From: Candidatus Gastranaerophilales bacterium
GTDB taxonomy: Bacteria; Cyanobacteriota; Vampirovibrionia; Gastranaerophilales; Gastranaerophilaceae
Direction of reading: 5' to 3'
Assembly (NCBI GenBank): GCA_944326475.1
Contig: CALVEC010000008.1
Coordinates: 1 to 64,000 of the forward strand
DNA length: 64,000 bases
Position 1 is the stretch's first letter, and the number at the start of each line of letters is the position of its first letter. The position numbers were made by a program, and so were the translations under genes. Shown here piece by piece: positions 1-64,000 of the stretch. Below the pieces are notes generated by a model. That model did not search any database, was not told where the DNA came from, and worked only from the letters and a program-made list of their open reading frames with translations.

Positions 1-933
1 TCCTTAACAAGAAATGACAACATGTTAGACAAACTCCGTCAGGAAGTCATAGAGTTTAACAAATTCAGAAAAGAAGTGATAAAAATTTTGGGAGACAGAA
101 ACTCTATCTATACTCAGATTTCAGAGGCAATAGAAAAAGCAACCGGAGTGCAGACCGATATTGAAAAACTTTTTGACCTCGACGATCCGATGGTCAAAGC
201 GCTTCGCGAAAAAATGAAACAAGACGAAGAAATCAAAAAGCTTGCAAAAAAATATGTTGACGACCCCGAAAAACAGGAGCTTGTCGACGCAATTCTGGAA
301 GCCAGAAAGAACGACTGGAGCGGGCTGAACGGAAAAGACGGCGAGGGAGGCTGGCTGTACGAAACCCTCGGCGACACCGGCGCTATCTTCAAAGACGAGC
401 TTGTCAAAAGCCTTTCTGACTTTGAAAACTTCGGCGACGGAATGAAAGCGCTCGGCAATGAGATTGCAAACTACATGATACAAAAAGGCATAGACTCCCT
501 CTCGCAGGTGGTTGCGCAGGCAATTCAGGCAAGCAAAATTGTTCAGCAGATTTCAGCAGGCAGCAAGGCAGCCTCAGGCGGTTCGGGATTTTGGGGCAAA
601 GTCGGTTCGGCTATCGGAACGTTTTTCGGCGGGAAAAAGCACCACTCCGGCGGTGTGATAGTGCCGGATTCGTCAATGCTTCCGGGCACGCAGGAGCAGC
701 TCGCAATGCTCAAAGGCGGCGAAAGGGTTCTGAGTCCATCGGAAGCGGCAAGTTACAACAGTTCGGAAGGCGGGCAGCAGCCCGTCGTTTTTGTGAATTA
801 CAGCATAAAGGCGTGGGATTCCAAGGACGTCAGCAAGTATTTGACAGACAACGCGTCGCTCATAAACTCAATCACCGCACAGGGTATCAGGGATAACAAG
901 CATTACCTCCGCACCATGATTCGCAACGCGTAG
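1..933 (+). CDS. Phage tail tape-measure protein, C-terminal part (runs off left edge)
   Basis: The reading frame is open from base 1 with no stop before the first ATG at 22, so this is the 3' end of a longer gene. The visible part starts with a charged, helical, probably coiled-coil segment, then an Ala/Gly-rich hydrophobic stretch (about residues 150-210). It ends with the C-terminal signature common in lambda-like tape-measure proteins: 'HSGGVIVPDS', then 'LKGGERVLSPSEA', then a short conserved tail. Tape-measure proteins set tail length and help DNA pass the host envelope. Dispersed repeats start immediately after the stop, not the tail-tip genes normally found there. Identification rests on the C-terminal motifs. 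Confidence 0.85.
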   Translation, partial: SLTRNDNMLDKLRQEVIEFNKFRKEVIKILGDRNSIYTQISEAIEKATGVQTDIEKLFDLDDPMVKALREKMKQDEEIKKLAKKYVDDPEKQELVDAILEARKNDWSGLNGKDGEGGWLYETLGDTGAIFKDELVKSLSDFENFGDGMKALGNEIANYMIQKGIDSLSQVVAQAIQASKIVQQISAGSKAASGGSGFWGKVGSAIGTFFGGKKHHSGGVIVPDSSMLPGTQEQLAMLKGGERVLSPSEAASYNSSEGGQQPVVFVNYSIKAWDSKDVSKYLTDNASLINSITAQGIRDNKHYLRTMIRNA

Positions 934-1255
934 CGGATTTGCCTTCTTTTTCGGCTGAGCTGAGGCGAAGCCTGAAAAATGGCGTCACGACTTTACGCTA
1001 AGCAAACATAATTGCAATGGTCTGTAAATAGTGACAAGGACGGATGGCTGACCGAAGGGAACGCCCCTTGTGAACAAGGTTGACGACGCGGGATTTGCGA
1101 AGCAAATCAAAGCGGAGTGCAAAACCTTGTGAACGCCAATAATCCAAGAAGCGGATTTGCCTTCTTTTTCGGCTGAGCTGAGGCGAGCTAAAGAAAATGG
1201 CGTCACGACTTTACACTAAGTATGCATATTCGCAATTGTCTGTAAATAGTGACAC
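932..1255. repeat. Direct repeat pair of about 100 bp (932-1035 and 1150-1255)
   Basis: Both copies begin with 'GCGGATTTGCCTTCTTTTTC' and continue through 'ggctgagctgaggcga', 'atggcgtcacgactttac' and 'tctgtaaatagtgac'. They differ by scattered substitutions and a small insertion. The 115 bp between them is rich in short palindromic words such as 'gatttgcgaagcaaatc'. I see no gene in 934-1624. Confidence 0.85.
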
Positions 1256-1270
1256 TCGGCTCCACCCGCC

Positions 1271-1370
1271 TCTTGAATTTCCTTCCCGCTCGCTGCTGTC
1301 GCAGACTACGCTGCGCTGCCGTCTGCTTCGCGCTCGCTCCCCGGGTTTTACCCGTACGGAAATTCGCTTC
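1271..1370. repeat. Short copy of the 'CTCGCTCGCTGCTGTCG' dispersed repeat
   Basis: Shares 'cgctcgctgctgtcg', 'actacgctgcgctgccgtct' and the closing 'cccgtacg(g)aaaat(t)cgcttc' with the longer copy at 17351-17610 and the inverted copy at 34796-35005. The middle section of those copies is missing here. A unit reading 'tctttttaaaagaatgggtgg' follows it, also seen at 5381. Confidence 0.8.
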
Positions 1371-1430
1371 TTTTTAAAAGAATGGGTGGAACATATAGCT
1401 ATAATCGTATTTTTTAGCTTTTAACTTAAT

Positions 1431-1520
1431 TCCGCGTTTTGCGCTGAACGCCACGCCGGTAAGATGCTGAACATGGAAATATTGAAGCGGGCACAAACGC
1501 CGGGCGCTTCAGCATGACAG
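1431..1520. repeat. Hairpin repeat module B ('GATGCTGAAC...TTCAGCATGAC')
   Basis: The module has inverted 'atgctgaa' / 'ttcagcat' arms around about 40 bases, preceded by 'cgttttgcgctgaacgcc'. Other copies are at 17990-18074, 18175-18256, 45379-45465, 45768-45855, 51465-51548, 51851-51906 (truncated) and 60964-61063. Confidence 0.85.
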
Positions 1521-1526
1521 TAGGTT

Positions 1527-1587
1527 TTGGTAATCTCCGATTACCGAAACATTATTGTTGCGGTAAATTCAAATTTACCACAACCTA
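1527..1587. repeat. Two adjacent short palindromes upstream of the portal gene
   Basis: 'GGTAATCtccGATTACC' (about 1529-1545) is followed by 'TTGCGGTAAATTcAAATTTACCaCAA' split around its centre (about 1558-1583). The second palindrome recurs at 17175-17208 and 35035-35064. They lie just upstream of the ribosome-binding site at 1612-1620 and could affect transcript ends or translation of the portal gene. Confidence 0.75.
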
Positions 1588-1624
1588 CAGACAAAAAAAA
1601 TTACACAACAAAAAGGAAACAAAC

Positions 1625-3001
1625 ATGATAACAAACTTTGACATTGCAGCTACAGGAAAAAAGCTTTCTGTCAGCGGACACAGCGTTGAGCGTCTGGAAA
1701 ACTACAGAACATACCGCTGTTTGTACGAAAACGAATTTGCCGACGCATTTCCGGCAACATTCGCAAAAATTATAAAGAAATACCCGTTTGAATCAACAAC
1801 CGCCCAAACACTGGTTGAAATCAATCTATTTTGGGCAATGACGGATTTTTTCAAATCACTTCTGACGAATCAAGGTATAAAAGTCAACGTAGACGCAAGT
1901 TTACAGCATATCTGGGACAAAATTGACGCAGACAATAACTTTATCACAGTGTTGAAAGAAGTGTTTATTGACAACTCGCGTTTCGGGAACGGACTGTTTA
2001 AAGTCGGGGTAGACGATGACAATATACGCATTTTCAGCATTTGCCCCGACTGCTGGTTCCCTGTCTTTGAACGCGGCAATCTCAATAACCTTACGGGTCA
2101 TGTGCTTGTATATCCGATGTATGACATTGTAAACGGCAAAAAAATCAGCCTGACACATGTTGAAAAACACCACAAAGGTTTTATTGAAAACGAACTCTGG
2201 CGCATGTCCGACGATGTGTTCAAAGAAAAACTTGACGTTGAATCAGAAATTCTTTTGCCGGAAATTGATGATTTTTCAGCAATATGGGATGATTTTGTCC
2301 TGATTCCGGTTAAAAATACAACGGAAAGCGACAGATATTTCGGCGAAAGCGACTACAGGCGCTGCAAATCGATAGTCGAAGAATTGATGCTCACAGTCAG
2401 CCAAAATTCCAAAATAATAAACAGGCACGCAAACCCCAAAATGACCGGCAGCAGCGACAGTCTCGAGTTTAACCCCCAGACGGGTCTGTCAGAATTTCCA
2501 AACAAAGACTACATTCCTGTCGGTCGGGACGGCGTAAAAGCTGAGTACATAACCGTTGACCTACAGGCAGCAGCCATAAAGCAGCATATTGACACGCTTA
2601 TGCAGTTTTTCTATATAATGACAAAAACTCCGCCGCAGGCGTACGGACTCGACATTGCAGGCAACATGTCCGGCGAAAGTCTTAGAAAAATCTTTATGTC
2701 GACCCTTGCAAAAATTGATGATGTTAAACAGGTCAGCTTTAATTCAGCGCTTGTAAAAGTCGTAAAATGCGCAATGGCATTTGCAAAAGCACCTGTCAAT
2801 GCCGTAAAACTCGACTGGGGCAACCCTCTGCCCGAGGATTATGCTGAGCTTGTGCAAATCAACAACGACAGGGTCAATGCAGGAACGCAAAGCCGCGCCG
2901 GCGCAATAATGGTTCTGGATAACGTTGATGAAGAAACGGCAATGCACAAATCAGCGCAGATTCAGGCGGAACGGAGTTCAACCAAGATTGCGGCAGAGTA
3001 G
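1625..3001 (+). CDS. Phage portal protein
   Basis: A 458-residue protein resembling SPP1 gp6/lambda-type portal proteins, which form the dodecameric DNA channel at the capsid vertex and bind terminase. I start it at ATG 1625, preceded by 'aaaaggaaac', instead of the upstream ATG at 1514. The 37 extra residues from 1514 would be encoded by palindromic repeat DNA. Family-like features are the N-terminal helical region with 'FWAMTDFFKSLL', the central beta-rich 'FSICPDCWFPVFERG', and the C-terminal stem/wing segment with 'YIMTKTPPQAYGLD' and 'NMSGESLRKIF'. Its place directly after the tape measure is unusual, since portal normally follows the large terminase subunit, which here lies 9 kb downstream. 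Confidence 0.82.
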   Translation: MITNFDIAATGKKLSVSGHSVERLENYRTYRCLYENEFADAFPATFAKIIKKYPFESTTAQTLVEINLFWAMTDFFKSLLTNQGIKVNVDASLQHIWDKIDADNNFITVLKEVFIDNSRFGNGLFKVGVDDDNIRIFSICPDCWFPVFERGNLNNLTGHVLVYPMYDIVNGKKISLTHVEKHHKGFIENELWRMSDDVFKEKLDVESEILLPEIDDFSAIWDDFVLIPVKNTTESDRYFGESDYRRCKSIVEELMLTVSQNSKIINRHANPKMTGSSDSLEFNPQTGLSEFPNKDYIPVGRDGVKAEYITVDLQAAAIKQHIDTLMQFFYIMTKTPPQAYGLDIAGNMSGESLRKIFMSTLAKIDDVKQVSFNSALVKVVKCAMAFAKAPVNAVKLDWGNPLPEDYAELVQINNDRVNAGTQSRAGAIMVLDNVDEETAMHKSAQIQAERSSTKIAAE

Positions 3002-3278
3002 GCAAGGGGGATTTTAAAACTCTCTCTTTGGGAGAGGGAGGATAATATCGTATTTTTTTAAATACATAATACTTACATCATGCTTGTTGCAGGTATCCGG
3101 CGGGGTTTTGTATACACAATTTTAGTTATTTTCTCTATTTTGTTTTATAACTTCCTACCAATCTGTTCTATTTTTAAGGGTACAGTTCATACTTGCCCGA
3201 CGGAATCCAACGCCGGTGCTCTCCTGCAGGACACTCCCCACCCCAATTGAAAAATTACCGCTAATTGAAAGGAACACA
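3002..3278. repeat. Gene-free gap filled with degenerate repeat fragments
   Basis: Holds 'ctctttgggagagggagga' (3027-3045), 'ggtatccggcggggtt' (about 3094, also at 13659) and a unit from 'catacttgcccga' to 'cactccccacccc' (3190-3243), closely matched at 34556-34613. No gene is evident. The ribosome-binding site of the next gene, 'gaaagga', is at 3267-3273. Confidence 0.7.
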
Positions 3279-4607
3279 ATGTATCAAACATTAGACATCG
3301 GGTACAACTCTGTATACAGTACAAAAATTGAGTTTAACACCCAAATCAACGAAAAAATGAAAGGGCATGAACAGCGATATCCCGTCTGGACATACCCAAA
3401 ACGCACATTTACACTGAGTTTTGAGAAAAACCAATCGGGCAGAGCCGCGCTGGAAAGCTTTTTTGAGCAGGCAGCCGGTGCTGCAGGCAAGTTTTATTTC
3501 AAGTGGGACAAGGAAAAAGGCGGCAATGACGAAATTTATCTTTGCACTTTTGACGCAGACAGCCTGGAACAAACGGTTTACGACTACGGATTCAGCTCTG
3601 CAAAGTTAAACCTTGAATGCATAGACAACTCGCCTGTTGAAACCGTTTCAGCCCTAGACTTTTATCACAAAGCCGAATGCTCTTTCGTTACCGAGTTTTA
3701 TACAATAATTGATAAAGTTTTTACGGCAAGAAACGAGCGCAAGTCTTACTGGGACGCTCCAAAACGCAGTTGGACACTAAAATTTGATAAAACACCGGAA
3801 ATACGAAAAAAGATTGAGGCATTTTTTATTGCAAAACGCGGCAGATTCAGGTCGTTCGACTGGACTTGGGATGAAGCACACGGCGGCGACGGAAAAACTT
3901 ACCACGTGAGATTTGACGAAGACACGCTCAACACAGACATCTACGACTACGGATTCAGCGAGCTTGAAATAAAAATCAAAGAAGTTTTTCCAAACGAAAA
4001 CCCTTTCTACGAAGTTGAAAAAGATGAAATAATCCCCAGAAAGCTCTTAAGAATCGAGCTTGAGGGCGGCTCTGTCTACATTTTGGACAACGAAACGCTT
4101 GAGAGCCTTAATTTTGATGGTGAAATGTACTTAGGGGCACCTCTTTCACACGGAGAGATTGAAAAAGACGACAACTCAAGTGTCTCAAAGCTTAGTATTG
4201 AGCTTTCAAACGTTGGCTTATCAATTTCCGGCATAATAGGACAGCGAGGGGATGTAATAACTGACGCCCCGGCAGTTTTGACCCTTGTGTTTCTCGATGT
4301 TAACACCAACACGATACTTCCGGATTATAAACGCGTGCTCTACGCCGGTCACTGCAACAACCTAAAGCTTGATTATGAAACAGCATCAATGGATATAGAG
4401 ACCTCACTCGGCGGATATGAACTGATGGCGCCGGTTATGAAATACAGAACATCGTGTCAGGTCAGACGTTTCAAGGATTGCCGGTGTAAATACAGCGGAA
4501 GCGAAACATCTTGCGACAGAACATTTGAGCGATGTAAAGAGCTTGGCAATCAGGCTAATTTTGCAGGCTTCCCGCAGATGTACAACGAGCTTGTGATAAA
4601 AGTTTAA
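3279..4607 (+). CDS. Phage tail-tip/baseplate protein with duplicated N-domain and gpL-like Cys cluster
   Basis: A 442-residue protein started at ATG 3279, which has the ribosome-binding site 'gaaagga'. Residues of about 15-115 and 135-240 are tandem copies of one domain: each has a 'YPKRTFTLSF'/'APKRSWTLKF' strand, a helix ending in 'ESFF'/'EAFF', and 'DYGFS' near the end. They resemble DUF2460/distal-tail domains. The C-terminal part resembles DUF2163 and lambda tail-tip protein gpL. It ends in a cluster of Cys393, 401, 403, 412 and 419 followed by 'NFAGFP'. In gpL a comparable cluster binds iron-sulfur. The protein probably forms the tail tip/hub, and the metal site is inferred. Confidence 0.75.
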   Translation: MYQTLDIGYNSVYSTKIEFNTQINEKMKGHEQRYPVWTYPKRTFTLSFEKNQSGRAALESFFEQAAGAAGKFYFKWDKEKGGNDEIYLCTFDADSLEQTVYDYGFSSAKLNLECIDNSPVETVSALDFYHKAECSFVTEFYTIIDKVFTARNERKSYWDAPKRSWTLKFDKTPEIRKKIEAFFIAKRGRFRSFDWTWDEAHGGDGKTYHVRFDEDTLNTDIYDYGFSELEIKIKEVFPNENPFYEVEKDEIIPRKLLRIELEGGSVYILDNETLESLNFDGEMYLGAPLSHGEIEKDDNSSVSKLSIELSNVGLSISGIIGQRGDVITDAPAVLTLVFLDVNTNTILPDYKRVLYAGHCNNLKLDYETASMDIETSLGGYELMAPVMKYRTSCQVRRFKDCRCKYSGSETSCDRTFERCKELGNQANFAGFPQMYNELVIKV

Positions 4608-4617
4608 GGAGAAATCA

Positions 4618-5079
4618 ATGATTAAAAAATACGAAAACTCTTACGTAACGCCGGAGGAGGCGGAAACGTATTTTGCAACACGTCTGGAAAATTCAGCGTG
4701 GAGCGCCGCAACAGACGATATCAAGGAACGGGCGCTTATTACTGCATCAAGAAAACTCGAGAACCTCAACTTTCTCGGCGTAAAAGCAGTTTGCAGCCAG
4801 CCGATGGCATTTCCCCGCCTGTTCGGTTCATGGGAGGGTATTCCGGAGGCAGTTGAGCAGGCTGTGTTTGAAGAAGCTATTGCACTGCTTGAACAGGGTA
4901 ATTCCGTACACACAAAAAATAGGGAACTCGGTATACAGTCCGTATCACTAGGCTCGGCATCGGTTGCATATAAGGATGTAAAACAGGAGGGGCTTCTCTC
5001 TCCGGAAGCGTATATTCTTGTCTCAAAATGGCTGCGCAAAGGGTTTGACATAAAAAATCCGGAAATTTACGGAGGTTAA
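4618..5079 (+). CDS. Phage head-tail connector (DnaT-like/gp6-like family)
   Basis: A 153-residue protein with the family layout 'YVTPEEAETYFATRL' at the N-terminus, a central 'LITASRKLENLNFLG', 'MAFPRLFG', then a helix 'VEQAVFEEAIALLEQ' and a C-terminal 'SPEAYILVSKWLR'. Proteins of this type (named DnaT-like in some databases, and related to HK97 gp6 connectors) form the ring under the portal. It follows the tail-tip gene by 10 bases, with 'aaggagaaatca' before the ATG, and is followed 2 bases later by the next head-tail gene. Confidence 0.72.
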   Translation: MIKKYENSYVTPEEAETYFATRLENSAWSAATDDIKERALITASRKLENLNFLGVKAVCSQPMAFPRLFGSWEGIPEAVEQAVFEEAIALLEQGNSVHTKNRELGIQSVSLGSASVAYKDVKQEGLLSPEAYILVSKWLRKGFDIKNPEIYGG

Positions 5080-5081
5080 AC

Positions 5082-5387
5082 ATGTTTTCACATTTTTACA
5101 AACAAACCGCTGTATTAAAGGTAACCGACGGATATGACGAATACGGAAAGCCTGATATTGTTGAAACAAAAGAAATTGCGTGCCGTATTGAGTTCAAAAA
5201 CACGCTTGTTGTCGGAGCAAACGGGCAGGAAATCACTTCATCCGGAAGACTTTTCACTGATGATGAAATAAAAATCGGCGATATTGTCTGTATAGATGAT
5301 GAAGACTATAAAGTCGAACAGGCGTTTTTGTCTACAGGGCTGGACGGCGAATATGCAGTAAACGAAGTGTACTTTGCTTCTTTTTAA
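5082..5387 (+). CDS. Probable phage head-closure/head-tail joining protein
   Basis: A 101-residue, beta-rich protein starting at ATG 5082 with 'ggaggttaaac' upstream. Size, charge, predicted strands ('CRIEFKNTLVV', 'IVCIDDEDYKV') and position after the connector fit minor capsid/head-closure proteins that plug the portal channel. The match is by context, and no catalytic motif is expected. The last four codons and stop lie in a sequence ('gcttctttttaaaagaatgg') also found in the repeat at 1365-1388, so the gene's 3' end may have been altered by repeat insertion. Confidence 0.55.
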   Translation: MFSHFYKQTAVLKVTDGYDEYGKPDIVETKEIACRIEFKNTLVVGANGQEITSSGRLFTDDEIKIGDIVCIDDEDYKVEQAFLSTGLDGEYAVNEVYFASF

Positions 5388-5600
5388 AAGAATGGGTGGA
5401 ATATGCAAAGAGTCTGTAACCGAGGTTACGACAGGGAGACACCGCCTGTAACCCCCGTTTGGCTGTTATTATACCCTCTCCCTAAAGGGCGAGAGAGAAT
5501 AATTAAGGAAAATTCTATAGTCTCACCCAGACCCTCTCCGGCGGGAGAGGAAATAAAGCGCAGACAAAACGCGGGTTACAATTAACAAACAACTTACACA
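5378..5600. repeat. Composite of dispersed repeats between head-closure and fibre genes
   Basis: Contains the 'ttttaaaagaatgggtgga' unit and a 'gcaaagagtctgtaaccgag' unit also at 51313. It also has 'cctgtaacccccgttt' (related copies at 13720, 35105, 51352, 55500, 58975) and a hairpin-prone 'cctctccctaaagggcgaga' unit followed by 'aaggaaaattctatag' (also at 59010-59095 and 61108-61155). No credible gene is present. Confidence 0.8.
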
Positions 5601-5615
5601 AAAACTGGAGACAAT

Positions 5616-7223
5616 ATGGAAAACAAAGACTACTTATGGACAGACAACCCTGTCGTATCAGGGATTGCCTTGTGCGACACAGACGTTTTAAACGACTGTC
5701 TTATGCACTTAAAATACAATAACAGCAACGGTTTACCGTTATTTTTTATGCTCACGACAGACAGAGCGCTAACCGGCGCAGACGGCGTCGGGTGGGCACT
5801 GCAAGGTTCCTACGTTACAATGACCTACCCCGACGCAGTAAACATGATACTTACGGAGTATGAACAGGGCACAAACACGACATACCGCGGAATTTCCTGT
5901 AAATATTCAGTAACAGGACGCTATATTGCAGACATATCTAAAAAAGACGAGGTCGACGAACTCTACGCTACGAGCGGCATTGCGGACTTATATGTCGTAG
6001 ATACCGTCAACAATGCCTTTTACCTGCCGAAAACCAAATGGTTTACGCAGTACACTACGGAATTGACAGCACTTAACAGATATAATGCACCCGGATTGCC
6101 CGACCACCAGCATTCTCCGATATATCTGACCGGCTCAAACGCTGACCTTGGAGATGTCGGACAGTGCTATCTGACGCAAAACGACCAGCAAAACGGTGTT
6201 CAAACCTCAAAAAACTCCCGAACCGGAAATGTTTCTAACAACAGCCTCTACGGGCAGTCAGCCACCGTACAGCCGCCATCTTCCAATAAATTTCTTTACT
6301 ACAAGGTCGGAGATGTCGTAACAAGCGCGGCTACAGCACTAATCGACGCAGAAGAATACCTGGCTGAATCGTTTGAAGATATAGAAGATGCAGTGGCTGA
6401 CGGGCTTGCTGCATTGTCAAATGCCTCGAGTGCTCTATCAAGAGTACAGCTCGCAAACTGCATACTCGAAGCGCCGAACGGGGTTGCAACCTACTCCGGC
6501 ACGACAATCACCGTTAAACAGGGGCTTAAAGTCCTCATCCCAAACGGCAGAAATGCTGACGGCACCATGAACAATATTGAATACACCCTGCCGCAGGATT
6601 TGACCTACACAAACCCGTTTGCATATAACAGCGAGTACTACTTGTGGCTTACCTACGCTAACGGAACCTGCGCCGTCACAGGCGCAAGCACCTCCATCCC
6701 GTTTCTTGCACAGGAAGAACAGCCCGATATCTTCTTTGCAAACAACTGTATCTGGTACAAACCGAGCGAAAATCTTATCTATTTCACGGCAAATTACCCG
6801 ACAACCCCGTTTACGCCCGTGAGGGTCTGCTTCCTCGGAAAATTCACGTCTGCAGCAAGCAACGCCGTAACCTCTTTTACCCCTTACCCGACACTTGAAA
6901 TCATCAAACGTACAGACCCTGAAATTCAGGCGCCGTACGTTTACAGAAGCTACAGAAACGGCAACTCGTGGTACAAACTCTGGTCTGACGGGTTTATCGA
7001 ACAGGGCGGTCTCGTTACAGCAGCCCAAAACGGGGATGTGGTAACATTCTTGCAGCCATACTCAACGGTTGTTCTGGATATTCAATTAACCTGTAGCTGG
7101 ATTGGCTCAAACTACAACTCCGGGTACAACACAGCCACCCGCCAAAACTTTAAGTTTTACACGGCACTGCCTTTAACCATTGAGCCGGGGGTTGCCGTAA
7201 ACTGGTACAGCTGCGGATATTAA
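5616..7223 (+). CDS. Phage tail fibre / receptor-binding protein
   Basis: A 535-residue protein. The N-terminal part (1-230) contains a low-complexity Asn/Gln/Ser stretch around residues 190-225 and is likely the tail-attachment region. A short helical, Ala-rich coiled-coil-like segment (about 240-275) follows, then a beta-rich distal part. The C-terminus carries 'RNGNSWYKLWSDGFIEQGG', the signature of gp53-like tail-fibre tip domains. It would bind the host surface and set host range. It begins after 'aactggagacaat' and is followed 13 bases later by the DUF4376-like gene, a typical fibre/assembly pairing. Confidence 0.8.
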   Translation: MENKDYLWTDNPVVSGIALCDTDVLNDCLMHLKYNNSNGLPLFFMLTTDRALTGADGVGWALQGSYVTMTYPDAVNMILTEYEQGTNTTYRGISCKYSVTGRYIADISKKDEVDELYATSGIADLYVVDTVNNAFYLPKTKWFTQYTTELTALNRYNAPGLPDHQHSPIYLTGSNADLGDVGQCYLTQNDQQNGVQTSKNSRTGNVSNNSLYGQSATVQPPSSNKFLYYKVGDVVTSAATALIDAEEYLAESFEDIEDAVADGLAALSNASSALSRVQLANCILEAPNGVATYSGTTITVKQGLKVLIPNGRNADGTMNNIEYTLPQDLTYTNPFAYNSEYYLWLTYANGTCAVTGASTSIPFLAQEEQPDIFFANNCIWYKPSENLIYFTANYPTTPFTPVRVCFLGKFTSAASNAVTSFTPYPTLEIIKRTDPEIQAPYVYRSYRNGNSWYKLWSDGFIEQGGLVTAAQNGDVVTFLQPYSTVVLDIQLTCSWIGSNYNSGYNTATRQNFKFYTALPLTIEPGVAVNWYSCGY

Positions 7224-7236
7224 GAAAGGAAATACT

Positions 7237-7827
7237 ATGTCATACAAACTCGATAAACCATACACAGACGATGAAAGAGCGGATTTTATCGTACTTCACA
7301 ACTATAACAACAGGCGATTGATTGAAGAAACAGACGACGCAATCTACGCCCTGGAACCCGGAGAAAAACTCGAAAACGGGGAGGTTGTGCCGGATACGGA
7401 TTACCCAGCGCGTCAGCTTGCTGAGTCAAAGGCGGCAAAACTTGCCCAAAACAAGGAATCGTACGAGGCTGCGCTAAAATCAGGCGTCACGTATAAAAAC
7501 ACGCTCTTTGACTGCGATACGCTTGCAGCAGTGCGTATTATGGGGCAGATGGTCGCCACGCAGTCCGCAGCAATCGCCGCCGAGGACACAATCGACTGGT
7601 TCGACTACAACTACATCCCCGTAACGCTGACTATACCGGAGTTTATGGAGCTTGCAGGGCTTGTGACGCTGAATACACGAAGGATTGAGACGCTCAACTG
7701 CGGCTACAATACGGCTATCGAAGCCGCCCAGACTACAGCAGAACTCGCCGCGATTGAGATATCGTACATTGAGACAAATCCATCGGGGACGGAAACTCCC
7801 CCGACATCATCGGATACAGCACATTGA
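7237..7827 (+). CDS. DUF4376-like phage tail-fibre-associated protein
   Basis: A 196-residue protein with an acidic, charged N-terminus and a central Ala-rich helix. A C-terminal domain runs 'VTYKNTLFDCDTLAAVRIMG', then 'VTLTIPEFMELAGLV' and a final helix. This matches the DUF4376 layout seen next to tail-fibre genes in many phages, where it may act in fibre assembly or cap the fibre. The start at 7237 has 'aagaaaggaaatact' upstream. Exact function is unknown. Confidence 0.65.
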   Translation: MSYKLDKPYTDDERADFIVLHNYNNRRLIEETDDAIYALEPGEKLENGEVVPDTDYPARQLAESKAAKLAQNKESYEAALKSGVTYKNTLFDCDTLAAVRIMGQMVATQSAAIAAEDTIDWFDYNYIPVTLTIPEFMELAGLVTLNTRRIETLNCGYNTAIEAAQTTAELAAIEISYIETNPSGTETPPTSSDTAH

Positions 7828-7941
7828 CAAAAAATAGACACGCAAAGAAGGTTATAGTAATATAACTTTGTAGGGCTAGCACACAATGCTAACTTCCGTC
7901 ACACGTATTTCGGAGAACACGGACGGAAAGGAGGGCTGGCT

Positions 7942-8016
7942 ATGGTTGACAAAATAATAATGCTATTACTAGCATTTTCAATCGCAGTAATAGCATTAAA
8001 GTTAAATCAACTGTAG
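7942..8016 (+). CDS. 24-residue hydrophobic peptide, type I toxin-like (candidate)
   Basis: The ATG is preceded by a very strong ribosome-binding site, 'AAAGGAGGG' at 7927-7935, with 7 bases of spacing from GGAGG. The peptide has a short charged start (VDK), one continuous membrane-spanning stretch rich in I, L, A and V, and the polar end 'KLNQL'. Upstream 'CTTCCGTC' (7893-7900) can pair with 'GACGGAAAG' (7922-7930), which overlaps the edge of the ribosome-binding site. A long stem starts at the stop codon. Tiny membrane peptide, strong but partly hidden ribosome-binding site and flanking stems resemble type I toxin mRNAs. It could also be a phage lysis peptide. No antisense RNA has been shown. 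Confidence 0.5.
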   Translation: MVDKIIMLLLAFSIAVIALKLNQL

Positions 8017-8069
8017 GGTGCGAAGAAAGAGTCTTTAACCCGGCTAAAGCTTAAAGGCTCTCGCCCTAC
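8013..8069 (+). terminator. Long stem-loop immediately after the small peptide
   Basis: 'GTAGGG' (8013-8018) pairs with 'CCCTAC' (8064-8069), and inside it 'GAGTCTTTAA' (8029-8038) pairs with 'TTAAAGGCTC' (8051-8060, one mismatch). There is no clear T-run after it, so it may be a stabilising 3' structure and not an intrinsic terminator. Confidence 0.65.
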
Positions 8070-8126
8070 TTCTACATTATTTACTACAACCCCGGTTTTG
8101 TCAAGTCTATGACATTCTGATTTTTT

Positions 8127-8343
8127 ACGAGGTCACTTTCAGAGAAAATAGAATAAAAAAAAGGTTCTTATTGTATAAATAAGAACCGTTGACCTCTACA
8201 GAGTATCGGCATTTCGTCTTATGCCACTCTGTACAAATATTATTTAACACAATATTTTATTTGTCAAGCATTTTTTCAAATTGTCAACTGACTCTGATAA
8301 CTTATTGAACTTTTGCATAAAATATGTCTGAGAGTGACCTCGT
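8127..8343. mobile_element. 217-bp element with inverted ends and two internal hairpins (MITE-like)
   Basis: The ends are 'ACGAGGTCACTTTCAGA' at 8127-8143 and its near-perfect inverse 'TCTGAGAGTGACCTCGT' at 8327-8343. Inside lie a perfect hairpin 'GGTTCTTATT'/'AATAAGAACC' (about 8162-8186) and a second with arms 'TACAGAG'/'CTCTGTA' and 'GGCAT'/'ATGCC' (about 8198-8234). The rest is very A+T-rich. It contains no ORF, and I could not define a target-site duplication. A non-autonomous transposon or a structured RNA locus are both possible. Confidence 0.55.
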
Positions 8344-8357
8344 TTTCAGACAGTATA

Positions 8358-8696
8358 TCAAATATCATGTTTGTTGACTTTTACGCCTATGTACTCAATC
8401 TGTCCGTTATTGTAATAATAACCTGTAGTATTCGGATTTTTTTCGAGAATATCGTTGTCAACACGTTTTTTGGCTTCCATAAGGTTTATATTCTGCTCAC
8501 CGCCTGAAAAATCAACCGGAGCGGCGTCATTTTCAACAACATTGCCTTTTAATACGGGCGTATCATCGAACTCCATCTTCGGCTGCTCGATATCAACGCT
8601 GCAATCCACACTGCCGTTCAGCGTAAGTGCACAGACCGGCAATGAACATAGTAACAATAGTGCAGTGATGTAATATTTCAGATAAAAGAACTTCAT
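8358..8696 (-). CDS. Small secreted protein, moron-like, inside the phage late region
   Basis: A 112-residue protein encoded against the direction of the phage late genes. Residues 1-23 are a convincing signal peptide: 'MKFFYLKYY', then a Leu/Ala-rich core with 'LLLLCSLPVCA' and probable cleavage after 'VCA'. The mature part is acidic with two Cys and ends 'GYYYNNGQIEYIGVKVNK'. I do not recognise a family. An independently oriented, exported protein between the fibre and holin genes fits a lysogenic-conversion gene. The upstream side (8697-8760) is A+T-rich and could hold its own promoter. Confidence 0.6.
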   Translation of the reverse strand: MKFFYLKYYITALLLLCSLPVCALTLNGSVDCSVDIEQPKMEFDDTPVLKGNVVENDAAPVDFSGGEQNINLMEAKKRVDNDILEKNPNTTGYYYNNGQIEYIGVKVNKHDI

Positions 8697-8719
8697 AAAA
8701 GTATTATATCACGAGAATT

Positions 8720-8872
8720 TTAAAAATAAAATCCGGAGCGATTCACAGCAGTGCCCAAGTTAGAAGACTTCCCGGGGGTTATTATGCTCCTCACCGACCG
8801 GAGGTGAGAGTTGACCTGTTGAGAAGGCTGGCTTCTTACTTTACTTTAGTTACATTAAAAAAGGAGAAAATT
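8720..8872. repeat. Degenerate repeat fragment before the holin gene
   Basis: 'cccaagttagaagacttccc' and 'cctcaccgaccggaggtgag' resemble the 'tccccaagttggggaggaag' family (34619, 24669). The last bases 'aaaaaaggagaaaatt' give the ribosome-binding site for the gene at 8873. Confidence 0.5.
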
Positions 8873-9058
8873 ATGAAATGGTATGAAATTATTCTAAAAT
8901 ACTTATCCCAATCAAGCACCTATAAAGGGATATTTGCCCTTTTAGCCGCACTTGGGGTAATCGTAAGTCCTGAGCTTTCCGACGCAATAATCGCCTGTGC
9001 ACTCGGGATAATCGGGCTTGTGGATGTAGTTATAGATGAGCATGCAAAAAATGTTTAG
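8873..9058 (+). CDS. Probable phage holin (small membrane protein)
   Basis: A 61-residue protein started at ATG 8873, preceded by 'aaaaaggagaaaatt'. An in-frame GTG farther upstream at 8804 lies in repeat-derived sequence. It has an N-terminal charged/aromatic segment, a hydrophobic stretch 'GIFALLAALGVIV', a short 'SPELSDA' turn, a second hydrophobic stretch 'IIACALGIIGLVDVVI', and a charged tail. Two membrane spans and this size fit holins that open the membrane for the endolysin, although the amidase here lies 2.4 kb downstream. Assignment rests on size, topology and prophage context. Confidence 0.55.
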   Translation: MKWYEIILKYLSQSSTYKGIFALLAALGVIVSPELSDAIIACALGIIGLVDVVIDEHAKNV

Positions 9059-9299
9059 CGGGTTTACATCCACGCTTGAAGCGTTTTTTACGGCTATTGC
9101 AAAAATTTCCGACTGGCAATGCGAAAAAACAACCCACATGTCAGAATCAGAAATGATAGACACGGTAAAAGACAGCGAAAAAGCAATTGACGCTGCAGAA
9201 AGAGCGCTTTTGATTGCAGACAAATATCAGCACCTTATGCGGCTTAAAGACAGACTTAATTATGTCCGCTGGAGCGGGGTTTTTAGGAAGTATAACTAA
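9036..9299 (+). CDS. Small phage protein of unknown function overlapping the holin-like gene
   Basis: An 87-residue protein whose ATG lies 23 bases inside the preceding gene (an alternative ATG at 9042 is in the same frame), suggesting translational coupling. It is amphipathic and mostly helical, with an acidic middle ('SESEMIDTVKDSEKAIDAAE') and a basic, aromatic end ('LNYVRWSGVFRKYN'). I recognise no family. A lysis accessory or a small virion protein are both plausible from position. Confidence 0.55.
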   Translation: MSMQKMFSGFTSTLEAFFTAIAKISDWQCEKTTHMSESEMIDTVKDSEKAIDAAERALLIADKYQHLMRLKDRLNYVRWSGVFRKYN

Positions 9300-9440
9300 A
9301 ACGGGATTTAGTCGGATTTGCAGGCTGCGTCGTTTGACGCAGCGGCAATACACCCGCGGGATACCGGCAACTAACAAGGCGTCATCCTGTAGCGTTAAAT
9401 CAGGAGCGCAGTACCCCCCGTTTGTTTACCTATTACACAA
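9300..9440. repeat. Degenerate module A fragment between late genes
   Basis: 'gcgtcatcctgtagcg' followed by 'aaatcaggagcgcagt' (about 9380-9415) is a decayed copy of hairpin module A (compare 17921 and 18104), followed by 'ccccccgtttg'. An in-frame extension of the scaffold ORF runs through here but is not credible as coding. Confidence 0.65.
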
Positions 9441-9453
9441 GAAAGGATGTTTT

Positions 9454-9993
9454 ATGTCAGGCACACAAAACACAACAACCGCGCAGCCGGGCGCTGCGCA
9501 ACCCATCGTGCCAAAAACCGAAACGGCACAGTCGCAGCCGGGCGCTGCGGAAACACCGGCGCAAAAGATGGACAGGCTTTTGCGTTCGGATCGTCCGGGT
9601 TCGTTAAAAAAACAGATTGAAAAACTCAGGCAGGAAGCTGCGCAAAACCGTGCAGCAGCGAGAGACGCGCTTGAAGCAAAGGCAGAGCTTGAAAAAAAAG
9701 CTGCTGAAATCAGTGCGGAGCTTGCACAGCTAAAATCGGCACACCGTGCTGAGATGATTATGCGCAAGTTCGACGCTGCCGGCTGTGTAAAAAGCAGTCT
9801 TGCGCTTAAAGACGTACCTGAGGACTGCACGGATTTGGACAAATTTATTGAGACCTACCGTATTGAAAACCCGTTTTTGTTTACAAAAAACAAAACATTG
9901 CACGGCGGGCTGTTTAAACCACAGAAAACAGATGTTTTGACTCCCTCGCAGCGTATGGACAGGGCTATTCGCACGGCGCTTGGTCGAAAATAG
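9454..9993 (+). CDS. Phage scaffolding protein
   Basis: A 179-residue protein started at ATG 9454 after 'gaaaggatgtttt'. The N-terminus is low-complexity (Gln/Ala/Pro/Thr, with 'SQPGAAETPAQKMD'). The middle is a long charged coiled coil (about residues 50-105), and the C-terminus is a short basic helix with 'SQRMDRAIRTALGRK'. A helical rod with a basic capsid-binding tail directly before the capsid gene is the classic scaffold arrangement. The repeated 'QKMDRLLRSD'/'QRMDRAIRTA' words at both ends are a curiosity. No protease domain is visible. Confidence 0.72.
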   Translation: MSGTQNTTTAQPGAAQPIVPKTETAQSQPGAAETPAQKMDRLLRSDRPGSLKKQIEKLRQEAAQNRAAARDALEAKAELEKKAAEISAELAQLKSAHRAEMIMRKFDAAGCVKSSLALKDVPEDCTDLDKFIETYRIENPFLFTKNKTLHGGLFKPQKTDVLTPSQRMDRAIRTALGRK

Positions 9994-10024
9994 CTGTCAC
10001 AGTTAAAAATAGAAAGGAATTATT

Positions 10025-10975
10025 ATGACAACAGATGCAAAAATTATTTCTCGTACAGCAGCAGAAGCGCTGATACCAACCGAGATTTCAAACGAGATTA
10101 TTAAAGAAGTGCCAAAAAGCTCAGCGGCATTGTCTTTGTTTAAGCAGCTCCCCAACATGAGCGCAAAACAGAAGACTCTGCCGGTAGCGTCAACCCTTCC
10201 GAGTGCGTACTTCTTAAACGGAGACACTGACTCAAAGAAAACAACAAACGCAGAGTGGGACAAATTGACGCTCACAGCCGAGGAGATTGCGGTCATAGTA
10301 CCGATACCGGAAGCGGTGCTTGATGATTCCGGGTACAATCTCTGGGATGAATTGAAACCTCAAATTGTAGAGGCTTTCGGGCTTGCAATCGACGAAGCGG
10401 TGTTCTTTGGCACAAACAAGCCGGCAACCTACCCCGATGCAATTGTTACTGCAGCACTTGCAAAAAAAGCAACCGTCGAAGTCGGCACAAATGAAGATAT
10501 TGCCGGTGATATTATCGGCGAAAACGGTGTTATGGAAAAGGTTGAAGCGTCAGGGTTCCGCGTAACCGGCTTCTACGCTGACAGAACACTCGAGGCAAAG
10601 TTCAGAAACCTCAGAGACAAAAACAATCAGCTTCTCTACACGCCCGGTTTGACATCAGAAACGCCGGTAAGTCTTGTCGGACGCCCGCTTGTCTATGATG
10701 AGACAGGCAGCGTTTTTGACACAACAAAGGCGCTTTTGATTGCAGGTGACTTCACAAAAGCAGTCTATTCGATACGTCAGGATTTGACCTACAAAATCCT
10801 TGACCAGGCGATTATCCAAAACACTGACGGCACAATCGCTTACAACCTTGCTCAGCAGGATATGGTTGCGCTGCGCTGCGTTATGAGAATCGGTGTGCAA
10901 ATTGCAAACCCCGTAACCAGAGCAGGCGGCACAAACCGTTATCCGTTTGCGCTTCTCGTTCCTGCGTCAGAGTAA
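10025..10975 (+). CDS. Phage major capsid protein, HK97 fold
   Basis: A 316-residue protein matching the HK97-type capsid family. It has an N-terminal arm with 'IPTEISNEIIKEVPKSSAAL', the E-loop region with 'QKTLPVASTLPSAYFLNGD', the spine helix and P-domain with 'VPIPEAVLDDSGYNLWDELK' and 'IDEAVFFG', and an A-domain ending 'GDFTKAVYSIRQDLTYKIL'. It closes with a C-terminal strand including 'RCVMRIGVQIANP'. It makes the icosahedral shell. Its length is near that of mature HK97-type subunits with little delta domain, consistent with the separate scaffold gene 31 bases upstream. The start is preceded by 'atagaaaggaattatt'. Confidence 0.9.
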   Translation: MTTDAKIISRTAAEALIPTEISNEIIKEVPKSSAALSLFKQLPNMSAKQKTLPVASTLPSAYFLNGDTDSKKTTNAEWDKLTLTAEEIAVIVPIPEAVLDDSGYNLWDELKPQIVEAFGLAIDEAVFFGTNKPATYPDAIVTAALAKKATVEVGTNEDIAGDIIGENGVMEKVEASGFRVTGFYADRTLEAKFRNLRDKNNQLLYTPGLTSETPVSLVGRPLVYDETGSVFDTTKALLIAGDFTKAVYSIRQDLTYKILDQAIIQNTDGTIAYNLAQQDMVALRCVMRIGVQIANPVTRAGGTNRYPFALLVPASE

Positions 10976-10989
10976 GGAAAATTCAAAAT

Positions 10990-11017
10990 GGTTTGTTCCC
11001 TGAATTGGGAACAAACC
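10990..11017. terminator. Perfect 11-bp stem-loop after the capsid gene
   Basis: 'GGTTTGTTCCC' and 'GGGAACAAACC' flank the loop 'tgaatt', 14 bases after the capsid stop. No T-run follows, so it may protect the abundant capsid mRNA 3' end instead of ending transcription. Confidence 0.65.
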
Positions 11018-11023
11018 TTAAAC

Positions 11024-11100
11024 CATCTCTCCCAAAGTCGGGGAAGGAGTTCTCTTTTAATTTTTATACGGCACGGAGAAACTTCGTTTCTCCGTGCCAT
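11024..11100. repeat. Dispersed repeat ending in a 13-bp perfect hairpin
   Basis: 'GGCACGGAGAAAC' (11070-11082) and 'GTTTCTCCGTGCC' (11086-11098) form the hairpin. The adjoining 'ggggaaggagttctctttta' and A+T stretch recur inverted at 34686-34755, and part of the unit occurs at 51218-51245. Confidence 0.8.
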
Positions 11101-11137
11101 ATAATAATACATCTAATAAACAAATAAAGGAGACCAA

Positions 11138-11470
11138 ATGAAGCCTGAACAATCACAGGAATGTTACGAGCACCACATGCTCTTAAAATCTACTTTGGAC
11201 AATATAAGCGGCTTTTTGTTCGGCAGTCCCGAACACGGACAAGAGGTTTCCTTTGTGTCAAAGGTAAATCTTATGTTCTCGGAGCTTGAGTTTATAAAAA
11301 AGCTTCTAATAGGCTCTGTGTTTACAATTCTCGGGATGTGTATTTTTATCGGACAGCAGTTGTACAAGATTGACAACGACTCGCAGCACCTTAACGCACA
11401 TCTTGAGCAGGCACAAAAAATTGAGATGAGATTGGCATATTTAGAAGCAAAGGCAGGTAAAAATGAATAA
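11138..11470 (+). CDS. Single-span membrane protein of the lysis cassette
   Basis: A 110-residue protein with a soluble N-terminal half, one clear membrane span ('LLIGSVFTILGMCIFIGQQL', about residues 64-83) and a C-terminal coiled-coil-like tail ('QHLNAHLEQAQKIEMRLAYL'). It starts after 'aataaaggagaccaa' and overlaps the amidase gene by 8 bases, so the two are likely translated together. The layout suggests an XhlA-like or spanin-like lysis accessory protein. The family is not certain. Confidence 0.6.
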   Translation: MKPEQSQECYEHHMLLKSTLDNISGFLFGSPEHGQEVSFVSKVNLMFSELEFIKKLLIGSVFTILGMCIFIGQQLYKIDNDSQHLNAHLEQAQKIEMRLAYLEAKAGKNE

Positions 11471-11939
11471 AATAATCATCCACTGGACAGCCGGCACACA
11501 TACCCCGAACGCTGTTGAACTAAAGCATTATCACTACCTTGTTGACGGAGAAGGCAAAGTTCATAGGGGAATTTACAAGCCCGAAGACAACGAGGACTGC
11601 ACTGACGGAAATTATGCAGCCCACACGGGCGGCGGCAACACAGGTGCAATCGGGGTTGCAATGTGTGCAATGGCGGGGTTCACAAGCAGCATAAAAGCAG
11701 GAAACTATCCGATTACCCCTGTACAGCTCGAGGCATGCTTTAAGCTTTGCGCTGATTTATCAAAAAAATACGGGATTGCTGTTCAAAATATAATGACGCA
11801 TTACGAGTTCGGGTTGAATCATCCGTCGACAACAAGCCGAGGGAAAATAGACATAGTCTACCTTCCGCCTTACCCAACCGTGAAAAGCAATGAAGTGGGC
11901 GGATTTATACGCAATAAAATTAAATGGTATTTGCAGTGA
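11463..11939 (+). CDS. N-acetylmuramoyl-L-alanine amidase endolysin (Amidase_2)
   Basis: A 158-residue single-domain enzyme that cuts the bond between N-acetylmuramate and the stem peptide of peptidoglycan. The family's zinc ligands appear as His7 ('IIIHWTAG'), His113 ('MTHYEFG') and probably Asp130 ('GKIDI'). The middle 'YHYLVDGEGKVHRG' is the common substrate-binding strand pair. It has no signal peptide or cell-wall binding domain, so it would need the holin for access. The Asp third ligand in place of Cys resembles AmpD-type enzymes. Confidence 0.85.
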   Translation: MNKIIIHWTAGTHTPNAVELKHYHYLVDGEGKVHRGIYKPEDNEDCTDGNYAAHTGGGNTGAIGVAMCAMAGFTSSIKAGNYPITPVQLEACFKLCADLSKKYGIAVQNIMTHYEFGLNHPSTTSRGKIDIVYLPPYPTVKSNEVGGFIRNKIKWYLQ

Positions 11940-11948
11940 AGGACGCCT

Positions 11949-12341
11949 ATGCAAAAAAAATTACTCACAAAAAAGAAATACAATGAACTTTTAAAAACAA
12001 GTATCGACGCTGTTAACGAGCATAATATTCTGTTTTTGTCAGACGTTGCAGCCTACTTGCCGATAACAAGAACCGAGTTTTACCTGTATGAACTGGATTT
12101 AGCGCCGGCGCTAAAGGACGCAATCGAAAACCAGCGTGCACTTGCAAAGCAGTTACTTATCCAAAAATGGATGAAAAGCGAAAGTCCAACCCTGAATATT
12201 GCCCTTTACAAGCTCATCGGCACACAAGCGGAAAGGCTTGCACTAGCCGGAAAATCCGGAGATGATGACGATTTTTCAAAAACAAAGCAAGCATTTTTAG
12301 AGAGTTTGGAACAGATGGGAGACGAAGATGAGTCCGATTAA
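11949..12341 (+). CDS. Phage terminase small subunit
   Basis: A 130-residue protein. The N-terminal half is helical with a helix-turn-helix-like run ('FLSDVAAYLPITRTEFYLYE'), the middle is 'LIQKWMKSESPTLNIALYKL', and the end is acidic. This is the usual shape of small terminase subunits, which recognise the packaging site and load the large subunit. It overlaps the large-subunit gene by 14 bases, a standard arrangement. Confidence 0.78.
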   Translation: MQKKLLTKKKYNELLKTSIDAVNEHNILFLSDVAAYLPITRTEFYLYELDLAPALKDAIENQRALAKQLLIQKWMKSESPTLNIALYKLIGTQAERLALAGKSGDDDDFSKTKQAFLESLEQMGDEDESD

Positions 12342-13632
12342 GTGGGAAAATTCGCAATACAGCGAAAAGCACAGACGTTTTTTGGCGAAAAAGCCGCAGG
12401 ATACAAAATTTTTTACGCTTTGCGACGGTGCTGTGCGCTCTGGCAAGACATTATCTATAATTTATAAAATTCCTCAAATTTTTCACTACATCGGAAACAA
12501 CTACCTCAAAGTCTTTTCGGGATTTTCAAAAAATACGGTGCGAAACAATGTGCTTATTGAATTAATACCGTATCTTGAAAATTATCACAGTGCAAAATGC
12601 TCTTACAACAGCGCATCAGGGGAACTCGACATTAAACTCTGGGGCAAAGTTTACAACTGTCTTGTGACAGGCGGGGGAAAAGCAGACAGTGACGCAAAAA
12701 TCCAGGGCGGCACCTGGGATTTCTGGTATGCAAACGAGCTTGCCAAACACAATTATGCATTCTACAACATGGCTCTCAGCCGTCTTACTCCCGAAAACGC
12801 AAGAGCCTACGCGGATTGCAACCCCGAAAGCACAAACCATTGGCTCTACAAAGAACGAATAAAGCCCTATCTTGAAGGGGACGAAAATGTACGGGCAATC
12901 TTTGATTACTGGCATTTTACAATGGAAGACAACGCAAACCTCTCGCCGGTATTCATCGAAAACCAAAAACGTCTCTACAAAGGCGCTTTCGAGAACAGGA
13001 AGATTAAAGGATTATGGGTTGCTGCAGACGGTCTGGTTTACGACACCTTTAACACGGACAAGCACACTGTTTCACGCGATGTTATACTTGAAAAAATAAG
13101 AAAAAACGACTTCAAGGATTATTTTCTCGGGCTTGACTGGGGGTGGAACCATCCGCTATGCTGCGGTTTATACGGACTTTCGGGGGATGGGACATACTAC
13201 AAAATCAGCGAATTTTACGGACAGAAAAAAACCTGCAAAGATGTTGCCGACTGGATTCTCGGGCAGCAAAAAAAATACGGTAAATTTTTCAGGTTTGTAA
13301 ACGCTGACAATGCACGCCCGGAACAGAATTACGAGCTGGAAAAACGCCTCGGCAGCATTCGCGTGTATTCAGACAAGCCGCAAGTGCTTGACAGCATTGA
13401 AATTCTGCGTTCCGTTATAAACTACGACAGGCTAATCGTGAATAAGGACGATTGTTTACAGACTCTGAACGAGTTTCAGACTTACAGCTATCCGGAAGAC
13501 GGCGATTCGTCAGACCCTGATATTCCGCTAAAAGTCAACGACGACGCCATGGATGAGACAAGATACGCTATTACTTTTTATGAAAGCAGATTTTTGCACA
13601 AAATTAAAGATTACGCGAAAGCCGCCGGATAA
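12328..13632 (+). CDS. Phage terminase large subunit
   Basis: A 434-residue packaging motor. The ATPase half has a Walker A motif 'GAVRSGKT' (34-41) and a Walker B-like 'WDFWYANE' (130-137) with the coupling Glu at its end. The nuclease half begins near residue 230 with 'FLGLDWGWNH', where Asp270 is a predicted metal ligand, followed by 'FVNADNARPE' and 'VNDDAMDETRYAI' with further acidic residues. It resembles PBSX-type terminases. All key motifs are intact, so packaging could be functional. It is the last gene of the rightward late block. Confidence 0.9.
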   Translation: MSPIKWENSQYSEKHRRFLAKKPQDTKFFTLCDGAVRSGKTLSIIYKIPQIFHYIGNNYLKVFSGFSKNTVRNNVLIELIPYLENYHSAKCSYNSASGELDIKLWGKVYNCLVTGGGKADSDAKIQGGTWDFWYANELAKHNYAFYNMALSRLTPENARAYADCNPESTNHWLYKERIKPYLEGDENVRAIFDYWHFTMEDNANLSPVFIENQKRLYKGAFENRKIKGLWVAADGLVYDTFNTDKHTVSRDVILEKIRKNDFKDYFLGLDWGWNHPLCCGLYGLSGDGTYYKISEFYGQKKTCKDVADWILGQQKKYGKFFRFVNADNARPEQNYELEKRLGSIRVYSDKPQVLDSIEILRSVINYDRLIVNKDDCLQTLNEFQTYSYPEDGDSSDPDIPLKVNDDAMDETRYAITFYESRFLHKIKDYAKAAG

Positions 13633-13891
13633 GCTCAGGATGACGTCATGTTGGCTGCCGGTATCCGGCGGGGTTCTTGCCGATGCGTCAAACAACGCAA
13701 CCTACATTGCTCAGACAAAACGGGGGTTACAGGGGGTGTTCCCCTGCCGGGCAGAACCGTCGGTTAGAGCTTATCTGAACACGCGCATCCGGGTTGCCCA
13801 TTATGGGACACGCCACACCCTACGCCTGTCTTGAATTTCCGTACGAGTGAAAGCCCGGTGAGGATGGATAATAGTTTAAATGTAAAGCAAT
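13633..13891. repeat. Repeat-filled gap between late and early phage genes
   Basis: Has 'gccggtatccggcggggtt' (about 13656, compare 3094), 'aaaacgggggttacaggggg' (about 13718, inverse of the 5440 unit) and 'tgtcttgaatttccgtacga' (13828, fragment of the 17351 family). The two phage transcription units converge here. No clear intrinsic terminator was found. Confidence 0.7.
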
Positions 13892-14080
13892 CTAGTGCTC
13901 CTTTTTGAAGTAGTGCTGCTTTCTAAACTCAATAACATCGCATTCGTAGAACCTTATGGACATACCATAATCTATATACGGTATTGATTTTTTATACTTT
14001 GCCCATTTGTAGAGTGTGTTTGGTTTAAGCCCCAGCATGTCTGCGGCGGTTTTTGTGTCTATAATACGATTTTCAGTCAT
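13892..14080 (-). CDS. Helix-turn-helix DNA-binding protein, excisionase-like
   Basis: A 62-residue protein begun at ATG 14080, preceded on its strand by 'gagagggaaaa'. The residues 'IDTKTAADMLGLKPNTLYKW' are a MerR/excisionase-type helix-turn-helix. A short wing follows with 'IPYIDYGMSIRFYECDVIEF', the usual HTH_17 layout. It could direct prophage excision or regulate the early operon. A longer start at 14128 is less likely because the extra residues do not fit the family. It is the last gene of the leftward early block. Confidence 0.7.
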   Translation of the reverse strand: MTENRIIDTKTAADMLGLKPNTLYKWAKYKKSIPYIDYGMSIRFYECDVIEFRKQHYFKKEH

Positions 14081-14172
14081 TTTTCCCTCTCTCTGATTTA
14101 TGCAGGGAAATCCTGTATCTGACTGCATAAAGTTCCTCCTCTGTTATCCCAAATCGTCTGAGCGACTTTGTT

Positions 14173-14943
14173 TCAAGAAGTTTCATAATCCCGTATATTC
14201 GCAATATAATTTTCTTTACCATGTCGTCTAAAACTCTTTCCTTTAAATATATAGATATAAGGGCAAAGCGCAGCTATTCTGTCGAATATTGCATCTGTGC
14301 CGGGGCACTCTTTCATAAGCGCGATTGAGGAAGGACTTGCCGTTATAGAAATACATTTTTCATAAACGTCAGCCTCCTCTGCAATGCGAAGCATAAATTC
14401 TCGGCGTTTCACGGACAAGCAGTCCCGCCCAAAATCATCGAGCACTATAAAATCAATCTCCCTAAGCGCTTTTAACAGGTCTTCCGCCTTAAATTTTGAT
14501 GAAAAATCCATGCTCTGTACAAACTTGTCCAAAAGCAAAGCTGTATTAATAAACAAATAACTGAACCCACGTTTATGAACCTCCTGGCAAATACAAGCCA
14601 GCAAAACGGATTTGCCGCTGCCTGTTTTGCCGATACATGCAATCCCCTCTTTTTGACCTTTTTGAAAAGACAACGCATATTCCCTGCAGCTTCTTGCAAC
14701 AAAACTGTCTTCAACATTGTCAAAATTAAACTTTGCGTACAGCGGCGGAAGGGTGTTCAACTGAAACAAACTATCGGCAGCACCTGCTTGCATAGCGCGT
14801 CCTGTATCATTTTTAATATTTTTAAGCTTTTTATCGGCACACTCGCAATCAGGTACATAAATTTTTTTCACATTTCCTTTGACGCTGTATTCTTTTAATT
14901 TGTAGCTGCGTCCGCAGTACGGGCATTTTTTTAGAGAATCCAT
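14173..14943 (-). CDS. DnaC-like helicase-loader ATPase with N-terminal zinc finger
   Basis: A 256-residue AAA+ protein started at ATG 14943, with 'gaggagggtgt' before it, overlapping the preceding gene's end by 13 bases. Cys7, Cys10, Cys33 and Cys35 form a probable zinc site. The ATPase core has Walker A 'GKTGSGKS' (105-112), Walker B 'FIVLDDFG' (Asp169/170) and a sensor region 'CISITASPS'. The family (DnaC/IstB) loads the replicative helicase at the origin. With the upstream replication-initiator-like gene it forms a phage replication module that would recruit host DnaB. IstB-type transposition is unlikely as no transposase is nearby. Confidence 0.8.
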   Translation of the reverse strand: MDSLKKCPYCGRSYKLKEYSVKGNVKKIYVPDCECADKKLKNIKNDTGRAMQAGAADSLFQLNTLPPLYAKFNFDNVEDSFVARSCREYALSFQKGQKEGIACIGKTGSGKSVLLACICQEVHKRGFSYLFINTALLLDKFVQSMDFSSKFKAEDLLKALREIDFIVLDDFGRDCLSVKRREFMLRIAEEADVYEKCISITASPSSIALMKECPGTDAIFDRIAALCPYIYIFKGKSFRRHGKENYIANIRDYETS

Positions 14944-15311
14944 ACACCCTCCTCGTCTGCGTTTTTGGACTTTAACACGTGTTTCTGATAATAACTCCAT
15001 TTAACCACACTAATCAACGTGCCCTTGCTGCTTGTATTACACAAAATTTCATTGGTGGAAACAAGCTTTCTCAACGCCTTTCTAACCGCAGACTCAGTAA
15101 TATCAAGTTCCAGCGCAAGCTGCCTTCTGGTTGTAAAAAAGCTTCCGCAAATATAGCTGTATGACTCAAGTATTGCGTCTTTTGACGCCGCCTTAAGAAG
15201 ACAGTGCAGAAAAACCCGCGATACGTCTGCATCTTTGTACCAGCACCAATTTGTAAAACTTCTGAAAAGCTTTATATACCCCTTATTTGCGTTTTTGTTA
15301 TCACTAACCAT
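14931..15311 (-). CDS. Phage replication-initiator-like protein (winged-helix)
   Basis: A 126-residue protein with 'GYIKLFRSFTNWCWYKDADV' at the N-terminus and a winged-helix region 'TTRRQLALELDITESAVRKA' followed by 'LRKLVSTNEI'. This matches the N-terminal DNA-binding domain of phage replication proteins of the O/DnaD class. It lacks a long C-terminal helicase-interacting domain, which the DnaC-like partner encoded directly after it could supply. It may bind the phage origin, but the origin itself was not located. Confidence 0.68.
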   Translation of the reverse strand: MVSDNKNANKGYIKLFRSFTNWCWYKDADVSRVFLHCLLKAASKDAILESYSYICGSFFTTRRQLALELDITESAVRKALRKLVSTNEILCNTSSKGTLISVVKWSYYQKHVLKSKNADEEGVWIL

Positions 15312-15348
15312 TTTTGCTTACCCTTTTATGCGGCTTTTTAACGAATTT

Positions 15349-15573
15349 TTAACGGCATTTTACCAGCCTGTTCAATCTGTCAAGCCGCCCCTGTGATTTT
15401 GCGCGCTCAAACTCTCTTATCGCAAGCTTTCTCGCTGAAAGCGCCATCGTATATGCGGCAATGTCTGTGTAATACTGTTCGAGTCTGTCTATAATTTTTT
15501 TTCGATTCTTCGCAGCTATCCAGCCGTCACGCATCTGTTTTTTTTGAATAACTTTTTTTAAAAAATTTATCAT
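15349..15573 (-). CDS. Small basic phage protein of unknown function
   Basis: A 74-residue protein started at ATG 15573, preceded on its strand by 'ggaggtaaa', a strong ribosome-binding site. It is highly basic and helical ('KKVIQKKQMRDGWIAAKNRK', then 'ARKLAIREFERAKSQGRL'). It is the first gene of the leftward early operon, facing the repressor gene. No family is recognised. Its position suggests an early regulator or replication accessory. Confidence 0.55.
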   Translation of the reverse strand: MINFLKKVIQKKQMRDGWIAAKNRKKIIDRLEQYYTDIAAYTMALSARKLAIREFERAKSQGRLDRLNRLVKCR

Positions 15574-16055
15574 TTTACCTCCAAATTCCACCTATGAATA
15601 CATTTTTTAAATTTTATCAACTTGCCGCAGAGGCGCATTCCGTAAGGCTTTCAGGGTGTTTTTACAAAACTTAAAAAATGGCAAAAATTAATGATATTTC
15701 CGTTTTGAAATTCGACTTTGAATTGTAACAAAATTTTTTCACCCCTGTTTTACCCCCCAACCCCTGTCAGCGAGAGTCATTGAGGGTATTTTTTAGTACC
15801 TTAAAAACACTAACAAAATTTCCGCTTGTAAATATCTGACCTGAATGGGTGCCTTTACTCATTGACAGTCGGGAATATTTTAACTATTTTCAAAGTATCA
15901 GACTGAGATCGTGAAACCTCTCTGGAATAAGAAAATTTTGTACTTGGCACAACGTCTTGTGAATTTCAAGCCGTTATGTTATAGTACCAATATGTTAACA
16001 AAAAGGTATACATTTGTCAACCATATTGGAAACATTTTTTCTCAAAAGAGGTATT
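15574..16055. promoter_or_regulatory. Divergent early/repressor control region of the prophage
   Basis: A gene-free 480-bp A+T-rich interval between the leftward early operon and the rightward repressor, where lambdoid-type switches normally sit. The clearest dyad is 'CCAATATG' (15987-15994) with 'CATATTGG' (16022-16029), flanked inside by 'ttaac' and 'gtcaac'. A possible -10, 'TATAGT' or 'gttatag', lies near 15979-15985. The dyad sits 27-69 bases before the repressor ATG, so repressor self-control is plausible. Confidence 0.5.
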
Positions 16056-16685
16056 ATGAACATTTCAGAAATACAGGAATTGCTCAGGGAAAGCAAAAAA
16101 TCAAACATAACGCTTAGCGATATTGCGAAAGCAGCAGGCACTTCCCGCGGCTACATCTCAAAAATTGCCGCAAAAAACACGCCTCTCGGTCTGAACAAAC
16201 TAAAAATGATAGAACAGTACTACAACGTGGATTTCAACGCCTTGATTTCCACAAAAAAAGAGGAGTGTATAACAATCGAACACATAGGAATTAAACCGAG
16301 CTGCGGAAGCGGCACTACGGTTGAACAGGAACCGGTTATTAAACCAATTGTACTCGGAAACGAGGTAATATCACACTATTTGCGCTGCACGAATCCGGCG
16401 AACCTTAAAGCCTTCACGGCTAGCGGCGACAGCATGTCTCCTGTTATAGAAGACGGAGACGTTTTGCTTGTCGATATCGGGCGCAGCGACATTAACAACA
16501 GCGGCATTTATGTCTTTTGTTCAAACAACGAATGGCGCGTCAAACGTTTTAATCTAAAGCTGGACGGAACGCTGGAGATTATTTCTGACAACAAAAGGTA
16601 TAAAAAAGAAGTGCTGACGCCAAATTCAAAAGTGGAAATAAAAATCATAGGACGCGTTATAAAAAACATGAGCCGCGGTCTGTGA
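16056..16685 (+). CDS. Prophage repressor, HTH plus S24 (LexA-like) protease domain
   Basis: A 209-residue protein started at ATG 16056 with 'aaaagaggtatt' upstream. An alternative TTG at 16014 overlaps the putative operator. Residues 1-65 are a helix-turn-helix domain ('LSDIAKAAGTSRGYISKIAA'). Residues of about 100-205 are an S24 peptidase-like domain with the nucleophile Ser126 in 'SGDSMSP' and general base Lys163 in 'WRVKRF'. Such CI-type repressors keep lysogeny and self-cleave at an Ala/Cys-Gly bond when RecA is activated. 'CGSG' at residues 83-86 is a candidate cleavage site. The catalytic residues are intact, so induction by DNA damage seems possible. Confidence 0.85.
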   Translation: MNISEIQELLRESKKSNITLSDIAKAAGTSRGYISKIAAKNTPLGLNKLKMIEQYYNVDFNALISTKKEECITIEHIGIKPSCGSGTTVEQEPVIKPIVLGNEVISHYLRCTNPANLKAFTASGDSMSPVIEDGDVLLVDIGRSDINNSGIYVFCSNNEWRVKRFNLKLDGTLEIISDNKRYKKEVLTPNSKVEIKIIGRVIKNMSRGL

Positions 16686-16835
16686 GTTTAGTAAAATGAC
16701 GCTCAATCGTCCGTTCCCCGCCATAACGGGGCGGGCGGCAGAGCACGCAGCGCCTGCGAAAATACGGTACTCTCAGACAAAATAAGCAGGCAAAATTGAT
16801 ACTTTACAAGCTGCCTGTCTTACAGCAAAAGAAAA

Positions 16836-16907
16836 GCCCCGAAAGATTTACGGGGCACACTGTATTTCTACAGTATTCGCAAAAAGCGATATGGAGACGC
16901 TTTTTGC
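16836..16907. terminator. Two stem-loops downstream of the repressor
   Basis: 'GCCCCG' (16836-16841) pairs with 'CGGGGC' (16851-16856), and 'GCAAAAAGCG' (16879-16888) pairs perfectly with 'CGCTTTTTGC' (16898-16907). The second has only a short T-containing tail. They lie 150-220 bp after the repressor stop and probably mark the end of its transcript and the prophage's right side. Confidence 0.55.
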
Positions 16908-17350
16908 ATTAATTAAGGTGTTTAAAAAACTTATTGGATATTATAGTAATCTTTTCCATTGCGGTTCATTTAAATCTTAATTCCTATATTATTATAATAC
17001 ATTAATATCATAATAACACAATTTATTAATTTTTTTTAATACGCATATACCTTTTTGAATAAAATATCAGATTGTTTTTTAAACAATGTGTCTGTTTACT
17101 AATACAGACATAAAAAGGCAACAAACAACACATCATGCTGAGCCTGTTTGACTTCTTTTATTGCCTAAAGATTCTTGTTGCGGTAAATTAAAATTTAGCG
17201 CAACCTACGGACTTTAACGATACTTAATCGTTTTTTCAGAGTTCTTATTAAAGAATGGGTGGAACAAAAAGCAATAATCGTATTTTTCAGATTTTAACTT
17301 AATTCCGCGTTTTGTGCTACATATCACGTTGGTACAGATCCTGAGACAAG
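16908..17350. other. A+T-rich gene-free stretch with one palindrome
   Basis: 16920-17110 is strongly A+T-rich with no credible ORF. A copy of the 'TTGCGGTAAATT' palindrome is at 17175-17208 (others at 1555 and 35035), and 'aagaatgggtggaac' at 17251 is a repeat fragment. If the prophage's right attachment site is nearby it may lie here, but the left end is outside the window so no att core can be named. Confidence 0.5.
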
Positions 17351-17610
17351 TGTCTTGGATTTTCTTCTCGCTCGCTGCTGTCGCTGACTACGCTGCGCTG
17401 CCGTCTGCTTCGTTTACGGATTATTCTGCTCTCTACGCTCCTGACGTTCGTTACAAAATCCTTTGGATTTTTGTCACTCACTACGGAGCTTGAGACGTTA
17501 CGGGCTCGCTCGCCCTTTGGGCTCGACTCCGCCCTACAGAAAATCCGTCTCGCTCCCCGGGCTGGGTTCACTTCGTTCACACGGCGCCCGTACGAAAATC
17601 CGCTTCAGGA
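17351..17610. repeat. Longest copy of the 'CTCGCTCGCTGCTGTCG' dispersed repeat
   Basis: Runs from 'tgtcttggattttcttctcg' to 'cgtacgaaaatccgcttcag'. Shared words in order are 'actacgctgcgctgccgtct', 'gattattctgctctctacgc', 'gtcactcactacggagct' and 'ctcgccctttgggctcgact'. The inverted copy at 34796-35005 keeps the same order, and a shortened copy is at 1271-1370. Two-way ORFs in these copies are artefacts of the repeat. Confidence 0.85.
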
Positions 17611-17655
17611 TGACGTATCATTTTATTTTTCTATTTCACGCATGTAGCTACCCCG

Positions 17656-17836
17656 CCGACCTTTGCAAAGCGAGTTACAGAAAGTTAATTAAACAACGAT
17701 TAGTCTCATCTGTTTGAGCAGCCCGTAGTTATTTTCAAGGTCTTTAATTTGTTTATGATTTTTCGCGGAAATATGGACTGCGAGTTATGAGACTCAGGTG
17801 CAATTTACTTTCTGTATGAGCGGAGCAGCAGGTCGG
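17656..17836. repeat. 181-bp nested-palindrome element, copy 1
   Basis: Bounded by 'CCGACCT' (17656-17662) and 'AGGTCGG' (17830-17836). Internal inverted pairs, from outside in, are 'ACAGAAAGT'/'ACTTTCTGT', 'AGTCTCAT'/'ATGAGACT' and 'GCAGCCC'/'GGACTGC' (one mismatch in this copy). Copies 2 and 3 (45554-45734 inverted, 51581-51761) have exactly the same length. No protein is encoded. Confidence 0.85.
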
Positions 17837-17849
17837 AAGGTTTCTTAGG

Positions 17850-17885
17850 CTCCACCCGTTCTTTGCCCCAAAGAATGGGTGGAAC
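17850..17885. repeat. 'CCACCCGTTCTTTG/CAAAGAATGGGTGG' hairpin
   Basis: 'ccacccgttctttg' and 'caaagaatgggtgg' form a 14-bp near-perfect stem immediately beside the 181-bp element. The same hairpin is beside copy 2 (45508-45538) and copy 3 (51778-51808). Confidence 0.8.
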
Positions 17886-17920
17886 AAAAAGCAATAATCG
17901 TATTTTTCGCAAAAAACTTC

Positions 17921-18256
17921 TGTCATCCTGAAGCGATAAATCAGGAGCGCAGTGAAAATCTTGTGTGTTCAGGATCTTACACACTTCGCGTTTTGCGCTA
18001 AACCCCGCGCCGGTAAGATGCTGAACATGGGGATATTGAAGCGGACACAAACGCCCGTCGCTTCAGCATGACAGTTTGTTTTACGGAAAAAGCATAAAAT
18101 GGTACGTCATCCTGAAGCGTCAAATTAGGGGCGCAGTGAAAATCGTGTGTGTTCAGGATCTTACACACTTGGCGTTTTGCGCTAAACCCCGTGCCGGTAA
18201 GATGCTGAACATGGAAATATTGAAGCTGACACAAACGCCGGTTGCTTCAGCATGAC
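17921..18256. repeat. Two tandem copies of hairpin modules A+B
   Basis: 17921-18074 and 18104-18256 are about 85-90% alike. Each has module A ('gtcatcctgaagcg' to 'tgttcaggatct', inverted arms 'atcctgaa'/'ttcaggat'), then 'tacacactt', then module B ('aagatgctgaac' to 'gcttcagcatgac'). They lie 84 bp from the end of the hypothetical gene at 18340. Confidence 0.88.
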
Positions 18257-18339
18257 GCGGAATAAAAATTAACAACCCGCTAAACATACAGAATAAAGTT
18301 AAAAGCTGAAAAATACGATTATAGCTTTTAACTTTATTA

Positions 18340-19464
18340 CTATATCTTTTTGTGCTCTGCATAGAGCTGCTTTACTTCATCGAAAACATGCGCAAGTTTT
18401 TCATGAAGTCTGTCGAGCTGCTCTTGTGCATTTTGTTTTTTGCCTATGCCGTTGTTTTTCAAATCCAAATACATGTCATACTGTTTTTGAAGCTCAGCGC
18501 TTTTTTCGGTGTTATCACGAATCTGATTCAAGTCCGACATCAGGCGATAATATGTCTGAGACGGGGGGTAAGACGAATTGTAGGAAGGACCGCATCTTCT
18601 TCTTTCTTCATCCTCTTGCTTGCAGGCTCTTTCATAGTCTTGTCTTATATATTCCGTGCGTTCATCGAGCAGATACTTTTCAACTTCGATTTCTTTGAGG
18701 CGTTTTTCGGCAATTGGCAGGTTTTCATCTATAAATAAAATTTGCTTAGCCAATTCATCACGTTTTTTCAAATCCTCGTTGCTTCGACCCAGCAAACCGC
18801 GAAGATGATTTGCAAACACAAAGTCACCTTTGTTATCGGAACTTACTTTAGGTGAATTTTTAAGAGTTTGTTTTGCTTCCATGTACAACAAATATTTTTT
18901 TATAACGTCAGACGGGCGGCAATTTGTGACTTGGTCATAGCTTTTTTCCAATTGTTCGTAGTATTTGATATAATCTTCCGCTTTTTTAACTTTATCAAGC
19001 CCCAGATTATGTTTTCGCCCGTTGTAATGCATGTTCAAATTCACGTCTCTTAGATAATCGTAAGGAACCGGATTTTTCGATTTGAATTTTTCTTCAAGCT
19101 GCTCAATTGAAGGAATCGGCGGTTCTGTATCAATTGCTATATAAAAGTGTTCGTTTCTGATTTTATCGGTAATTGGTTCCTCCGGGTCGGCAACGTACAT
19201 AAGATAGTTGTCAGCACGTCCGGGTTCAAATTTTCTGTAAGGGTCAACTTTTTCATTGTACAATTCCGTAAGCTCTCTAAATGTACCATACATCCACGGT
19301 CTGTCCGTCAAATCACTTATATTTGTTTCGATTATTTGATAATCTCCCCGTCCGTCCTTTGTTGTTTTTCTGACATTATAGCTATAGCCTGAAAAAGACG
19401 GCGTTTTTCCTTCCTGTTTTTTGGGATGCATTGTTCTGTAAGGGGTAACAGGTGTAATTCTCAT
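18340..19464 (-). CDS. Lineage-type protein of unknown function with N-terminal 'PSFSG' motif and coiled coil
   Basis: A 374-residue soluble protein with no signal peptide or membrane span. The N-terminus 'MRITPVTPYRTMH' leads to 'KTPSFSGYSY', resembling the 'P-x-S-F-G' starts of other small genes in this window (36172, 55641, 59163). The middle is globular and charged ('NEHFYIAIDTEPP'). The C-terminal part from about residue 235 is strongly charged and helical, likely coiled coil, with a conserved-looking 'RPSDVIKKYLLYMEAKQTL' before it. No enzyme motif is recognised. A leftward monocistronic gene, its end is 84 bp from a repeat cluster. Confidence 0.7.
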   Translation of the reverse strand: MRITPVTPYRTMHPKKQEGKTPSFSGYSYNVRKTTKDGRGDYQIIETNISDLTDRPWMYGTFRELTELYNEKVDPYRKFEPGRADNYLMYVADPEEPITDKIRNEHFYIAIDTEPPIPSIEQLEEKFKSKNPVPYDYLRDVNLNMHYNGRKHNLGLDKVKKAEDYIKYYEQLEKSYDQVTNCRPSDVIKKYLLYMEAKQTLKNSPKVSSDNKGDFVFANHLRGLLGRSNEDLKKRDELAKQILFIDENLPIAEKRLKEIEVEKYLLDERTEYIRQDYERACKQEDEERRRCGPSYNSSYPPSQTYYRLMSDLNQIRDNTEKSAELQKQYDMYLDLKNNGIGKKQNAQEQLDRLHEKLAHVFDEVKQLYAEHKKI

Positions 19465-19582
19465 TTTTCACTCTCCTTAATTTTGCAAAATAAGTTCGTT
19501 TATACAAAATCCGTGAAAAAAAGATTTTGCCGTTACAACAACGGAATGTAAATATAGTTTTACAATTTTCAGCCAAACAGAG

Positions 19583-20152
19583 TTATAAAATACTTTCAAT
19601 ATAGTTCAAAACAGCATCATTATAGCTGTTATTGCGGGTTGAAAAAGGGAAAACTTTTTTGTTCATAACTTTTGAAATTTCATTGACTTTTGAGAGTATG
19701 CGGGATTTTGAGGTGAGGTCAATTTTTGTTGCAATAACAATACTTGGCAGCTTGTGAAAATCAATCCACTCAAGCATCTGCAAATCATTTTTTTGAACAT
19801 CGTGTCTGGAGTCAATAAACTGAATCAACAGTTTCAAAGACTCGCGGTTCAATAAATAATCCTCAAGATTTTTTCGCCAGTTCTCCTGCATTTCCTTGGA
19901 GACCTTTGCATAACCGTAACCCGGCAAATCAGCCACTATATACTTATCATCAAAATCAAAAAGATTGATAAGGCGTGTTTTTCCGGGCTTATTGCTCGTT
20001 TTTGCGAGTTTTGAGTTGTTCGTGATTGCATTAATAAAAGAGGACTTCCCGACGTTCGAGCGCCCGATTAACGCTATTTCCGGTTTCTTAAAATCCGGAC
20101 ACTGGGAAAGTTTTTCAGCGCTGACTATGAACTTTGCTCTTTTTACTATCAT
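19583..20152 (-). CDS. engB: Ribosome-biogenesis GTPase EngB/YihA
   Basis: A 189-residue GTPase started at ATG 20152 (MIVKRAKF), matching the usual length. The G1 motif is 'GRSNVGKS' (30-37), the G3 motif 'DLPGYG' and the G4 motif 'TKID', with the family's 'KPGKTRLINLFDFD' switch I region between. EngB assists late assembly of the large ribosomal subunit. A longer start at 20236 is possible but adds residues not typical of the family. The upstream small gene overlaps its start by about 38 bases. Confidence 0.93.
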   Translation of the reverse strand: MIVKRAKFIVSAEKLSQCPDFKKPEIALIGRSNVGKSSFINAITNNSKLAKTSNKPGKTRLINLFDFDDKYIVADLPGYGYAKVSKEMQENWRKNLEDYLLNRESLKLLIQFIDSRHDVQKNDLQMLEWIDFHKLPSIVIATKIDLTSKSRILSKVNEISKVMNKKVFPFSTRNNSYNDAVLNYIESIL

Positions 20153-20369
20153 CAAGCTTCTTCTTTTTATACAAAACTGTGTAAAGGAGATTATACATTT
20201 TCGGATTGTTGTAAACGTTGATTTGAGTAGCTTCATCAGAGATGTTGAACTGAATTTTGTTTTTCACGCCCGTCAGAGAAGTTTCAACATGACAAATTTG
20301 TATTATTCTGTCCCGAATAATACTCATGGGTTGTGACAAAAAGATTTCAAATGTTTTAAAAACGTTCAT
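20115..20369 (-). CDS. Small hypothetical protein overlapping the engB start
   Basis: About 84 residues from ATG 20369. An internal ATG at 20327 would give about 70. The core 'HVETSLTGVKNKIQFNISDE' to 'NNPKMYNLLYTVLYKKKK' looks like a real folded domain and the end is very basic. Neither start has a good ribosome-binding site, but a 'TATTAT'-type -10 lies just upstream, so it may be nearly leaderless. Overlap with engB suggests coupled expression. Function unknown. Confidence 0.5.
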   Translation of the reverse strand: MNVFKTFEIFLSQPMSIIRDRIIQICHVETSLTGVKNKIQFNISDEATQINVYNNPKMYNLLYTVLYKKKKLDDSKKSKVHSQR

Positions 20370-20503
20370 CACAAGGTATAATATCAAACATATTATTTAT
20401 GTTCAATAAATTGTAAATAAAATGAAATTTATTTTAATGGAAAATTTGTAAATCGGCTTTTTCCGGCTGTTACAATTAATGAAAGGTATTTTTATCAAAT
20501 TGA

Positions 20504-20812
20504 TTAAGCACTCAAGTTGATAGTAAAGTCTTTCTTGATGTTGTTTTCAAGAAGTTTCTGCAAGCTTTCAAGTTGTGCGGTTGCGGATTTTTGCTGTGTT
20601 TCAAGGTTCTTTTGCTGAAGTTCAAGATATGAATCCATATATTGAAGCTGTTGAACCTGAGGGTCATTCTCCCAGTCAGAACCTGTGCAAGCTCTTGACA
20701 AAGTGTATGCAATGTTTTGTCTTTTGTTGCTGATTCCCATAATGCTGAACTCTAAGTTGCTTTTGTAAAGCGTCAAGCTCAAAATGTTGGTGTTTACTGC
20801 TGCGACAGTCAT
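20504..20812 (-). CDS. Small helical protein of unknown function
   Basis: A 102-residue protein preceded on its strand by 'taaggagagattgac'. The N-terminus 'MTVAAVNTNILSLTLYKSNL' is followed by 'NKRQNIAYTLSRACTGSDWE', then a Gln/Leu-rich coiled-coil region ('ELQQKNLETQQKSATAQLES'). The combination of an early polar helix and C-terminal coiled coil resembles the protein at 49475-50020. It looks like a secretion-system or structural small protein, but no family is recognised. Confidence 0.65.
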   Translation of the reverse strand: MTVAAVNTNILSLTLYKSNLEFSIMGISNKRQNIAYTLSRACTGSDWENDPQVQQLQYMDSYLELQQKNLETQQKSATAQLESLQKLLENNIKKDFTINLSA

Positions 20813-20988
20813 GTCAATCTCTCCTTAATCATTTAGTCTAGTGGTACGGTTGTGGTATTCAATTTCTTTTAGGTATTTAGGTATTTTATTTAGTCTGTTT
20901 AAAATTTTCTCTCGTACATATATAAAGTATAAACAATAAATAAAATTGCTATATTTGTTATATACTACGTTACAAAAGTTAACAATAG

Positions 20989-21021
20989 AAAAAAAGCCCC
21001 GTAACACCGGTTACGAGGCTT
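20989..21021 (-). terminator. Intrinsic terminator of the lspA-rluD-lapA-like operon
   Basis: On the minus strand 'AAGCCTCGTAACC' pairs with 'GGTTACGGGGCTT' around a short loop and is followed by a run of T (the A-run at 20989-20995 on the plus strand). It lies about 40 bp past the end of the lapA-like gene. Confidence 0.85.
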
Positions 21022-21060
21022 GATTCGTATTCGTATCATCATAGCAAGAATATATATTTT

Positions 21061-21423
21061 TTATTTATTATTATTTAAAGCTGATTCAAGAGCAGCCTCG
21101 AGAGTTTCAATTTTTGCCTCGAGGGCTTTTATTTTCGCTTCGTCTTCTTCGCTTTTAACAGAAAGGCTCTCGGTTCTCTTTTCGTATGCAGAAACTGCCT
21201 TCTGATTTCTGTACGATGTGATTTTTGAACTCAAAAAGCCCATTATAAGTCCTGTAAACACAAACAGAATTGCCATCAAAGACAGCGGCAGCGAGTAAAC
21301 ATTATGATTCAAAATGCATACATAAGTAACTTTGTAAGAATGGTTTACGTAAATAAAATACAACAAAGCCATACTTATTATTATATTCAGACTAAATGCC
21401 GCTATTGACGCATTTCGTTTCAT
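21061..21423 (-). CDS. LapA-like two-span membrane protein with cytoplasmic coiled coil
   Basis: A 120-residue protein with two membrane spans ('IAAFSLNIIISMALLYFIYV' and 'LSLMAILFVFTGLIMGFL') joined by a short loop. A C-terminal coiled coil follows ('AKIKALEAKIETLEAALESA'). This is the layout of LapA/DUF1049 proteins, which in E. coli act with LapB in envelope lipid homeostasis. No LapB is adjacent, so that role is inferred. It overlaps the rluD end by 32 bases and is the last gene of the operon. Confidence 0.6.
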   Translation of the reverse strand: MKRNASIAAFSLNIIISMALLYFIYVNHSYKVTYVCILNHNVYSLPLSLMAILFVFTGLIMGFLSSKITSYRNQKAVSAYEKRTESLSVKSEEDEAKIKALEAKIETLEAALESALNNNK

Positions 21424-22339
21424 TTTTGTTCCTTAAATAATTAACTGTTTTTATAATATCATAAGATTGATTAATTGTAACTATTTTTTTTAAATTATTT
21501 GCGGGGGATTTAAAAGTCAAGGAGTATGCTTGTAAAACCTGTTCCTGTGTATTGACGGGAATCTTCGCCCCGCCGTAGAGAGAGTCATTAACAACGGGGT
21601 GACCTATTGACGCCAGATGAACGCGTATCTGGTGTGTTCTTCCGGTTTCAAGTTCAACGTCAAGAAGTGTAAACCCCTTAAATCTTTCCAAAACTCTGTA
21701 GCGGGTAATTGAGGGTTTACCATCGGGTGTCACAGCCATTTTTTCGGGTTTTGACGGATGTCTGCCGATATTTTTATTAATCGTGCCGCAATCTGACTCA
21801 AAATTCCCGCTTGCGACCGTATAATATTTCTTTTCAACAGTTCTGGACTGTATTTGAGACTTCAAATCTTCATAAGCCTCGTTTGTTTTGGCTATCATCA
21901 AAAGCCCGCTCGTATTTCTGTCCAATCTGTGAACTATGCCGGGTCTGTAGTCTCCGTTGCAGTCACATAACGGATATTTACCCAGCAGCGCATTAACAAG
22001 CGTGCCCTGCATTTCTTTAGATGTCGGATGGGTAAGCATGTTTTTGGGTTTGTTAACAACGAGCATAGCTTCGTCTTCATATACGATTTCAACAGGAATG
22101 TCTTCAGGTTGGGGCAGCAGTTTTTTTTCATCTTCTATTGCAATTTGAAGTACGTCATCGGTCTTTAAGAGCGCAGAGCATTTCACAGGAGAGTCGTTTA
22201 ACAAAACTCTGCCTGCTTTAACCTGTTTTTGAATTGCACTGCGGGAAAGTTCCGGATACAAACCGCACAAAAAAACATCCAGCCTGGAGCCGGCGTCATC
22301 TGCGTCTATATTTATTTTTTCAATTTTGTTGTTTGTCAT
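21392..22339 (-). CDS. rluD: Pseudouridine synthase, RluD/RluA family with S4 domain
   Basis: A 315-residue enzyme. Residues of about 15-75 are an S4 RNA-binding domain ('AGSRLDVFLCGLYPELSRSA'). The catalytic domain has the family motif 'PGIVHRLDRNTSGLLMIAKT', whose Asp attacks the target uridine, and 'TGRTHQIRVHLASIGHPVVN'. RluD-type enzymes modify helix 69 of 23S rRNA. It overlaps lspA by 20 bases, a pairing common in many bacteria. RluD is the best fit, though other RluA-family targets cannot be excluded from sequence alone. Confidence 0.88.
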   Translation of the reverse strand: MTNNKIEKINIDADDAGSRLDVFLCGLYPELSRSAIQKQVKAGRVLLNDSPVKCSALLKTDDVLQIAIEDEKKLLPQPEDIPVEIVYEDEAMLVVNKPKNMLTHPTSKEMQGTLVNALLGKYPLCDCNGDYRPGIVHRLDRNTSGLLMIAKTNEAYEDLKSQIQSRTVEKKYYTVASGNFESDCGTINKNIGRHPSKPEKMAVTPDGKPSITRYRVLERFKGFTLLDVELETGRTHQIRVHLASIGHPVVNDSLYGGAKIPVNTQEQVLQAYSLTFKSPANNLKKIVTINQSYDIIKTVNYLRNKNETKCVNSGI

Positions 22340-22790
22340 TATTAAAAATTATATTACAAATAATGAGAAAAGCGGCAGTGTTAATAAAAACGTCGGAAAT
22401 GTTAAAAATAGGAAAATCGACAAAAGTCAGTCTTATGTAATCCGTCACAAAACCGTCTGCAATCCTTTCCGCTAAATTGCCGATAATTCCGGCGCAAAAA
22501 AGCGAAAGAAGAATCAATGACGAAGGTTTTAGACTGTTCAAATGTTTTATTACATAGAAAACAACCATAGCGAGAATAAAGACGGAAAGCACAATCAAGA
22601 TATCCGTATGCGTCTGAAAAAGGCTGAATGCAGCTCCCGTATTTTTCACAAAATCTATATCAAAAAAGAAAAAGTTCAGTTTGTTGCAATACATCTGCAA
22701 AAAGTTTCGCAAAAAGAAGGAAAACAAAACCAGCGCAAGCGTAACACTCACATACACCAAAAAATTTTGCAGTTTTTTAGATAGTTTCAT
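22320..22790 (-). CDS. lspA: Lipoprotein signal peptidase (signal peptidase II)
   Basis: A 156-residue, four-span aspartyl protease that removes signal peptides from prolipoproteins. Family motifs are 'KNTGAAFSL', 'GNLAERIADGFVTDYI' and 'FNISDVFI'. The catalytic dyad is the Asp of 'VTDY' and the Asp of 'NISD'. The usual Asp of 'GNLxDR' is Glu here ('GNLAER'), a conservative change at a conserved but non-catalytic position. It implies lipoprotein processing and hence an envelope with lipoproteins. It overlaps both neighbours, so the operon is tightly coupled. Confidence 0.9.
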   Translation of the reverse strand: MKLSKKLQNFLVYVSVTLALVLFSFFLRNFLQMYCNKLNFFFFDIDFVKNTGAAFSLFQTHTDILIVLSVFILAMVVFYVIKHLNSLKPSSLILLSLFCAGIIGNLAERIADGFVTDYIRLTFVDFPIFNISDVFINTAAFLIICNIIFNNDKQQN

Positions 22791-23688
22791 TCTTTTTTAC
22801 ATCGCTTTCGGGTTGAGTTACTTGTTTCAAAATATTAACTCGCTTAGACAGTATTGCAATACCTTTAATTTTAATATTCACATCGTTTTCGTTAACAGAT
22901 GCCTCTGCAATTCCTATAGAAGCAAATGCATTTTCATTCTTATCTTCCTTATTTGCTCTGAGTATGCGCTCCTGAACAGTATCTGCTTTTATAGTTCTGA
23001 ATGCATCTTCCGGTTTGCCCATCGGGAATTTTATCATTTCATTGTTTATAGACACCATTGCAACGTACTCTTTCGGAACATCGACCCTTGCGCTTGCCGT
23101 GTATTCAGAGCCGGCATAAGCTTTTCCGGGTGCATCTATAGACATTTTTATATCTTTTGCAATGCCGTATTTTAGTGATGATTGTTCATGAATTGTGGAA
23201 TCTGAGTATATTTTCCATTCACCGGCAACTTTTTTCAGATGATAAACAAGTATAGCCTCTGCGTCAATATAGCCGTATCCAGGCAAATAATCAACAGACA
23301 TGGTTGTATCGCCTTTTACCGTCTCAAGGGTAACTACCTTTGCAAAATCAACTCCGGCATCTAAAAACAGAATTTTTTGTTTGTATTTAACGTTTGGATA
23401 TGCAATCCACGCCTCTTTTAAATTCTGCGTCAGTTTTTTCTTGTCAACACCGTCAAAATTCACATAATCATCAGAATACATGTTCATTATTTTATCGAGC
23501 TGGTGACGGGTCGTATACTTATTCATATTGCGAAAAAGCGCTCTTATGTCATTGTGTTTTGATTCAAGAGACATGTCGGTAAAACCGATATTTTTTAAAT
23601 TTATATCCTTACTTTCCTGTGCAAAACCGACTGCACCAAAGCAAACAAGCGACATAATAACCAATATTGCCGATAATAAATTCCTCAT
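22777..23688 (-). CDS. Exported protein with NTF2/SnoaL-like domain
   Basis: A 303-residue protein started at ATG 23688, with 'aaaggaaaaacgg' upstream. A longer start at 23712 adds eight charged residues before the signal peptide. Residues 1-23 are a signal peptide ('LLSAILVIMSLVCFGAVGFA'). Residues of about 40-160 fit an NTF2-like fold ('HQLDKIMNMYSDDYVNFDGV', 'KVAGEWKIYSDS'), a fold used for ligand binding or as an adaptor. The C-terminal 140 residues are a beta-rich region. It is the first gene of the operon that continues into lspA. Periplasmic location is inferred and function unknown. Confidence 0.65.
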   Translation of the reverse strand: MRNLLSAILVIMSLVCFGAVGFAQESKDINLKNIGFTDMSLESKHNDIRALFRNMNKYTTRHQLDKIMNMYSDDYVNFDGVDKKKLTQNLKEAWIAYPNVKYKQKILFLDAGVDFAKVVTLETVKGDTTMSVDYLPGYGYIDAEAILVYHLKKVAGEWKIYSDSTIHEQSSLKYGIAKDIKMSIDAPGKAYAGSEYTASARVDVPKEYVAMVSINNEMIKFPMGKPEDAFRTIKADTVQERILRANKEDKNENAFASIGIAEASVNENDVNIKIKGIAILSKRVNILKQVTQPESDVKKNETI

Positions 23689-23729
23689 CCGTTTTTCCTT
23701 TGTTTTGGACATTTTCTCTAATACAATAC

Positions 23730-23783
23730 ATTATAGCAAAAATTTATTTTTTTTTGTTAAAATTTTCATAAAAGAGTTATAAT
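23730..23783. promoter_or_regulatory. Divergent promoters between the lspA operon and coaX
   Basis: Rightward: 'TTGTTA' (23754-23759) and 'TATAAT' (23778-23783) with an 18-bp spacer. Leftward: 'TATAAT' read on the minus strand from 23735-23730, with a weak 'TTAACA' at 23760-23755. The two overlap, so one could affect the other. Confidence 0.65.
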
Positions 23784-23835
23784 TAATGACTTAAAATCGG
23801 AGACCATTTTTTTAGTCTCACAAACGGAGGTTTTT

Positions 23836-24630
23836 ATGCTACTAACAATTGATATTGGCAACACATCCACAACTATCGGCATTTTTGACGGTTCAACCCT
23901 GAAAGACACCTGGTCAATCGCGTCCGAGCACCATCGTTCAGACGATGAAATAGGAATCCTGCTTATGAACCTGCTGCAGCTTCATTCATACACTGGAAAA
24001 GTCGATTCCGCAGTTATTTGCAGCGTTGTTGTACCATTGACGGAACGATACAGGAATGCACTCAAAAGGTATTTAAAAATCACCCCGTTTGTAGTCTCTA
24101 ACAAAAATATAAAACTACTTGAATTTAATGTAGATTTTCCCGAAGAAGTCGGTGCAGACAGAATTGTAAACGCTTTTGCCGCATATTCCATTTACAAAAC
24201 CAACTGTATTGTTGTCGACTTTGGTACGGCAACCTCGTTTGATATAGTGACAGAAGACGGCAAATTTCAGGGCGGCGTAATCGCTGCAGGGATGAAGCTC
24301 CAGGCGGAAAGCCTTAAAACACACACTTCAAAATTGCCTTTGATTAAAATTGAAGCTCCGCCTGAGAAAGCCATCGGTAAAAACAGTATAGACGCAATGC
24401 TTTCAGGTACTGTACGCGGGCACGCCTGCATGGTCGACGGAATGCTGGAGGCTTGCGAAAAAGAACTCGGTGTTCCGGTAAAAGTCATTGCAACCGGCGG
24501 ATATTCCGATATTGTAGCGCAGTTTATGAAAAGAAAATTCGATTCAATAAATCCGTGGATAACTCTGGAAGGTCTGAGATTGATTCACGAAACCCATGCA
24601 GCAAAAACCGCCGCCGATTGCTTGTGCTGA
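23836..24630 (+). CDS. coaX: Type III pantothenate kinase
   Basis: A 264-residue ASKHA-fold kinase that phosphorylates pantothenate, the first step of coenzyme A synthesis. The N-terminal phosphate loop is 'LLTIDIGNTSTTIGIF' with the catalytic Asp6. Family motifs follow: 'EEVGADRIVNAFAAY', 'VVDFGTATSFD' and 'GGVIAAGMKLQAESL'. The end 'ITLEGLRLIHE' is complete. It has a clear upstream promoter and 'aaacggaggttttt' as ribosome-binding site. CoaX needs a monovalent cation and is not feedback-inhibited by CoA in known cases. Confidence 0.93.
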   Translation: MLLTIDIGNTSTTIGIFDGSTLKDTWSIASEHHRSDDEIGILLMNLLQLHSYTGKVDSAVICSVVVPLTERYRNALKRYLKITPFVVSNKNIKLLEFNVDFPEEVGADRIVNAFAAYSIYKTNCIVVDFGTATSFDIVTEDGKFQGGVIAAGMKLQAESLKTHTSKLPLIKIEAPPEKAIGKNSIDAMLSGTVRGHACMVDGMLEACEKELGVPVKVIATGGYSDIVAQFMKRKFDSINPWITLEGLRLIHETHAAKTAADCLC

Positions 24631-24723
24631 GAGTAAGGGCAAGAGGGTACAGCGGCTCAATTTTCTCGCTCCCCAAGCCGGGGAGGAGTTCTACATGCCT
24701 GTTATATACTGCAAAAACTCTGC

Positions 24724-26316
24724 TCAAGCGCTCAATCTTATATATTTAGCTTCACCAATACCGTCAATCGCGTTGATTGCAGATATAGCTGCGTTATCTA
24801 CGTCAGCGCCGGTATTTATTATCATAATTGAAACATTATCGTTGTTTGAAGATTTTTGAGCAACGTTCATCCTGTTAATGTTTATACCGCTGTTACCCAG
24901 AACCGTTGCTACTTTTGCAACCATAGAGGGCTTGTTTTCATGCGGCACGAGCAGCATGTGTTTTTCAGGCTCAATGCTTGTGTCATAGTCATTAATCTTA
25001 ACTATTCTCGGCATGCCTGCCGCAATCAAAGCGCCCGAAACAACAGCCTCGTCTTTATCTGTCGTAAGTTTAACGGTAATTGAGCCGATGTAGTCGCAGC
25101 TTTTCTGTGATTTTGTTGTGGTAACATCAAGCCCCTTACCCTTGGCAATAATCGGAGCGTTAACGTAGTTTACGTCAACCATAAATGATGAGAACACCCC
25201 TTTAAGTATTGCCGTTTCAAGCGGTGAAACATCCAAATCAGCGAGATTGCCGTTCACTGTTATAGCAATTGATTTCAAAGTACCCGGTGCAATTTGCATA
25301 GCAAGCTCGCCTATGTTCTCGGCAAGCTGCATGTAATCCTTCACAGGCTCAAGCTTTTGCGGCTTCAAAGAAGGAATATTGACAGCAGCTCTTGCAGACC
25401 CGCCCGAGAGGACTTCTTTTATCTGCTGTGCAACATCGATTGCAACATTAAGCTGCGCTTCTTCCGTGCTGGCACCGAGATGCGGCGTTAAAAGAATATC
25501 GCCTGTTGTTTTCACAAGCGGATTTTCAGAAATATCAGGCTCGCCTTCAAAAACGTCAACCGCAGCCTGCGCGACCTGTCCTGATTCAAGCGCCTCTTTA
25601 AGCGCCGCTTCTTCAATAATTCCGCCTCTTGCGCAGTTTATAAGCCTTACGCCCTTTTTCATACGGTTAATCGTATTTCTGTTGATAAGATAAGCAGTTT
25701 CTTTGGTTTTTGGCGTATGAACCGTTATATAATCAGGTATTGACCAAAATTCATCCAAAGTCGGAATATATTTTGCGCCGTGCTTTTCAACAACCTCTTT
25801 TGAGGTGTACGGGTCAAAAACATAAACCTCCATGCCGAGCGCCTGCGCAACTTTTGCAACATGCGAACCGATTTTACCAAAACCTATAATACCGAGAGAT
25901 TTATGGAAAACTTCATGTCCGGTGAATTTTGAACGCTCCCAAAGCCCCTGTTTTGTAGACGCTGCAGCCTTTGCAATATTTCTGCTCATTGCAAGCATTA
26001 AAGCAATCGTATGCTCTGCAGCTGCCATAGTATTGCCGTCCGGAGAATTTACAACAATAATACCCTTTTGGGTTGCGGCTTCAACGTCTATATTGTCCAC
26101 GCCGACACCTGCTCTGCCGATTATTTTAAGGTTCTTTGCAGCTTCAAGCACTTTTTTTGTAACTTTTGTCTGGCTTCTGACCATTAGCGCGTCGTATTCG
26201 CCGATAACAGAGCAAAGCTCGTCCTCCGGCATTGTCGGCAGCAAATCCGCCTGCGCTACTTCTTCTACAATTTTTTTTGCTGTTTCATTAATTTTGTCCG
26301 TAATTAAAACTTTCAT
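24724..26316 (-). CDS. serA: D-3-phosphoglycerate dehydrogenase, long form with ACT domain
   Basis: A 530-residue enzyme catalysing the first step of serine synthesis. The NAD-binding motif is 'GFGKIG' (145-150), and the active-site residues are Arg230 ('NCARGG'), the Glu in 'FEGEP' and His279 ('TPHLGAS'). Residues of about 315-450 are the intervening ASB domain and about 455-530 the ACT domain ('HENKPSMVAKVATVLGNSGI'), usually the site of serine feedback. The length matches the long form found in cyanobacteria and actinobacteria. It converges with coaX and a short repeat-like stretch (24640-24700) lies between them. Confidence 0.95.
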   Translation of the reverse strand: MKVLITDKINETAKKIVEEVAQADLLPTMPEDELCSVIGEYDALMVRSQTKVTKKVLEAAKNLKIIGRAGVGVDNIDVEAATQKGIIVVNSPDGNTMAAAEHTIALMLAMSRNIAKAAASTKQGLWERSKFTGHEVFHKSLGIIGFGKIGSHVAKVAQALGMEVYVFDPYTSKEVVEKHGAKYIPTLDEFWSIPDYITVHTPKTKETAYLINRNTINRMKKGVRLINCARGGIIEEAALKEALESGQVAQAAVDVFEGEPDISENPLVKTTGDILLTPHLGASTEEAQLNVAIDVAQQIKEVLSGGSARAAVNIPSLKPQKLEPVKDYMQLAENIGELAMQIAPGTLKSIAITVNGNLADLDVSPLETAILKGVFSSFMVDVNYVNAPIIAKGKGLDVTTTKSQKSCDYIGSITVKLTTDKDEAVVSGALIAAGMPRIVKINDYDTSIEPEKHMLLVPHENKPSMVAKVATVLGNSGININRMNVAQKSSNNDNVSIMIINTGADVDNAAISAINAIDGIGEAKYIRLSA

Positions 26317-26353
26317 TTTTAACCCCTATCGTTTTTGTATCCTGCATTTATAA

Positions 26354-28378
26354 TCAGCCGGCAATTTTACTGAAATCAGCAATTTTGTCGAACTTAAGTT
26401 TTAAAGAATTTATTAAAGCCATGCGGTTTTCTTTGATTTTTTCGTCTTTATCCATAACGAGCACATTGTCGAAAAAGCTGTTAACAGAAGGCACAGCGGA
26501 TTTTAATTCAGCGTAGAGTGTTTTGTAATCTTCTGATTTTACAGCCTGTATGCCCTCGTAAAGCTTTTCTTCATATTCGTTTGTAAATAAAGATTTTTCA
26601 GCCTCAGATTTCACATTTTTGTCTTTAATCAGTCTTATAATACGGTTTGCGGCCTCGTTTAATGCTGCAAAATCCTGTTCTTTGACTATTTCAGAGACAA
26701 AATCCAATCTCAGGGTAAAGTCTCTCAAATCAGCAAGCGGCGATTTGTTTGCGATACAAGCTTCGACAACATCGTGCGGATACTGCTCGGAGCACAAAAT
26801 ATTCAATCTTTGTTCAAAGAAGTTTTTTACATCTTCTGTGGTTTTATCAGCACCGGAGGTATTTGAAGGCAGCAGTAAAACCGATTTTTTTATAAGTTCT
26901 TCAAGATTTATACTCAAACCTTTTTGAATAACAGTTTTTATAATACCGAGAGTGGCACGTCTCACACCGAGCGGGTCTGCAGAGCCTGTCGGCTTTTTAC
27001 CCTCTGCAAAAACAGCGCAGATTGTATCAATTTTGTCTGCTATGCCTACAACCTGCCCCTCAATTGATTCTGCAAGCTCAGAGTCTGCGCCGAGAGGGAA
27101 GTAATGTTCTTTTATACCTTGCACAACCTCCGGTTTTTCACCGGCGTTCAATGCATAGTCTGCGCCTATAAACCCTTGCAGTTCCGTAAACTCGAAAACA
27201 AGACTCGTCACAAGGTCGGCTTTGCAAAGCAGCGCCGTACGCTCGATAGTTTCTCTGCTTTTTGTTTTCAACTCATCACACAGGTATTTTGAAAGTTCTA
27301 TAATACGCATAGTCTTGTCATAAACGCTTCCCATGCCCTTCTGGAATGTAATACCCTTGAGCTTTTCAACGTTGTCCGCAAAAGGTTTTTTTGTATCTTC
27401 GTTAAAGAAGAAAATAGCGTCATCAAGTCTTGCAACAACAACCCTTTCATTACCCGCCTTTATATTTTCAAAATCATCTCCGATGTAGTTTGTCATGGTG
27501 ATAAATTTGTTCAAAAGCTTGCCGTCCTTATACATAGGAAAATAACGCTGATGAACAGCCATGACCGTAACCGTAACTTTTTCGGGTATTGCAAGATACT
27601 TTTCATCAAACCCGCAGATAACCGGAACAGGCCACTCGCAAAGGTTCGTAACTTCCTCGACAAGGTCATCGTCAAGATACACTTCCGCGTTTATTTCAGC
27701 AGCTTTTTTCTTTGCCGATTCAACCACATGTTTTTTACGCTCCTCCTGATTTGCCATGACATTTGCTTCATAGAGCGCTTTTTCATAGCAGTCAGGATTT
27801 TTTATTTCAACTTTGGAGGATTTAAAACGGTGTCCCCTTGAAAATCTTCCCGACTCAACTTCTGCAATTTTAATTTTGACTTCCTCGTCGTCAAGCAGAG
27901 AAACAACCCATCTTATCGGGCGCTGGAATTTTACGTCAAGGGCTGCCCAGCGCATAAAATAAGGTCCCTGCAGTTTTAAAACTGTACTTTCCGCATTTTC
28001 TTTCAAAACTTCCGCAATATCTTTTCCCTTAACGCTGATTTTTGCCCAAACGTAATTGTCCTGTACAAACAAATCTTTTTCACTAACGCCGTTTTTCTTC
28101 GCAAACCCCATGCCTGCGGGAGAAAGCGAGCCGTCTTCTTTATACGCAATATTAGAAACAGGTCCCTTAACAAGTTTTTCAGTGTCAGGCTGTTTTTGGG
28201 CAAGACCGTCTATGATAAGAGCAAGACGTCTCGGGGTTGAATACGTTTTTATGCCGGAATATCCGATTTTGTTTTCGTTCAACAATTTTTCAAAATTCGC
28301 CTTCAACTGTGCAATACCGCTTTTTATAAACTTATGCGGCAGTTCTTCCGTTCCTATTTCCAATAAATATTTACTCAT
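26354..28378 (-). CDS. glyS: Glycyl-tRNA synthetase beta subunit
   Basis: A 674-residue subunit of the heterotetrameric bacterial-type glycyl-tRNA synthetase, starting 'MSKYLLEIGTEELPHKFIKS', the family's hallmark N-terminus. Internal motifs include 'MRWAALDVKFQRPIRWVVSL', 'HQRYFPMYKDGKLLNKFITM' and 'GRRAT'-like 'DPLGVRRATLGI'. The C-terminal tRNA-binding domain includes 'FFDNVLVMDKDEKIKENRMA'. The alpha subunit gene, often adjacent, is not in this window. A 37-base gap to serA suggests co-transcription of two glycine/serine-related genes. Confidence 0.95.
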   Translation of the reverse strand: MSKYLLEIGTEELPHKFIKSGIAQLKANFEKLLNENKIGYSGIKTYSTPRRLALIIDGLAQKQPDTEKLVKGPVSNIAYKEDGSLSPAGMGFAKKNGVSEKDLFVQDNYVWAKISVKGKDIAEVLKENAESTVLKLQGPYFMRWAALDVKFQRPIRWVVSLLDDEEVKIKIAEVESGRFSRGHRFKSSKVEIKNPDCYEKALYEANVMANQEERKKHVVESAKKKAAEINAEVYLDDDLVEEVTNLCEWPVPVICGFDEKYLAIPEKVTVTVMAVHQRYFPMYKDGKLLNKFITMTNYIGDDFENIKAGNERVVVARLDDAIFFFNEDTKKPFADNVEKLKGITFQKGMGSVYDKTMRIIELSKYLCDELKTKSRETIERTALLCKADLVTSLVFEFTELQGFIGADYALNAGEKPEVVQGIKEHYFPLGADSELAESIEGQVVGIADKIDTICAVFAEGKKPTGSADPLGVRRATLGIIKTVIQKGLSINLEELIKKSVLLLPSNTSGADKTTEDVKNFFEQRLNILCSEQYPHDVVEACIANKSPLADLRDFTLRLDFVSEIVKEQDFAALNEAANRIIRLIKDKNVKSEAEKSLFTNEYEEKLYEGIQAVKSEDYKTLYAELKSAVPSVNSFFDNVLVMDKDEKIKENRMALINSLKLKFDKIADFSKIAG

Positions 28379-28490
28379 ACTGTTTCCCTTGCAAAGATTT
28401 TTTATACATTATACGGATTAATTATAATATAAACATATTTTTCATGACTTTTTTTTAATGTTATAATGAAAATTATTAGAGGATTTAAGA

Positions 28491-28802
28491 ATGAAGAAAC
28501 GCTGGTATGACAGAGATGCAACCGTAAGTCTTGCTGTCAGTCTTATACAAAATACATCACCGCAGACACAGGCAAGTTGTGCTGATTTAATTATTTCAAA
28601 AGCACAGGACATGGGCGTCAGTCTCGAGCATGGAGTCATAGACGCTTTCGGGTATGTCATGCTCCGCTGGTACGACGCAAACGAAAAACTGTCAACAGCC
28701 TTTGAATACCTCAAAAAATCAGACGACGCTTTAAGAAAAGACATCGCCTTACAAATTATTGAGTTTTTAGAAAAAGCAGAAACAAAAGATGAAGTATTTT
28801 AA
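28491..28802 (+). CDS. Conserved-looking small protein upstream of the SpoIID-like gene
   Basis: A 103-residue soluble, mostly helical protein with 'MKKRWYDRDATVSLAVSLIQ' at the start and 'AFGYVMLRWYDANEKLSTAF' in the middle. The ribosome-binding site is 'agaggatttaag', and a 'TATAAT' -10 lies at 28462-28467. It overlaps the next gene by 14 bases, so the two are likely coupled. I recognise no family, but the Trp/Tyr placement and clean start suggest a real gene. Confidence 0.65.
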   Translation: MKKRWYDRDATVSLAVSLIQNTSPQTQASCADLIISKAQDMGVSLEHGVIDAFGYVMLRWYDANEKLSTAFEYLKKSDDALRKDIALQIIEFLEKAETKDEVF

Positions 28803-29667
28803 ACAAATTTTATTAATAATTATGTTCCTGTCCGTCATGCCGCTTCGGGCAGAGGCAATGAAGATAGGACTCTTAGACGGGGTAAAAGAGGCAGCAATTG
28901 CAACCAGCACGACAGGTATACTTGTTAATGCCGCAGACAACAACCCTTTTTACAAAATTGCCCCCATGAAAGCATATATGTTTAAAGCAAAAGGCGACGG
29001 GCTGTCTGTCTCTATAAACGGACGGTTTTACAATCTGAATGTTCCCAAAGTTATTATAAAACCGACGGAAAAAGGGTATGTAAGCGCAAAAAAACGCTGG
29101 TACAGAGGCGCTATTATTGTTGAAAACAGAGGCGGTAATATAGTTGTTATAAACGATTTACCTCTTGAAGACTACATTCTGGGCGTTGTGCCCTCTGAAA
29201 TGCCCTCAAAATGGAGCTATGAAGCGCTAAAAGCTCAGGCAATCGCTGCAAGAAGCTACGCAATAGCAAACAGAGGCAAACGCGCTTCGCGCGGCTATGA
29301 CCTTAAAGACACTCCGGAAGACCAGGCTTACGGCGGCGCCTCCAGCGAAACGTATTCGACAAACAAGGCTGTCATTGAAACCAAAGGAATCGTTGTTACA
29401 TACAATAAAAAAATTATTCCTGCATATTATTCAGCCTCCGCAGGCGGCCACACGGTTAACTCCGGTAAGGTTTGGAACAAGGATTTGCCGTATTTGCGCT
29501 CTGTTCCGTCATTTGATGAAGGGATTTCAAAAAACGGGCATGGTATCGGCATGAGCCAGCACGGTGCGAATAATCTCGCAAAACAGGGATACAATGCTTA
29601 TCAAATTTTAACTTATTTTTACAATAACGTAAAATTTGGAAGACTCGACCCGTCGTGGACATTGTAG
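28789..29667 (+). CDS. SpoIID/LytB-domain protein (peptidoglycan lytic transglycosylase-like)
   Basis: A 292-residue exported protein. Residues 1-23 form a signal peptide ('ILLIIMFLSVMPLRAEA'). From about residue 115 the SpoIID domain follows: 'INDLPLEDYILGVVPSEMPS', 'WSYEALKAQAIAARSYAIAN', 'YYSASAGGHTVNSG' and 'GHGIGMSQHGANNLAKQGY'. In Bacillus SpoIID cleaves glycan strands lacking stem peptides during engulfment. In non-sporulating bacteria such proteins are general cell-wall enzymes. It does not imply sporulation here. A shadow of the domain ends cleanly at the stop with no truncation. Confidence 0.88.
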   Translation: MKYFKQILLIIMFLSVMPLRAEAMKIGLLDGVKEAAIATSTTGILVNAADNNPFYKIAPMKAYMFKAKGDGLSVSINGRFYNLNVPKVIIKPTEKGYVSAKKRWYRGAIIVENRGGNIVVINDLPLEDYILGVVPSEMPSKWSYEALKAQAIAARSYAIANRGKRASRGYDLKDTPEDQAYGGASSETYSTNKAVIETKGIVVTYNKKIIPAYYSASAGGHTVNSGKVWNKDLPYLRSVPSFDEGISKNGHGIGMSQHGANNLAKQGYNAYQILTYFYNNVKFGRLDPSWTL

Positions 29668-29773
29668 TTTTCACAGCCGCCAATTCCGTATACAGCAAGG
29701 GTTTTGTCTGCACGTATACTGGTACTATCCTTTTAGAACTTTGTTCTTGAGAAAAAAATTTTTATAAAAATGC

Positions 29774-29801
29774 TTGCTAAAATGCGAAAAACAGATATAA
29801 T
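29774..29801 (+). promoter_or_regulatory. Promoter of the HU gene
   Basis: 'TTGCTA' (29774-29779) and a perfect 'TATAAT' (29796-29801) with a 16-bp spacer, 28 bases before the HU ATG, which has the strong ribosome-binding site 'aaaggagg'. Confidence 0.8.
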
Positions 29802-29828
29802 AACTATTGTAATATAAAGGAGGTTCTT

Positions 29829-30101
29829 ATGAACAAAGAAGAATTAGTAAAAGAAGTTTCAAAAAAATCAAAAGTTTCACAAAAAGCTGCTGCTGATGTA
29901 ATCGCTGCAACTCTTGAAACTATTACAAAATCAGTTGCTAAAGGACAAAAAGTTACTTTAGTCGGTTTCGGTACTTTTGAACCCAGAAAAAGAGCTGCTC
30001 GTTCAGGACGTAACCCGCAAACCGGCGCAACTATCAAAATTGCTGCAAAAACAGTTCCTGCATTCTCAGCAGGTAAAAAATTCAAAGAAGCTGTTAAGTA
30101 G
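29829..30101 (+). CDS. hup: HU-family DNA-binding protein
   Basis: A 90-residue nucleoid protein with the classic family sequence: 'MNKEELVKEVSKKSKVSQKA' N-terminal helices, 'VTLVGFGTFEPRKRAARSGR' strand and arm, 'NPQTGATIKI' with the intercalating Pro at the arm tip, and 'VPAFSAGKKFKEAV' end. It binds and bends DNA as a dimer. It is a single-gene unit with its own promoter and terminator. Codon use is strongly biased (GCT/GTT/AAA), as expected for high expression. Confidence 0.95.
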   Translation: MNKEELVKEVSKKSKVSQKAAADVIAATLETITKSVAKGQKVTLVGFGTFEPRKRAARSGRNPQTGATIKIAAKTVPAFSAGKKFKEAVK

Positions 30102-30116
30102 TTTTTTGAAGGATAC

Positions 30117-30152
30117 AAAAAGAGGACTCCGTTCTGCGGTGTCCTCTTTTTT
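30117..30152 (+). terminator. Intrinsic terminator after HU
   Basis: 'AAAAAGAGGAC' (30117-30127) and 'GTCCTCTTTTTT' (30141-30152) form a strong stem with a T-run, 16 bases past the HU stop. Confidence 0.9.
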
Positions 30153-30383
30153 GTGTTTGTTGTTTTGGAATTTTGAGGCGCAGAATTTTTCTTATTTTTT
30201 CCCTTTCCCCCTTGGGGAAGGAGGATTAAAATATACCCTCCTCACCCGCGGGAGCAAAACTATTGCAAATTGTTAAAAAATCTGTTAATATTTATTAACC
30301 AACTGGCAATTTTCGTATACAATATTTTTTTATATAAGAGTGAAGGTAATACAAAACTATTATACTTGTGTGAAAGGTGAAAT

Positions 30384-30482
30384 ATGTTAGAAAAGATTTG
30401 TGCATTTATTGACGGTTTTATCATGGGTTTGTATGAATTAGCTCCGGTTTATGTTTGTGTAACCGAAGATTACAGATACTAA
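30384..30482 (+). CDS. 32-residue small protein or leader peptide (candidate)
   Basis: An ATG at 30384 with 'gtgaaaggtgaaat' upstream opens a 32-residue frame with 'MLEKICAFIDGFIMGLYELA' and an aromatic, acidic end 'EDYRY'. The first half is amphipathic or weakly membrane-spanning. Its stop lies 16 bases before the hairpin that precedes the CpaE-like gene, so it could be a leader peptide that affects that hairpin or an independent small protein. No family is recognised. Confidence 0.4.
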   Translation: MLEKICAFIDGFIMGLYELAPVYVCVTEDYRY

Positions 30483-30498
30483 AGATTTTGTTTTAAAT

Positions 30499-30581
30499 AA
30501 AAATCCTATCCGTTTATTGTATTGCTCTACCGGGGGTTAGTGTAGTAAAATGGTACAGCAGAGAAAGCGGATAGGATTTTT
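30499..30581 (+). promoter_or_regulatory. Terminator/attenuator-like hairpin in front of the CpaE-like gene
   Basis: 'AAAAATCCTATCCG' (30499-30512) pairs perfectly with 'CGGATAGGATTTTT' (30568-30581). Within the loop 'GCTcTACC' (30524-30531) pairs with 'GGTAcAGC'. The T-run after the stem makes it terminator-like. The 'AGGA' (30573-30576) inside the 3' arm is also the only ribosome-binding site for the ATG at 30584. The structure can therefore control transcription or translation of the downstream gene. Confidence 0.65.
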
Positions 30582-30583
30582 TA

Positions 30584-31753
30584 ATGTCAGAAACAAAAGT
30601 TATTATAATGGATAGAGATGAGACCTCCAGGGTTATTTTGAAAGATTATCTGAGCGAGATTGAAGGCGTTCAGCTTGCGGCGGAATTTGTCGAGTATGAC
30701 ATGGCATTTGATTATGCTGCAAAAAATGAATGCATTGCGGTTATCGATATCAGCGACAATGAACTGAAAGCAATTGAGGTTATTTCTGAGCTGAATAAAG
30801 TTAATAAAAGCGCCAAAATTGTTGCAATTTCAAACAAAACCTCGACAGAAACAATCATAAAAACCATGCGTGCCGGCGCAAAAGAATTTATTACAAAACC
30901 TATTACAAAAACTCAATTTAGCGATACCGTCAGGGAGCTTTCAAATTCCCCGCAGACAAATTCCGGAGACAACTCCTGCAAAATAATTTCAACCTTCTCA
31001 AACAAAGGCGGAATCGGGAAAACGTCGATTGCAGTGAACTTAGCGGTAGAAATAGCAGAGATGACAAAAGAAAAAACCGCGCTTCTGGACTTAAACCTGC
31101 AGCTCGGCGACGTTTCAACATTCCTTGATTTAACGCCGTCTTTCGACGTCTGCTATGTTGTGAATAACCTTGCAAATATTGACAATACAAATATCACAAA
31201 CGCTCTTACCAGATACAAAAACACCTCGCTCTACGTAATTGCAGACCCGATAAATATTGAACAGTCAAAAGAAATTACTGCAGAACAGATTAAGGCGCTT
31301 ATTTTCGAGTTAAAAAAGACTTTTTCATATATAATTATAGATGTGGGCACAAACATCGACGCAAAGACAACGACAGCACTGGATATGTCCGATGTGATAC
31401 TTCTTACGGCGATTGTTAACTTGCCTGCAGTGAGAAATATTCAGCGATGTATGAACTTATTCAAAAAACTGAATTATCCGCAGGAAAAAATAAAACTTGT
31501 TCTTAACAGATACATGGAAAATGAAGAAATAAAAACTTCGGATATTGAAGAAGCAGTACACGGAAAGGTTTTCTGGAAAATTCCGAACAACTACCTGACT
31601 ATGATGTCTGCAATTAATAAGGGGGTGCCGGTGAGTGCTGTCAGCCCTGACGCAAATATATCCGTGAATTTTAGAGATTTTGCTTCAAAAATTACAGACT
31701 ATTTGATTACACAGAATATTAAAAATAACAGTAATTCTGGTTTTGTATTATAA
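30584..31753 (+). CDS. CpaE/TadZ-like protein: receiver domain plus MinD-type ATPase
   Basis: A 389-residue protein. Residues 1-120 are a response-regulator receiver with the acidic pair Asp10/Asp12 region, phospho-acceptor Asp55 ('VIDIS') and Lys105 ('FITKPIT'). The conserved Thr/Ser is replaced by Ala82-Ile. Residues of about 132-380 are a MinD/ParA-type ATPase with deviant Walker A 'KGGIGKTS' (141-148) and 'YIIIDVGTNI' as Walker B. CpaE/TadZ proteins place type IV-like Tad pilus machinery at the pole. No other tad/cpa genes are in the window, so a different localisation role is possible. Confidence 0.82.
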   Translation: MSETKVIIMDRDETSRVILKDYLSEIEGVQLAAEFVEYDMAFDYAAKNECIAVIDISDNELKAIEVISELNKVNKSAKIVAISNKTSTETIIKTMRAGAKEFITKPITKTQFSDTVRELSNSPQTNSGDNSCKIISTFSNKGGIGKTSIAVNLAVEIAEMTKEKTALLDLNLQLGDVSTFLDLTPSFDVCYVVNNLANIDNTNITNALTRYKNTSLYVIADPINIEQSKEITAEQIKALIFELKKTFSYIIIDVGTNIDAKTTTALDMSDVILLTAIVNLPAVRNIQRCMNLFKKLNYPQEKIKLVLNRYMENEEIKTSDIEEAVHGKVFWKIPNNYLTMMSAINKGVPVSAVSPDANISVNFRDFASKITDYLITQNIKNNSNSGFVL

Positions 31754-31784
31754 TTAATATAGAAAAAAAGCTGGAGATAAGACA

Positions 31785-32279
31785 TTGTCACTGAAAGACA
31801 GAATAAATAACGCAAAAAAAACACAACAAGAAATAGTACAGGAAAAAGACTTTTCCGAATTTAATATATCCGTGCTGAAACTTTTGGATTTAATCAGAAC
31901 GGTTGAAACGCCTGAAAAGTTGGGGCTTATTGTCAAAGAGGTTGCTAAATTTCTCGAAAATTTTGCGACAGAGAATTTGACGGTCACAGTGTCAGGCGAC
32001 CTTGACTGCGGAAAACAGGCGCTTCTTGGCTGCCTTTTATCAGGCGTCATTGAAGAAAAAACAGAACGGCTTGCACGTGAACTCGCGCAAACCAGCGAAC
32101 TTGTCCAAGAAAACCCGGAGCCTGAGGAGCTTTTGATTGAGGAGCCAACAGACGCTCAAAACGAGGATGTTTTACAACAGCCCGAGGAACAAAATCCTTT
32201 TCCTCAAGAACCGGAGCAGCAGGAACCGGCAATGGTAAAAAAACGCAAAAACCTGCGCCAGAAACTTAAGGGACGCTGA
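31785..32279 (+). CDS. Acidic protein of unknown function following the CpaE-like gene
   Basis: A 164-residue protein starting with TTG at 31785, supported by 'ctggagata' 8 bases upstream and by no better ATG. The N-terminal 90 residues look folded ('VLKLLDLIRTVETPEKLGLI' and 'LTVTVSGDLDCGKQALLGCL'). The C-terminal half is Glu/Pro/Gln-rich and likely disordered before a basic end 'KKRKNLRQKLKGR'. The gene lies 31 bases after the CpaE-like gene, so it is probably co-transcribed with it. Function unknown. Confidence 0.65.
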   Translation: MSLKDRINNAKKTQQEIVQEKDFSEFNISVLKLLDLIRTVETPEKLGLIVKEVAKFLENFATENLTVTVSGDLDCGKQALLGCLLSGVIEEKTERLARELAQTSELVQENPEPEELLIEEPTDAQNEDVLQQPEEQNPFPQEPEQQEPAMVKKRKNLRQKLKGR

Positions 32280-32350
32280 TTTTAGCTGACAGCGCAGACT
32301 TATGCGGTTTTATGCACTGCGGCTTTCATTCAGATATGGGGGTAGAGAGA

Positions 32351-33460
32351 ATGGATTTTATTATTGCTTTTGTTGCGGGAATCTGTGTTGGTGCGGCAGC
32401 GGTTTGTGCAGTACAAAAATTTATATCAAAAAAAACGGTTGATGCATATTCAGATGTCTATGAAAAAATGCAAATGCAATTTGAAAACCTGTCTAACAAA
32501 ATCTATAAAGAAACTACAAACAACTTTTCCAATATGTCAAAAGAGCGGATTTCAGAGCTTCTTGAACCGTTCAGAGAAAAATTTGAAGAACTGAAAAAAC
32601 AGTCATTGCTCAATAATGAGCAGTTTGCAAAACTTGATATTCATATTAAAGACGTGCTTGAAACGGGTGCAAAGATTTGTATTGACACAAAGACGCTTGC
32701 AGCGTCGCTCAAGGGCGATAATATGGTTCAGGGTAAGTGGGGAGAGGTCATATTGGAGCGGGTTCTTGAACTCTCAGGACTGAGAAAAGGCGAGGAATAT
32801 GTTGTTCAAACCGCTTATTCTGTCGGAAGACCGGACGCAGCCGTACTCCTTCCTGATAACAAGGCTGTTTTTATTGATGCAAAAACAACACTGGCATCTT
32901 ATGAGTCCTATCTTGAGGCAAAAGACGAACAGGAAGCAAAGCAGTGTCTGGATGCTTTTAAGGCATCCGTGAAAACACACATTCAAAACCTTTCAAAAAA
33001 AGAATATTACAGCGCAGAGGAAGTTTTGTCACCCGAGTACGTGCTTATGTTTGTTCCGGTAGAAAGCTGTTACACTTTGCTTTTTGGCGGCAACAGCGAG
33101 CTTTGGGAACTTGCCTGGAAAAACAAGGTAATGCCTGTTTCTCCGTCGACATTGCTTGCCGCGTTAAAAATAATAAACAGTTTTAATATAGTAAACAGAC
33201 AGAATAAAAATGCCGGAGAAATTGCGGCTCTTGCCGGTAAAATGCTAGATAAATTTTCCGGATTGCTTAACGATTTGAACGGTCTGCAAAAAAATCTCTC
33301 GGCTGCCGTCACAAAACTAAACGGCAGAGACAGTATCATAAGTCAGGCGGAAAAAATGCGCGAGCTTGGCGCAAAATGTTCAAAAAACTTGCCGGTACTG
33401 AGTGTCAGAGAAACAAGTCCGGTTGAACCGCACACCCCGGAGGATGAAGCGGTTTTATAA
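32351..33460 (+). CDS. rmuC: RmuC-family DNA recombination protein
   Basis: A 369-residue protein started at ATG 32351 (MDFIIAF), with 'ggtagagaga' upstream. A longer start at 32312 would bury the N-terminal membrane span 'FIIAFVAGICVGAAAVCAV'. A coiled coil follows (about 30-110), then the nuclease-like RmuC domain: 'MVQGKWGEVILERVLELSGL', 'GRPDAAVLLPDNKAVFIDAK' with the PD-(D/E)xK core, and 'YVLMFVPVESCYTLLF'. RmuC limits inversion at short inverted repeats in E. coli. This is notable in a genome rich in inverted repeats, though a link is only inference. Confidence 0.9.
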   Translation: MDFIIAFVAGICVGAAAVCAVQKFISKKTVDAYSDVYEKMQMQFENLSNKIYKETTNNFSNMSKERISELLEPFREKFEELKKQSLLNNEQFAKLDIHIKDVLETGAKICIDTKTLAASLKGDNMVQGKWGEVILERVLELSGLRKGEEYVVQTAYSVGRPDAAVLLPDNKAVFIDAKTTLASYESYLEAKDEQEAKQCLDAFKASVKTHIQNLSKKEYYSAEEVLSPEYVLMFVPVESCYTLLFGGNSELWELAWKNKVMPVSPSTLLAALKIINSFNIVNRQNKNAGEIAALAGKMLDKFSGLLNDLNGLQKNLSAAVTKLNGRDSIISQAEKMRELGAKCSKNLPVLSVRETSPVEPHTPEDEAVL

Positions 33461-33512
33461 CTTAGCGGATAATTGGCTGGCTTGTTAAAAGCCAAAAAAA
33501 TTTCATTTAAAC

Positions 33513-33542
33513 TTGCCAAAAGACTGCTGTTTATTCTATAAT
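33513..33542 (+). promoter_or_regulatory. Promoter of the ybaB-recR operon
   Basis: 'TTGCCA' (33513-33518) and 'TATAAT' (33537-33542) with an 18-bp spacer. The ybaB ribosome-binding site 'aaagggagagg' is at 33560-33570. Confidence 0.7.
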
Positions 33543-33578
33543 TTATAATGCTAAAAATAAAAGGGAGAGGTTTACAAA

Positions 33579-33911
33579 ATGAATATAGCTCAAATGATGA
33601 AACAGGCTCAATTTATGCAAAAAAAGCTGCAAGAAGCACAAACAGAGCTTGAAAATACAGAGTTTAGCGCAGAAGCCGGAAACGGTTCGGTTAAGGTAGT
33701 ATGCGACGGTCAGGGATATTTTAAGTCAATTAAACTTCAAAAAGAAGCGCTAAATCCGGAAAATCCGTCATCAATCGATGATGATACGGTGGAAATGCTT
33801 GAAGACCTTATTTCAACAGCAATGAAACAGGCGCTTTCACAGGCAAATACCGCTAAAGAAGCAAAAATGAAGTCACTCACAGGCGGAATTAATATACCGG
33901 GTCTGTTCTAA
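33579..33911 (+). CDS. ybaB: YbaB/EbfC-family nucleoid-associated protein
   Basis: A 110-residue protein with the family's N-terminal helix 'MNIAQMMKQAQFMQKKLQEA', the central strands 'GSVKVVCDGQGYFKSIKL', and a C-terminal 'ISTAMKQALSQANTAKEAKM'. YbaB dimers form tweezer-like DNA-binding proteins. The stop codon overlaps the recR start (TAATG), the widespread ybaB-recR pairing. Confidence 0.93.
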   Translation: MNIAQMMKQAQFMQKKLQEAQTELENTEFSAEAGNGSVKVVCDGQGYFKSIKLQKEALNPENPSSIDDDTVEMLEDLISTAMKQALSQANTAKEAKMKSLTGGINIPGLF

Positions 33912-34510
33912 TGCAATACACAAAGCCGCTGGCTGTTTTGATAGATTATTTTCAACGCTTTCCGGGCATCGGTCCGAAGTCTGCGCAGCGTATTGCTTTT
34001 TACTTGTTAAAAATGCCGGAACACGAAGTTGAAAAATTTGCAAACGCAATGGTTACGGCAAAGCAGACCATTCACTACTGCGATATTTGCTTTAACATGT
34101 CAGCCTCTAATCCCTGTGAAATCTGTTCCGACACAAACCGTGACAGCTCTTTAATATGTGTTTGCGCCGAAACAAAAGATCTGGTTGCCATAGAAAACAC
34201 AAATGAATACAAAGGCAAATACCATGTACTGCAGGGATTGATTTCTCCGATTGAAGGAATCGGTGCTGACGACATCCGCATAAAAGAGCTTCTGCAGCGT
34301 ATTGCAAATAACGACGTAAAAGAAGTTATTCTGGCACTCGGTCCCTCTGTCGAAGGCGAAGCCACAAGTCTCTATTTGACCAAGCTTATAAAACCTTTTA
34401 ACGTAAAAATCAGCCGTATAGCTTTCGGCATTCCTGTCGGCTCCGATATTGAATATGCCGATGAGATTACACTTGCACGGGCAATTGAATGCAGAAGGGA
34501 AGTTCTGTAG
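33911..34510 (+). CDS. recR: Recombination protein RecR
   Basis: A 199-residue protein that with RecF/RecO loads RecA at gaps. Helix-hairpin-helix near residues 10-40 ('FQRFPGIGPKSAQRIAFYLL'), a four-Cys zinc finger ('CDIC' at about residue 57 and 'CEIC' about 13 residues later), and a Toprim domain ('LICVCAETKDLVAIENTNEY', 'EVILALGPSVEGEATSLYL') ending 'DEITLARAIECRREV'. Length and motifs are standard. It is the last gene of its operon, and repeats begin 40 bases later. Confidence 0.95.
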   Translation: MQYTKPLAVLIDYFQRFPGIGPKSAQRIAFYLLKMPEHEVEKFANAMVTAKQTIHYCDICFNMSASNPCEICSDTNRDSSLICVCAETKDLVAIENTNEYKGKYHVLQGLISPIEGIGADDIRIKELLQRIANNDVKEVILALGPSVEGEATSLYLTKLIKPFNVKISRIAFGIPVGSDIEYADEITLARAIECRREVL

Positions 34511-35274
34511 GTGCTGAATATTAGAGATTACGAAGGGAGTTAGGCAGGCATGTTGGGCATACTTGCCCGATGAAAGCCAACGCCGGCCGCCCCCTACGGG
34601 TCACTCCCCACCCTAACCCTCCCCAAGTTGGGGAGGAAGGACTCCGTCCGGAAGGTGACTAAATGTCACGTTACGGATGGAGGCAGGCTAAGTGAGAAAC
34701 GAAGTTTCTCCGTGCCGTATAAAAATTAAAAGAGAACTCCTTCCCCGACTTGGGGAGCTGATTTCCGGACGGACGACACGACCAAAGGGAGTTAGTCCGG
34801 GGAGTCGGATTTTCTGTAGGGCGGAGTCGAGCCCAAAGGGCGAGCGAGCCCGTAACATCTCGAGCTCCGTAGTGAGTGACAAAAATCCAAAGGATTTTGT
34901 AACGAACGTCAGGAGCGTAGAGAGCAGAATAATCCGTAAATGAACAAGACGGCAGCGCAGCACAAAAGGCGAAACTTTTCGAGCGAGAAGGAAATTCAAG
35001 ACAAGGCTGGGAAGGGGAACGGCAAAGAATAGCAGGTTGTGAAAATTTTAATTTACCGCAACAAAACTTCACTCTCCGGCGGGAGATGGAATAAAGTGCA
35101 AACCAAACGGGGGTTACAGGGGGTGTCACCCTACTTTGCTTTTTTATTACAAAATGTAAACTTTATTTTCTTTTACTATCAATTTCCCTGAAGTTATATT
35201 TTTTATATACAATAGAGGTAATACAAATATCAATCGCGAGAGAGAACAAAAATTATTGAGAGAGGAGATAAAAT
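34511..35274. repeat. Gene-free cluster of dispersed repeats between recR and the EF-hand gene
   Basis: Includes a copy of the 'catacttgcccga' unit (34556-34613), 'ccccaagttggggaggaag' (about 34621) and a unit inverted relative to 11024-11100 (34686-34755). It also contains the inverted long copy of the 'CTCGCTCGCTG' family (34796-35005), the 'TTGCGGTAAATT' palindrome (35035-35064) and 'aaacgggggttacagggggt' (about 35104). After 35150 the DNA becomes A+T-rich and 'gagagaggagataaaat' forms the next gene's ribosome-binding site. Confidence 0.85.
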
Positions 35275-35655
35275 ATGCCCATAACAGATTTAAGACCAAC
35301 AAATGCCTACGGTCAAAAAACTACATTTAATAAAACTGCTTTTTTTAAACATGTTATGAACACAGCATACGACACTAATGGTGATAAAACATTAAGCACA
35401 CAAGAAAAAGAGGTAATGCAAGAAGAAGAAAAGGCGGCACGTAAGAAATTAGAAGAAATGGGAATAGATAAGAAATATTGGGACCAGGCTACAGACATAC
35501 TATTGAAAAAAGTTGATTTTTCTAAAGGTAAATTCTTTAAATATTCAGATGTTTTGAAACTGGCGGAAGGACTGTCAAATAAAGCAGGCTTTAATAAGTT
35601 AACGGAAAAGCTTGCGCAGTTCGGTAATCCAGACCCTGCATACTTTTTCAATTAA
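35275..35655 (+). CDS. Small protein with one canonical EF-hand loop
   Basis: A 126-residue soluble protein. Residues 33-44 ('DTNGDKTLSTQE') form a complete 12-residue EF-hand calcium loop with Asp1, Asn3, Asp5, Thr7, Ser9 and Glu12 in place. The remainder is helical with 'MGIDKKYWDQATDILLKKVD' and 'KYSDVLKLAEGLSNKAGFNK'. The N-terminus 'MPITDLRPTNAYGQKTTFNK' resembles other lineage-type proteins here. It sits between a repeat cluster and a bidirectional terminator. A calcium-dependent role is inferred, and no partner is known. Confidence 0.65.
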   Translation: MPITDLRPTNAYGQKTTFNKTAFFKHVMNTAYDTNGDKTLSTQEKEVMQEEEKAARKKLEEMGIDKKYWDQATDILLKKVDFSKGKFFKYSDVLKLAEGLSNKAGFNKLTEKLAQFGNPDPAYFFN

Positions 35656-35663
35656 TAACACAT

Positions 35664-35698
35664 AAAAAACACCCTCAAAAATTTGAGGGTGTTTTTTT
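35664..35698. terminator. Bidirectional intrinsic terminator
   Basis: 'ACACCCTCAAA' and 'TTTGAGGGTGT' around 'aat' with an A-run on the left and a T-run on the right. It serves both the EF-hand gene and the leftward ribosomal operon, whose last gene rplR ends 26 bases away. Confidence 0.92.
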
Positions 35699-35723
35699 AT
35701 CTTACCGGCTAAAGCCGTATTTA

Positions 35724-36092
35724 TTAGAAGTTCAAACCTGCTTCCCTTGCAGCGTCTGCGAGTGCAGCAACTCTGCCGTGATAGAGGAAGCCGCCTCTGT
35801 CAAAAACGCAGTCTTTTACGCCGGCAGCAAGTGCTTTCTTTGCGATTGCTTCGCCAACTGCTTTTGCAGATTCAATATTACCGCCGTGAGCAAGGTTTGC
35901 TTTCAGGTCTTTATCAATTGAAGAAGCTGAGCAGATTGTAACACCTTTTACGTCATCAATAAGCTGAGCGTAAATGTGTTTTGTGCTTCTGTAAACAGCC
36001 AGTCTCGGAGCTTCTGCAGTTCCTGAGATTTTGAGTCTTACTCTCTGGTGTCTTTTTCTAGTTTGTTCTTTTCTGTTTTTTGTTCCAATCAT
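35724..36092 (-). CDS. rplR: 50S ribosomal protein L18
   Basis: A 122-residue protein with '[20 protein letters not shown]', '[14 protein letters not shown]' and the end '[20 protein letters not shown]', all typical. L18 binds 5S rRNA. Unusually, it is the last gene of the cluster: rpsE, rplO and secY, which normally follow, are not there and a terminator closes the unit. Confidence 0.97.
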
Positions 36093-36171
36093 TTTTCTTT
36101 CCTTTCACCGAAGCCTTCTTACTTTGAATTTTGATTTTATACAAACATTCTATAAGGGCTTATGCCGGCTT

Positions 36172-36489
36172 TTATACTGTAACAACGAATTGTTTTGCTT
36201 CTTTTTGAACGAACTGTTCTGCCGCATTGGAGTCAATATCCTTTAACAGTGAATAATCTCTAAAGGAATTATCCGTAAATATTCTCAGCCCCTCCGGGTA
36301 TAATCCGCCGTAAGGTCTGGCGTAGGTATTAACGAACTCAACTCTGTCAACAAAAACTACGCTGCGGTTGCGAAAAGTGGTAGCCTGATCTTTTTCAATG
36401 CGTTTTTCGACTTGTTCTTTCGGGGTACTAAGCCCTTGTTTGTAACGTATATCGAATATTTTACCGAATGATACGGGATTTACTTTCAT
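36172..36489 (-). CDS. Lineage-type small protein inserted in the ribosomal operon
   Basis: A 105-residue protein with the N-terminus 'MKVNPVSFGKIFDIRYKQGL' and no ribosomal protein similarity that I can see. The middle has 'NRSVVFVDRVEFVNTYARPY' and 'GLRIFTDNSFRDY', and the end is 'KQFVVTV'. It lies between rplF (9-base gap) and rplR (80 bases) on the same strand, so it must be transcribed with them. The 'PVSFG' start is shared with other unknown proteins in the window. Function unknown. Confidence 0.75.
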   Translation of the reverse strand: MKVNPVSFGKIFDIRYKQGLSTPKEQVEKRIEKDQATTFRNRSVVFVDRVEFVNTYARPYGGLYPEGLRIFTDNSFRDYSLLKDIDSNAAEQFVQKEAKQFVVTV

Positions 36490-36498
36490 GGCTGCCCC

Positions 36499-37038
36499 TT
36501 ACTTCTTACCTGTTTTACCGGCTTTACGTCTGATGTATTCGCCTTCGTACTTGATACCTTTACCTTTGTAAACTTCAGGAGGTCTCTTTCCTCTGATTTC
36601 TGCGGCAACATCACCGACAAGCTGTTTGTTGGCACCTTTTACAGTGATTTTTGTGTTATTTTCAACAGTGATAGTGATACCCTGCGGAGGTTCTACTTTT
36701 ACGGGGTGAGAATAACCGAGCGCAAGGTTCAATACTGTACCTTCCATATTTGCACGGTAGCCGACGCCGTTGATTTCAAGTTTCTTTTCAAAACCGTGTT
36801 TTACGCCTTGAACAGCGTTATTAACGAGAGTTCTGGACAAGCCCCAGAGTGAGCGGGATTTTCTGTCGTCCTGAACTTTAGCTAATACAACGTGATTATC
36901 TTCTAATTTAACGGAAATTTCGGGGCATACAGTGACAGTCTCTGTACCGAGCGGTCCTTTGGCAGTGACGGTCTGACCGTCGATTTTAACTTCGACGCCT
37001 TCCGGAATTTCAACAGGTTTTTTACCTATACGTGACAT
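36499..37038 (-). CDS. rplF: 50S ribosomal protein L6
   Basis: A 179-residue protein started at ATG 37038 ('MSRIGKKPVEIPEGVEV'), with 'agaaggagataaaa' upstream. The frame extends ten residues farther upstream but those are not L6. Two alpha/beta repeats and the end 'RGKRPPEVYKGKGIKYEGEY' are complete. It binds near the GTPase centre of 23S rRNA. Confidence 0.97.
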   Translation of the reverse strand: MSRIGKKPVEIPEGVEVKIDGQTVTAKGPLGTETVTVCPEISVKLEDNHVVLAKVQDDRKSRSLWGLSRTLVNNAVQGVKHGFEKKLEINGVGYRANMEGTVLNLALGYSHPVKVEPPQGITITVENNTKITVKGANKQLVGDVAAEIRGKRPPEVYKGKGIKYEGEYIRRKAGKTGKK

Positions 37039-37146
37039 TTTTATCTCCTTCTTGCTCGCCAGCCCCAAACTGTTTTATTTTCAGTCTTTTCTATTCTCAA
37101 TCCCGGGCTTGCTCGCTAATTTTTAACTAACTAATAAAGATGGGGA

Positions 37147-37542
37147 CTACCATACATAGCAGAGGATTTCTCCGCCGATGTTTTCTTTTCTGGCTTTTCT
37201 GTCTGTCATCAAGCCTTTGCTGGTAGAAATAATAGCTATTCCCAAGCCGCCGAATACCTGCGGAAGGTTTTTAGCTTTGCAATATATTCTGAGACCTGTT
37301 TTTGAAACCCTTTTCAGGTTTGAAATTACAGGTTTATTCTTTTCATCGTATTTCAAGGTGATAGAAAGGACTTTGAATTTTCCTGATTCTTTTTCTGTGA
37401 AATCAGTGATATATCCTTCTTCTTTCAAAACTTTAGCCAGTTCGAGTTTTAATTTTGAACTCGGCATTTCAACTTCCGGATGAGAAACGATGTTTGCGTT
37501 TCTGATTCTTGTGAGCATATCTGCTATCGGATCTGTGTACAT
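37147..37542 (-). CDS. rpsH: 30S ribosomal protein S8
   Basis: A 131-residue protein started at ATG 37542 ('[20 protein letters not shown]'), with 'aaaaaggaaaataaa' upstream. It ends '[18 protein letters not shown]', complete. S8 is a primary 16S rRNA binder and in E. coli the translational repressor of the spc operon. Whether it does so here cannot be seen. Confidence 0.97.
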
Positions 37543-37727
37543 TTTATTTTCCTTTTTCTTGCGGGCACTCAATTTTCAAAGCCGGGGCGATTATACAGCC
37601 GCCTTTTATAAACTGATTCCCTTACTACTTACTAAAACTTTGCAAAGCAGGTACTAAGCCTGCCGCCGTAACGCCGGAGCCGCAAATGCGCCCCTGCCTG
37701 TCTAGCAGTATAGTCAAGAACAAATTG

Positions 37728-37934
37728 TTACCAACTTGCTTTAACTACACCGGGTAACAAGCCTTCATGCGCCATTTTTCTCAGGCAGATTCTGCAAAGA
37801 CCGAAATCTCTGTGAAATCCGTGAGGACGTCCGCATACAGAACATCTGTTATGGAGTCTTACTCTCGGGTATTTGCCCTTTGATACGAGCAATTCTCTTT
37901 TTTGTTCTTTAGCTATCATTGCTTTTTTAGCCAC
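37728..37934 (-). CDS. rpsN: 30S ribosomal protein S14, zinc-binding type
   Basis: A 68-residue protein with 'CSVC' (32-35) and 'CRIC' (48-51), the four zinc ligands of the C+ form, and the end '[17 protein letters not shown]'. It is several residues longer at the N-terminus than the common 61-residue form. Its place between rplE and rpsH matches the E. coli/Bacillus order. A 185-bp spacer with no gene separates it from rpsH. Confidence 0.96.
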
Positions 37935-38014
37935 GATTAATTTCTCCTTTTTGTATTTATTCCGCCAATTTAGCGGCTTTAAATTGTTTTTTTTGTCTTT
38001 AAGCTGCTTTCAGC

Positions 38015-38575
38015 TTAGTTGTGTGATTTTTTCTTGAAAGGCATTCCGAGTTCCGCAAGGAGTGCTCTCGCTTCTTCATCAGTTTTTGCTGTTGTGATGA
38101 TAGAAATGTTCATACCTTTTACAAGATCAACTTCATCGTATGTAATCTCAGGGAACAAAGATTGTTCTTTCAACCCTAATGTATAATTGCCTCTGCCGTC
38201 AAAACTTTTAGAAGACACGCCTCTAAAGTCACGGATTCTGGGGAGTACAACACAAATTAATTTTTGCAGGAAGTCATACATTCTTTCGCCGCGGAGTGTA
38301 ACCATTGCGCCGACCGGCATGCCTTCTCTGAGCTTAAAAGATGCGATTGATTTTTTTGCTCTGGTAATTACCGCTTTTTGACCTGCAATTTTTGTCAATT
38401 GAGCAACGATACTTTCAGCAAGTTTTGAATTGTGGCAAGCTTCACCGACACCCATGTTGATAACGATTTTATCAAGTTTCGGAATCTGGTGTACGTTGTC
38501 ATAACCAAACTGGGATTTGAGTGCATCTTTAACTTCTTCGTTGTATTTAACTTTTAAATCTTTAGTTACTGTCAT
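38015..38575 (-). CDS. rplE: 50S ribosomal protein L5
   Basis: A 186-residue protein started at ATG 38575 ('[20 protein letters not shown]'), with 'aaaaaaggaa' upstream. Family motifs are '[13 protein letters not shown]', '[20 protein letters not shown]' and '[19 protein letters not shown]'. It binds 5S rRNA with L18. Confidence 0.97.
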
Positions 38576-38652
38576 TTCCTTTTTTCCTTCCGTAGAATGC
38601 ATCTTCATTCACGGTAAAATTATACCTCAAACAAGATGCCCATACTTATGTG

Positions 38653-39003
38653 TTACGCGTCAATATGTTCGCCGCATTTTTTGCAAACACGGACTTTTTT
38701 ACCGTCAACGATTTCATGTTTAACACGAGTAGCTTTTTCGCAGCTCTGGCAGTAAATCATAACTTTTGATGAATCCATCGGAGCTTCGATATCGATAAGA
38801 CCGCCCTGAATACCAGCCATAGGATTGGGTTTCTGGGCTTTTTTAATCATGTTGGCTCCTTCAACAATTACCTTGTTTTCAGATGCAACAATTTTTTTGA
38901 TATTACCGATTTTGCCTCTGTCTTTGCCGGCTGTAACGATTACTCTGTCACCGGTTTTTACATGCAAATCGTGTTTTTCAATTTGTTTTTTTGTGTTTCT
39001 CAT
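38653..39003 (-). CDS. rplX: 50S ribosomal protein L24
   Basis: A 116-residue protein with the KOW motif 'KTGDRVIVTAGKDRGKIGNI' and 'VIVEGANMIKKAQKP'. The C-terminus carries two Cys pairs ('CQSC', 'CKKC') forming a probable zinc ribbon, as in many L24 proteins. It starts assembly of the large subunit. Confidence 0.96.
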   Translation of the reverse strand: MRNTKKQIEKHDLHVKTGDRVIVTAGKDRGKIGNIKKIVASENKVIVEGANMIKKAQKPNPMAGIQGGLIDIEAPMDSSKVMIYCQSCEKATRVKHEIVDGKKVRVCKKCGEHIDA

Positions 39004-39081
39004 TTTCTTGTATCCTTAATTATTAATTTATAGGAATTGTCTATTTTGCAAAGTCTGACATTAAAATCAGGCTTTACTCAA

Positions 39082-39450
39082 CTAAATAACTTCGGGAGCA
39101 AGGGAGATAATCTTCATGAAGTTCTTTTCGCGAAGTTCTCTTGCAACCGGTCCAAATACACGGGTACCTCTCGGGTTGCCGTCTTTGTTGATAATAACAG
39201 CTGCATTTTCATCAAATCTGATAACAGAGCCGTCAGCACGTTTGATGTCAGCTTTTGTTCTGACAACTACAGCTTTAACAACTTCAGATTTTTTTACAGC
39301 CATATTAGGAGTAGCGTCTTTAACAGTCGCTACGATTACATCACCGACGTGAGCATATTTTTTGTTTGAACTGCCCATTACACGTATGCACAAAAGTTCT
39401 TTTGCGCCTGTGTTGTCAGCTACGACTAATCTGGTTTCTGGTTGTATCAT
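39082..39450 (-). CDS. rplN: 50S ribosomal protein L14
   Basis: A 122-residue protein, the standard length, beginning '[20 protein letters not shown]' and ending '[12 protein letters not shown]'. Highly conserved '[20 protein letters not shown]' is intact. It forms bridge contacts with the small subunit. Confidence 0.97.
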
Positions 39451-39560
39451 TGTTACTTATCCTTATACTTAAATTATCGGAATCTTTGCCGCCGGGATTT
39501 ATCCCGAACGGCTTTGGCTCAACTGCCGGTTTAAGGCAGTCTCTGCCTAACACACCTAAA

Positions 39561-39806
39561 CTAGTTTGCTTTTTCTACGATTTGAGCAACATTCCAGCGT
39601 TTTGCGCCTGAAATGGGTTTTGATTCCACAATTCTCACTACGTCGCCTACACCGCAAGCATTTTCTGCATCATGTGCTTTATAGTTTTTTGTAGTTTCTA
39701 TAATCTTGTGGTATTTAGGGTGCTTGTTGTATTCTGCCACTTTAACAACGGCAGTTTTATCCATTTTGTTGCTAATTACAACACCTTGTTTTTCTTTCTT
39801 CGGCAT
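39561..39806 (-). CDS. rpsQ: 30S ribosomal protein S17
   Basis: An 81-residue protein with 'KQGVVISNKMDKTAVVKVAE', 'KYHKIIETTKNYKAHDAENA' and 'GDVVRIVESKPISGAKRWNV'. Complete. It begins one base after the rpmC stop, so the two are translationally linked. Confidence 0.97.
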   Translation of the reverse strand: MPKKEKQGVVISNKMDKTAVVKVAEYNKHPKYHKIIETTKNYKAHDAENACGVGDVVRIVESKPISGAKRWNVAQIVEKAN

Positions 39807-39807
39807 C

Positions 39808-40002
39808 TTACTTTACCTCTGACTTTTCTTTAATAACTGTCTTAGCCTGAGCAATGACTGTTCTGAGTTTTCCGATTTCAGCAGTGTTTTCGAGTTTCTG
39901 CAAAGCTTTTTGCATTCTCAAATCCAAAAGCTGTTTTTTGGAATCTTTAATCAGTTCTAAAAGCTCATCTATAGATTTTTCTCTGATTTCTTGTAACTTC
40001 AT
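39808..40002 (-). CDS. rpmC: 50S ribosomal protein L29
   Basis: A 64-residue helical protein ('MKLQEIREKSIDELLELIKD', 'IGKLRTVIAQAKTVIKEK') typical of L29, near the peptide exit tunnel. Its place between rplP and rpsQ is the universal one. Confidence 0.95.
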   Translation of the reverse strand: MKLQEIREKSIDELLELIKDSKKQLLDLRMQKALQKLENTAEIGKLRTVIAQAKTVIKEKSEVK

Positions 40003-40087
40003 TTTTTTGTCCTTATAGTTTTTTAATTATTTTCCTCACCGGCAGGAGAGGGGGCAAAAAGTATCCGTTAAGATTAGACCGAACGGA

Positions 40088-40510
40088 TTAAGCTTCAGCC
40101 TGTGCTTCTTTTTCAATAACTTTCACTTTGATAGGAAGTTTTTGTGCAGCAAGCTCAAGAGCTTCTATAGCTGTTTCTCTGACAGGGAAGTCGATTTCAA
40201 ACAACACTCTGTTAGGTTTAACAACAGCTACCCAGTATTCCGGAGAGCCTTTACCCTTACCCATACGAGTTTCAGCAGGTTTTGCAGTAATGGGTTTGTC
40301 AGGGAAAATTTTAATCCAGACGTTACCGCCTCTTTTAATGTTACGTGTCATAGCACGTCTTGCTGCTTCTATTTGTCTTGAGGTAATCCAGGCAGGTTCA
40401 CAGGCAATCAAACCGAATGAACCGAACTCGAGTTTTGTACCGCGAGTTTCGTGACCTTTTCTGTTACCTTTCATTTTTTTACGATATTTAGTTTTTTTGG
40501 GCATTAACAT
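40088..40510 (-). CDS. rplP: 50S ribosomal protein L16
   Basis: A 140-residue protein beginning '[20 protein letters not shown]' with conserved '[20 protein letters not shown]' and '[20 protein letters not shown]'. It organises the A site and is complete. Confidence 0.97.
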
Positions 40511-40540
40511 TTTTGTTTTTCGCTCCTAATTATTATTAAC

Positions 40541-41272
40541 TTATTCTTCAGTTTGAACGGCTTTTCTTCTTCTTCTGCCGCCGACGGGTTTTTCTTCAGT
40601 ACCTGTAGCTTTTTTAGTCTTTACGTTGCTGTCAGCTTTTTCACCCGGCATAAGGTTTCCTTTGAAAATCCAAACCTTAACGCCGATTTTACCCATGATT
40701 GTGTCAGCTTCAGCAAAACCGTAGTCAACATCAGCTCTCAAAGTCTGCAGAGGGATTCTGCCTTCTTTAACCCATTCGCTTCTGGCGATTTCTGCACCGC
40801 CCAAACGTCCGGATACCATAATTTTGATACCTTGAACACCTGACCTCATTGTTCTTTGAACAGCTTGCTTCATAGCGCGTCTGAACGCAATACGTTTTTC
40901 AAGCTGGAGAGCAATTGATTCAGAAACGAGTTGAGCGTCTGCGTCAATTCTTGCAACTTCAACAACGTCAATTGAAACTGTTCTCTTAACGAGTTTTGCT
41001 ACATCATTTCTCAAATCATCAATACCTTGACCGCCTCTGCCGACCACGATACCGGGTTTTGCAGTAACAACGGTGATATTTACGTTTTGAGCTTTTCTGG
41101 CAATCAAGATTTTTGATATGCCGGCTGTGTATAATCTTTTCTTAATATATTTTCTGATTTTTTTGTCTTCAGCAACGAACTCCGGGTAATCTTTCTTTTT
41201 TGCAAACCATGTGCTTTCCCAAGGTTCGATAATTCCGACTCTAAATCCTTTTGGATGTGTTTTCTGTCCCAA
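40541..41272 (-). CDS. rpsC: 30S ribosomal protein S3
   Basis: A 243-residue protein with 'MGQKTHPKGFRVGIIEPWES', a KH domain ('NVNITVVTAKPGIVVGRGGQ') and 'RTMRSGVQGIKIMVSGRLGG'. The C-terminal extension after about residue 210 is Lys/Arg/Glu-rich and probably disordered. Sits at the mRNA entry tunnel. Confidence 0.97.
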   Translation of the reverse strand: MGQKTHPKGFRVGIIEPWESTWFAKKKDYPEFVAEDKKIRKYIKKRLYTAGISKILIARKAQNVNITVVTAKPGIVVGRGGQGIDDLRNDVAKLVKRTVSIDVVEVARIDADAQLVSESIALQLEKRIAFRRAMKQAVQRTMRSGVQGIKIMVSGRLGGAEIARSEWVKEGRIPLQTLRADVDYGFAEADTIMGKIGVKVWIFKGNLMPGEKADSNVKTKKATGTEEKPVGGRRRRKAVQTEE

Positions 41273-41283
41273 GGTAAGCCTCC

Positions 41284-41622
41284 TTAATTATTACTACTTA
41301 ATTTTACTGTCAAATGAGAAGTACGCTTTAGCCTTCTGTAGATTCTTCCCTGAGCTCTCGGCTTACCTCTTTTATAAGTTTTGCTTTCGTCAGCAAATAT
41401 TTCTGAAACTTTCAGGTCGCTTGCGCTTGCGCCGAATTTTTCATTGGCATTGGCAATAGCGGCGATTAAGTTCTGTTCGACCACTCTTGCTGCAAAATAC
41501 GGCATAAATTTCAGAATTCTTGCTGCTTCCAAGACGGATTTGCCTCTTACCTCGTTAATTACGCGGCGCAATTTACGGGCAGGCATTTGTATATTCGTTT
41601 GTTTTGCCATTGATTCTTGCAT
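41284..41622 (-). CDS. rplV: 50S ribosomal protein L22
   Basis: A 112-residue protein with 'MPARKLRRVINEVRGKSVLE', 'LIAAIANANEKFGASASDLK' and the loop end 'KRGKPRAQGRIYRRLKRTSH', complete. The start ATG 41622 follows 'aaaaaggaagtaaatt', and a second ATG four codons later is possible. Confidence 0.96.
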   Translation of the reverse strand: MQESMAKQTNIQMPARKLRRVINEVRGKSVLEAARILKFMPYFAARVVEQNLIAAIANANEKFGASASDLKVSEIFADESKTYKRGKPRAQGRIYRRLKRTSHLTVKLSSNN

Positions 41623-41625
41623 AAT

Positions 41626-41907
41626 TTACTTCCTTTTTGCCGTTTTATCCTGGCCTGCGTGGCCTCTAAACATTCTTGTAGGTGCAAATTCACCTAATTT
41701 ATGACCAACCATTTGTTCAGTAACATAAACCGGTACGTGGCTTTTTCCGTTGTGAACAGCGATTGTGTGACCGAGCATGTCGGGTACAATCATTGATGCT
41801 CTTGACCAAGTTTTTATTACTTTTTTCTCTCCAGCTTCGTTCATTTTAGCGATTTTTTTCTGAAGTGATTCTTGTACAAATGGACCTTTTTTTAGCGAAC
41901 GAGCCAT
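41626..41907 (-). CDS. rpsS: 30S ribosomal protein S19
   Basis: A 93-residue protein with '[20 protein letters not shown]', '[20 protein letters not shown]' and '[20 protein letters not shown]', all standard. Separated from rplV by three bases. Confidence 0.97.
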
Positions 41908-41925
41908 TCATTATCTCCTTACTTA

Positions 41926-42753
41926 TTAACGTTTTCTGCCTCTGACGATGTATTTGTCAGAATGTTTGTTAGATTTTCTAGTCTTGTAACCAAGAGCCGG
42001 TTTGCCCCATGGAGTTTTCGGGTGTCCGCCGGGACCGGTTTTACCTTCACCACCACCGTGCGGGTGATCGCAAGGGTTCATTGTAACACCGCGGACAGTC
42101 GGTCTGATACCGAGATATCTTTTTCTGCCGGCTTTTCCGAGTGACAAGTTTTTGAACTCTGAGTTTCCGAGAACGCCGATTGTTGCAAGACATTCTTTTC
42201 TAATCATTCTCATTTCAGAGCTGGGCATTTTAAGAGTAACGTAGTTGCCCTCTTTCGCCATCAACTGTGCAGCACCACCAGCCGTACGAACGAGTTTTGC
42301 ACCGCGACCGGGAATCATTTCAATGTTATGCACCATGGTACCTAACGGAATGAGTTCCAAAGGAAGCGCGTTACCTGTATTAATTTCCGCATTCGGACCG
42401 GATACGATAGTATCACCTACATTAAGGTTTTGAGGTGTCAAAATATATCTCTTTTCACCATCGGCATAGAATACGAGTGAAATTCTTACGTTTCTGTTCG
42501 GATCGTACTCGATAGTTTTTACAACACCGGGTACACCGAATTTTTCGCGTTTAAAATCAATAACGCGGTAAGATCTTTTTGCACCGCCGCCTTTGTGACG
42601 ACAAGTGATTCTGCCGGTATTATTTCTTCCGGCTGTTCTTTTCAGCGCTTTCACCAGCGGTTTGTGGGGAGCTGACGCAGTGAGTTCGGAGAAATCACTT
42701 TTGGTCATTCCTCTTTGTCCCGGTGAAGTCGGATTAATTTTCTTTATAGCCAT
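41926..42753 (-). CDS. rplB: 50S ribosomal protein L2
   Basis: A 275-residue protein with '[20 protein letters not shown]', '[20 protein letters not shown]' and the conserved catalytic-site loop '[20 protein letters not shown]'. Complete. It is needed for subunit joining and the peptidyl transferase centre. Confidence 0.98.
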
Positions 42754-42873
42754 TTTTTGCTCCTGTTTTCTAAGGATTTACCTAATCTAGTGGTGCAACG
42801 CCGTCGGCTCAACGCAGCCGGCAGCTGCTCACTTTTTCAATGGTCTGCTTAACCATCGGCATTTCAGCCACCG

Positions 42874-43182
42874 TTAAGCTCCAATTAATTCATTAAGCGG
42901 TTCGCCTTCAATCGTGACAATTGCTTTTTTGCCGGATTGAGTACGCCCCGTTGTGTAGCCGACTCTTTTTGCGTGAGACGGAACATACACTGTTCTTACT
43001 TTTGTAACTTTTCTTCCGGGGAATGCAAGTTCTACTGCCTGCGCAATTTCAACTTTTGTTGCGTCTTTTACAACTTCAAAAGTGTACTGCTGGAGAGTAG
43101 TTGCTTCCATGGATTTTTCTGTGATTATAGGTCTTTTGATAATATCGTATAATCTTTCAGTGTTGTTTTTAATCTTGCTCAT
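42874..43182 (-). CDS. rplW: 50S ribosomal protein L23
   Basis: A 102-residue protein with 'DIIKRPIITEKSMEATTLQQ', 'FEVVKDATKVEIAQAVELAF' and 'GRKVTKVRTVYVPSHAKRVG'. Its start overlaps the rplD stop (TAATG). It docks chaperones and SRP at the tunnel exit. A 120-bp gene-free spacer follows before rplB. Confidence 0.97.
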   Translation of the reverse strand: MSKIKNNTERLYDIIKRPIITEKSMEATTLQQYTFEVVKDATKVEIAQAVELAFPGRKVTKVRTVYVPSHAKRVGYTTGRTQSGKKAIVTIEGEPLNELIGA

Positions 43183-43817
43183 TATTTTGACAACCTCTCA
43201 GTTATTTCTGTAATTGCAGCTTCTGTAATAATTACGTTGTCTGCTTCCAGTAAGTCTTTTACGTTCAGGTTTGAAGGAAGAATGATTTTTACATTCGGTA
43301 AATTTCTTGCAGAGAGTTCAAGGTAAGCATTTTCAGCTGCTTTTACGTCTGCAATGATAAGGATTTTTCCTTCAACTTTTAATGCCTTCAGAGTTTCAGC
43401 CATTAATTTTGTTTTGGGTTCTTTGATTTCAGAGAAATCTTTAACAAGAACCGTCTGTTCAATTCTTGCTGAAAGAGCTGACTTGAGAGCAAGTCTTCTG
43501 GCTTTCTGCGGCATAGAGAAGCTGTAGTCTCTCGGTTTGGGTCCAAAGATTACACCGCCGCCTGCAAACAGAGGTGATCTGATAGAACCGGCTCTGGCTC
43601 TGCCTGTACCTTTTTGTTTCCAGGGTTTTCTGCCGCCGCCTGAAACTTCTGCTCTGGTTTTTGTAGATGCATTGCCTGCTCTGCCGTTGTTCAACTGTCT
43701 TCTGAGAGCGAGGTGCATAACATGCAGATTGGGTTCAACGCCAAAAACTTTTTCGTCAAGCGCTATCTGCCCTACTGCATTTCCGTTTGTGCTTAATATT
43801 GAAACTTCTTTTGTCAT
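43182..43817 (-). CDS. rplD: 50S ribosomal protein L4
   Basis: A 211-residue protein with 'NAVGQIALDEKVFGVEPNLH', the extended loop 'GGGRKPWKQKGTGRARAGSI' and 'ALKSALSARIEQTVLVKDF'. In E. coli L4 represses its own operon through the leader. Here the leader is different (see 45000-45214), so a regulatory role is open. Confidence 0.97.
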   Translation of the reverse strand: MTKEVSILSTNGNAVGQIALDEKVFGVEPNLHVMHLALRRQLNNGRAGNASTKTRAEVSGGGRKPWKQKGTGRARAGSIRSPLFAGGGVIFGPKPRDYSFSMPQKARRLALKSALSARIEQTVLVKDFSEIKEPKTKLMAETLKALKVEGKILIIADVKAAENAYLELSARNLPNVKIILPSNLNVKDLLEADNVIITEAAITEITERLSK

Positions 43818-43854
43818 TTTTTATAACCTCAATTATATTTATGGGAGTTACCCG

Positions 43855-44511
43855 TTAATTCCATTTTGTTCTGGCAGGAACGACTGTTACCATCTTGCCC
43901 TCGGGTCCGGGTACGGAACCTTTCACGAGAAGCAGATTGTTTTCGCTGTCAACTTTAACAACAGAAAGTTTTGTGATAGTAACTTTTTCGTTGCCCATAT
44001 TACCGGCCATGCGTTTTCCTTTGATAACTCTGCTCGGAGTAGTACCGGCGCCGATAGAACCGGGTTCTCTGTGGTTTTTAGAACCGTGACCCATAGGTCC
44101 TCTGCCGAAGTTCCATCTTTTTACGGTACCCTGAAAACCTTTACCGATAGACTTTCCTGTAACATCAACTTTTTCGATGTTTTCAAGAATAGACAAATCA
44201 ATAGTCTGTCCTACTTTATATTCGTTGGAATTTTCGACTCTAAATTCCTGCAAATGTCTGAAGTTATCGAGTCCGTTTTTCGCAAAATGTCCGATTTGAG
44301 CCTTAGTAAGGTGTTTTTCCTTAGCAGGTTCAAAGCCAACCTGAATTGCGTTATATCCGTCAGTCTCCTCGGTTTTAACCTGAGTAACTGTTAAAGGATC
44401 AACTTTGATAACGGTGACAGGAATAGCAAGCCCTTGTTCGTCAAAGACCTGTGTCATTCCAAGTTTTTTACCTATTACTCCCAATCTGGAAGATTTTCCT
44501 TTAGTGGTCAT
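43855..44511 (-). CDS. rplC: 50S ribosomal protein L3
   Basis: A 218-residue protein with 'SRLGVIGKKLGMTQVFDEQG', 'GTVKRWNFGRGPMGHGSKNH' and 'GNEKVTITKLSVVKVDSENN'. Complete. The 166-bp gap to rpsJ upstream contains no gene but has a short palindrome-prone stretch (44548-44575, 'cggagggattcctccg'). Confidence 0.97.
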   Translation of the reverse strand: MTTKGKSSRLGVIGKKLGMTQVFDEQGLAIPVTVIKVDPLTVTQVKTEETDGYNAIQVGFEPAKEKHLTKAQIGHFAKNGLDNFRHLQEFRVENSNEYKVGQTIDLSILENIEKVDVTGKSIGKGFQGTVKRWNFGRGPMGHGSKNHREPGSIGAGTTPSRVIKGKRMAGNMGNEKVTITKLSVVKVDSENNLLLVKGSVPGPEGKMVTVVPARTKWN

Positions 44512-44677
44512 TTCTTACCTTTCTCCTTGTGAGCGCTACCTAGTTACTTGTTTCGGAGGGATTCCTCCGGGCTCTTGTTTCGAGCCCTGTAGATCACATT
44601 CAATCTATATTCAATTGTATGTGTTATTAGTTTCGTATCTCTTTTCGCATGCACAAACCGCAGCACGGTCATACAGC

Positions 44678-44998
44678 TTAGAGCTTTACTTCAATATCTA
44701 CACCTGCCGGCAAATCCATTCTGCTGAGTTCTTCAGTAGTTTGTTGAGTCGGATCATAGATATCGATAATTCTTTTGTGGATTCTCATTTCAAAATGTTC
44801 TCTTGATTTTTTGTCCACGTGAGGTGATCTTAAAACGCAGTATAATCTTCTTTTTGTCGGCAAAGGAATAGGACCTGCCACCTTTGCGTCAGTTCTTTTT
44901 GCTGTTTCGACGATTTTTTCTGCTGAAACATCAATAAGTTTATGATCATATGCTTTTAAGCAAACTCTGATTCTTTGTCTTTTTTGAGATGTACTCAT
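44678..44998 (-). CDS. rpsJ: 30S ribosomal protein S10
   Basis: A 106-residue protein with '[20 protein letters not shown]', '[20 protein letters not shown]' and '[20 protein letters not shown]', complete. Ribosome-binding site 'aaaggaagtataaca'. As first gene of this cluster it follows the E. coli-type order, while in photosynthetic cyanobacteria S10 usually sits with the str genes. Confidence 0.97.
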
Positions 44999-44999
44999 T

Positions 45000-45214
45000 T
45001 GTTATACTTCCTTTGCTTTCAACTTAGTGTTTCATTTTGTTGCAGAGTGCGGAGGGAATTATATGCGGCAAACTTATTTTGAACTCAGGCGTAAAGCCTT
45101 TTTCTATCTGCACACTCTAAAGCTGTTTTGAACTTTGGCGCAAAGCCTTATTCTATCTGCAAGCCCTAAAGCTGATTTTTACACCTATACGTGCCCCCAC
45201 GCTAGTGCATTATA
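45000..45214 (-). promoter_or_regulatory. S10 operon promoter and structured leader with tandem 49-nt repeats
   Basis: On the minus strand a perfect 'TATAAT' lies at 45214-45209, and 'TTGACG' (45244-45239) is 24 bp upstream of it, longer than usual spacing. The leader of about 200 nt holds two 49-nt tandem repeats (45077-45125 and 45126-45174) with about 7 mismatches. Each contains a short hairpin of the 'aGGCtttacGCCt' type. This resembles an autoregulatory leader in position but is unlike the E. coli S10 leader. Confidence 0.65.
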
Positions 45215-45334
45215 TAACTTATATTAAACATAACCGCACGTCAACTGTATTTTTTAAAAATTGTATCAAAATTGTAATAATTAAGGTTTTCATACAATTA
45301 AGCATTCACCAAAGCACAAAAAAGGACAACGAAT

Positions 45335-45465
45335 GCAAAGGTCGGCGGGGTGGTTATATGCGTGAAACAGAAACTATTGTCATGCTGAAGCGCAGGACGT
45401 TTGTGTCCACGTCAATATCTCCATGTTCAGCATCTTACCGGCGCGGCGTATAGCGCAAAATACGG
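45335..45465. repeat. Partial 181-bp element end plus inverted hairpin module B
   Basis: 'gcaaaggtcggcgggg' (about 45337-45352) is one terminal fragment of the 181-bp element. It is followed by 'atgcgtgaaacagaaactat' and then module B in reverse (45379-45465). Confidence 0.75.
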
Positions 45466-45553
45466 AATTAAGTTAAAAGCTAAAAAATACGATTATAGTT
45501 ACATGTTCCACCCATTCTTTGACGCAAAGAACGGGTGGAGCCTAAGAAACCTT

Positions 45554-45734
45554 CCGACCTGCTGCGCCGCTCATACAGAAAGTAAATTGCACCCGAGTCT
45601 CATAACTCGCAGCCCATATTTGCGCGAAAAATCATAAACATATAAAAAACCTTGAAAATAACTACGGGCTGCTCAGACAGATGAGACTAATCGTTGTTTA
45701 ATTAACTTTCTGTAATTCGCTATGCAAAGGTCGG
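45554..45734. repeat. 181-bp nested-palindrome element, copy 2 (inverted)
   Basis: Bounded by 'CCGACCT' at 45554-45560 and 'AGGTCGG' at 45728-45734, the same 181 bp as copies 1 and 3 but in the opposite orientation. All three nested stems are intact. The adjacent hairpin 'ccacccattctttgacg' lies at 45508-45538. Confidence 0.88.
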
Positions 45735-45767
45735 CGGGGTTGCTATATGCGTGAAACAGAAACTATT

Positions 45768-45919
45768 GTCATGCTGAAGCGCAGGACGTTTGTGCCCGCT
45801 TCAATATCTCCATGTTCAGCATCTTACCGGCGCGGCGTTTAGCGCAAAACGCCAAGTGTGTAAGTTCCTGAACACACACTATTATCCCTGCGCCACCGAT
45901 TTATCGCTTAAGGATGACA
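45768..45919. repeat. Inverted hairpin modules B+A
   Basis: 'gtcatgctgaagcg' to 'atgttcagcatct' (module B), then 'tgtgtaagttcctgaacaca' to 'cgcttaaggatgac' (module A, with one arm decayed). Mirror of 17921-18074. The following 150 bp to the CoA transferase gene hold a presumed promoter near 46020-46040 ('tataatag'). Confidence 0.8.
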
Positions 45920-46069
45920 CATCATTATGAATAAAATTTCATAGACCTTGCGGCTGGAAAATTTTGAAGATAAACGGAAGTATCCACGGCACAATTGACT
46001 ATATGAAATAGTTGACTACAGAAAAAATTTTATAATAGAATATGTTTAAACAGACTTGGTAATTTTAGT

Positions 46070-46726
46070 ATGAAAAGCAGAATAACGGCAAAAGAAGCAA
46101 TAAATCTTATAAAAGACGGTGCAACAATTATGGTCGGCGGTTTTTTAAGCTGCGGAGCGCCGTCGTGCCTTATCGATGAACTGGCAAATCGTAAAATATC
46201 CAATCTCACAATGATTTCTAACGATACCACATACCCTGACGCCGACAAAGGCAAGCTTATAGTAAATAAACAGGTTAAAAAACTTATAACCTCCCATATC
46301 GGCACAAATCCCGAAACAGGGAAACAAATGCATTCCGGCGAATTAGAAGTTGAACTTGTTCCGATGGGGACTCTTATTGAGAGAATAAGGGCTAAAGGAA
46401 CCGGACTTGGCGGTATCCTTACTCCGACAGGTGTCGGCACTGTGATTGAAAAAAACAAGCAGACAATGATTGTGGACGGCAAAAAATTTATTTTTGAAAA
46501 GCCTATTGGCGCTGATTTTGCGCTGATTTACGGAACAAAAGTAGACAAATTCGGAAATGTTGCATACTACGGCACTACAAGAAATTTAAACACGGTTATG
46601 GCGACAGCCGCAGAGACTGTTATCGTTGAAGCTGATGAGTTTGTTGATTGTCTTGACCCTAATGATGTTATTATTCCGGGGTTGTTCATAGACTACATTG
46701 TTGTTAAGGAAGGCGGGGACAAATAA
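46070..46726 (+). CDS. 3-oxoacid/acetate CoA-transferase subunit A
   Basis: A 218-residue subunit of a family I CoA-transferase (AtoD/CtfA/ScoA type). Motifs: 'ITAKEAINLIKDGATIMVGG' with 'GGFLSCGAPSCLIDELA', 'GTNPETGKQMHSGELEVELV' and 'GIL(T)PTGVGT'. The enzyme moves CoA between acyl-CoA and short-chain acids such as acetoacetate, acetate or butyrate. The exact substrate is not readable from sequence. The next base after the stop starts subunit B, so the two are co-translated in equal amounts. Confidence 0.9.
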   Translation: MKSRITAKEAINLIKDGATIMVGGFLSCGAPSCLIDELANRKISNLTMISNDTTYPDADKGKLIVNKQVKKLITSHIGTNPETGKQMHSGELEVELVPMGTLIERIRAKGTGLGGILTPTGVGTVIEKNKQTMIVDGKKFIFEKPIGADFALIYGTKVDKFGNVAYYGTTRNLNTVMATAAETVIVEADEFVDCLDPNDVIIPGLFIDYIVVKEGGDK

Positions 46727-47458
46727 ATGGAACTCACTGCGGAAAAAACAGTGCAAAAAGATACACATTATGGCTCTAATCCCATCTCGAACGCCCTTGA
46801 ACTCTCTAAAGATAAAATCAGAGAGATTGTGGCAAAACGTGCCGCAAAAGAGTTTAAAGAGGGTGATGTTGTGACTCTCGGAATCGGGCTTCCGACTGCT
46901 GTAGCGGACTATGTTCCCGAAAATATGCACGTTATTTTTCAGTCGGAAAACGGTCTTTTGGGTGTCGGAAAAAGCCAGCCGAAAGAAAACCCTGATACCA
47001 GAGTAATAAACGCAGGAGGCGGGTTTGTAGAAGCAAAAAAAGGCGCTTGCTTCTACGATTCTCAGATGGCTTTTACAATGATGAGAGGCGGGCATATTGA
47101 CGCTACGGTGCTTGGCGCATTGCAGGTTGATGAAGACGGAAGTCTTGCAAGCTGGGTTATACCGGGTAAATTTGTACCGGGAATGGGCGGCTCTATGGAT
47201 CTTGTTGTTGGAGCTAAGCGAGTTATAGTCGCAATGGAGCACCTTTCTAAAGGTACGGTTAAGATTGTAAAAAAATGCTCGCTGCCGCTTACGGCGTACA
47301 AAGAAGTTGATATGATTATAACGGAAAGATGTGTGTTTGATGTGCACAGCGACGGGTTGGAGCTTATTGAAATAAATCCGATGTTCTCTGTCGAAGATAT
47401 AAAATCTTCCGTGACGGCTGATTTTCGTGTAAGTAAAAATTTAAAATATATGATTTAG
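46727..47458 (+). CDS. 3-oxoacid/acetate CoA-transferase subunit B
   Basis: A 243-residue partner of subunit A with the catalytic Glu74 in 'SENGLLG', which forms a glutamyl-CoA thioester. Other motifs are 'VVTLGIGLPTAVADYVP', 'GGHIDATVLGALQVDEDGSL' and 'MGGSMDLVVGAKRVIVAMEH'. The N-terminal 28 residues are an extension not needed for the fold. It forms a unit with subunit A and the following CoA-disulfide reductase. Confidence 0.92.
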   Translation: MELTAEKTVQKDTHYGSNPISNALELSKDKIREIVAKRAAKEFKEGDVVTLGIGLPTAVADYVPENMHVIFQSENGLLGVGKSQPKENPDTRVINAGGGFVEAKKGACFYDSQMAFTMMRGGHIDATVLGALQVDEDGSLASWVIPGKFVPGMGGSMDLVVGAKRVIVAMEHLSKGTVKIVKKCSLPLTAYKEVDMIITERCVFDVHSDGLELIEINPMFSVEDIKSSVTADFRVSKNLKYMI

Positions 47459-47491
47459 AGCGTCTTGTCTCTGTATTTTGAAAGGAAAATT

Positions 47492-49150
47492 ATGAAAACG
47501 ATAGTTATAGGCGGGGGAGCATGCGGTGCAAGCACTGCAGCAAGATTGAGAAGACTGGATGACGATGCGGAAATCCTTATACTGGAGAAATCAAACGAGA
47601 TTTCTATAGCAAATTGCGGGCTGCCTTATTACTGCTCGGGTGTTATTGACTCGGAAGCAGCCATGCACGTATCTTCCGTGCAAAAATTTAAAAATCTTCT
47701 TAACATAGATATAAAGCTGAATGCCTGCGTAACCGATATTAACAGGGGTGAAAAGTCTGTCACGGTTAACGGCGCAGAAAAAATAAGTTACGACAAACTC
47801 GTTCTGGCGCCCGGTGCGTATCCTTTTGTTCCTGATATTGAAGGTGCGCTGAGAGACAACATTTTCACCGTTAGAATGCTTCAAGACGCTGAAAAAATCA
47901 AGAGTTATATAAAAAATAACAATGCTAAAAATGCGGTTGTTATAGGCGGCGGATTTATCGGCGTTGAAATGGTTGAAAGCCTTGCGGAACTTAACTTAAA
48001 TACAACCCTGATTGAGCAGGCTGAACATATTTTACCTCCGATTGACGCGGAAACCGCCGCTTATGCACAAAATGAGCTTAGAAAACACAAAGTAAAAATT
48101 ATTTTGAAGGATGGTGTGAAGTCGTTTAATGATGACTCGGTTATCCTTGCTTCCGGTTCCAAAATTCCGTTTGATATTGCAATTTTGGCAATCGGCGTTA
48201 AGCCGGATAATTCGCTTGCAAAAAAGTGCGGGCTTGAAATCGGTTTAACTGGCGGTATTAAGGTTAACGAACATCTTCAAACTTCTGACCCTGATATATA
48301 TGCAGGCGGCGACGGAGTTGAGGTTCGGAATTTTGTCACAAAAGAGCTTTGTCTTGTACCGCTTGCCGGACCGGCAAACCGTCAGGGGCGTATTATTGCG
48401 GATAATATAAATGGGATTCCGTCTGTGTACAAGAATACACAGGGCTCTGCCGTTGTTAAAATCTTTGATTTAACGATAGCTTGTACCGGCGCAAACGAGT
48501 CACAGCTTAAAAAAGCAGGTATTGAATACTTGAAAACTTTTACAATGGGCTTTTCTCACGCAAACTACTATCCCTGCGCAACAAGAACAATGCACAAATT
48601 GCTCTTTGATAAGTCCGGAAAGATTCTCGGAATGCAGTCTGCAGGATATGAAAACGTCGAAAAAAGGGTTGATGTTGTTGCTGCTGCAATGCGCTCAGGG
48701 CTGTCGGTCGGTGATTTGATTGACCTTGAGTTATGCTATGCACCGCCGTATTCTTCTGCAAAAGACCCTGTTAACATTCTCGGAATGCACGCTGACAATA
48801 TTTTGCGCGGTTTTGTTAAACCTGCATTTTTTGAGGATTTGGAGGACAGAGAAAATATTTATATAATCGATGTACGCTCCGCCGAGGAGTTTGGTGCTGC
48901 TACTCTTGCGGGGGCAGTTAATATTCAGCCGCAGCAGCTTCGGGAAAATTACGGCGCATTGCCTGCGGGCAAAAAAGTTATTCTGATTTGCAACACGGGT
49001 TTTCAAACTTACGTTGCTTCAAGAATCCTTCTGCAAAAGGGGTTGAAAGAGGTCTATAGTTTAACCGGCGGACAAACGCTCTATAATGAACTTCTTAAAG
49101 ACAAAAATGCACAGGCTTCAGAAGTTCTGAAATCAGCTGCAGAGCTGTAG
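47492..49150 (+). CDS. CoA-disulfide reductase with C-terminal rhodanese domain
   Basis: A 552-residue flavoprotein started at ATG 47492 after 'gaaaggaaaatt'. FAD motif 'IVIGGGACGAS' at residues 4-14, single active-site Cys42 in 'NCGLPYYCSG', second dinucleotide motif 'AVVIGGGFIGVEMVESL', and 'DIYAGGDGVEV' near the FAD end. From about residue 455 a rhodanese domain follows with active-site Cys in 'LICNTGFQTYVASRIL'. CoADR-rhodanese fusions reduce CoA disulfides, persulfides or polysulfide with NAD(P)H. Together with the CoA-transferase it suggests linked CoA/sulfur redox handling. Confidence 0.88.
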   Translation: MKTIVIGGGACGASTAARLRRLDDDAEILILEKSNEISIANCGLPYYCSGVIDSEAAMHVSSVQKFKNLLNIDIKLNACVTDINRGEKSVTVNGAEKISYDKLVLAPGAYPFVPDIEGALRDNIFTVRMLQDAEKIKSYIKNNNAKNAVVIGGGFIGVEMVESLAELNLNTTLIEQAEHILPPIDAETAAYAQNELRKHKVKIILKDGVKSFNDDSVILASGSKIPFDIAILAIGVKPDNSLAKKCGLEIGLTGGIKVNEHLQTSDPDIYAGGDGVEVRNFVTKELCLVPLAGPANRQGRIIADNINGIPSVYKNTQGSAVVKIFDLTIACTGANESQLKKAGIEYLKTFTMGFSHANYYPCATRTMHKLLFDKSGKILGMQSAGYENVEKRVDVVAAAMRSGLSVGDLIDLELCYAPPYSSAKDPVNILGMHADNILRGFVKPAFFEDLEDRENIYIIDVRSAEEFGAATLAGAVNIQPQQLRENYGALPAGKKVILICNTGFQTYVASRILLQKGLKEVYSLTGGQTLYNELLKDKNAQASEVLKSAAEL

Positions 49151-49386
49151 GATTCCGGCGTGCCGCTCCGACACATCCTATTTTGACAACTTGAACTTGT
49201 CTCCGGGGGCAAATATCATGTCTGCGAAAGACCTCGCTTGCAGAAGTGGTATACTGAGTGCGGGTAGCACCGAGTCCGGCATTTTGCACTCTGCCGAAGA
49301 AACAATTAAGTATTGTTTCTGAGAACTTGTTTTATGCATAAGTTCAATAAGTTATCGGGGTCAGTTGATTATATGAAAAATTACAC
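49151..49386. other. Gene-free, structure-prone stretch
   Basis: Holds several short dyads: 'agaaacaa'/'ttgtttct' (about 49295-49321) and 'gaacttg'/'aagttc' (about 49323-49346). A G+C-rich part (49152-49275) without an ORF has a character unlike nearby A+T-rich spacers. It could be a small structured RNA or decayed repeat, but I matched it to no known RNA class. Confidence 0.35.
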
Positions 49387-49393
49387 AAAGAAA

Positions 49394-49415
49394 ACCCCTA
49401 TTTCTGAATAGGGGT
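49394..49415. terminator. Bidirectional-type terminator between the CoADR gene and the leftward gene
   Basis: 'ACCCCTATT' (49394-49402) and 'AATAGGGGT' (49407-49415) form a 9-bp stem. On the minus strand it is followed by 'tttctttgtg', fitting termination of the gene that ends at 49475. Confidence 0.75.
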
Positions 49416-49474
49416 GTCACTTATTTCTCACTTTCACACTAACGAGGAATTATTATCGAGGAATTATGTATTAA

Positions 49475-50020
49475 TTATGCATATTTAGGAGCAGATGCTT
49501 CAATACCTTTTGACTCGGCTTCTTCAACATTCTTGAGTTCTGTTTCCGCCGCTTTCAATTGTGTATCTATCTGCAATTTTTCCTGCTGAATTTCTGTTTC
49601 AAGCTTTTTAATCTTGGCTGCTTCTGCTTTTCCTGCAGCTTCAAGAGCCTGTTTCAGGAAGGAATTGAATATAAAGAACTGATTTACATACAGCGATTGA
49701 GGATTGCTCGGGTCTACCGCCATACCGTACTGACCGCCTGAGAGGACGTTCATGTTATGAATATTGTTCATATACATATTAGTTGCACTGCCTGCCTCGA
49801 ACAGAGCTTTCGGAATGCTGCTGTTGAGGAAATTAAGCTGTACACCGAATATACTGGCAGGAGAGTTCATAAACTCACCGGGAGTAATAATTCCGTCAGC
49901 TATGTTACCTGCATATGCAGCCAAATCAGTCAATCTCTGTTGGATTTGAATTTGTCTGTACTGCAGCTGGTTAATTCGCTGCGTCAGTTGAAGTTTTCGC
50001 ATTGTAAATATTGCGTACAC
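49475..50020 (-). CDS. Helical protein of unknown function, secretion/structural type
   Basis: A 181-residue protein starting with GTG at 50020, supported by 'gtaggagactaaaa' upstream. An ATG at 50002 (MRKLQLTQ) is an alternative. It is Gln-rich at the N-terminus ('RINQLQYRQIQIQQRLTDLA'), globular in the middle, and has a C-terminal coiled coil ('KIKKLETEIQQEKLQIDTQL'). Composition and layout resemble the small protein at 20504-20812, so both may belong to one lineage-specific group. No signal peptide is visible and function is unknown. Confidence 0.7.
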   Translation of the reverse strand: MYAIFTMRKLQLTQRINQLQYRQIQIQQRLTDLAAYAGNIADGIITPGEFMNSPASIFGVQLNFLNSSIPKALFEAGSATNMYMNNIHNMNVLSGGQYGMAVDPSNPQSLYVNQFFIFNSFLKQALEAAGKAEAAKIKKLETEIQQEKLQIDTQLKAAETELKNVEEAESKGIEASAPKYA

Positions 50021-50208
50021 TTTTAGTCTCCTACCATAACCAAACTATTTAACCTTACATTAATATAAAAACATTTCTTCTCTAAAAATTGCCTGAAACA
50101 AATTGATTTTTATTTTTTTGCGTTAAAGCCCCCAAAGTTGCACTATAAAAGAGATACACGGTTTTTGTGTCTTTAGTCGTATGTATAAATTATCTATATT
50201 ATATAAAA

Positions 50209-50244
50209 CAAATAGATAGCTTTTAGCGAAAAACTATCTATTTG
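50209..50244. terminator. Strong terminator downstream of clpP
   Basis: 'CAAATAGATAG' (50209-50219) and 'CTATCTATTTG' (50234-50244) are a perfect 11-bp stem, with a T-run on the plus side and 'ttttatat' on the minus side. It lies 60 bp past the clpP stop. The rest of 50021-50303 is an A+T-rich spacer. Confidence 0.85.
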
Positions 50245-50303
50245 TTTTTTTTGAAATATAAAGAAATGTTAAGTTTATGCGCCGGTCTTTGGTTCGTTGG
50301 TGT

Positions 50304-50903
50304 TTAAACTCTTGTGATTACTTTGTCGATAAGACCGTATTCAACAGCCTGCTGTGCCGACATATAATAGTCTCTTTCCGTATCTTCTTTAATTTTTTCA
50401 AGCGGTTGGGAACAGTTAGTCGCAAGTATTTCATTGAGCATGGATTTCATGCGCAGAATCTCTTTTGCTTCGATTTCAATGTCTGTTGCTTGACCTCTCG
50501 CACCGCCCAGCGGCTGGTGAATCATGATTCTTGAACTCGGGAGTGAGAGTCTTTTCCCTTTTGTCCCCGAGGAAAGAAGGAAAGCTCCCATGCTTGCCGC
50601 TTCACCGAGGCATATCGTACTGACATCCGCTCTTATATGCTGCATTGTATCATAAATGGCAAGTCCTGCCGTTATTACTCCGCCGGGGCTGTTTATATAC
50701 AGCATAATATCTTTCTCCGGATTCTCGGAGTCCAAAAGCAAAAGCTGGGCAATAATTACATTTGCCATTTCATCGTCAATTTCTTCTCCGAGAAAAATTA
50801 TTCTTTCTCTTAAAAGTCTTGAAAATATATCAAAAGAACGCTCGCCTCTGGATGACTGCTCTATTACCATCGGAATGTAGCTTAAAATCTTATTCTCGTC
50901 CAT
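50304..50903 (-). CDS. clpP: ATP-dependent Clp protease proteolytic subunit
   Basis: A 199-residue serine protease with nucleophile Ser104 in '[12 protein letters not shown]' and His129 in '[10 protein letters not shown]'. The conserved acidic residue falls in the following helix. Start '[20 protein letters not shown]' is the typical mature-like N-terminus. ClpP forms the tetradecameric chamber used with ClpX or ClpA/C, and neither ATPase gene is adjacent. Ribosome-binding site 'agagaaggagaaaac'. Confidence 0.95.
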
Positions 50904-50964
50904 GTTTTCTCCTTCTCTCGTAAATTATAATCAGCATGTCTCCTTTTTTCAAGTCTTTTATAAT

Positions 50965-51135
50965 GTCAACTGCTCGCGCTATTTCATAGAGCGTGTGCAA
51001 AAGAGAAGTCCGTTTGATTAAAGAAAGCCCCGGCACCCGCAACAAGCCCAAGGGGTCACACTTCAAAAAGGAAGAAAAGTCTTCGTGATTAAGTCAACTG
51101 CTCGCGCTATTTCATAGAGCCTGTGCAAAAGAGAA
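50965..51135. repeat. Pair of 43-bp direct repeats, 128-bp period
   Basis: 50965-51007 and 51093-51135 are identical except for one base ('gcGtgtgc' against 'gcCtgtgc'), beginning 'gtcaactgctcgcgctattt'. Each holds an imperfect palindrome around 'gctatttcatagagc'. The spacer includes 'agaaagccccggcacccgca'. Only two copies exist, so this is not a CRISPR array. Confidence 0.8.
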
Positions 51136-51214
51136 AAAACGGAACCAAAAAAGAGAAAATACGCATATCAAAACAGACTCTAGGCATTTATCTTCAAAAT
51201 ATAATTTATAATTA

Positions 51215-51372
51215 CTATACGGCACGGAGATACTTCGTTTCTCACTTTGCCTGCCTCTAAAAAAACGATACTTAATCGTTTTTTCAGAGTTCTTGAAAAT
51301 TTTGTACGTAAATGCAAAGAGTCTGTAACCGAGGTTACGACAGGGGACACCCCCTGTAACCCCCGTTTTGTC
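51215..51372. repeat. Fragments of dispersed repeats
   Basis: 'acggcacggaga' (51222, compare 11069), 'aacgatacttaatcgttttt' (51266, compare 17216), and 'gcaaagagtctgtaaccgag' followed by 'ccctgtaacccccgttttgt' (51313-51372, compare 5404-5460). No gene is present between 50904 and 52064. Confidence 0.8.
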
Positions 51373-51393
51373 ATGGAAAAAGCATAAAATGGT

Positions 51394-51548
51394 ACGTCAT
51401 CCTGAAGCGTCAAATTGGGAGCGCAGTGATAGTCGTGTGTGTTCAGGATCTTACACACTTCGCGTTTTGCGCTAAACGCCGCGCCGGTAAGATGCTGAAC
51501 ATGGAAATATTGAAGCGGACACAATCGCCGGTCGCTTCAGCATGACAG
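51394..51548. repeat. Hairpin modules A+B
   Basis: Close relative of 18104-18256, including the preceding 'aaaaagcataaaatggtacg' (18087 and 51376). Inverted arms 'atcctgaa'/'ttcaggat' and 'atgctgaa'/'ttcagcat' are intact. Confidence 0.88.
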
Positions 51549-51580
51549 TTTGTTTCTGTTTCACGCATACAGCCACCCCG

Positions 51581-51761
51581 CCGACCTTTGCATAGCGAAT
51601 TACAGAAAGTTAATTAAACAAAGATTAGTCTCATCTGTTTGAGCAGCCCGTAGTTATTTTCAAGGTTTTTTATATGTTTATGATTTTTCGCGCAAATATG
51701 GGCTGCGAGTTATGAGACTCGGGTGCAATTTACTTTCTGTATGAGCGGCGCAGCAGGTCGG
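51581..51761. repeat. 181-bp nested-palindrome element, copy 3
   Basis: Ends 'CCGACCT' (51581-51587) and 'AGGTCGG' (51755-51761). Stems: 'ACAGAAAGT' 51602-51610 with 51732-51740, 'AGTCTCAT' 51627-51634 with 51712-51719, and 'GCAGCCC' 51643-51649 with 51700-51706, all perfect and nearly coaxial. It is the best-preserved copy. Confidence 0.9.
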
Positions 51762-51777
51762 AAGGTTTCTTAGGCTC

Positions 51778-51906
51778 CACCCGTTCTTTGCGTCAAAGAA
51801 TGGGTGGAACATGTAACTATAATCGTATTTTTTAGCTTTTAACTTAATTCCGTATTTTGCGCTAAACGCCACGCCGGTAAGATGCTGAACATGAAAATAT
51901 TGAAGC
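51778..51906. repeat. Flanking hairpin and truncated module B
   Basis: Hairpin 'CCACCCGTTCTTTG'/'CAAAGAATGGGTGG' (51778-51808), then 'taatcgtattttttagcttt', then module B cut off after 'attgaagc' at 51906. The glyA upstream region (51910-52064) starts there. Confidence 0.82.
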
Positions 51907-52064
51907 ACTTCACTCTCTGTGATTTTTGTATAAAAATGTGAACTTTTTCCATTTTAAAAACGGTTGTTGTATTATAGTAATGAATGTCAGAAACGCCGGA
52001 TTTTAAGAGAGGCTGAAAAGCACCGGCGCGGGATTAAAACAAACACGAATAAGGGGAGAAGATT

Positions 52065-53309
52065 ATGGAACTGGATAAAATAAAAAAAGTTGACCCTGAG
52101 GTCGCAGAATATATAGAAAAAGAACTGGAAAGACAGCAGAACACAATTGAGCTTATCGCAAGCGAAAACTTTACATCAGAAGCGGTCATGGCAGCATGCG
52201 GAAGCGTTTTAACAAACAAATACGCAGAAGGAAAGCCACATAAAAGGTTTTACAACGGCTGTGACAACGTCGATGTTATCGAAGAACTTGCACAAAAACG
52301 GGCATGCGAACTTTTCAAAATGGATCACGCAAACGTCCAGCCCCACAGCGGCGCACAGGCAAACATGGCAGTGTTTATGTACGCGCTTAAACACGGAGAC
52401 ACGGTACTCGGAATGGATTTATCCAACGGCGGACACCTCTCACACGGTTCACCGGTTAATTTTTCAGGTTTGTTTTATAACATAGTAAGCTACGGCGTCA
52501 ATGCTGACGGATGTATTGACTATGACGAAGTTGAAAAACTCGCGCTGGAACACAAACCAAAACTGATTATTGCCGGCGCAAGCAACTATTCAAAAATTAT
52601 AGACTTTAAGCGTTTCAGAGAGATAGCCGACAAAGCCGGCGCATATTTAATGGCGGATATTGCACACATAGCGGCGCTTGTCGCAGGCGGTGTTCACCCG
52701 TCACCCGCAGGATACGCGCATTTCGTTACCACAACAACCCACAAAACCCTGCGCGGTCCGAGAGGCGGCATTATTATGTGTGACGAAGAACACGCCACCG
52801 GAATTGACAAGGCGGTATTCCCGGGAGTTCAGGGCGGACCGCTCGAACATATTATTGCAGGCAAAGCCGTTGCTCTTAAAGAAGCGCTACAGCCTGAGTT
52901 TAAGGTATATGCGGCGCAGATTATCAAAAACGCAAAAGCTCTCGCAAACTCGCTGATGGACGAAGGCATGGACATAGTCGGCAACGGAACGGAAAACCAT
53001 TTAATGACACTGGATTTGAGAAAGTTCAACAAAACAGGAAAAGACATTGCAAACGTGCTTGAAAAAGTAGGAATCACCGCGAACAAAAACACAGTGCCAA
53101 ACGACCCGCAAAGTCCGTTTGTCACAAGCGGCGTAAGACTTGGTGCTGCTGCTGTAACAACACGCGGTTTTAAAGAAGACGACATGGTTGAGGTCGGAAA
53201 AATCATTGCCTCGGCTGTCACGGCATCGGACAATGAAGTTGCACTCAAAAACCTCAAAGAACGTTCAGCAAAGCTGTGCAAAAAATATCCGTTATATCCC
53301 AACATGTAG
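52065..53309 (+). CDS. glyA: Serine hydroxymethyltransferase
   Basis: A 414-residue PLP enzyme converting serine and tetrahydrofolate to glycine and methylene-THF. The PLP-binding Lys lies in '[15 protein letters not shown]', and '[19 protein letters not shown]' and '[12 protein letters not shown]'-like '[20 protein letters not shown]' are conserved. Ribosome-binding site 'aaggggagaagatt'. It heads a run with a WecA-like gene and leuB at short spacing. Confidence 0.97.
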
Positions 53310-53324
53310 ACAAAGGAAGCGAAA

Positions 53325-54374
53325 ATGTTTGATTTTAAACTCACTGACGCACAAATAATCGGCGCAATAATCTCTTACCTGCTCGGGGTTTTTATTGTTC
53401 CGTTCGTTATTTATTTTTCAAAGATAAACAACCTTGTTGACAAACCCAACGAGAGAAAAATACACCACGCCCCGATTTCAAGGCTCGGAGGAATTGCAAT
53501 CTGGCTCAGCGCAATGCTAACATTCCTCATGCTGGTTGTCTTAAGCTACTACCCGTACGGAAAACTACTGTCCGGCATACTTTTGGGAAGTTCGCTTATG
53601 TTTTTACTGGGGCTTGTAGACGATGTATTCGGTCTTAAGGCAAAATTCAAACTGCTTATTCAAATTTCAATTGCCACAATTGTATTTTTGCTCGGGGTAA
53701 GTGTTACCGCTATTTACAACCCGTTTGGCGACCCGATACAGTTAAATGCAATCTCCTCGTACATAATCACCGTTCTGTGGATTGTCGGCGTCAGCAACGC
53801 TTTGAACTTTATCGACGGCGTAGACGGACTCGCAGGCTCGATTGTAACGATTAGTGCCGTAACCCTCGGGCTTATTGCAGTCACTATTGCACCGACAAAC
53901 GCAATCAGCGCACTTATTGCGTTTATTCTGGCAGGCTCTATGCTCTCATTTTTGACCTACAACTTTCATCCCGCAAAAATATTTATGGGAGATTCCGGTG
54001 CGCTTTTCTCAGGATTTTTGCTGGCAACGCTCTCTATCACAGGCGTTATGAAAACACCGGCACTTACAATGATTGTTCCCGTATTTATTCTGTCAGTGCC
54101 GATTCTGGACATAACCTTCTCGTCTTTAAGGCGGATTTTAAAAGGCAAGTCTCCCTTCACGCCCGACGCAGAGCACATTCACCACAAACTTTTGCATGCC
54201 GGATTTTCACAAAATCAGACAGTTTTAACACTTGCAACAGTTGCGGTGGTTTCAGGCGCAATCGCGAGCTTTATCGTAAGTTCATCAGTCACAAAATACT
54301 TTATTTACGCAATTGGAATTTCTGCAATAATGCTCTTTTTGAGCTTTTTATCAAGCAGAGTGAAACGCAGCTAA
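53325..54374 (+). CDS. WecA/TagO-type undecaprenyl-phosphate glycosyl-1-phosphate transferase
   Basis: A 349-residue protein with about ten membrane spans. Signature loops: 'DKPNERKIHHAPISRLGG', 'LGLVDDVFGLKAKFKLLIQI' with the Asp pair, 'NALNFIDGVDGLAGSIVTIS', 'MGDSGALFSGFLLA' and the His-rich 'AEHIHHKLLHAGFSQNQTVL'. The family moves a sugar-1-phosphate (often GlcNAc-1-P) to the lipid carrier and starts surface polysaccharide synthesis. The 'HIHH' loop favours WecA over MraY. It is 15 bases after glyA. Confidence 0.9.
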   Translation: MFDFKLTDAQIIGAIISYLLGVFIVPFVIYFSKINNLVDKPNERKIHHAPISRLGGIAIWLSAMLTFLMLVVLSYYPYGKLLSGILLGSSLMFLLGLVDDVFGLKAKFKLLIQISIATIVFLLGVSVTAIYNPFGDPIQLNAISSYIITVLWIVGVSNALNFIDGVDGLAGSIVTISAVTLGLIAVTIAPTNAISALIAFILAGSMLSFLTYNFHPAKIFMGDSGALFSGFLLATLSITGVMKTPALTMIVPVFILSVPILDITFSSLRRILKGKSPFTPDAEHIHHKLLHAGFSQNQTVLTLATVAVVSGAIASFIVSSSVTKYFIYAIGISAIMLFLSFLSSRVKRS

Positions 54375-54392
54375 ACATAGAAGGAGTTTTTA

Positions 54393-55472
54393 ATGGAACA
54401 TTATAAAATAGCGCTTCTGGAAGGCGATGGAATCGGACCCGAGGTAATTGCCGAGGGAGTTAAAGCACTCAATGCCGCAGGAAAAAAGTTCGGTATTGAA
54501 TTTGAGTACGAAAAAGCGCTCATAGGCGGATGCGCATACGACAAAACCGGTACTCCGCTGCCCGATGAAACAGTGTCGCTTGCAAAATCCGCAGACGCTG
54601 TGTTTTTAGGCGCTGTCGGGGACTGGAAGTACGACACACTTCCGCCGGAAGTCCGTCCGGAAAAAGCACTCCTCGGAATAAGAAAGGCGCTTAACCTTTT
54701 TGCAAACCTGCGCCCCTCAATTGTTTACGAAGAACTTGTTTCGTCGTCCCCGCTAAAACCCGAGCTGGTACGCGGTGTGGACATTATGATTATACGTGAA
54801 CTCACGGGTGATGTGTATTTTGGCGAGCCTAAAGGAATAAGCACTGTTAACGGCAAAAAAACAGGATACAACAACATGGTTTACTCGGAAGATGAAGTCG
54901 AACGTATTGCGCACGTAGCATTTCAAACCGCAATGAAACGCCAAAAACGCCTCTGTTCAGTTGACAAAGCGAATGTTCTTGACGTTTCAAGGCTGTGGCG
55001 TGAAGTTATATGCGATGTTTCAAAGCAGTATCCGGAAGTCGAACTTTCTCACATGTACGTCGACAATGCAGCTATGCAGATAATTCGTGCACCCAAACAG
55101 TTTGACACAATCGTCACGGGAAACATTTTCGGAGACATACTCTCGGATGAAGCTTCAATGCTGCCAGGGTCTTTGGGAATGCTGCCCAGTGCAAGTTTGT
55201 CCGGCACGAATACAGGCATGTATGAGCCAATCCACGGGTCTGCACCGGATTTAAAGGGCAAAGATGTTGTAAATCCCATTGCAACAATACTTTCGGCGTC
55301 AATGATGTTAAAATACAGCTTTGGCAACGATGCTGCAGCTAAGTCTATAGAAGATGCGGTAAAAGCAGTACTCAGAGCAGGATATCGTACCCCCGACATA
55401 AAAGCTGACGGCACTGCAGTTATAGGCACAAAGCAGATGGGCACGCTTATTGCAGAAGCAATTCTAGCATAA
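54393..55472 (+). CDS. leuB: 3-isopropylmalate dehydrogenase
   Basis: A 359-residue enzyme of leucine synthesis that oxidises and decarboxylates 3-isopropylmalate with NAD+. Motifs include '[20 protein letters not shown]', '[20 protein letters not shown]' with substrate Arg residues, '[16 protein letters not shown]', '[20 protein letters not shown]' and '[12 protein letters not shown]'. The 'ELTGDVYFG' loop identifies LeuB over isocitrate dehydrogenase. Ribosome-binding site 'agaaggagttttta'. No other leu genes are nearby. Confidence 0.95.
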
Positions 55473-55640
55473 ACAAGCAGTTGACCGAAGGGACGCCCTT
55501 TGTAACCCCAGTTTGGTCTACGGGAAAAGCATAAAATAGTACGTCATCCTGAAGCGGATTTGCCTTCTTGTTGGGCAGAAAATAAAACCTGCAATCTGCA
55601 AATCGAAAAAAATCTGCTCCCTAAAAGGCGGGGGAAATGA
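55473..55640. repeat. Repeat fragments between convergent genes
   Basis: 'tgtaaccccagtttggtcta' (compare 58977), 'gggaaaagcataaaatagta' with 'cgtcatcctgaagcg' (start of module A, truncated) joined to 'gcggatttgccttctt' (start of the 932/1150 repeat). Junction of two different repeats within 'gaagcggatttgcc'. Confidence 0.75.
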
Positions 55641-56411
55641 TTACAGATAATCAGGACGCGGGGTGTTCGGATGGTTTTTGAAAAACTCGTCAATTTCTTT
55701 GTCAAGTTCTTTGCGTGTCATATAGCCGCTGTCGGGGTACAATTCAGCCATGGTTTCATAATATTCATCCATATCATCCAGTGCATACAGCTTGTCACGA
55801 TCTTTCTTTGCAAGTTCTACCAGTCTCTTGGGTATTGTGTCAACGCGAAATTTTGCATAATCTATCATTTTCTTTGCAATATCCGCGGCAACCTTGTCGT
55901 CATCACCGAGTTTTCTGACATCTTTTCTAAGATTCAAATACTCCTGAACAATTGGCAGTTCAGCGCAATAGTTCGGGCAAACATGGAATTGTACCACACT
56001 GTGCCACCACAGCGGAATTGGTTCGGGGAATGAGTTAAAGAAAGTTGTTTCAAAAACATTTTCGGTATTGACGTGGACTTCCGCATTATACTCCATACCG
56101 TCATTGTTTTCGGCTTTTGTGATTTCATCGATTTTCGGCTTTGCAATCGCAAGCGCTTTCATTATTATATCCTTCTGGCGGCGGCTTATTTCTCCGTCTT
56201 TTCTTTTTCTGTCAAGATAAATACTGAAATCCGCATTCGGAATTCCCTCGTCAAACCACATCATTTCTTTATCTTTTACGCCGTCAATAAGTTTTTTAAA
56301 CGACGGTTTTTGCGGCTGGCAAGGCGGGGTGCTTACGTTAGCGTTATTTAATTTATTTTGTTTTTGTGACCTGTTGTATACAGGATACGAGGAAATTTTC
56401 TGGATTCTCAT
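55641..56411 (-). CDS. Lineage-type protein of unknown function with 'KPSFKK' N-terminus
   Basis: A 256-residue soluble protein with a low-complexity N-terminal 35 residues ending in 'PQKPSFKKLIDGVKDKEMMW', then an acidic globular part with 'EVHVNTENVFETTFFNSFPE' and a notable aromatic/Cys patch 'LWWHSVVQFHVCPNYCAELP'. The C-terminus is highly charged and helical. No family is recognised, and no catalytic pattern is evident beyond the two Cys and two His in the patch. It is a single leftward gene next to repeats. Confidence 0.7.
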   Translation of the reverse strand: MRIQKISSYPVYNRSQKQNKLNNANVSTPPCQPQKPSFKKLIDGVKDKEMMWFDEGIPNADFSIYLDRKRKDGEISRRQKDIIMKALAIAKPKIDEITKAENNDGMEYNAEVHVNTENVFETTFFNSFPEPIPLWWHSVVQFHVCPNYCAELPIVQEYLNLRKDVRKLGDDDKVAADIAKKMIDYAKFRVDTIPKRLVELAKKDRDKLYALDDMDEYYETMAELYPDSGYMTRKELDKEIDEFFKNHPNTPRPDYL

Positions 56412-56504
56412 TGTTAGATTCTCCCGGGGTTAGGTGATATGAATAAGTTTAGACTAAAATAAAATTTTTTCTGATTATACTTTTATTCTGTTTAAATTGC
56501 AACA

Positions 56505-57071
56505 CTATGCTGCAACATCAATATTCTGTTTCAGACTTTCTGCCGGTTCAAGCGGCTGTGCCTGATTGTTATTCGCCTCATTTGCTTTTTGTTTTGCTTC
56601 ACGTTTTTCCGCAAACTCTTTAAAGTAGTGAGCCATCGGCGTTGCGCAGAACGGTGTGACAACACGCTTGAGGAACACCTGCGTAAAGGCAAGTACAAGC
56701 AGAAGGCTGAAACCGCCGCTCGCAAGCTTTCTCATAATCGGGTCAGCAGGTATATGTTTTCCGAACATAAATCTGTAAACTTTATCCGCATTGTCTTTTA
56801 CAAAGTTTCCGAGTAAAAGCTGAGTGGATACGTTCATTATGCCGTTTGCAAGGTCAAGACCTGCGACAAATTTTCTGTTATGCTCCGGTATCTTTTCATT
56901 TTCAAGACTCTGTTTCGTGTAATAAATGCAGTTAACAAGGTCTTTCGTTGTAGTAGAAATGATTGCGACCGTAGCAGCCATATCACCTGCACGTTCCGGT
57001 ATAATTTTTCTGATAAATTTGGAGTTCGCTGCCGTATTCATCATGTTATTTATTATCGGCTTTATATTCAT
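56505..57071 (-). CDS. Membrane protein of unknown function, coupled to the upstream gene
   Basis: A 188-residue protein with an N-terminal helical region ('AGDMAATVAIISTTTKDLVN', weakly hydrophobic), a second half with one clear membrane span ('GGFSLLLVLAFTQVFLKRVV') and a Gln/Glu/Ala-rich C-terminal tail. The start ATG overlaps the upstream gene's stop (ATGA), so the two are co-translated and may form one complex. I recognise no family. Confidence 0.7.
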   Translation of the reverse strand: MNIKPIINNMMNTAANSKFIRKIIPERAGDMAATVAIISTTTKDLVNCIYYTKQSLENEKIPEHNRKFVAGLDLANGIMNVSTQLLLGNFVKDNADKVYRFMFGKHIPADPIMRKLASGGFSLLLVLAFTQVFLKRVVTPFCATPMAHYFKEFAEKREAKQKANEANNNQAQPLEPAESLKQNIDVAA

Positions 57072-58600
57072 GCTCTAACCTCCTTCTTTTCATCGGGAGT
57101 GTTTGTGCGTCCGAGCATGGTCTCAAAACTTCTGAACACATTGCTGCGGGTAAATACATCCGGTATTTTTATTTTCGGAGGTGTATAAGGCGGGATAGAC
57201 TTTTTGTCATGTTCCGCTTTTGCGTGCGTAAGATTTGGGAACCATTCCTCCATAATTCTCGGATAAGCCCAGTTCAAAAGCCCGCAGGAGAAAGGCAAAA
57301 TTGCCAGACCGACTACAAGACCGGATTTTTGTTTAAAGTCTGATAAAAATTTCTCTGATTGATTTATTCTGGCAGTAAGCCATTTTTTTATTCTTACACT
57401 TCTGAGAGCCGTTTCATAAGTCGTGCCGTGTTCTGTTTTAAGGTGGTTAACCAGATGGTCTTCACGTTTTTTTGATTCAAGTTTTAATCTGATTTTTTCA
57501 ACAAGAGTTTCAGCTTCAATCTTATTCATCTCTCTGCTGTCGGGCGCAACGGTTTCCGGTGCATTGTCTCTTAACGCTTCTGCACGTTTCATAATACCGT
57601 TCATCAGCTCATCGTTTTTTATATCAATAAGCCGTGCAATCTCATCATTTGTCTTATTTTCAATCAAAAGCTGACGCTTGTAATCTTTAAGCTCCTTCTG
57701 GGCTTTTGCAGCTTCAAGCGAGGTGTAGAGTTTTATTTTTGCGTGAGAGTGCAAAAGTGCATTTATGTCTCTCATTGCTACTCTGTCCGTGTTCTCGCTT
57801 ATGTATTTTTTAATCTCTTTTTTGGCTGCTTTATCTATCTCAACGCCTGCTTCTTTGAGTTTCTTGATATTTTTACCCTTGTCCAAATCCTTTACGCTTT
57901 TTATCGAAAGCTCGGAAACGTCGATATTATACTTCTCTCTCATATAAGTCGCAAAGAGTTCTCTCTGCGCATTTTCAACATCATCCGGCGCAATTAGAAG
58001 TCTATCCGGTATTTTACCGTTTTCAAGCTGTCTTGCGAAGAAATCAGGGAACGGGGTTCCGTTAAGCGCCGCAAGACGTATTTCTTTTAATTGAGACTGA
58101 AAAGCCTTGTTCTGTCTGTCACTCACTAATTTATTTCTAAACTCCTGTTTTGAAATCAATTTTCCGTCAGTTTCAGGATTAAACAAGTCTTTATATTTTT
58201 TGTATTCGTAATTAACTAAATCTTCAAGGTAGGATTTTTGAGGTTTTGCGGACAAATCGCAGCGGTCTAAATGATAAGTCGTTGCAACCCTGTCGAGCAT
58301 TTTGTTATACGCATTCATAATCGGCAATTGAAACGCCAGTGTAATTACAGCGGAAATCGGCTGCCTTGCCGCCGTGTACTCTTTGGTCTGCTTGTCCTCT
58401 TTTGCAAGCGGGTTATTAATAATAAAGATAGGAGCAACCCCTGCCGTACCGACTGCAGTGACCATATTGTTGAGGTTTTCGCCCTGTCCTGTTTTACATT
58501 TGACTAAAAACCCCTGCACTCCCCGGCACTTCGCAGCTGCCTCGAGCATTTCCTTTTTTATTTGAAAATAATTCCTATTTAGGGTCTGTATCTTTGTCAT
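57068..58600 (-). CDS. Large coiled-coil membrane-associated protein of unknown function
   Basis: A 510-residue protein started at ATG 58600 with 'taggaagtgtgtga' upstream. A GTG at 58609 is too close to that site. N-terminal part: 'AAAKCRGVQGFLVKCKTGQG', then a hydrophobic stretch 'MVTAVGTAGVAPIFIINNPL' and 'QPISAVITLAFQLPI', likely one or two spans. The middle 300 residues are long charged helices, and a second hydrophobic stretch ('GLVVGLAILPFSCGLLNW') precedes a Pro-rich tail. Probably membrane-anchored and co-produced with the 188-residue partner. Confidence 0.72.
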   Translation of the reverse strand: MTKIQTLNRNYFQIKKEMLEAAAKCRGVQGFLVKCKTGQGENLNNMVTAVGTAGVAPIFIINNPLAKEDKQTKEYTAARQPISAVITLAFQLPIMNAYNKMLDRVATTYHLDRCDLSAKPQKSYLEDLVNYEYKKYKDLFNPETDGKLISKQEFRNKLVSDRQNKAFQSQLKEIRLAALNGTPFPDFFARQLENGKIPDRLLIAPDDVENAQRELFATYMREKYNIDVSELSIKSVKDLDKGKNIKKLKEAGVEIDKAAKKEIKKYISENTDRVAMRDINALLHSHAKIKLYTSLEAAKAQKELKDYKRQLLIENKTNDEIARLIDIKNDELMNGIMKRAEALRDNAPETVAPDSREMNKIEAETLVEKIRLKLESKKREDHLVNHLKTEHGTTYETALRSVRIKKWLTARINQSEKFLSDFKQKSGLVVGLAILPFSCGLLNWAYPRIMEEWFPNLTHAKAEHDKKSIPPYTPPKIKIPDVFTRSNVFRSFETMLGRTNTPDEKKEVRA

Positions 58601-58774
58601 TTCACACACTTCCTATATATATAAAAAACCAAACATGGAGAAATTTGCGGCATGTATATACTGTTTGTTAAGTTATGTAAACCTGACTTTTATTGTTATT
58701 ACTACACTTTTAGCATTTTTTATTAAAAAAACAGTAAAAAGTGTAAAGAATTATTACAATTTCAGTTCACATGC

Positions 58775-58897
58775 GTTTTGAAATCTTAACAATGTGGAAT
58801 AGTACTAATAGAGGAAATAAAAAAAGTTTCAAATTCTCTCTCTCTAATTCCTCTCTAATATGTGGTAAAGTTTTAACCGGCTCAGCCGGTTTTTTTT
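58775..58897 (+). ncRNA. Candidate small RNA with its own terminator
   Basis: A strong terminator hairpin 'AACCGG'/'CCGGTT' with a nine-T run lies at 58875-58898, but no gene on that strand ends before it (the neighbouring gene runs leftward from 58600). Upstream 'TTGAAA' (about 58779) and 'TAGTAC' (about 58801) could be a promoter. The transcript would be about 80-90 nt and starts near 'gaggaaataaaaaaag'. No known RNA family matched. Confidence 0.4.
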
Positions 58898-58929
58898 TGA
58901 GGTTTTTGAGGTTTCGTCGGATTTGTAAA

Positions 58930-59105
58930 TCAGAGATACTTTACGTCAGCTCAGGTTACAACCTGGGGACACTCCATGTAATCCCCGTTTGGTCTGCGCT
59001 TTATTCCCTCTCCCCTTGGGGGAGCGAATTTACGTACGGACGACACGACCAAAGGGCGAGGGAGAATATTTAAGGAAAATTCTATAGCCTCACCCCAGCC
59101 CCTCT
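58930..59105. repeat. Repeat fragments upstream of the beta-repeat protein gene
   Basis: 'ggttacaacctggggacact' with 'gtaatccccgtttggtctgc' (58953-58996), 'ctctccccttgggggagcga' (59008), 'cggacgacacgaccaaaggg' (59037, also at 34768), and 'aaggaaaattctatagcctc' (59070, also at 5509 and 61135). Confidence 0.8.
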
Positions 59106-59162
59106 GTCTTGACTTTCCTTCTGAAAAAGCAATTTTTTTGTAACACATGTTTTTATAAGGAT

Positions 59163-60962
59163 ATGCTGAAAGTAGGAAGTTTTTTTACACCGCAAATATC
59201 TGCAACATACAGTCAATCCGAAAACCAAAAGTATGCAAAGCTAAATCATCTCAATGCTGATACTGTATCCTTCGGAGCTATGAAAAAACGCGATTTTGAG
59301 GGATTTGACGCGGCATGCGTCAACATGTTCAAAGCACCGATTGAAAAATTTACGCAGAAATCTGATTTAACCGACTGGGCGTCAAAAAAACTTGAAGAAA
59401 AATACAACCTTGATAATTACAAAGCAATCAACGCAGAAGACGACAAAGAACGTAAAAAGCGGCTTATTGAATGGAAACTTTATTTAACACAAACAAATGA
59501 CATTTACAGAACAAACCCTGTTCTGTCGCTCATTATTTTCCATTCGATTACAAAAGACCTTACATCAGACAACAGAAAGCTGCCTCCGGTATTACAGCCA
59601 AGAGTATTAGCTGACACAATGACACAGATTAGTCAAAATCTAAAAAAAGATAAAAACTGTCAGTTTGATTTTAATAAAATATACAGAAACAAATTAAGAC
59701 TTTTTGCAATGGGAAGCACAAAAAGACAAACAAGCCCGGAAGCGGTTACAAAGTGGGTTAAAATTCCGTCGTATTACAATGACCCTGACAATTTTGAAAA
59801 GAATGTAAAACGGTTAAAAATGCTTTCTCATGACAGTTGGTGCACAAAGAGTTTTAATGCGGAGCCGTATCTCAGAAAAGGCGATTTTTATATTTATCTT
59901 GAAAAAGGGCAGCCCAAAGCAGCTATAAGGATGGTCGGAGAGGAAATCCAAGAGATTCAGGGCGAAAAAAATAACGGCATTGTGCCGTGGCAGTATGCAG
60001 AAATAATTTCCTGCTTTATCAAAGAAAAAGGGCTTGACGACTACAAAGTAAAGGACAATATTCATGAGGCAAAAGCAAAAGAACTCAGCATTAAAAAACT
60101 AAAACATCTCTCAGAAACAACAGACGAACCGACGCCAAAACAAATTTTTTCAGCAATGGGAATACTTGAAGAAATAAATGAGGACGGCACATATACATTG
60201 TCGCATTTTGGTGATTTTGATGAGGATTATCCGATACAGTATTTGAAAATTGACCAAAATAAACTCTTTGAAAATGTATCAAAAATATCAGGCAATGCAG
60301 TATTTGGAAATGCGGATGTAACTGATTTAAAAAATCTTGAATACATTGGAGGAGACGCTGATTTTGAAGGTTCCAAAGTCAAAACGACGCCAAAACTAAA
60401 GATAATAGGAAAAGATGCAAATTTTTCAAATTCTCTTATCGAAAATATTGACTCGCTTGAAAAAATCGGAGGAAACTGCTATCTTTTTAACTCAAAGCTG
60501 AAAAGCTTAGGTAAAGTCAAAATGATAAGCGGCAACTTTACTGCTGTTAACACACCTTTAGAAAGCCTCGGGGAGTTAATGTCAGTGAAAGGCGATTTCT
60601 TGTTGACAAAAGTACCCTTAAAATCGCCGGGAAATCTGCAATTTATCGGCGGAAACTTCGGCGTCAAAGACAGTATTACAACCCTCGGCAAAATTAAAAC
60701 TATAAAAGGAAATGCGGATTTAGCCGGAATAAAAGATATAGGGGATTTGAAGAATATCGGAGGCAATGCAAGTTTTGCCAATTCTGAAATCAATGACACA
60801 AAAAATCTTGAAAAAATAGGAAAAATCGCTGATTTTAGAAACTCAAAAGTTAAATCAATTCCTAATCTCAAATATGTCGGACAAAATGTCTGGGTCGACA
60901 AAGACATAGAATTGGATTTTTCACAGGTAGAAATCGACGGAAAAATTTTTTCAATAGGTTAA
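59163..60962 (+). CDS. Large lineage-type protein: 'VSFG' N-terminus, PcfJ-like middle, tandem beta-repeat C-terminus
   Basis: A 599-residue protein. I chose ATG 59163 ('MLKVGSFFTP', just after 'ataagga'). TTG 59109 and ATG 59280 are less likely. 'NADTVSFGAMKKRDF' is near residue 33. Residues of about 190-300 ('MLSHDSWCTKSFNAEPYLRK', 'GDFYIYLEKGQPKAAIRMVG', 'EEIQEIQGEKNN') resemble the C-terminal part of PcfJ-like proteins, a weak match. Residues of about 380-590 hold roughly ten repeats of about 20 residues of the type 'L..IGG.A.F..S.I', a leucine-rich or beta-solenoid fold. It may bind a surface or nucleic acid partner. No signal peptide is present. Confidence 0.65.
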   Translation: MLKVGSFFTPQISATYSQSENQKYAKLNHLNADTVSFGAMKKRDFEGFDAACVNMFKAPIEKFTQKSDLTDWASKKLEEKYNLDNYKAINAEDDKERKKRLIEWKLYLTQTNDIYRTNPVLSLIIFHSITKDLTSDNRKLPPVLQPRVLADTMTQISQNLKKDKNCQFDFNKIYRNKLRLFAMGSTKRQTSPEAVTKWVKIPSYYNDPDNFEKNVKRLKMLSHDSWCTKSFNAEPYLRKGDFYIYLEKGQPKAAIRMVGEEIQEIQGEKNNGIVPWQYAEIISCFIKEKGLDDYKVKDNIHEAKAKELSIKKLKHLSETTDEPTPKQIFSAMGILEEINEDGTYTLSHFGDFDEDYPIQYLKIDQNKLFENVSKISGNAVFGNADVTDLKNLEYIGGDADFEGSKVKTTPKLKIIGKDANFSNSLIENIDSLEKIGGNCYLFNSKLKSLGKVKMISGNFTAVNTPLESLGELMSVKGDFLLTKVPLKSPGNLQFIGGNFGVKDSITTLGKIKTIKGNADLAGIKDIGDLKNIGGNASFANSEINDTKNLEKIGKIADFRNSKVKSIPNLKYVGQNVWVDKDIELDFSQVEIDGKIFSIG

Positions 60963-60963
60963 T

Positions 60964-61276
60964 TCTTACACACTTCGCGTTTTGCGCTGAGCGCCGCGCC
61001 GGTAAGATGCTGAACATGGAAATATTGAAGCGGACACAAACGCCGGTCGCTTCAGCATGACAGTTTGTTTTAAGAGAAAAGTACATCATGCTAACCCTCA
61101 CCCCAGCCCTCTGTCTAAAGGGCGAGGGAGAATAATTAAGAAAATTCTATAGCCTCACCCCGTTCGTAGAGTGGCACAGATTAAACCCTCCCCCACCGGG
61201 GAGCGGGGGGACAAACCAAGTATGCCCAACCTGCTTTGCTCCCTCTTGGTTGAGAAGGTAGAAGAACGGATTTTCT
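60964..61276. repeat. Hairpin module B and fragments of other repeats
   Basis: Module B at 60964-61063, beginning two bases after the preceding stop codon, followed by 'accctcaccccagccctctg', 'aagggcgagggagaataatt' (compare 59056), 'aaaattctatagcctcaccc' and 'gggacaaaccaagtatgccc' (inverse of the 'catacttgcccga' type). No gene is present. Confidence 0.82.
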
Positions 61277-62071
61277 TCAAAAATTTTGAACACACTTCCT
61301 AATATTTTCCGTCAATTTTTCAGCCGCAGCAAGGCGCTGTTCAACATCCCCCAAAGCCAGCGCATTTACGTCTTGCTCAAAATTTTCAGGAAGTATTTTG
61401 CAGTGTTTTTTTGCATACTCAACAAGCTTTTTCTCGCCGGGGTGCAGGAGCTTGTTCATCGCAAAAATTATATCAAAATAACTCGCAAGAAAAGCGGCAC
61501 TTCTGTGGTTTACGCTAACATAATCGCCCCTTTCAACCGCTGTTTTTAACTGGTCATAATACGAAAACATTACATCTTTTAAGTAATTAAAATTCTTTGT
61601 GACAATATTTTTTGCAAGCAGCTCGGGAAAGGACCGGCGCGTTTTCTCCTGCAAATTCTTAAACCAGCCGTCTCTGTCAAAAAGTATTTTCGAGATATTG
61701 ACGTTATAAACAAAACAGGTTGTGTACCCGAGAGAAGCATTGCAGCCCTCCCAGACCCATCTGATATTCCCCTCAATACTTTCTAAAGAACGGTACATAA
61801 TATCTATGGGCTTTCCTGTTTCTTTTAGGTAATAGACGTCGCCTGTTTCAAAATAGTGGTTGTCGATTTCAGGCTTGTCAGAGTATTTTAGTGCAATCTT
61901 TTTTCTTTCGTCAACATCAGGCTCTTTTGTGCAATAAATATAGATATCATAATCAGAACTGTTGTCTTCAGTCTTTCCGGTAGAAGAACCGCTGATTACG
62001 ACAGCTTTGACCTCGTCGAATTTCTTGTAATCCCCGACCGTGCTTATTAGAAGTTCTTCATTTTTAGTCAT
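61277..62071 (-). CDS. Nucleotidyltransferase-fold protein (DUF4037-like)
   Basis: A 264-residue protein. The N-terminus holds the Pol-beta nucleotidyltransferase signature 'VVISGSSTGKTEDNSSDYDI' with Gly-Ser followed about ten residues on by Asp-x-Asp, and a third acidic residue probably in 'KPIDIMYRSL'. The rest is helical, as in DUF4037 or aminoglycoside nucleotidyltransferase-like enzymes. It could transfer a nucleotide to a small molecule, protein or RNA, and the target is unknown. It starts immediately after the stop of the TPR gene with no gap. Confidence 0.75.
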   Translation of the reverse strand: MTKNEELLISTVGDYKKFDEVKAVVISGSSTGKTEDNSSDYDIYIYCTKEPDVDERKKIALKYSDKPEIDNHYFETGDVYYLKETGKPIDIMYRSLESIEGNIRWVWEGCNASLGYTTCFVYNVNISKILFDRDGWFKNLQEKTRRSFPELLAKNIVTKNFNYLKDVMFSYYDQLKTAVERGDYVSVNHRSAAFLASYFDIIFAMNKLLHPGEKKLVEYAKKHCKILPENFEQDVNALALGDVEQRLAAAEKLTENIRKCVQNF

Positions 62072-62989
62072 TTAGTCTGCCTCCTTTAATAAATCAGCAT
62101 ACATTTTTTTCTTCTCGTCATACCAGTGTTCGGGTTTTGAAAGTTCGAGAAAGTCATTATAATTTTCGTATCTCTCATACATTCCGCAAAGTTTTGCCGC
62201 ACTTTTCCAGTCAGCTTTTGAAAGATTAATTTTCCCGAGGTCATTGTACACATAAGCCCGATAAGCAAAAGTATGACAATTTTTATCTCCGTCTTTTATA
62301 AGTTCATTAAGTATTTTCAAAGCCTCAAGCGGTTTTCCGCTTCGTCTGTATATTTCTGCTTTGTATCGTTTTGCAGCGGATTGTTTTTTTATGTATTGAA
62401 GTGCATTCATTGCGCCTTCATAATCTTTATTTAACATGTACATAGTTACATAGACTTCACCCGCGCCACGGCTTAAGAGCGGGCTGTGTCCGTATACATA
62501 AATAGCTTCTTCATACTTTCCAAGCGCCATATATGTTTCATAAAGAGCTACGCAGCCGAAGGAAGTTCTCTGGGTACAGCTTTTATTACCGTAATAAAAA
62601 ATATCGTCAAGGAGTTTGGGAATTTCCTTTTCGCTTGAATACGCGCCGTTATCTAAATTCATTTTTGCAATAAAAGCATTCCAGCCGATTATATCAGCTT
62701 TATGACTCTCGCGTAAAGAAATCTTGTAAGCAAAATCGAGTATTCCTCTTTTTTCAGCAAGATTTCCGCCTGCAACATATACATATAAATAACCCGGCAG
62801 CACGTAATAAAAATTACACGCCAAAAAGAGCGTGATAATAATCGACGGAACAAGAATCCACTTCTTTTTCGTAACTTTATACAGAAAATAACCTGCCGCA
62901 ATAATTATAGGCACAAGAACAACTGACACCAGTCCGAGAAGAAATAAAATTAAATCAATATAAAAAGAAAATGCTTCATAAAAACTCAT
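62072..62989 (-). CDS. Membrane-anchored TPR-like protein
   Basis: A 305-residue protein. The N-terminus has two membrane spans ('LILFLLGLVSVVLVPIIIAA' and 'WILVPSIIITLFLACNFYYV'). Residues of about 85-300 are helical repeats of TPR type ('ALYETYMALGKYEEAIYVYG', 'SGKPLEALKILNELIKDGDK', 'FAYRAYVYNDLGKINLSKAD'). TPR proteins hold protein complexes together. It lies between the beta-propeller-like protein and the nucleotidyltransferase in one operon. No specific family is recognised. Confidence 0.72.
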   Translation of the reverse strand: MSFYEAFSFYIDLILFLLGLVSVVLVPIIIAAGYFLYKVTKKKWILVPSIIITLFLACNFYYVLPGYLYVYVAGGNLAEKRGILDFAYKISLRESHKADIIGWNAFIAKMNLDNGAYSSEKEIPKLLDDIFYYGNKSCTQRTSFGCVALYETYMALGKYEEAIYVYGHSPLLSRGAGEVYVTMYMLNKDYEGAMNALQYIKKQSAAKRYKAEIYRRSGKPLEALKILNELIKDGDKNCHTFAYRAYVYNDLGKINLSKADWKSAAKLCGMYERYENYNDFLELSKPEHWYDEKKKMYADLLKEAD

Positions 62990-62998
62990 TTTACTCTC

Positions 62999-64000
62999 CT
63001 AATCTTTTACCTTAATAATTTGTGCATATCTGTTAGGCAGCAATCCTCTAGTGTATTTGCCCGGAAGACCTGCAATATCATCACTTCCTCCGCCCGCAAC
63101 CAGAAACATCTTGTCATCAAGCTGAACAATTGAAGAAAGATAATGAGGATATCTAAAGGTCGGACCGGGTCTTACCGTATTTTTTTCATAATCATAGATA
63201 AGTGTTTTTTTGCAAACACCGTTGTAATTTCTTTGATAAGGATATACAAAAAACTTATCGCCGCAGGTTAAAAGAAATTCTGACGGGCTGATTTTAATTG
63301 ATTTTACGTTTCCGGAGAATGTGCTATCCAGATAGATGTTAAAGGTTTTTTGCAGCTCTTTATCAAGCATGTACATTCCGACTTTATATTTTCCCGATTC
63401 AAAACTTTTTGTTTTAACAAATTCGTTAGTTTTGTTATTTAGATAATAAGAGGAGTCTTTATTTATAAACAGTATATCCCCGCCGGGCAGTTCAACGTCG
63501 AAAACATTATCTTTCAGATATTTTGAATCACGTGCAACAAATATATTTTTTGCAGGGTCGTAGATTTCTATATGATCCCATTTATTTACACAGCGGAAAT
63601 AATTTTTCGCATCGCAATTTCTAACAGGAAGCACTATTTTCCCGCTTTTGTAAACCTTAATATCCTGAGGTATCGGGTAGAATTTTAGTTTTTGTGCAAA
63701 CTCCGGGAGCTTTGTAAAGCTAAAAGACTCTAAATCCATTAAATATGCCTGTTCAGCTTTCTTTAGCGGAGCTTCTTCGTTTCTTCCTCTTTTAATATCG
63801 TAATTTTTAATCCCGTTTTTATTGGTTAAAACAAGAAGCTTGTTTTTATCATACTGATTTATATAATACAAATCTGAGTTCAGCGGCTTGTAGAACTCAT
63901 TAAAAATATTTTTATCAGTTTTTTCAAATTTTCCGGATTCCATATCGAAAAATTCTACCGGCTCCGAGTCCGAAAGAATGACAACAGTATCACCATTACC
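62999..64000 (-). CDS. Kelch/beta-propeller-like protein (start beyond right edge)
   Basis: The frame stays open from the first visible ATG (63943) to the window edge, encoding 'GNGDTVVILSDSEPVEFFDM', so the true N-terminus is outside the window. The visible part (about 333 residues) is beta-rich with repeating strand motifs such as 'VELPGGDILFINKDSSYYLN', 'IKISPSEFLLTCGDKFFVYP' and 'YLSSIVQLDDKMFLVAGGGS', typical of kelch-like propeller blades. It probably binds a partner outside or inside the membrane. It ends 9 bases before the TPR gene. Confidence 0.65.
   Translation of the reverse strand, partial: GNGDTVVILSDSEPVEFFDMESGKFEKTDKNIFNEFYKPLNSDLYYINQYDKNKLLVLTNKNGIKNYDIKRGRNEEAPLKKAEQAYLMDLESFSFTKLPEFAQKLKFYPIPQDIKVYKSGKIVLPVRNCDAKNYFRCVNKWDHIEIYDPAKNIFVARDSKYLKDNVFDVELPGGDILFINKDSSYYLNNKTNEFVKTKSFESGKYKVGMYMLDKELQKTFNIYLDSTFSGNVKSIKISPSEFLLTCGDKFFVYPYQRNYNGVCKKTLIYDYEKNTVRPGPTFRYPHYLSSIVQLDDKMFLVAGGGSDDIAGLPGKYTRGLLPNRYAQIIKVKD

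Follow-up and report, generated by a model that had tools for sequence, protein, structure and literature searches.

Ribosomal protein operons are regarded as the part of a bacterial genome that is most stable and least subject to exchange, and the order rpsN, rpsH, rplF, rplR is the usual one within the spc operon. The non-ribosomal genes located in that operon, secY, adk, map and infA, are broadly conserved. An exchange confined to one of its genes has been described in the spc operon of S. pneumoniae, in which rpsN2 replaces rpsN1 by recombination (PMC8046335). Leaders of ribosomal-protein genes are likewise known; in E. coli, according to a review, rplR falls under uS8, and neither rplR nor L18 is mentioned in a paper presenting 20 new leader candidates (PMC10931766, PMC7247131). 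In the literature, no account was found of the gene and the N-terminal motif considered below, nor of an rplR/L18 leader.

The window analysed here, a stretch of 64,000 nucleotides from a Gastranaerophilales MAG, carries rpsN, rpsH, rplF and rplR in that same order with a sole departure: a minus-strand ORF of 105 codons with an ATG start, hereafter the slot gene, inserted between rplF and rplR (Table 1). The ORF is separated from the rplF stop by 9 nt and from rplR by 79 nt, its SD-like AAGGGG overlaps the rplF stop, and no promoter-like match was detected on the same strand in the rplF-rplR interval. An initial annotation of this DNA had described an unknown protein at this position, on the same strand as rplF and 9 bp from it, a description that was confirmed, and had regarded it as co-expressed with ribosomal proteins. 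The gene is indeed placed for co-transcription with the ribosomal genes, and co-transcription itself would follow from that arrangement.

Throughout, f1 denotes the family of the window genome, which consists of non-photosynthetic cyanobacteria of the gut, g1 its genus, and f2-f9 eight other families of the class. The spc operon of the window genome stops after rplR, at a terminator-like hairpin; rpsE of the same genome is located on a different contig (G000:C4:49939-50133), and in the f1 genomes examined genes other than rpsE were recorded downstream of rplR. This end of the operon (35664-35724 in the window) was observed to be a feature of the family. Also downstream of rplR lies a convergent 126-aa ORF of unknown kind (35275-35655, plus strand), of which no counterpart was found there in three congeners.

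Table 1. Features of the rplF-rplR region, with positions numbered along the window
Feature	Position	Strand	Remarks
rplF (L6), upstream flank of the slot gene	36499..37038	-	
Slot gene ('PVSFG')	36172..36489	-	Position kept; purifying selection; single copy per genome
N-terminal tail of slot protein, MKVNPVSFGK (codons 1-10)	36460..36489	-	Flexible; F8 invariant; mean pLDDT ~60, against ~90 for most of the rest
Folded domain of slot protein (codons 11-104)	36178..36459	-	Predicted, AlphaFold2
Conserved RNA hairpin with 2-nt bulge, candidate L18 leader, separate from slot gene	36107..36169	-	Match to model R1, E 3.2e-13
rplR (L18), downstream flank and final operon gene in the window genome	35724..36092	-	
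Terminator-like hairpin 3' of rplR	35664..35697	-	15 pairs plus T tail; consensus match only
Type B hairpin loci	Upstream of rplR		L021, L056, L114, L118, L119 and the majority of the g7 loci among L078-L092

The pattern of substitution clearly indicated that the slot ORF is a genuine gene under purifying selection. Changes at codon positions 1/2/3 in three g1 pairs (17/12/42, 27/20/59 and 19/14/47) exhibited an excess at the third position. The corresponding dN/dS values were 0.15 (L001/L002) and 0.10 (L002/L003), dS being saturated in the third g1 pair; those for the remaining pairs lay at about 0.07-0.3 with a maximum of 0.39, and the ratio was below 1 in every pair for which it could be estimated. 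The low sequence conservation of the frame, together with the many slots devoid of any ORF, might be taken as the mark of a spurious or decaying intergenic ORF, a reading that became practically untenable in the face of the third-position bias, the dN/dS of the compared pairs (well under 1), and the existence of two divergent types of slot protein, window-like NPVSFGKI and KVSFSGIYDIRF, that share a predicted fold and align by profile comparison (probability 96.7, E 4.5e-10). The substitution pattern combined with conservation ruled out a spurious ORF. The initial annotation had named confinement to a single genome, amid substitutional noise, as the sign of such an ORF; what was found instead was a set of relatives under purifying selection.

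Of 288 family genomes examined by plain protein search, 26 returned a match, and in 23 of these it was located between rplF and rplR; weak matches (down to E ~0.007) were counted as relatives because they occupied this same position, and the three others (L020, L022 and L027), being other or unrelated ORFs outside the slot, were dropped. Relatives on contigs CALUPY010000002.1 (74% identity) and CALUSL010000009.1 (67%) had neighbours identical in kind. Profile searches, one covering 278 family genomes and the other 192 genomes of the order, yielded a single strong match per genome, all of them in f1, and the slot was read at 38 of the 39 places identified in one of these searches. In all, rplR was located in 151 genomes of the class, 100 slots were taken from these and related genomes, and the interval following rplF was read. 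The flanks were rplF and rplR in all 50 gene-bearing f1 slots, every confident copy with flanks read being so placed and present once per genome, and no second gene was found in the slot. By way of contrast, the 24 slots read in f2-f9 were all empty, with gaps of 10-105 nt. The proposal that the gene is lineage-specific was upheld, and its position proved to be conserved.

Carriage within the family was nevertheless patchy. In an even draw, the gene was present in 23 of 80 readable f1 genomes and hence absent from around 70%, with carriers and non-carriers mixed within genera g2, g6, g7, g8, g11, g14, g18 and g35. When all slots read were considered, a larger and partly chosen set from which no overall frequency should be taken in place of 23/80, carriers per genus numbered 14/17 in g6, 7/9 in g11, 6/12 in g8, 4/9 in g14, 5/9 in g38, 3/16 in g7, 2/4 in g18, 2/4 in g2, 2/3 in g35, 4/4 in g1, 0/4 in g10 and 0/4 in g22. 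Like secY, adk, map and infA, the slot gene is a non-ribosomal gene placed for co-expression with ribosomal proteins; unlike those broadly conserved genes, it is an optional one, situated in the rplF-rplR interval. After the rplF stop, a short repeat-like sequence, GATAGCCGTTGGCGA(A/G)CG..., was also recorded in three empty slots (L091, L110 and L111) and in two carriers (L021 and L056), loci belonging to different genera.

Constrained as it is, the slot protein diverges far faster than its neighbours, dN for the L001/L002 pair being 0.15 for the slot gene as against 0.002 for rplF and 0.004 for rplR. The tree of slot proteins was in conflict with that of rplF plus rplR, and an AU test rejected a single g1 clade (p 0.02), although this p value is moderate and the tree contains long branches. 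Two mosaics were identified. At L004, the clearest case, the flanks were g1-like, with rplF and rplR 75-97% identical to g1 kin and 58-90% identical to g6, whereas the slot gene outside a variable middle of ~100 nt was 75-97% identical to g6 copies and only 32-75% identical to g1 copies; the hairpin 3' of the gene was then g1-like again. At L121, a g8 locus, the slot gene was nearest to g2 copies yet lay between g8 flanks, while in its close kin L107 the slot was empty between flanks that were mostly 85-100% identical. These mosaics show that the slot gene alone was swapped between genera, leaving its flanks unchanged. A dS of 0.09 for the slot gene of the L120/L122 pair, compared with 0.47 and 0.44 for the flanks, is as if the gene had been exchanged later than its neighbours diverged, although few sites underlie the figure.

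Between genera, identity reached 87% in the final 36 nt of rplF and ~80% in the arms of the hairpin preceding rplR, as compared with 73-75% for control stretches of rplF and rplR; with the rplF 3' end and this leader conserved to that degree, homologous exchange anchored in them is plausible. The conservation is modest, and both elements may be conserved for reasons of their own. The constant return of a swapped gene to the same slot is explained only as far as such anchors go, and repeated loss of an ancestral gene could account for part of the patchiness.

Carriage by about three genomes in ten, coupled with passage between genera, points to an optional and swappable passenger rather than a new component of the ribosome, and the slot gene is probably an exchangeable cassette that resides in a constitutive core operon and encodes a dispensable accessory protein. 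Such a gene would have no promoter of its own and would be co-transcribed with the ribosomal genes, an arrangement that would give steady, high expression; its exchange would proceed by homologous recombination anchored where conservation is higher, at the 3' end of rplF and in the rplR leader. As in the rpsN swap of S. pneumoniae, one spc gene is exchanged while its neighbours remain unchanged, but there one essential ribosomal protein is replaced by another, whereas the slot gene specifies an optional non-ribosomal protein that may be present, absent or swapped (PMC8046335). An optional, fast-evolving gene repeatedly gained, lost and swapped at one position of a ribosomal operon, with its neighbours unmoved, puts that operon to unexpected use as a platform for expression.

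Genes involved in conflict are typically patchy in distribution, quick to diverge and exchanged at a fixed site, and a single-gene anti-phage defence, a means of phage evasion or an interbacterial factor, held constitutively on by the ribosomal operon, would be in keeping with all three. Searches bearing on such a role were unrewarding: PHROG yielded weak matches only, no relative was found on viral contigs, and the lone PADLOC match (Cas3b, E 2.9e-4, in one of 20 members) is not credible for a 105-aa protein. The slot holds no second gene and dN/dS nowhere reached 1 in the estimable pairs, and a role in conflict was consequently judged rather unlikely.

The AlphaFold2 model of the window protein (mean pLDDT 86, pTM 0.75) comprised predicted elements E11-17, H24-40, E44-51, E61-72, H75-85, H87-97 and E98-104, a ferredoxin-like order; the model of the second type (pLDDT 90, pTM 0.79) exhibited an identical order of elements save for the final strand. 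The beta-alpha-beta-beta-alpha-beta order of the window model is common to Dabb/EthD, PII, CutA1 and YgiN, small ferredoxin-like proteins, although none of these emerged as a confident structural neighbour. Fold searches conducted with both models against solved and viral structures gave no match at E <= 0.001, the best-ranked matches having TM-scores at or below ~0.5, and sequence searches of Pfam, NCBIfam and PDB returned nothing convincing, including any known ribosomal or ribosome-bound family. Among 41 relatives the only invariant columns were M1 and F8, both within the N-terminal tail. That this tail is poorly ordered in the model and yet conserved suggests that it binds some partner.

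The initial annotation had envisaged a ribosome-associated or growth-linked protein, and a lineage-specific ribosome-associated or assembly factor binding near L6, L18 and 5S, and made in step with them, would accord with a same-strand position between rplF and rplR, 9 nt from rplF, that is fixed in every carrier; ferredoxin-like folds are, moreover, frequent among RNA-binding proteins. Such a role is difficult to reconcile with the absence of the gene from ~70% of family genomes, congeners of carriers included, with its movement between genera while rplF and rplR stayed unchanged, with the lack of any sequence or fold match to solved ribosome components, or with a pI that ranges from 4.5 to 9.6, charge being neither fixed nor consistently basic. 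The rate of divergence, far above that of the supposed partners, weighs in the same direction: a role near L6, L18 or rRNA is unsupported because a partner of near-invariant molecules would be expected to be more constrained. A ribosomal function was accordingly considered improbable, more so than one in conflict. As an accessory passenger, the slot protein would form a small ferredoxin-like domain and function away from the ribosome; its flexible PVSFG/VSFSG tail would dock on a partner by which other proteins of the lineage, similar at the N-terminus, are recognised as well.

Weak profile matches in other genomes fell on different, unrelated kinds of protein, with the N-termini MNVNPVSFSG, MNISPVSFTG, MKIAPVSFGK or MKINAVSFGK. 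A DNA pattern corresponding to a strict form of the motif, M-x-[IV]-x-P-[VI]-S-F-[GST], gave 26 matches in 59 family genomes as against 9 for a reversed control (p 0.003), and 23 against 9 with the slot gene itself excluded (p 0.01), the similarity in question being short. Most of these matches were proper ORFs with differing remainders, representing ~20 unrelated proteins. Within the window's own genome, strict patterns detected no protein besides the slot gene, while a looser form identified ~6 others in 864 kb; when the looser motif was limited to the first 20 residues of proteins encoded by the same 864 kb, 7 were found against 1.25 expected, a figure obtained with a regular expression tuned after its matches had been viewed. 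The suggestion that the motif links the gene to other proteins of its host thus holds for the looser forms in that genome and for a strict form across the 59, and fails for strict forms in that genome alone, leaving some support at the level of short sequence similarity for a link to other proteins of the lineage. N-termini of the form [IV]xP[VI]SF[GST] or [IVL]SFxG were observed on unrelated, mostly unknown f1 proteins at loci L159-L164 and L169-L194, and the own-genome loci bearing the short motif were L199, L203, L212, L216, L223 and L231.

A more ambitious proposition combines two elements: that M-x-[IV]-x-P-[VI]-S-F-[GST], or the shorter VSFxG, constitutes a lineage-wide N-terminal tag by which unrelated Gastranaerophilales proteins, the slot protein included, dock on a common partner; and that the interval from rplF to rplR serves as a site dedicated to exchange, at which polymorphic versions of one such client pass between genera by way of the rplF 3' end and rplR leader anchors. 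Taken as a whole, this would be speculative and is doubtful. The motif in itself provides a testable way to approach many of the unannotated proteins encoded by these uncultured gut bacteria.

The second conserved element of the interval is an RNA hairpin located directly 5' of the rplR start in most f1 genomes, whether or not the slot gene is present. Its pairing was maintained in 96.5% of cells across 41 distinct sequences, and both sides had changed in 9 of its 14 pairs, with 52 such cells recorded, shuffling yielding 10 and sliding no more than 13. Model R1 matched strongly, and once only, in each of 54 f1 genomes; no comparable match was obtained elsewhere in those genomes or in f2-f9, and Rfam had no match in the window. 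The hairpin lay ~14-25 nt before rplR at the places checked, and 72 nt before it in G022. A strongly covarying hairpin so fixed to one ribosomal gene is a candidate L18 leader, with L18 as the natural candidate ligand by virtue of its position before rplR. In being conserved, covarying and placed just before the start of a gene, it resembles autogenous leaders such as the bL25/rplY operator hairpin, which precedes the ribosome binding site (PMC10931766, PMC7247131); as a regulatory RNA for L18 it is a concrete candidate.

Since the slot gene immediately precedes this hairpin, the slot protein or its translation might conceivably act in cis through it as a regulator of rplR. That role was deemed very improbable: most genomes without the gene have the same kind of hairpin, and its sequence tracks the host rather than the gene, as exemplified by the g1-like element that follows the g6-like gene of L004. 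The 2-nt bulge of the hairpin is placed as in helix III of 5S rRNA but is mostly AA, as opposed to UC in the host 5S (UA in three g7 genomes); with the letters differing in this way, the idea of a 5S rRNA mimic, attractive at first, was retained only as a resemblance in shape.

A second form of hairpin, type B (TTGCATGTGAAGGGT...GCCCGCTAAAGCAAGTAA), was recorded before rplR at 16 loci, mainly in g7 and with little variation, and is possibly a rearranged version of the first form. Next to the 5S rRNA gene at 54083-54198 (L158, G000:C16), reading by eye also revealed 5S-like copies arranged in tandem and carrying inserts.
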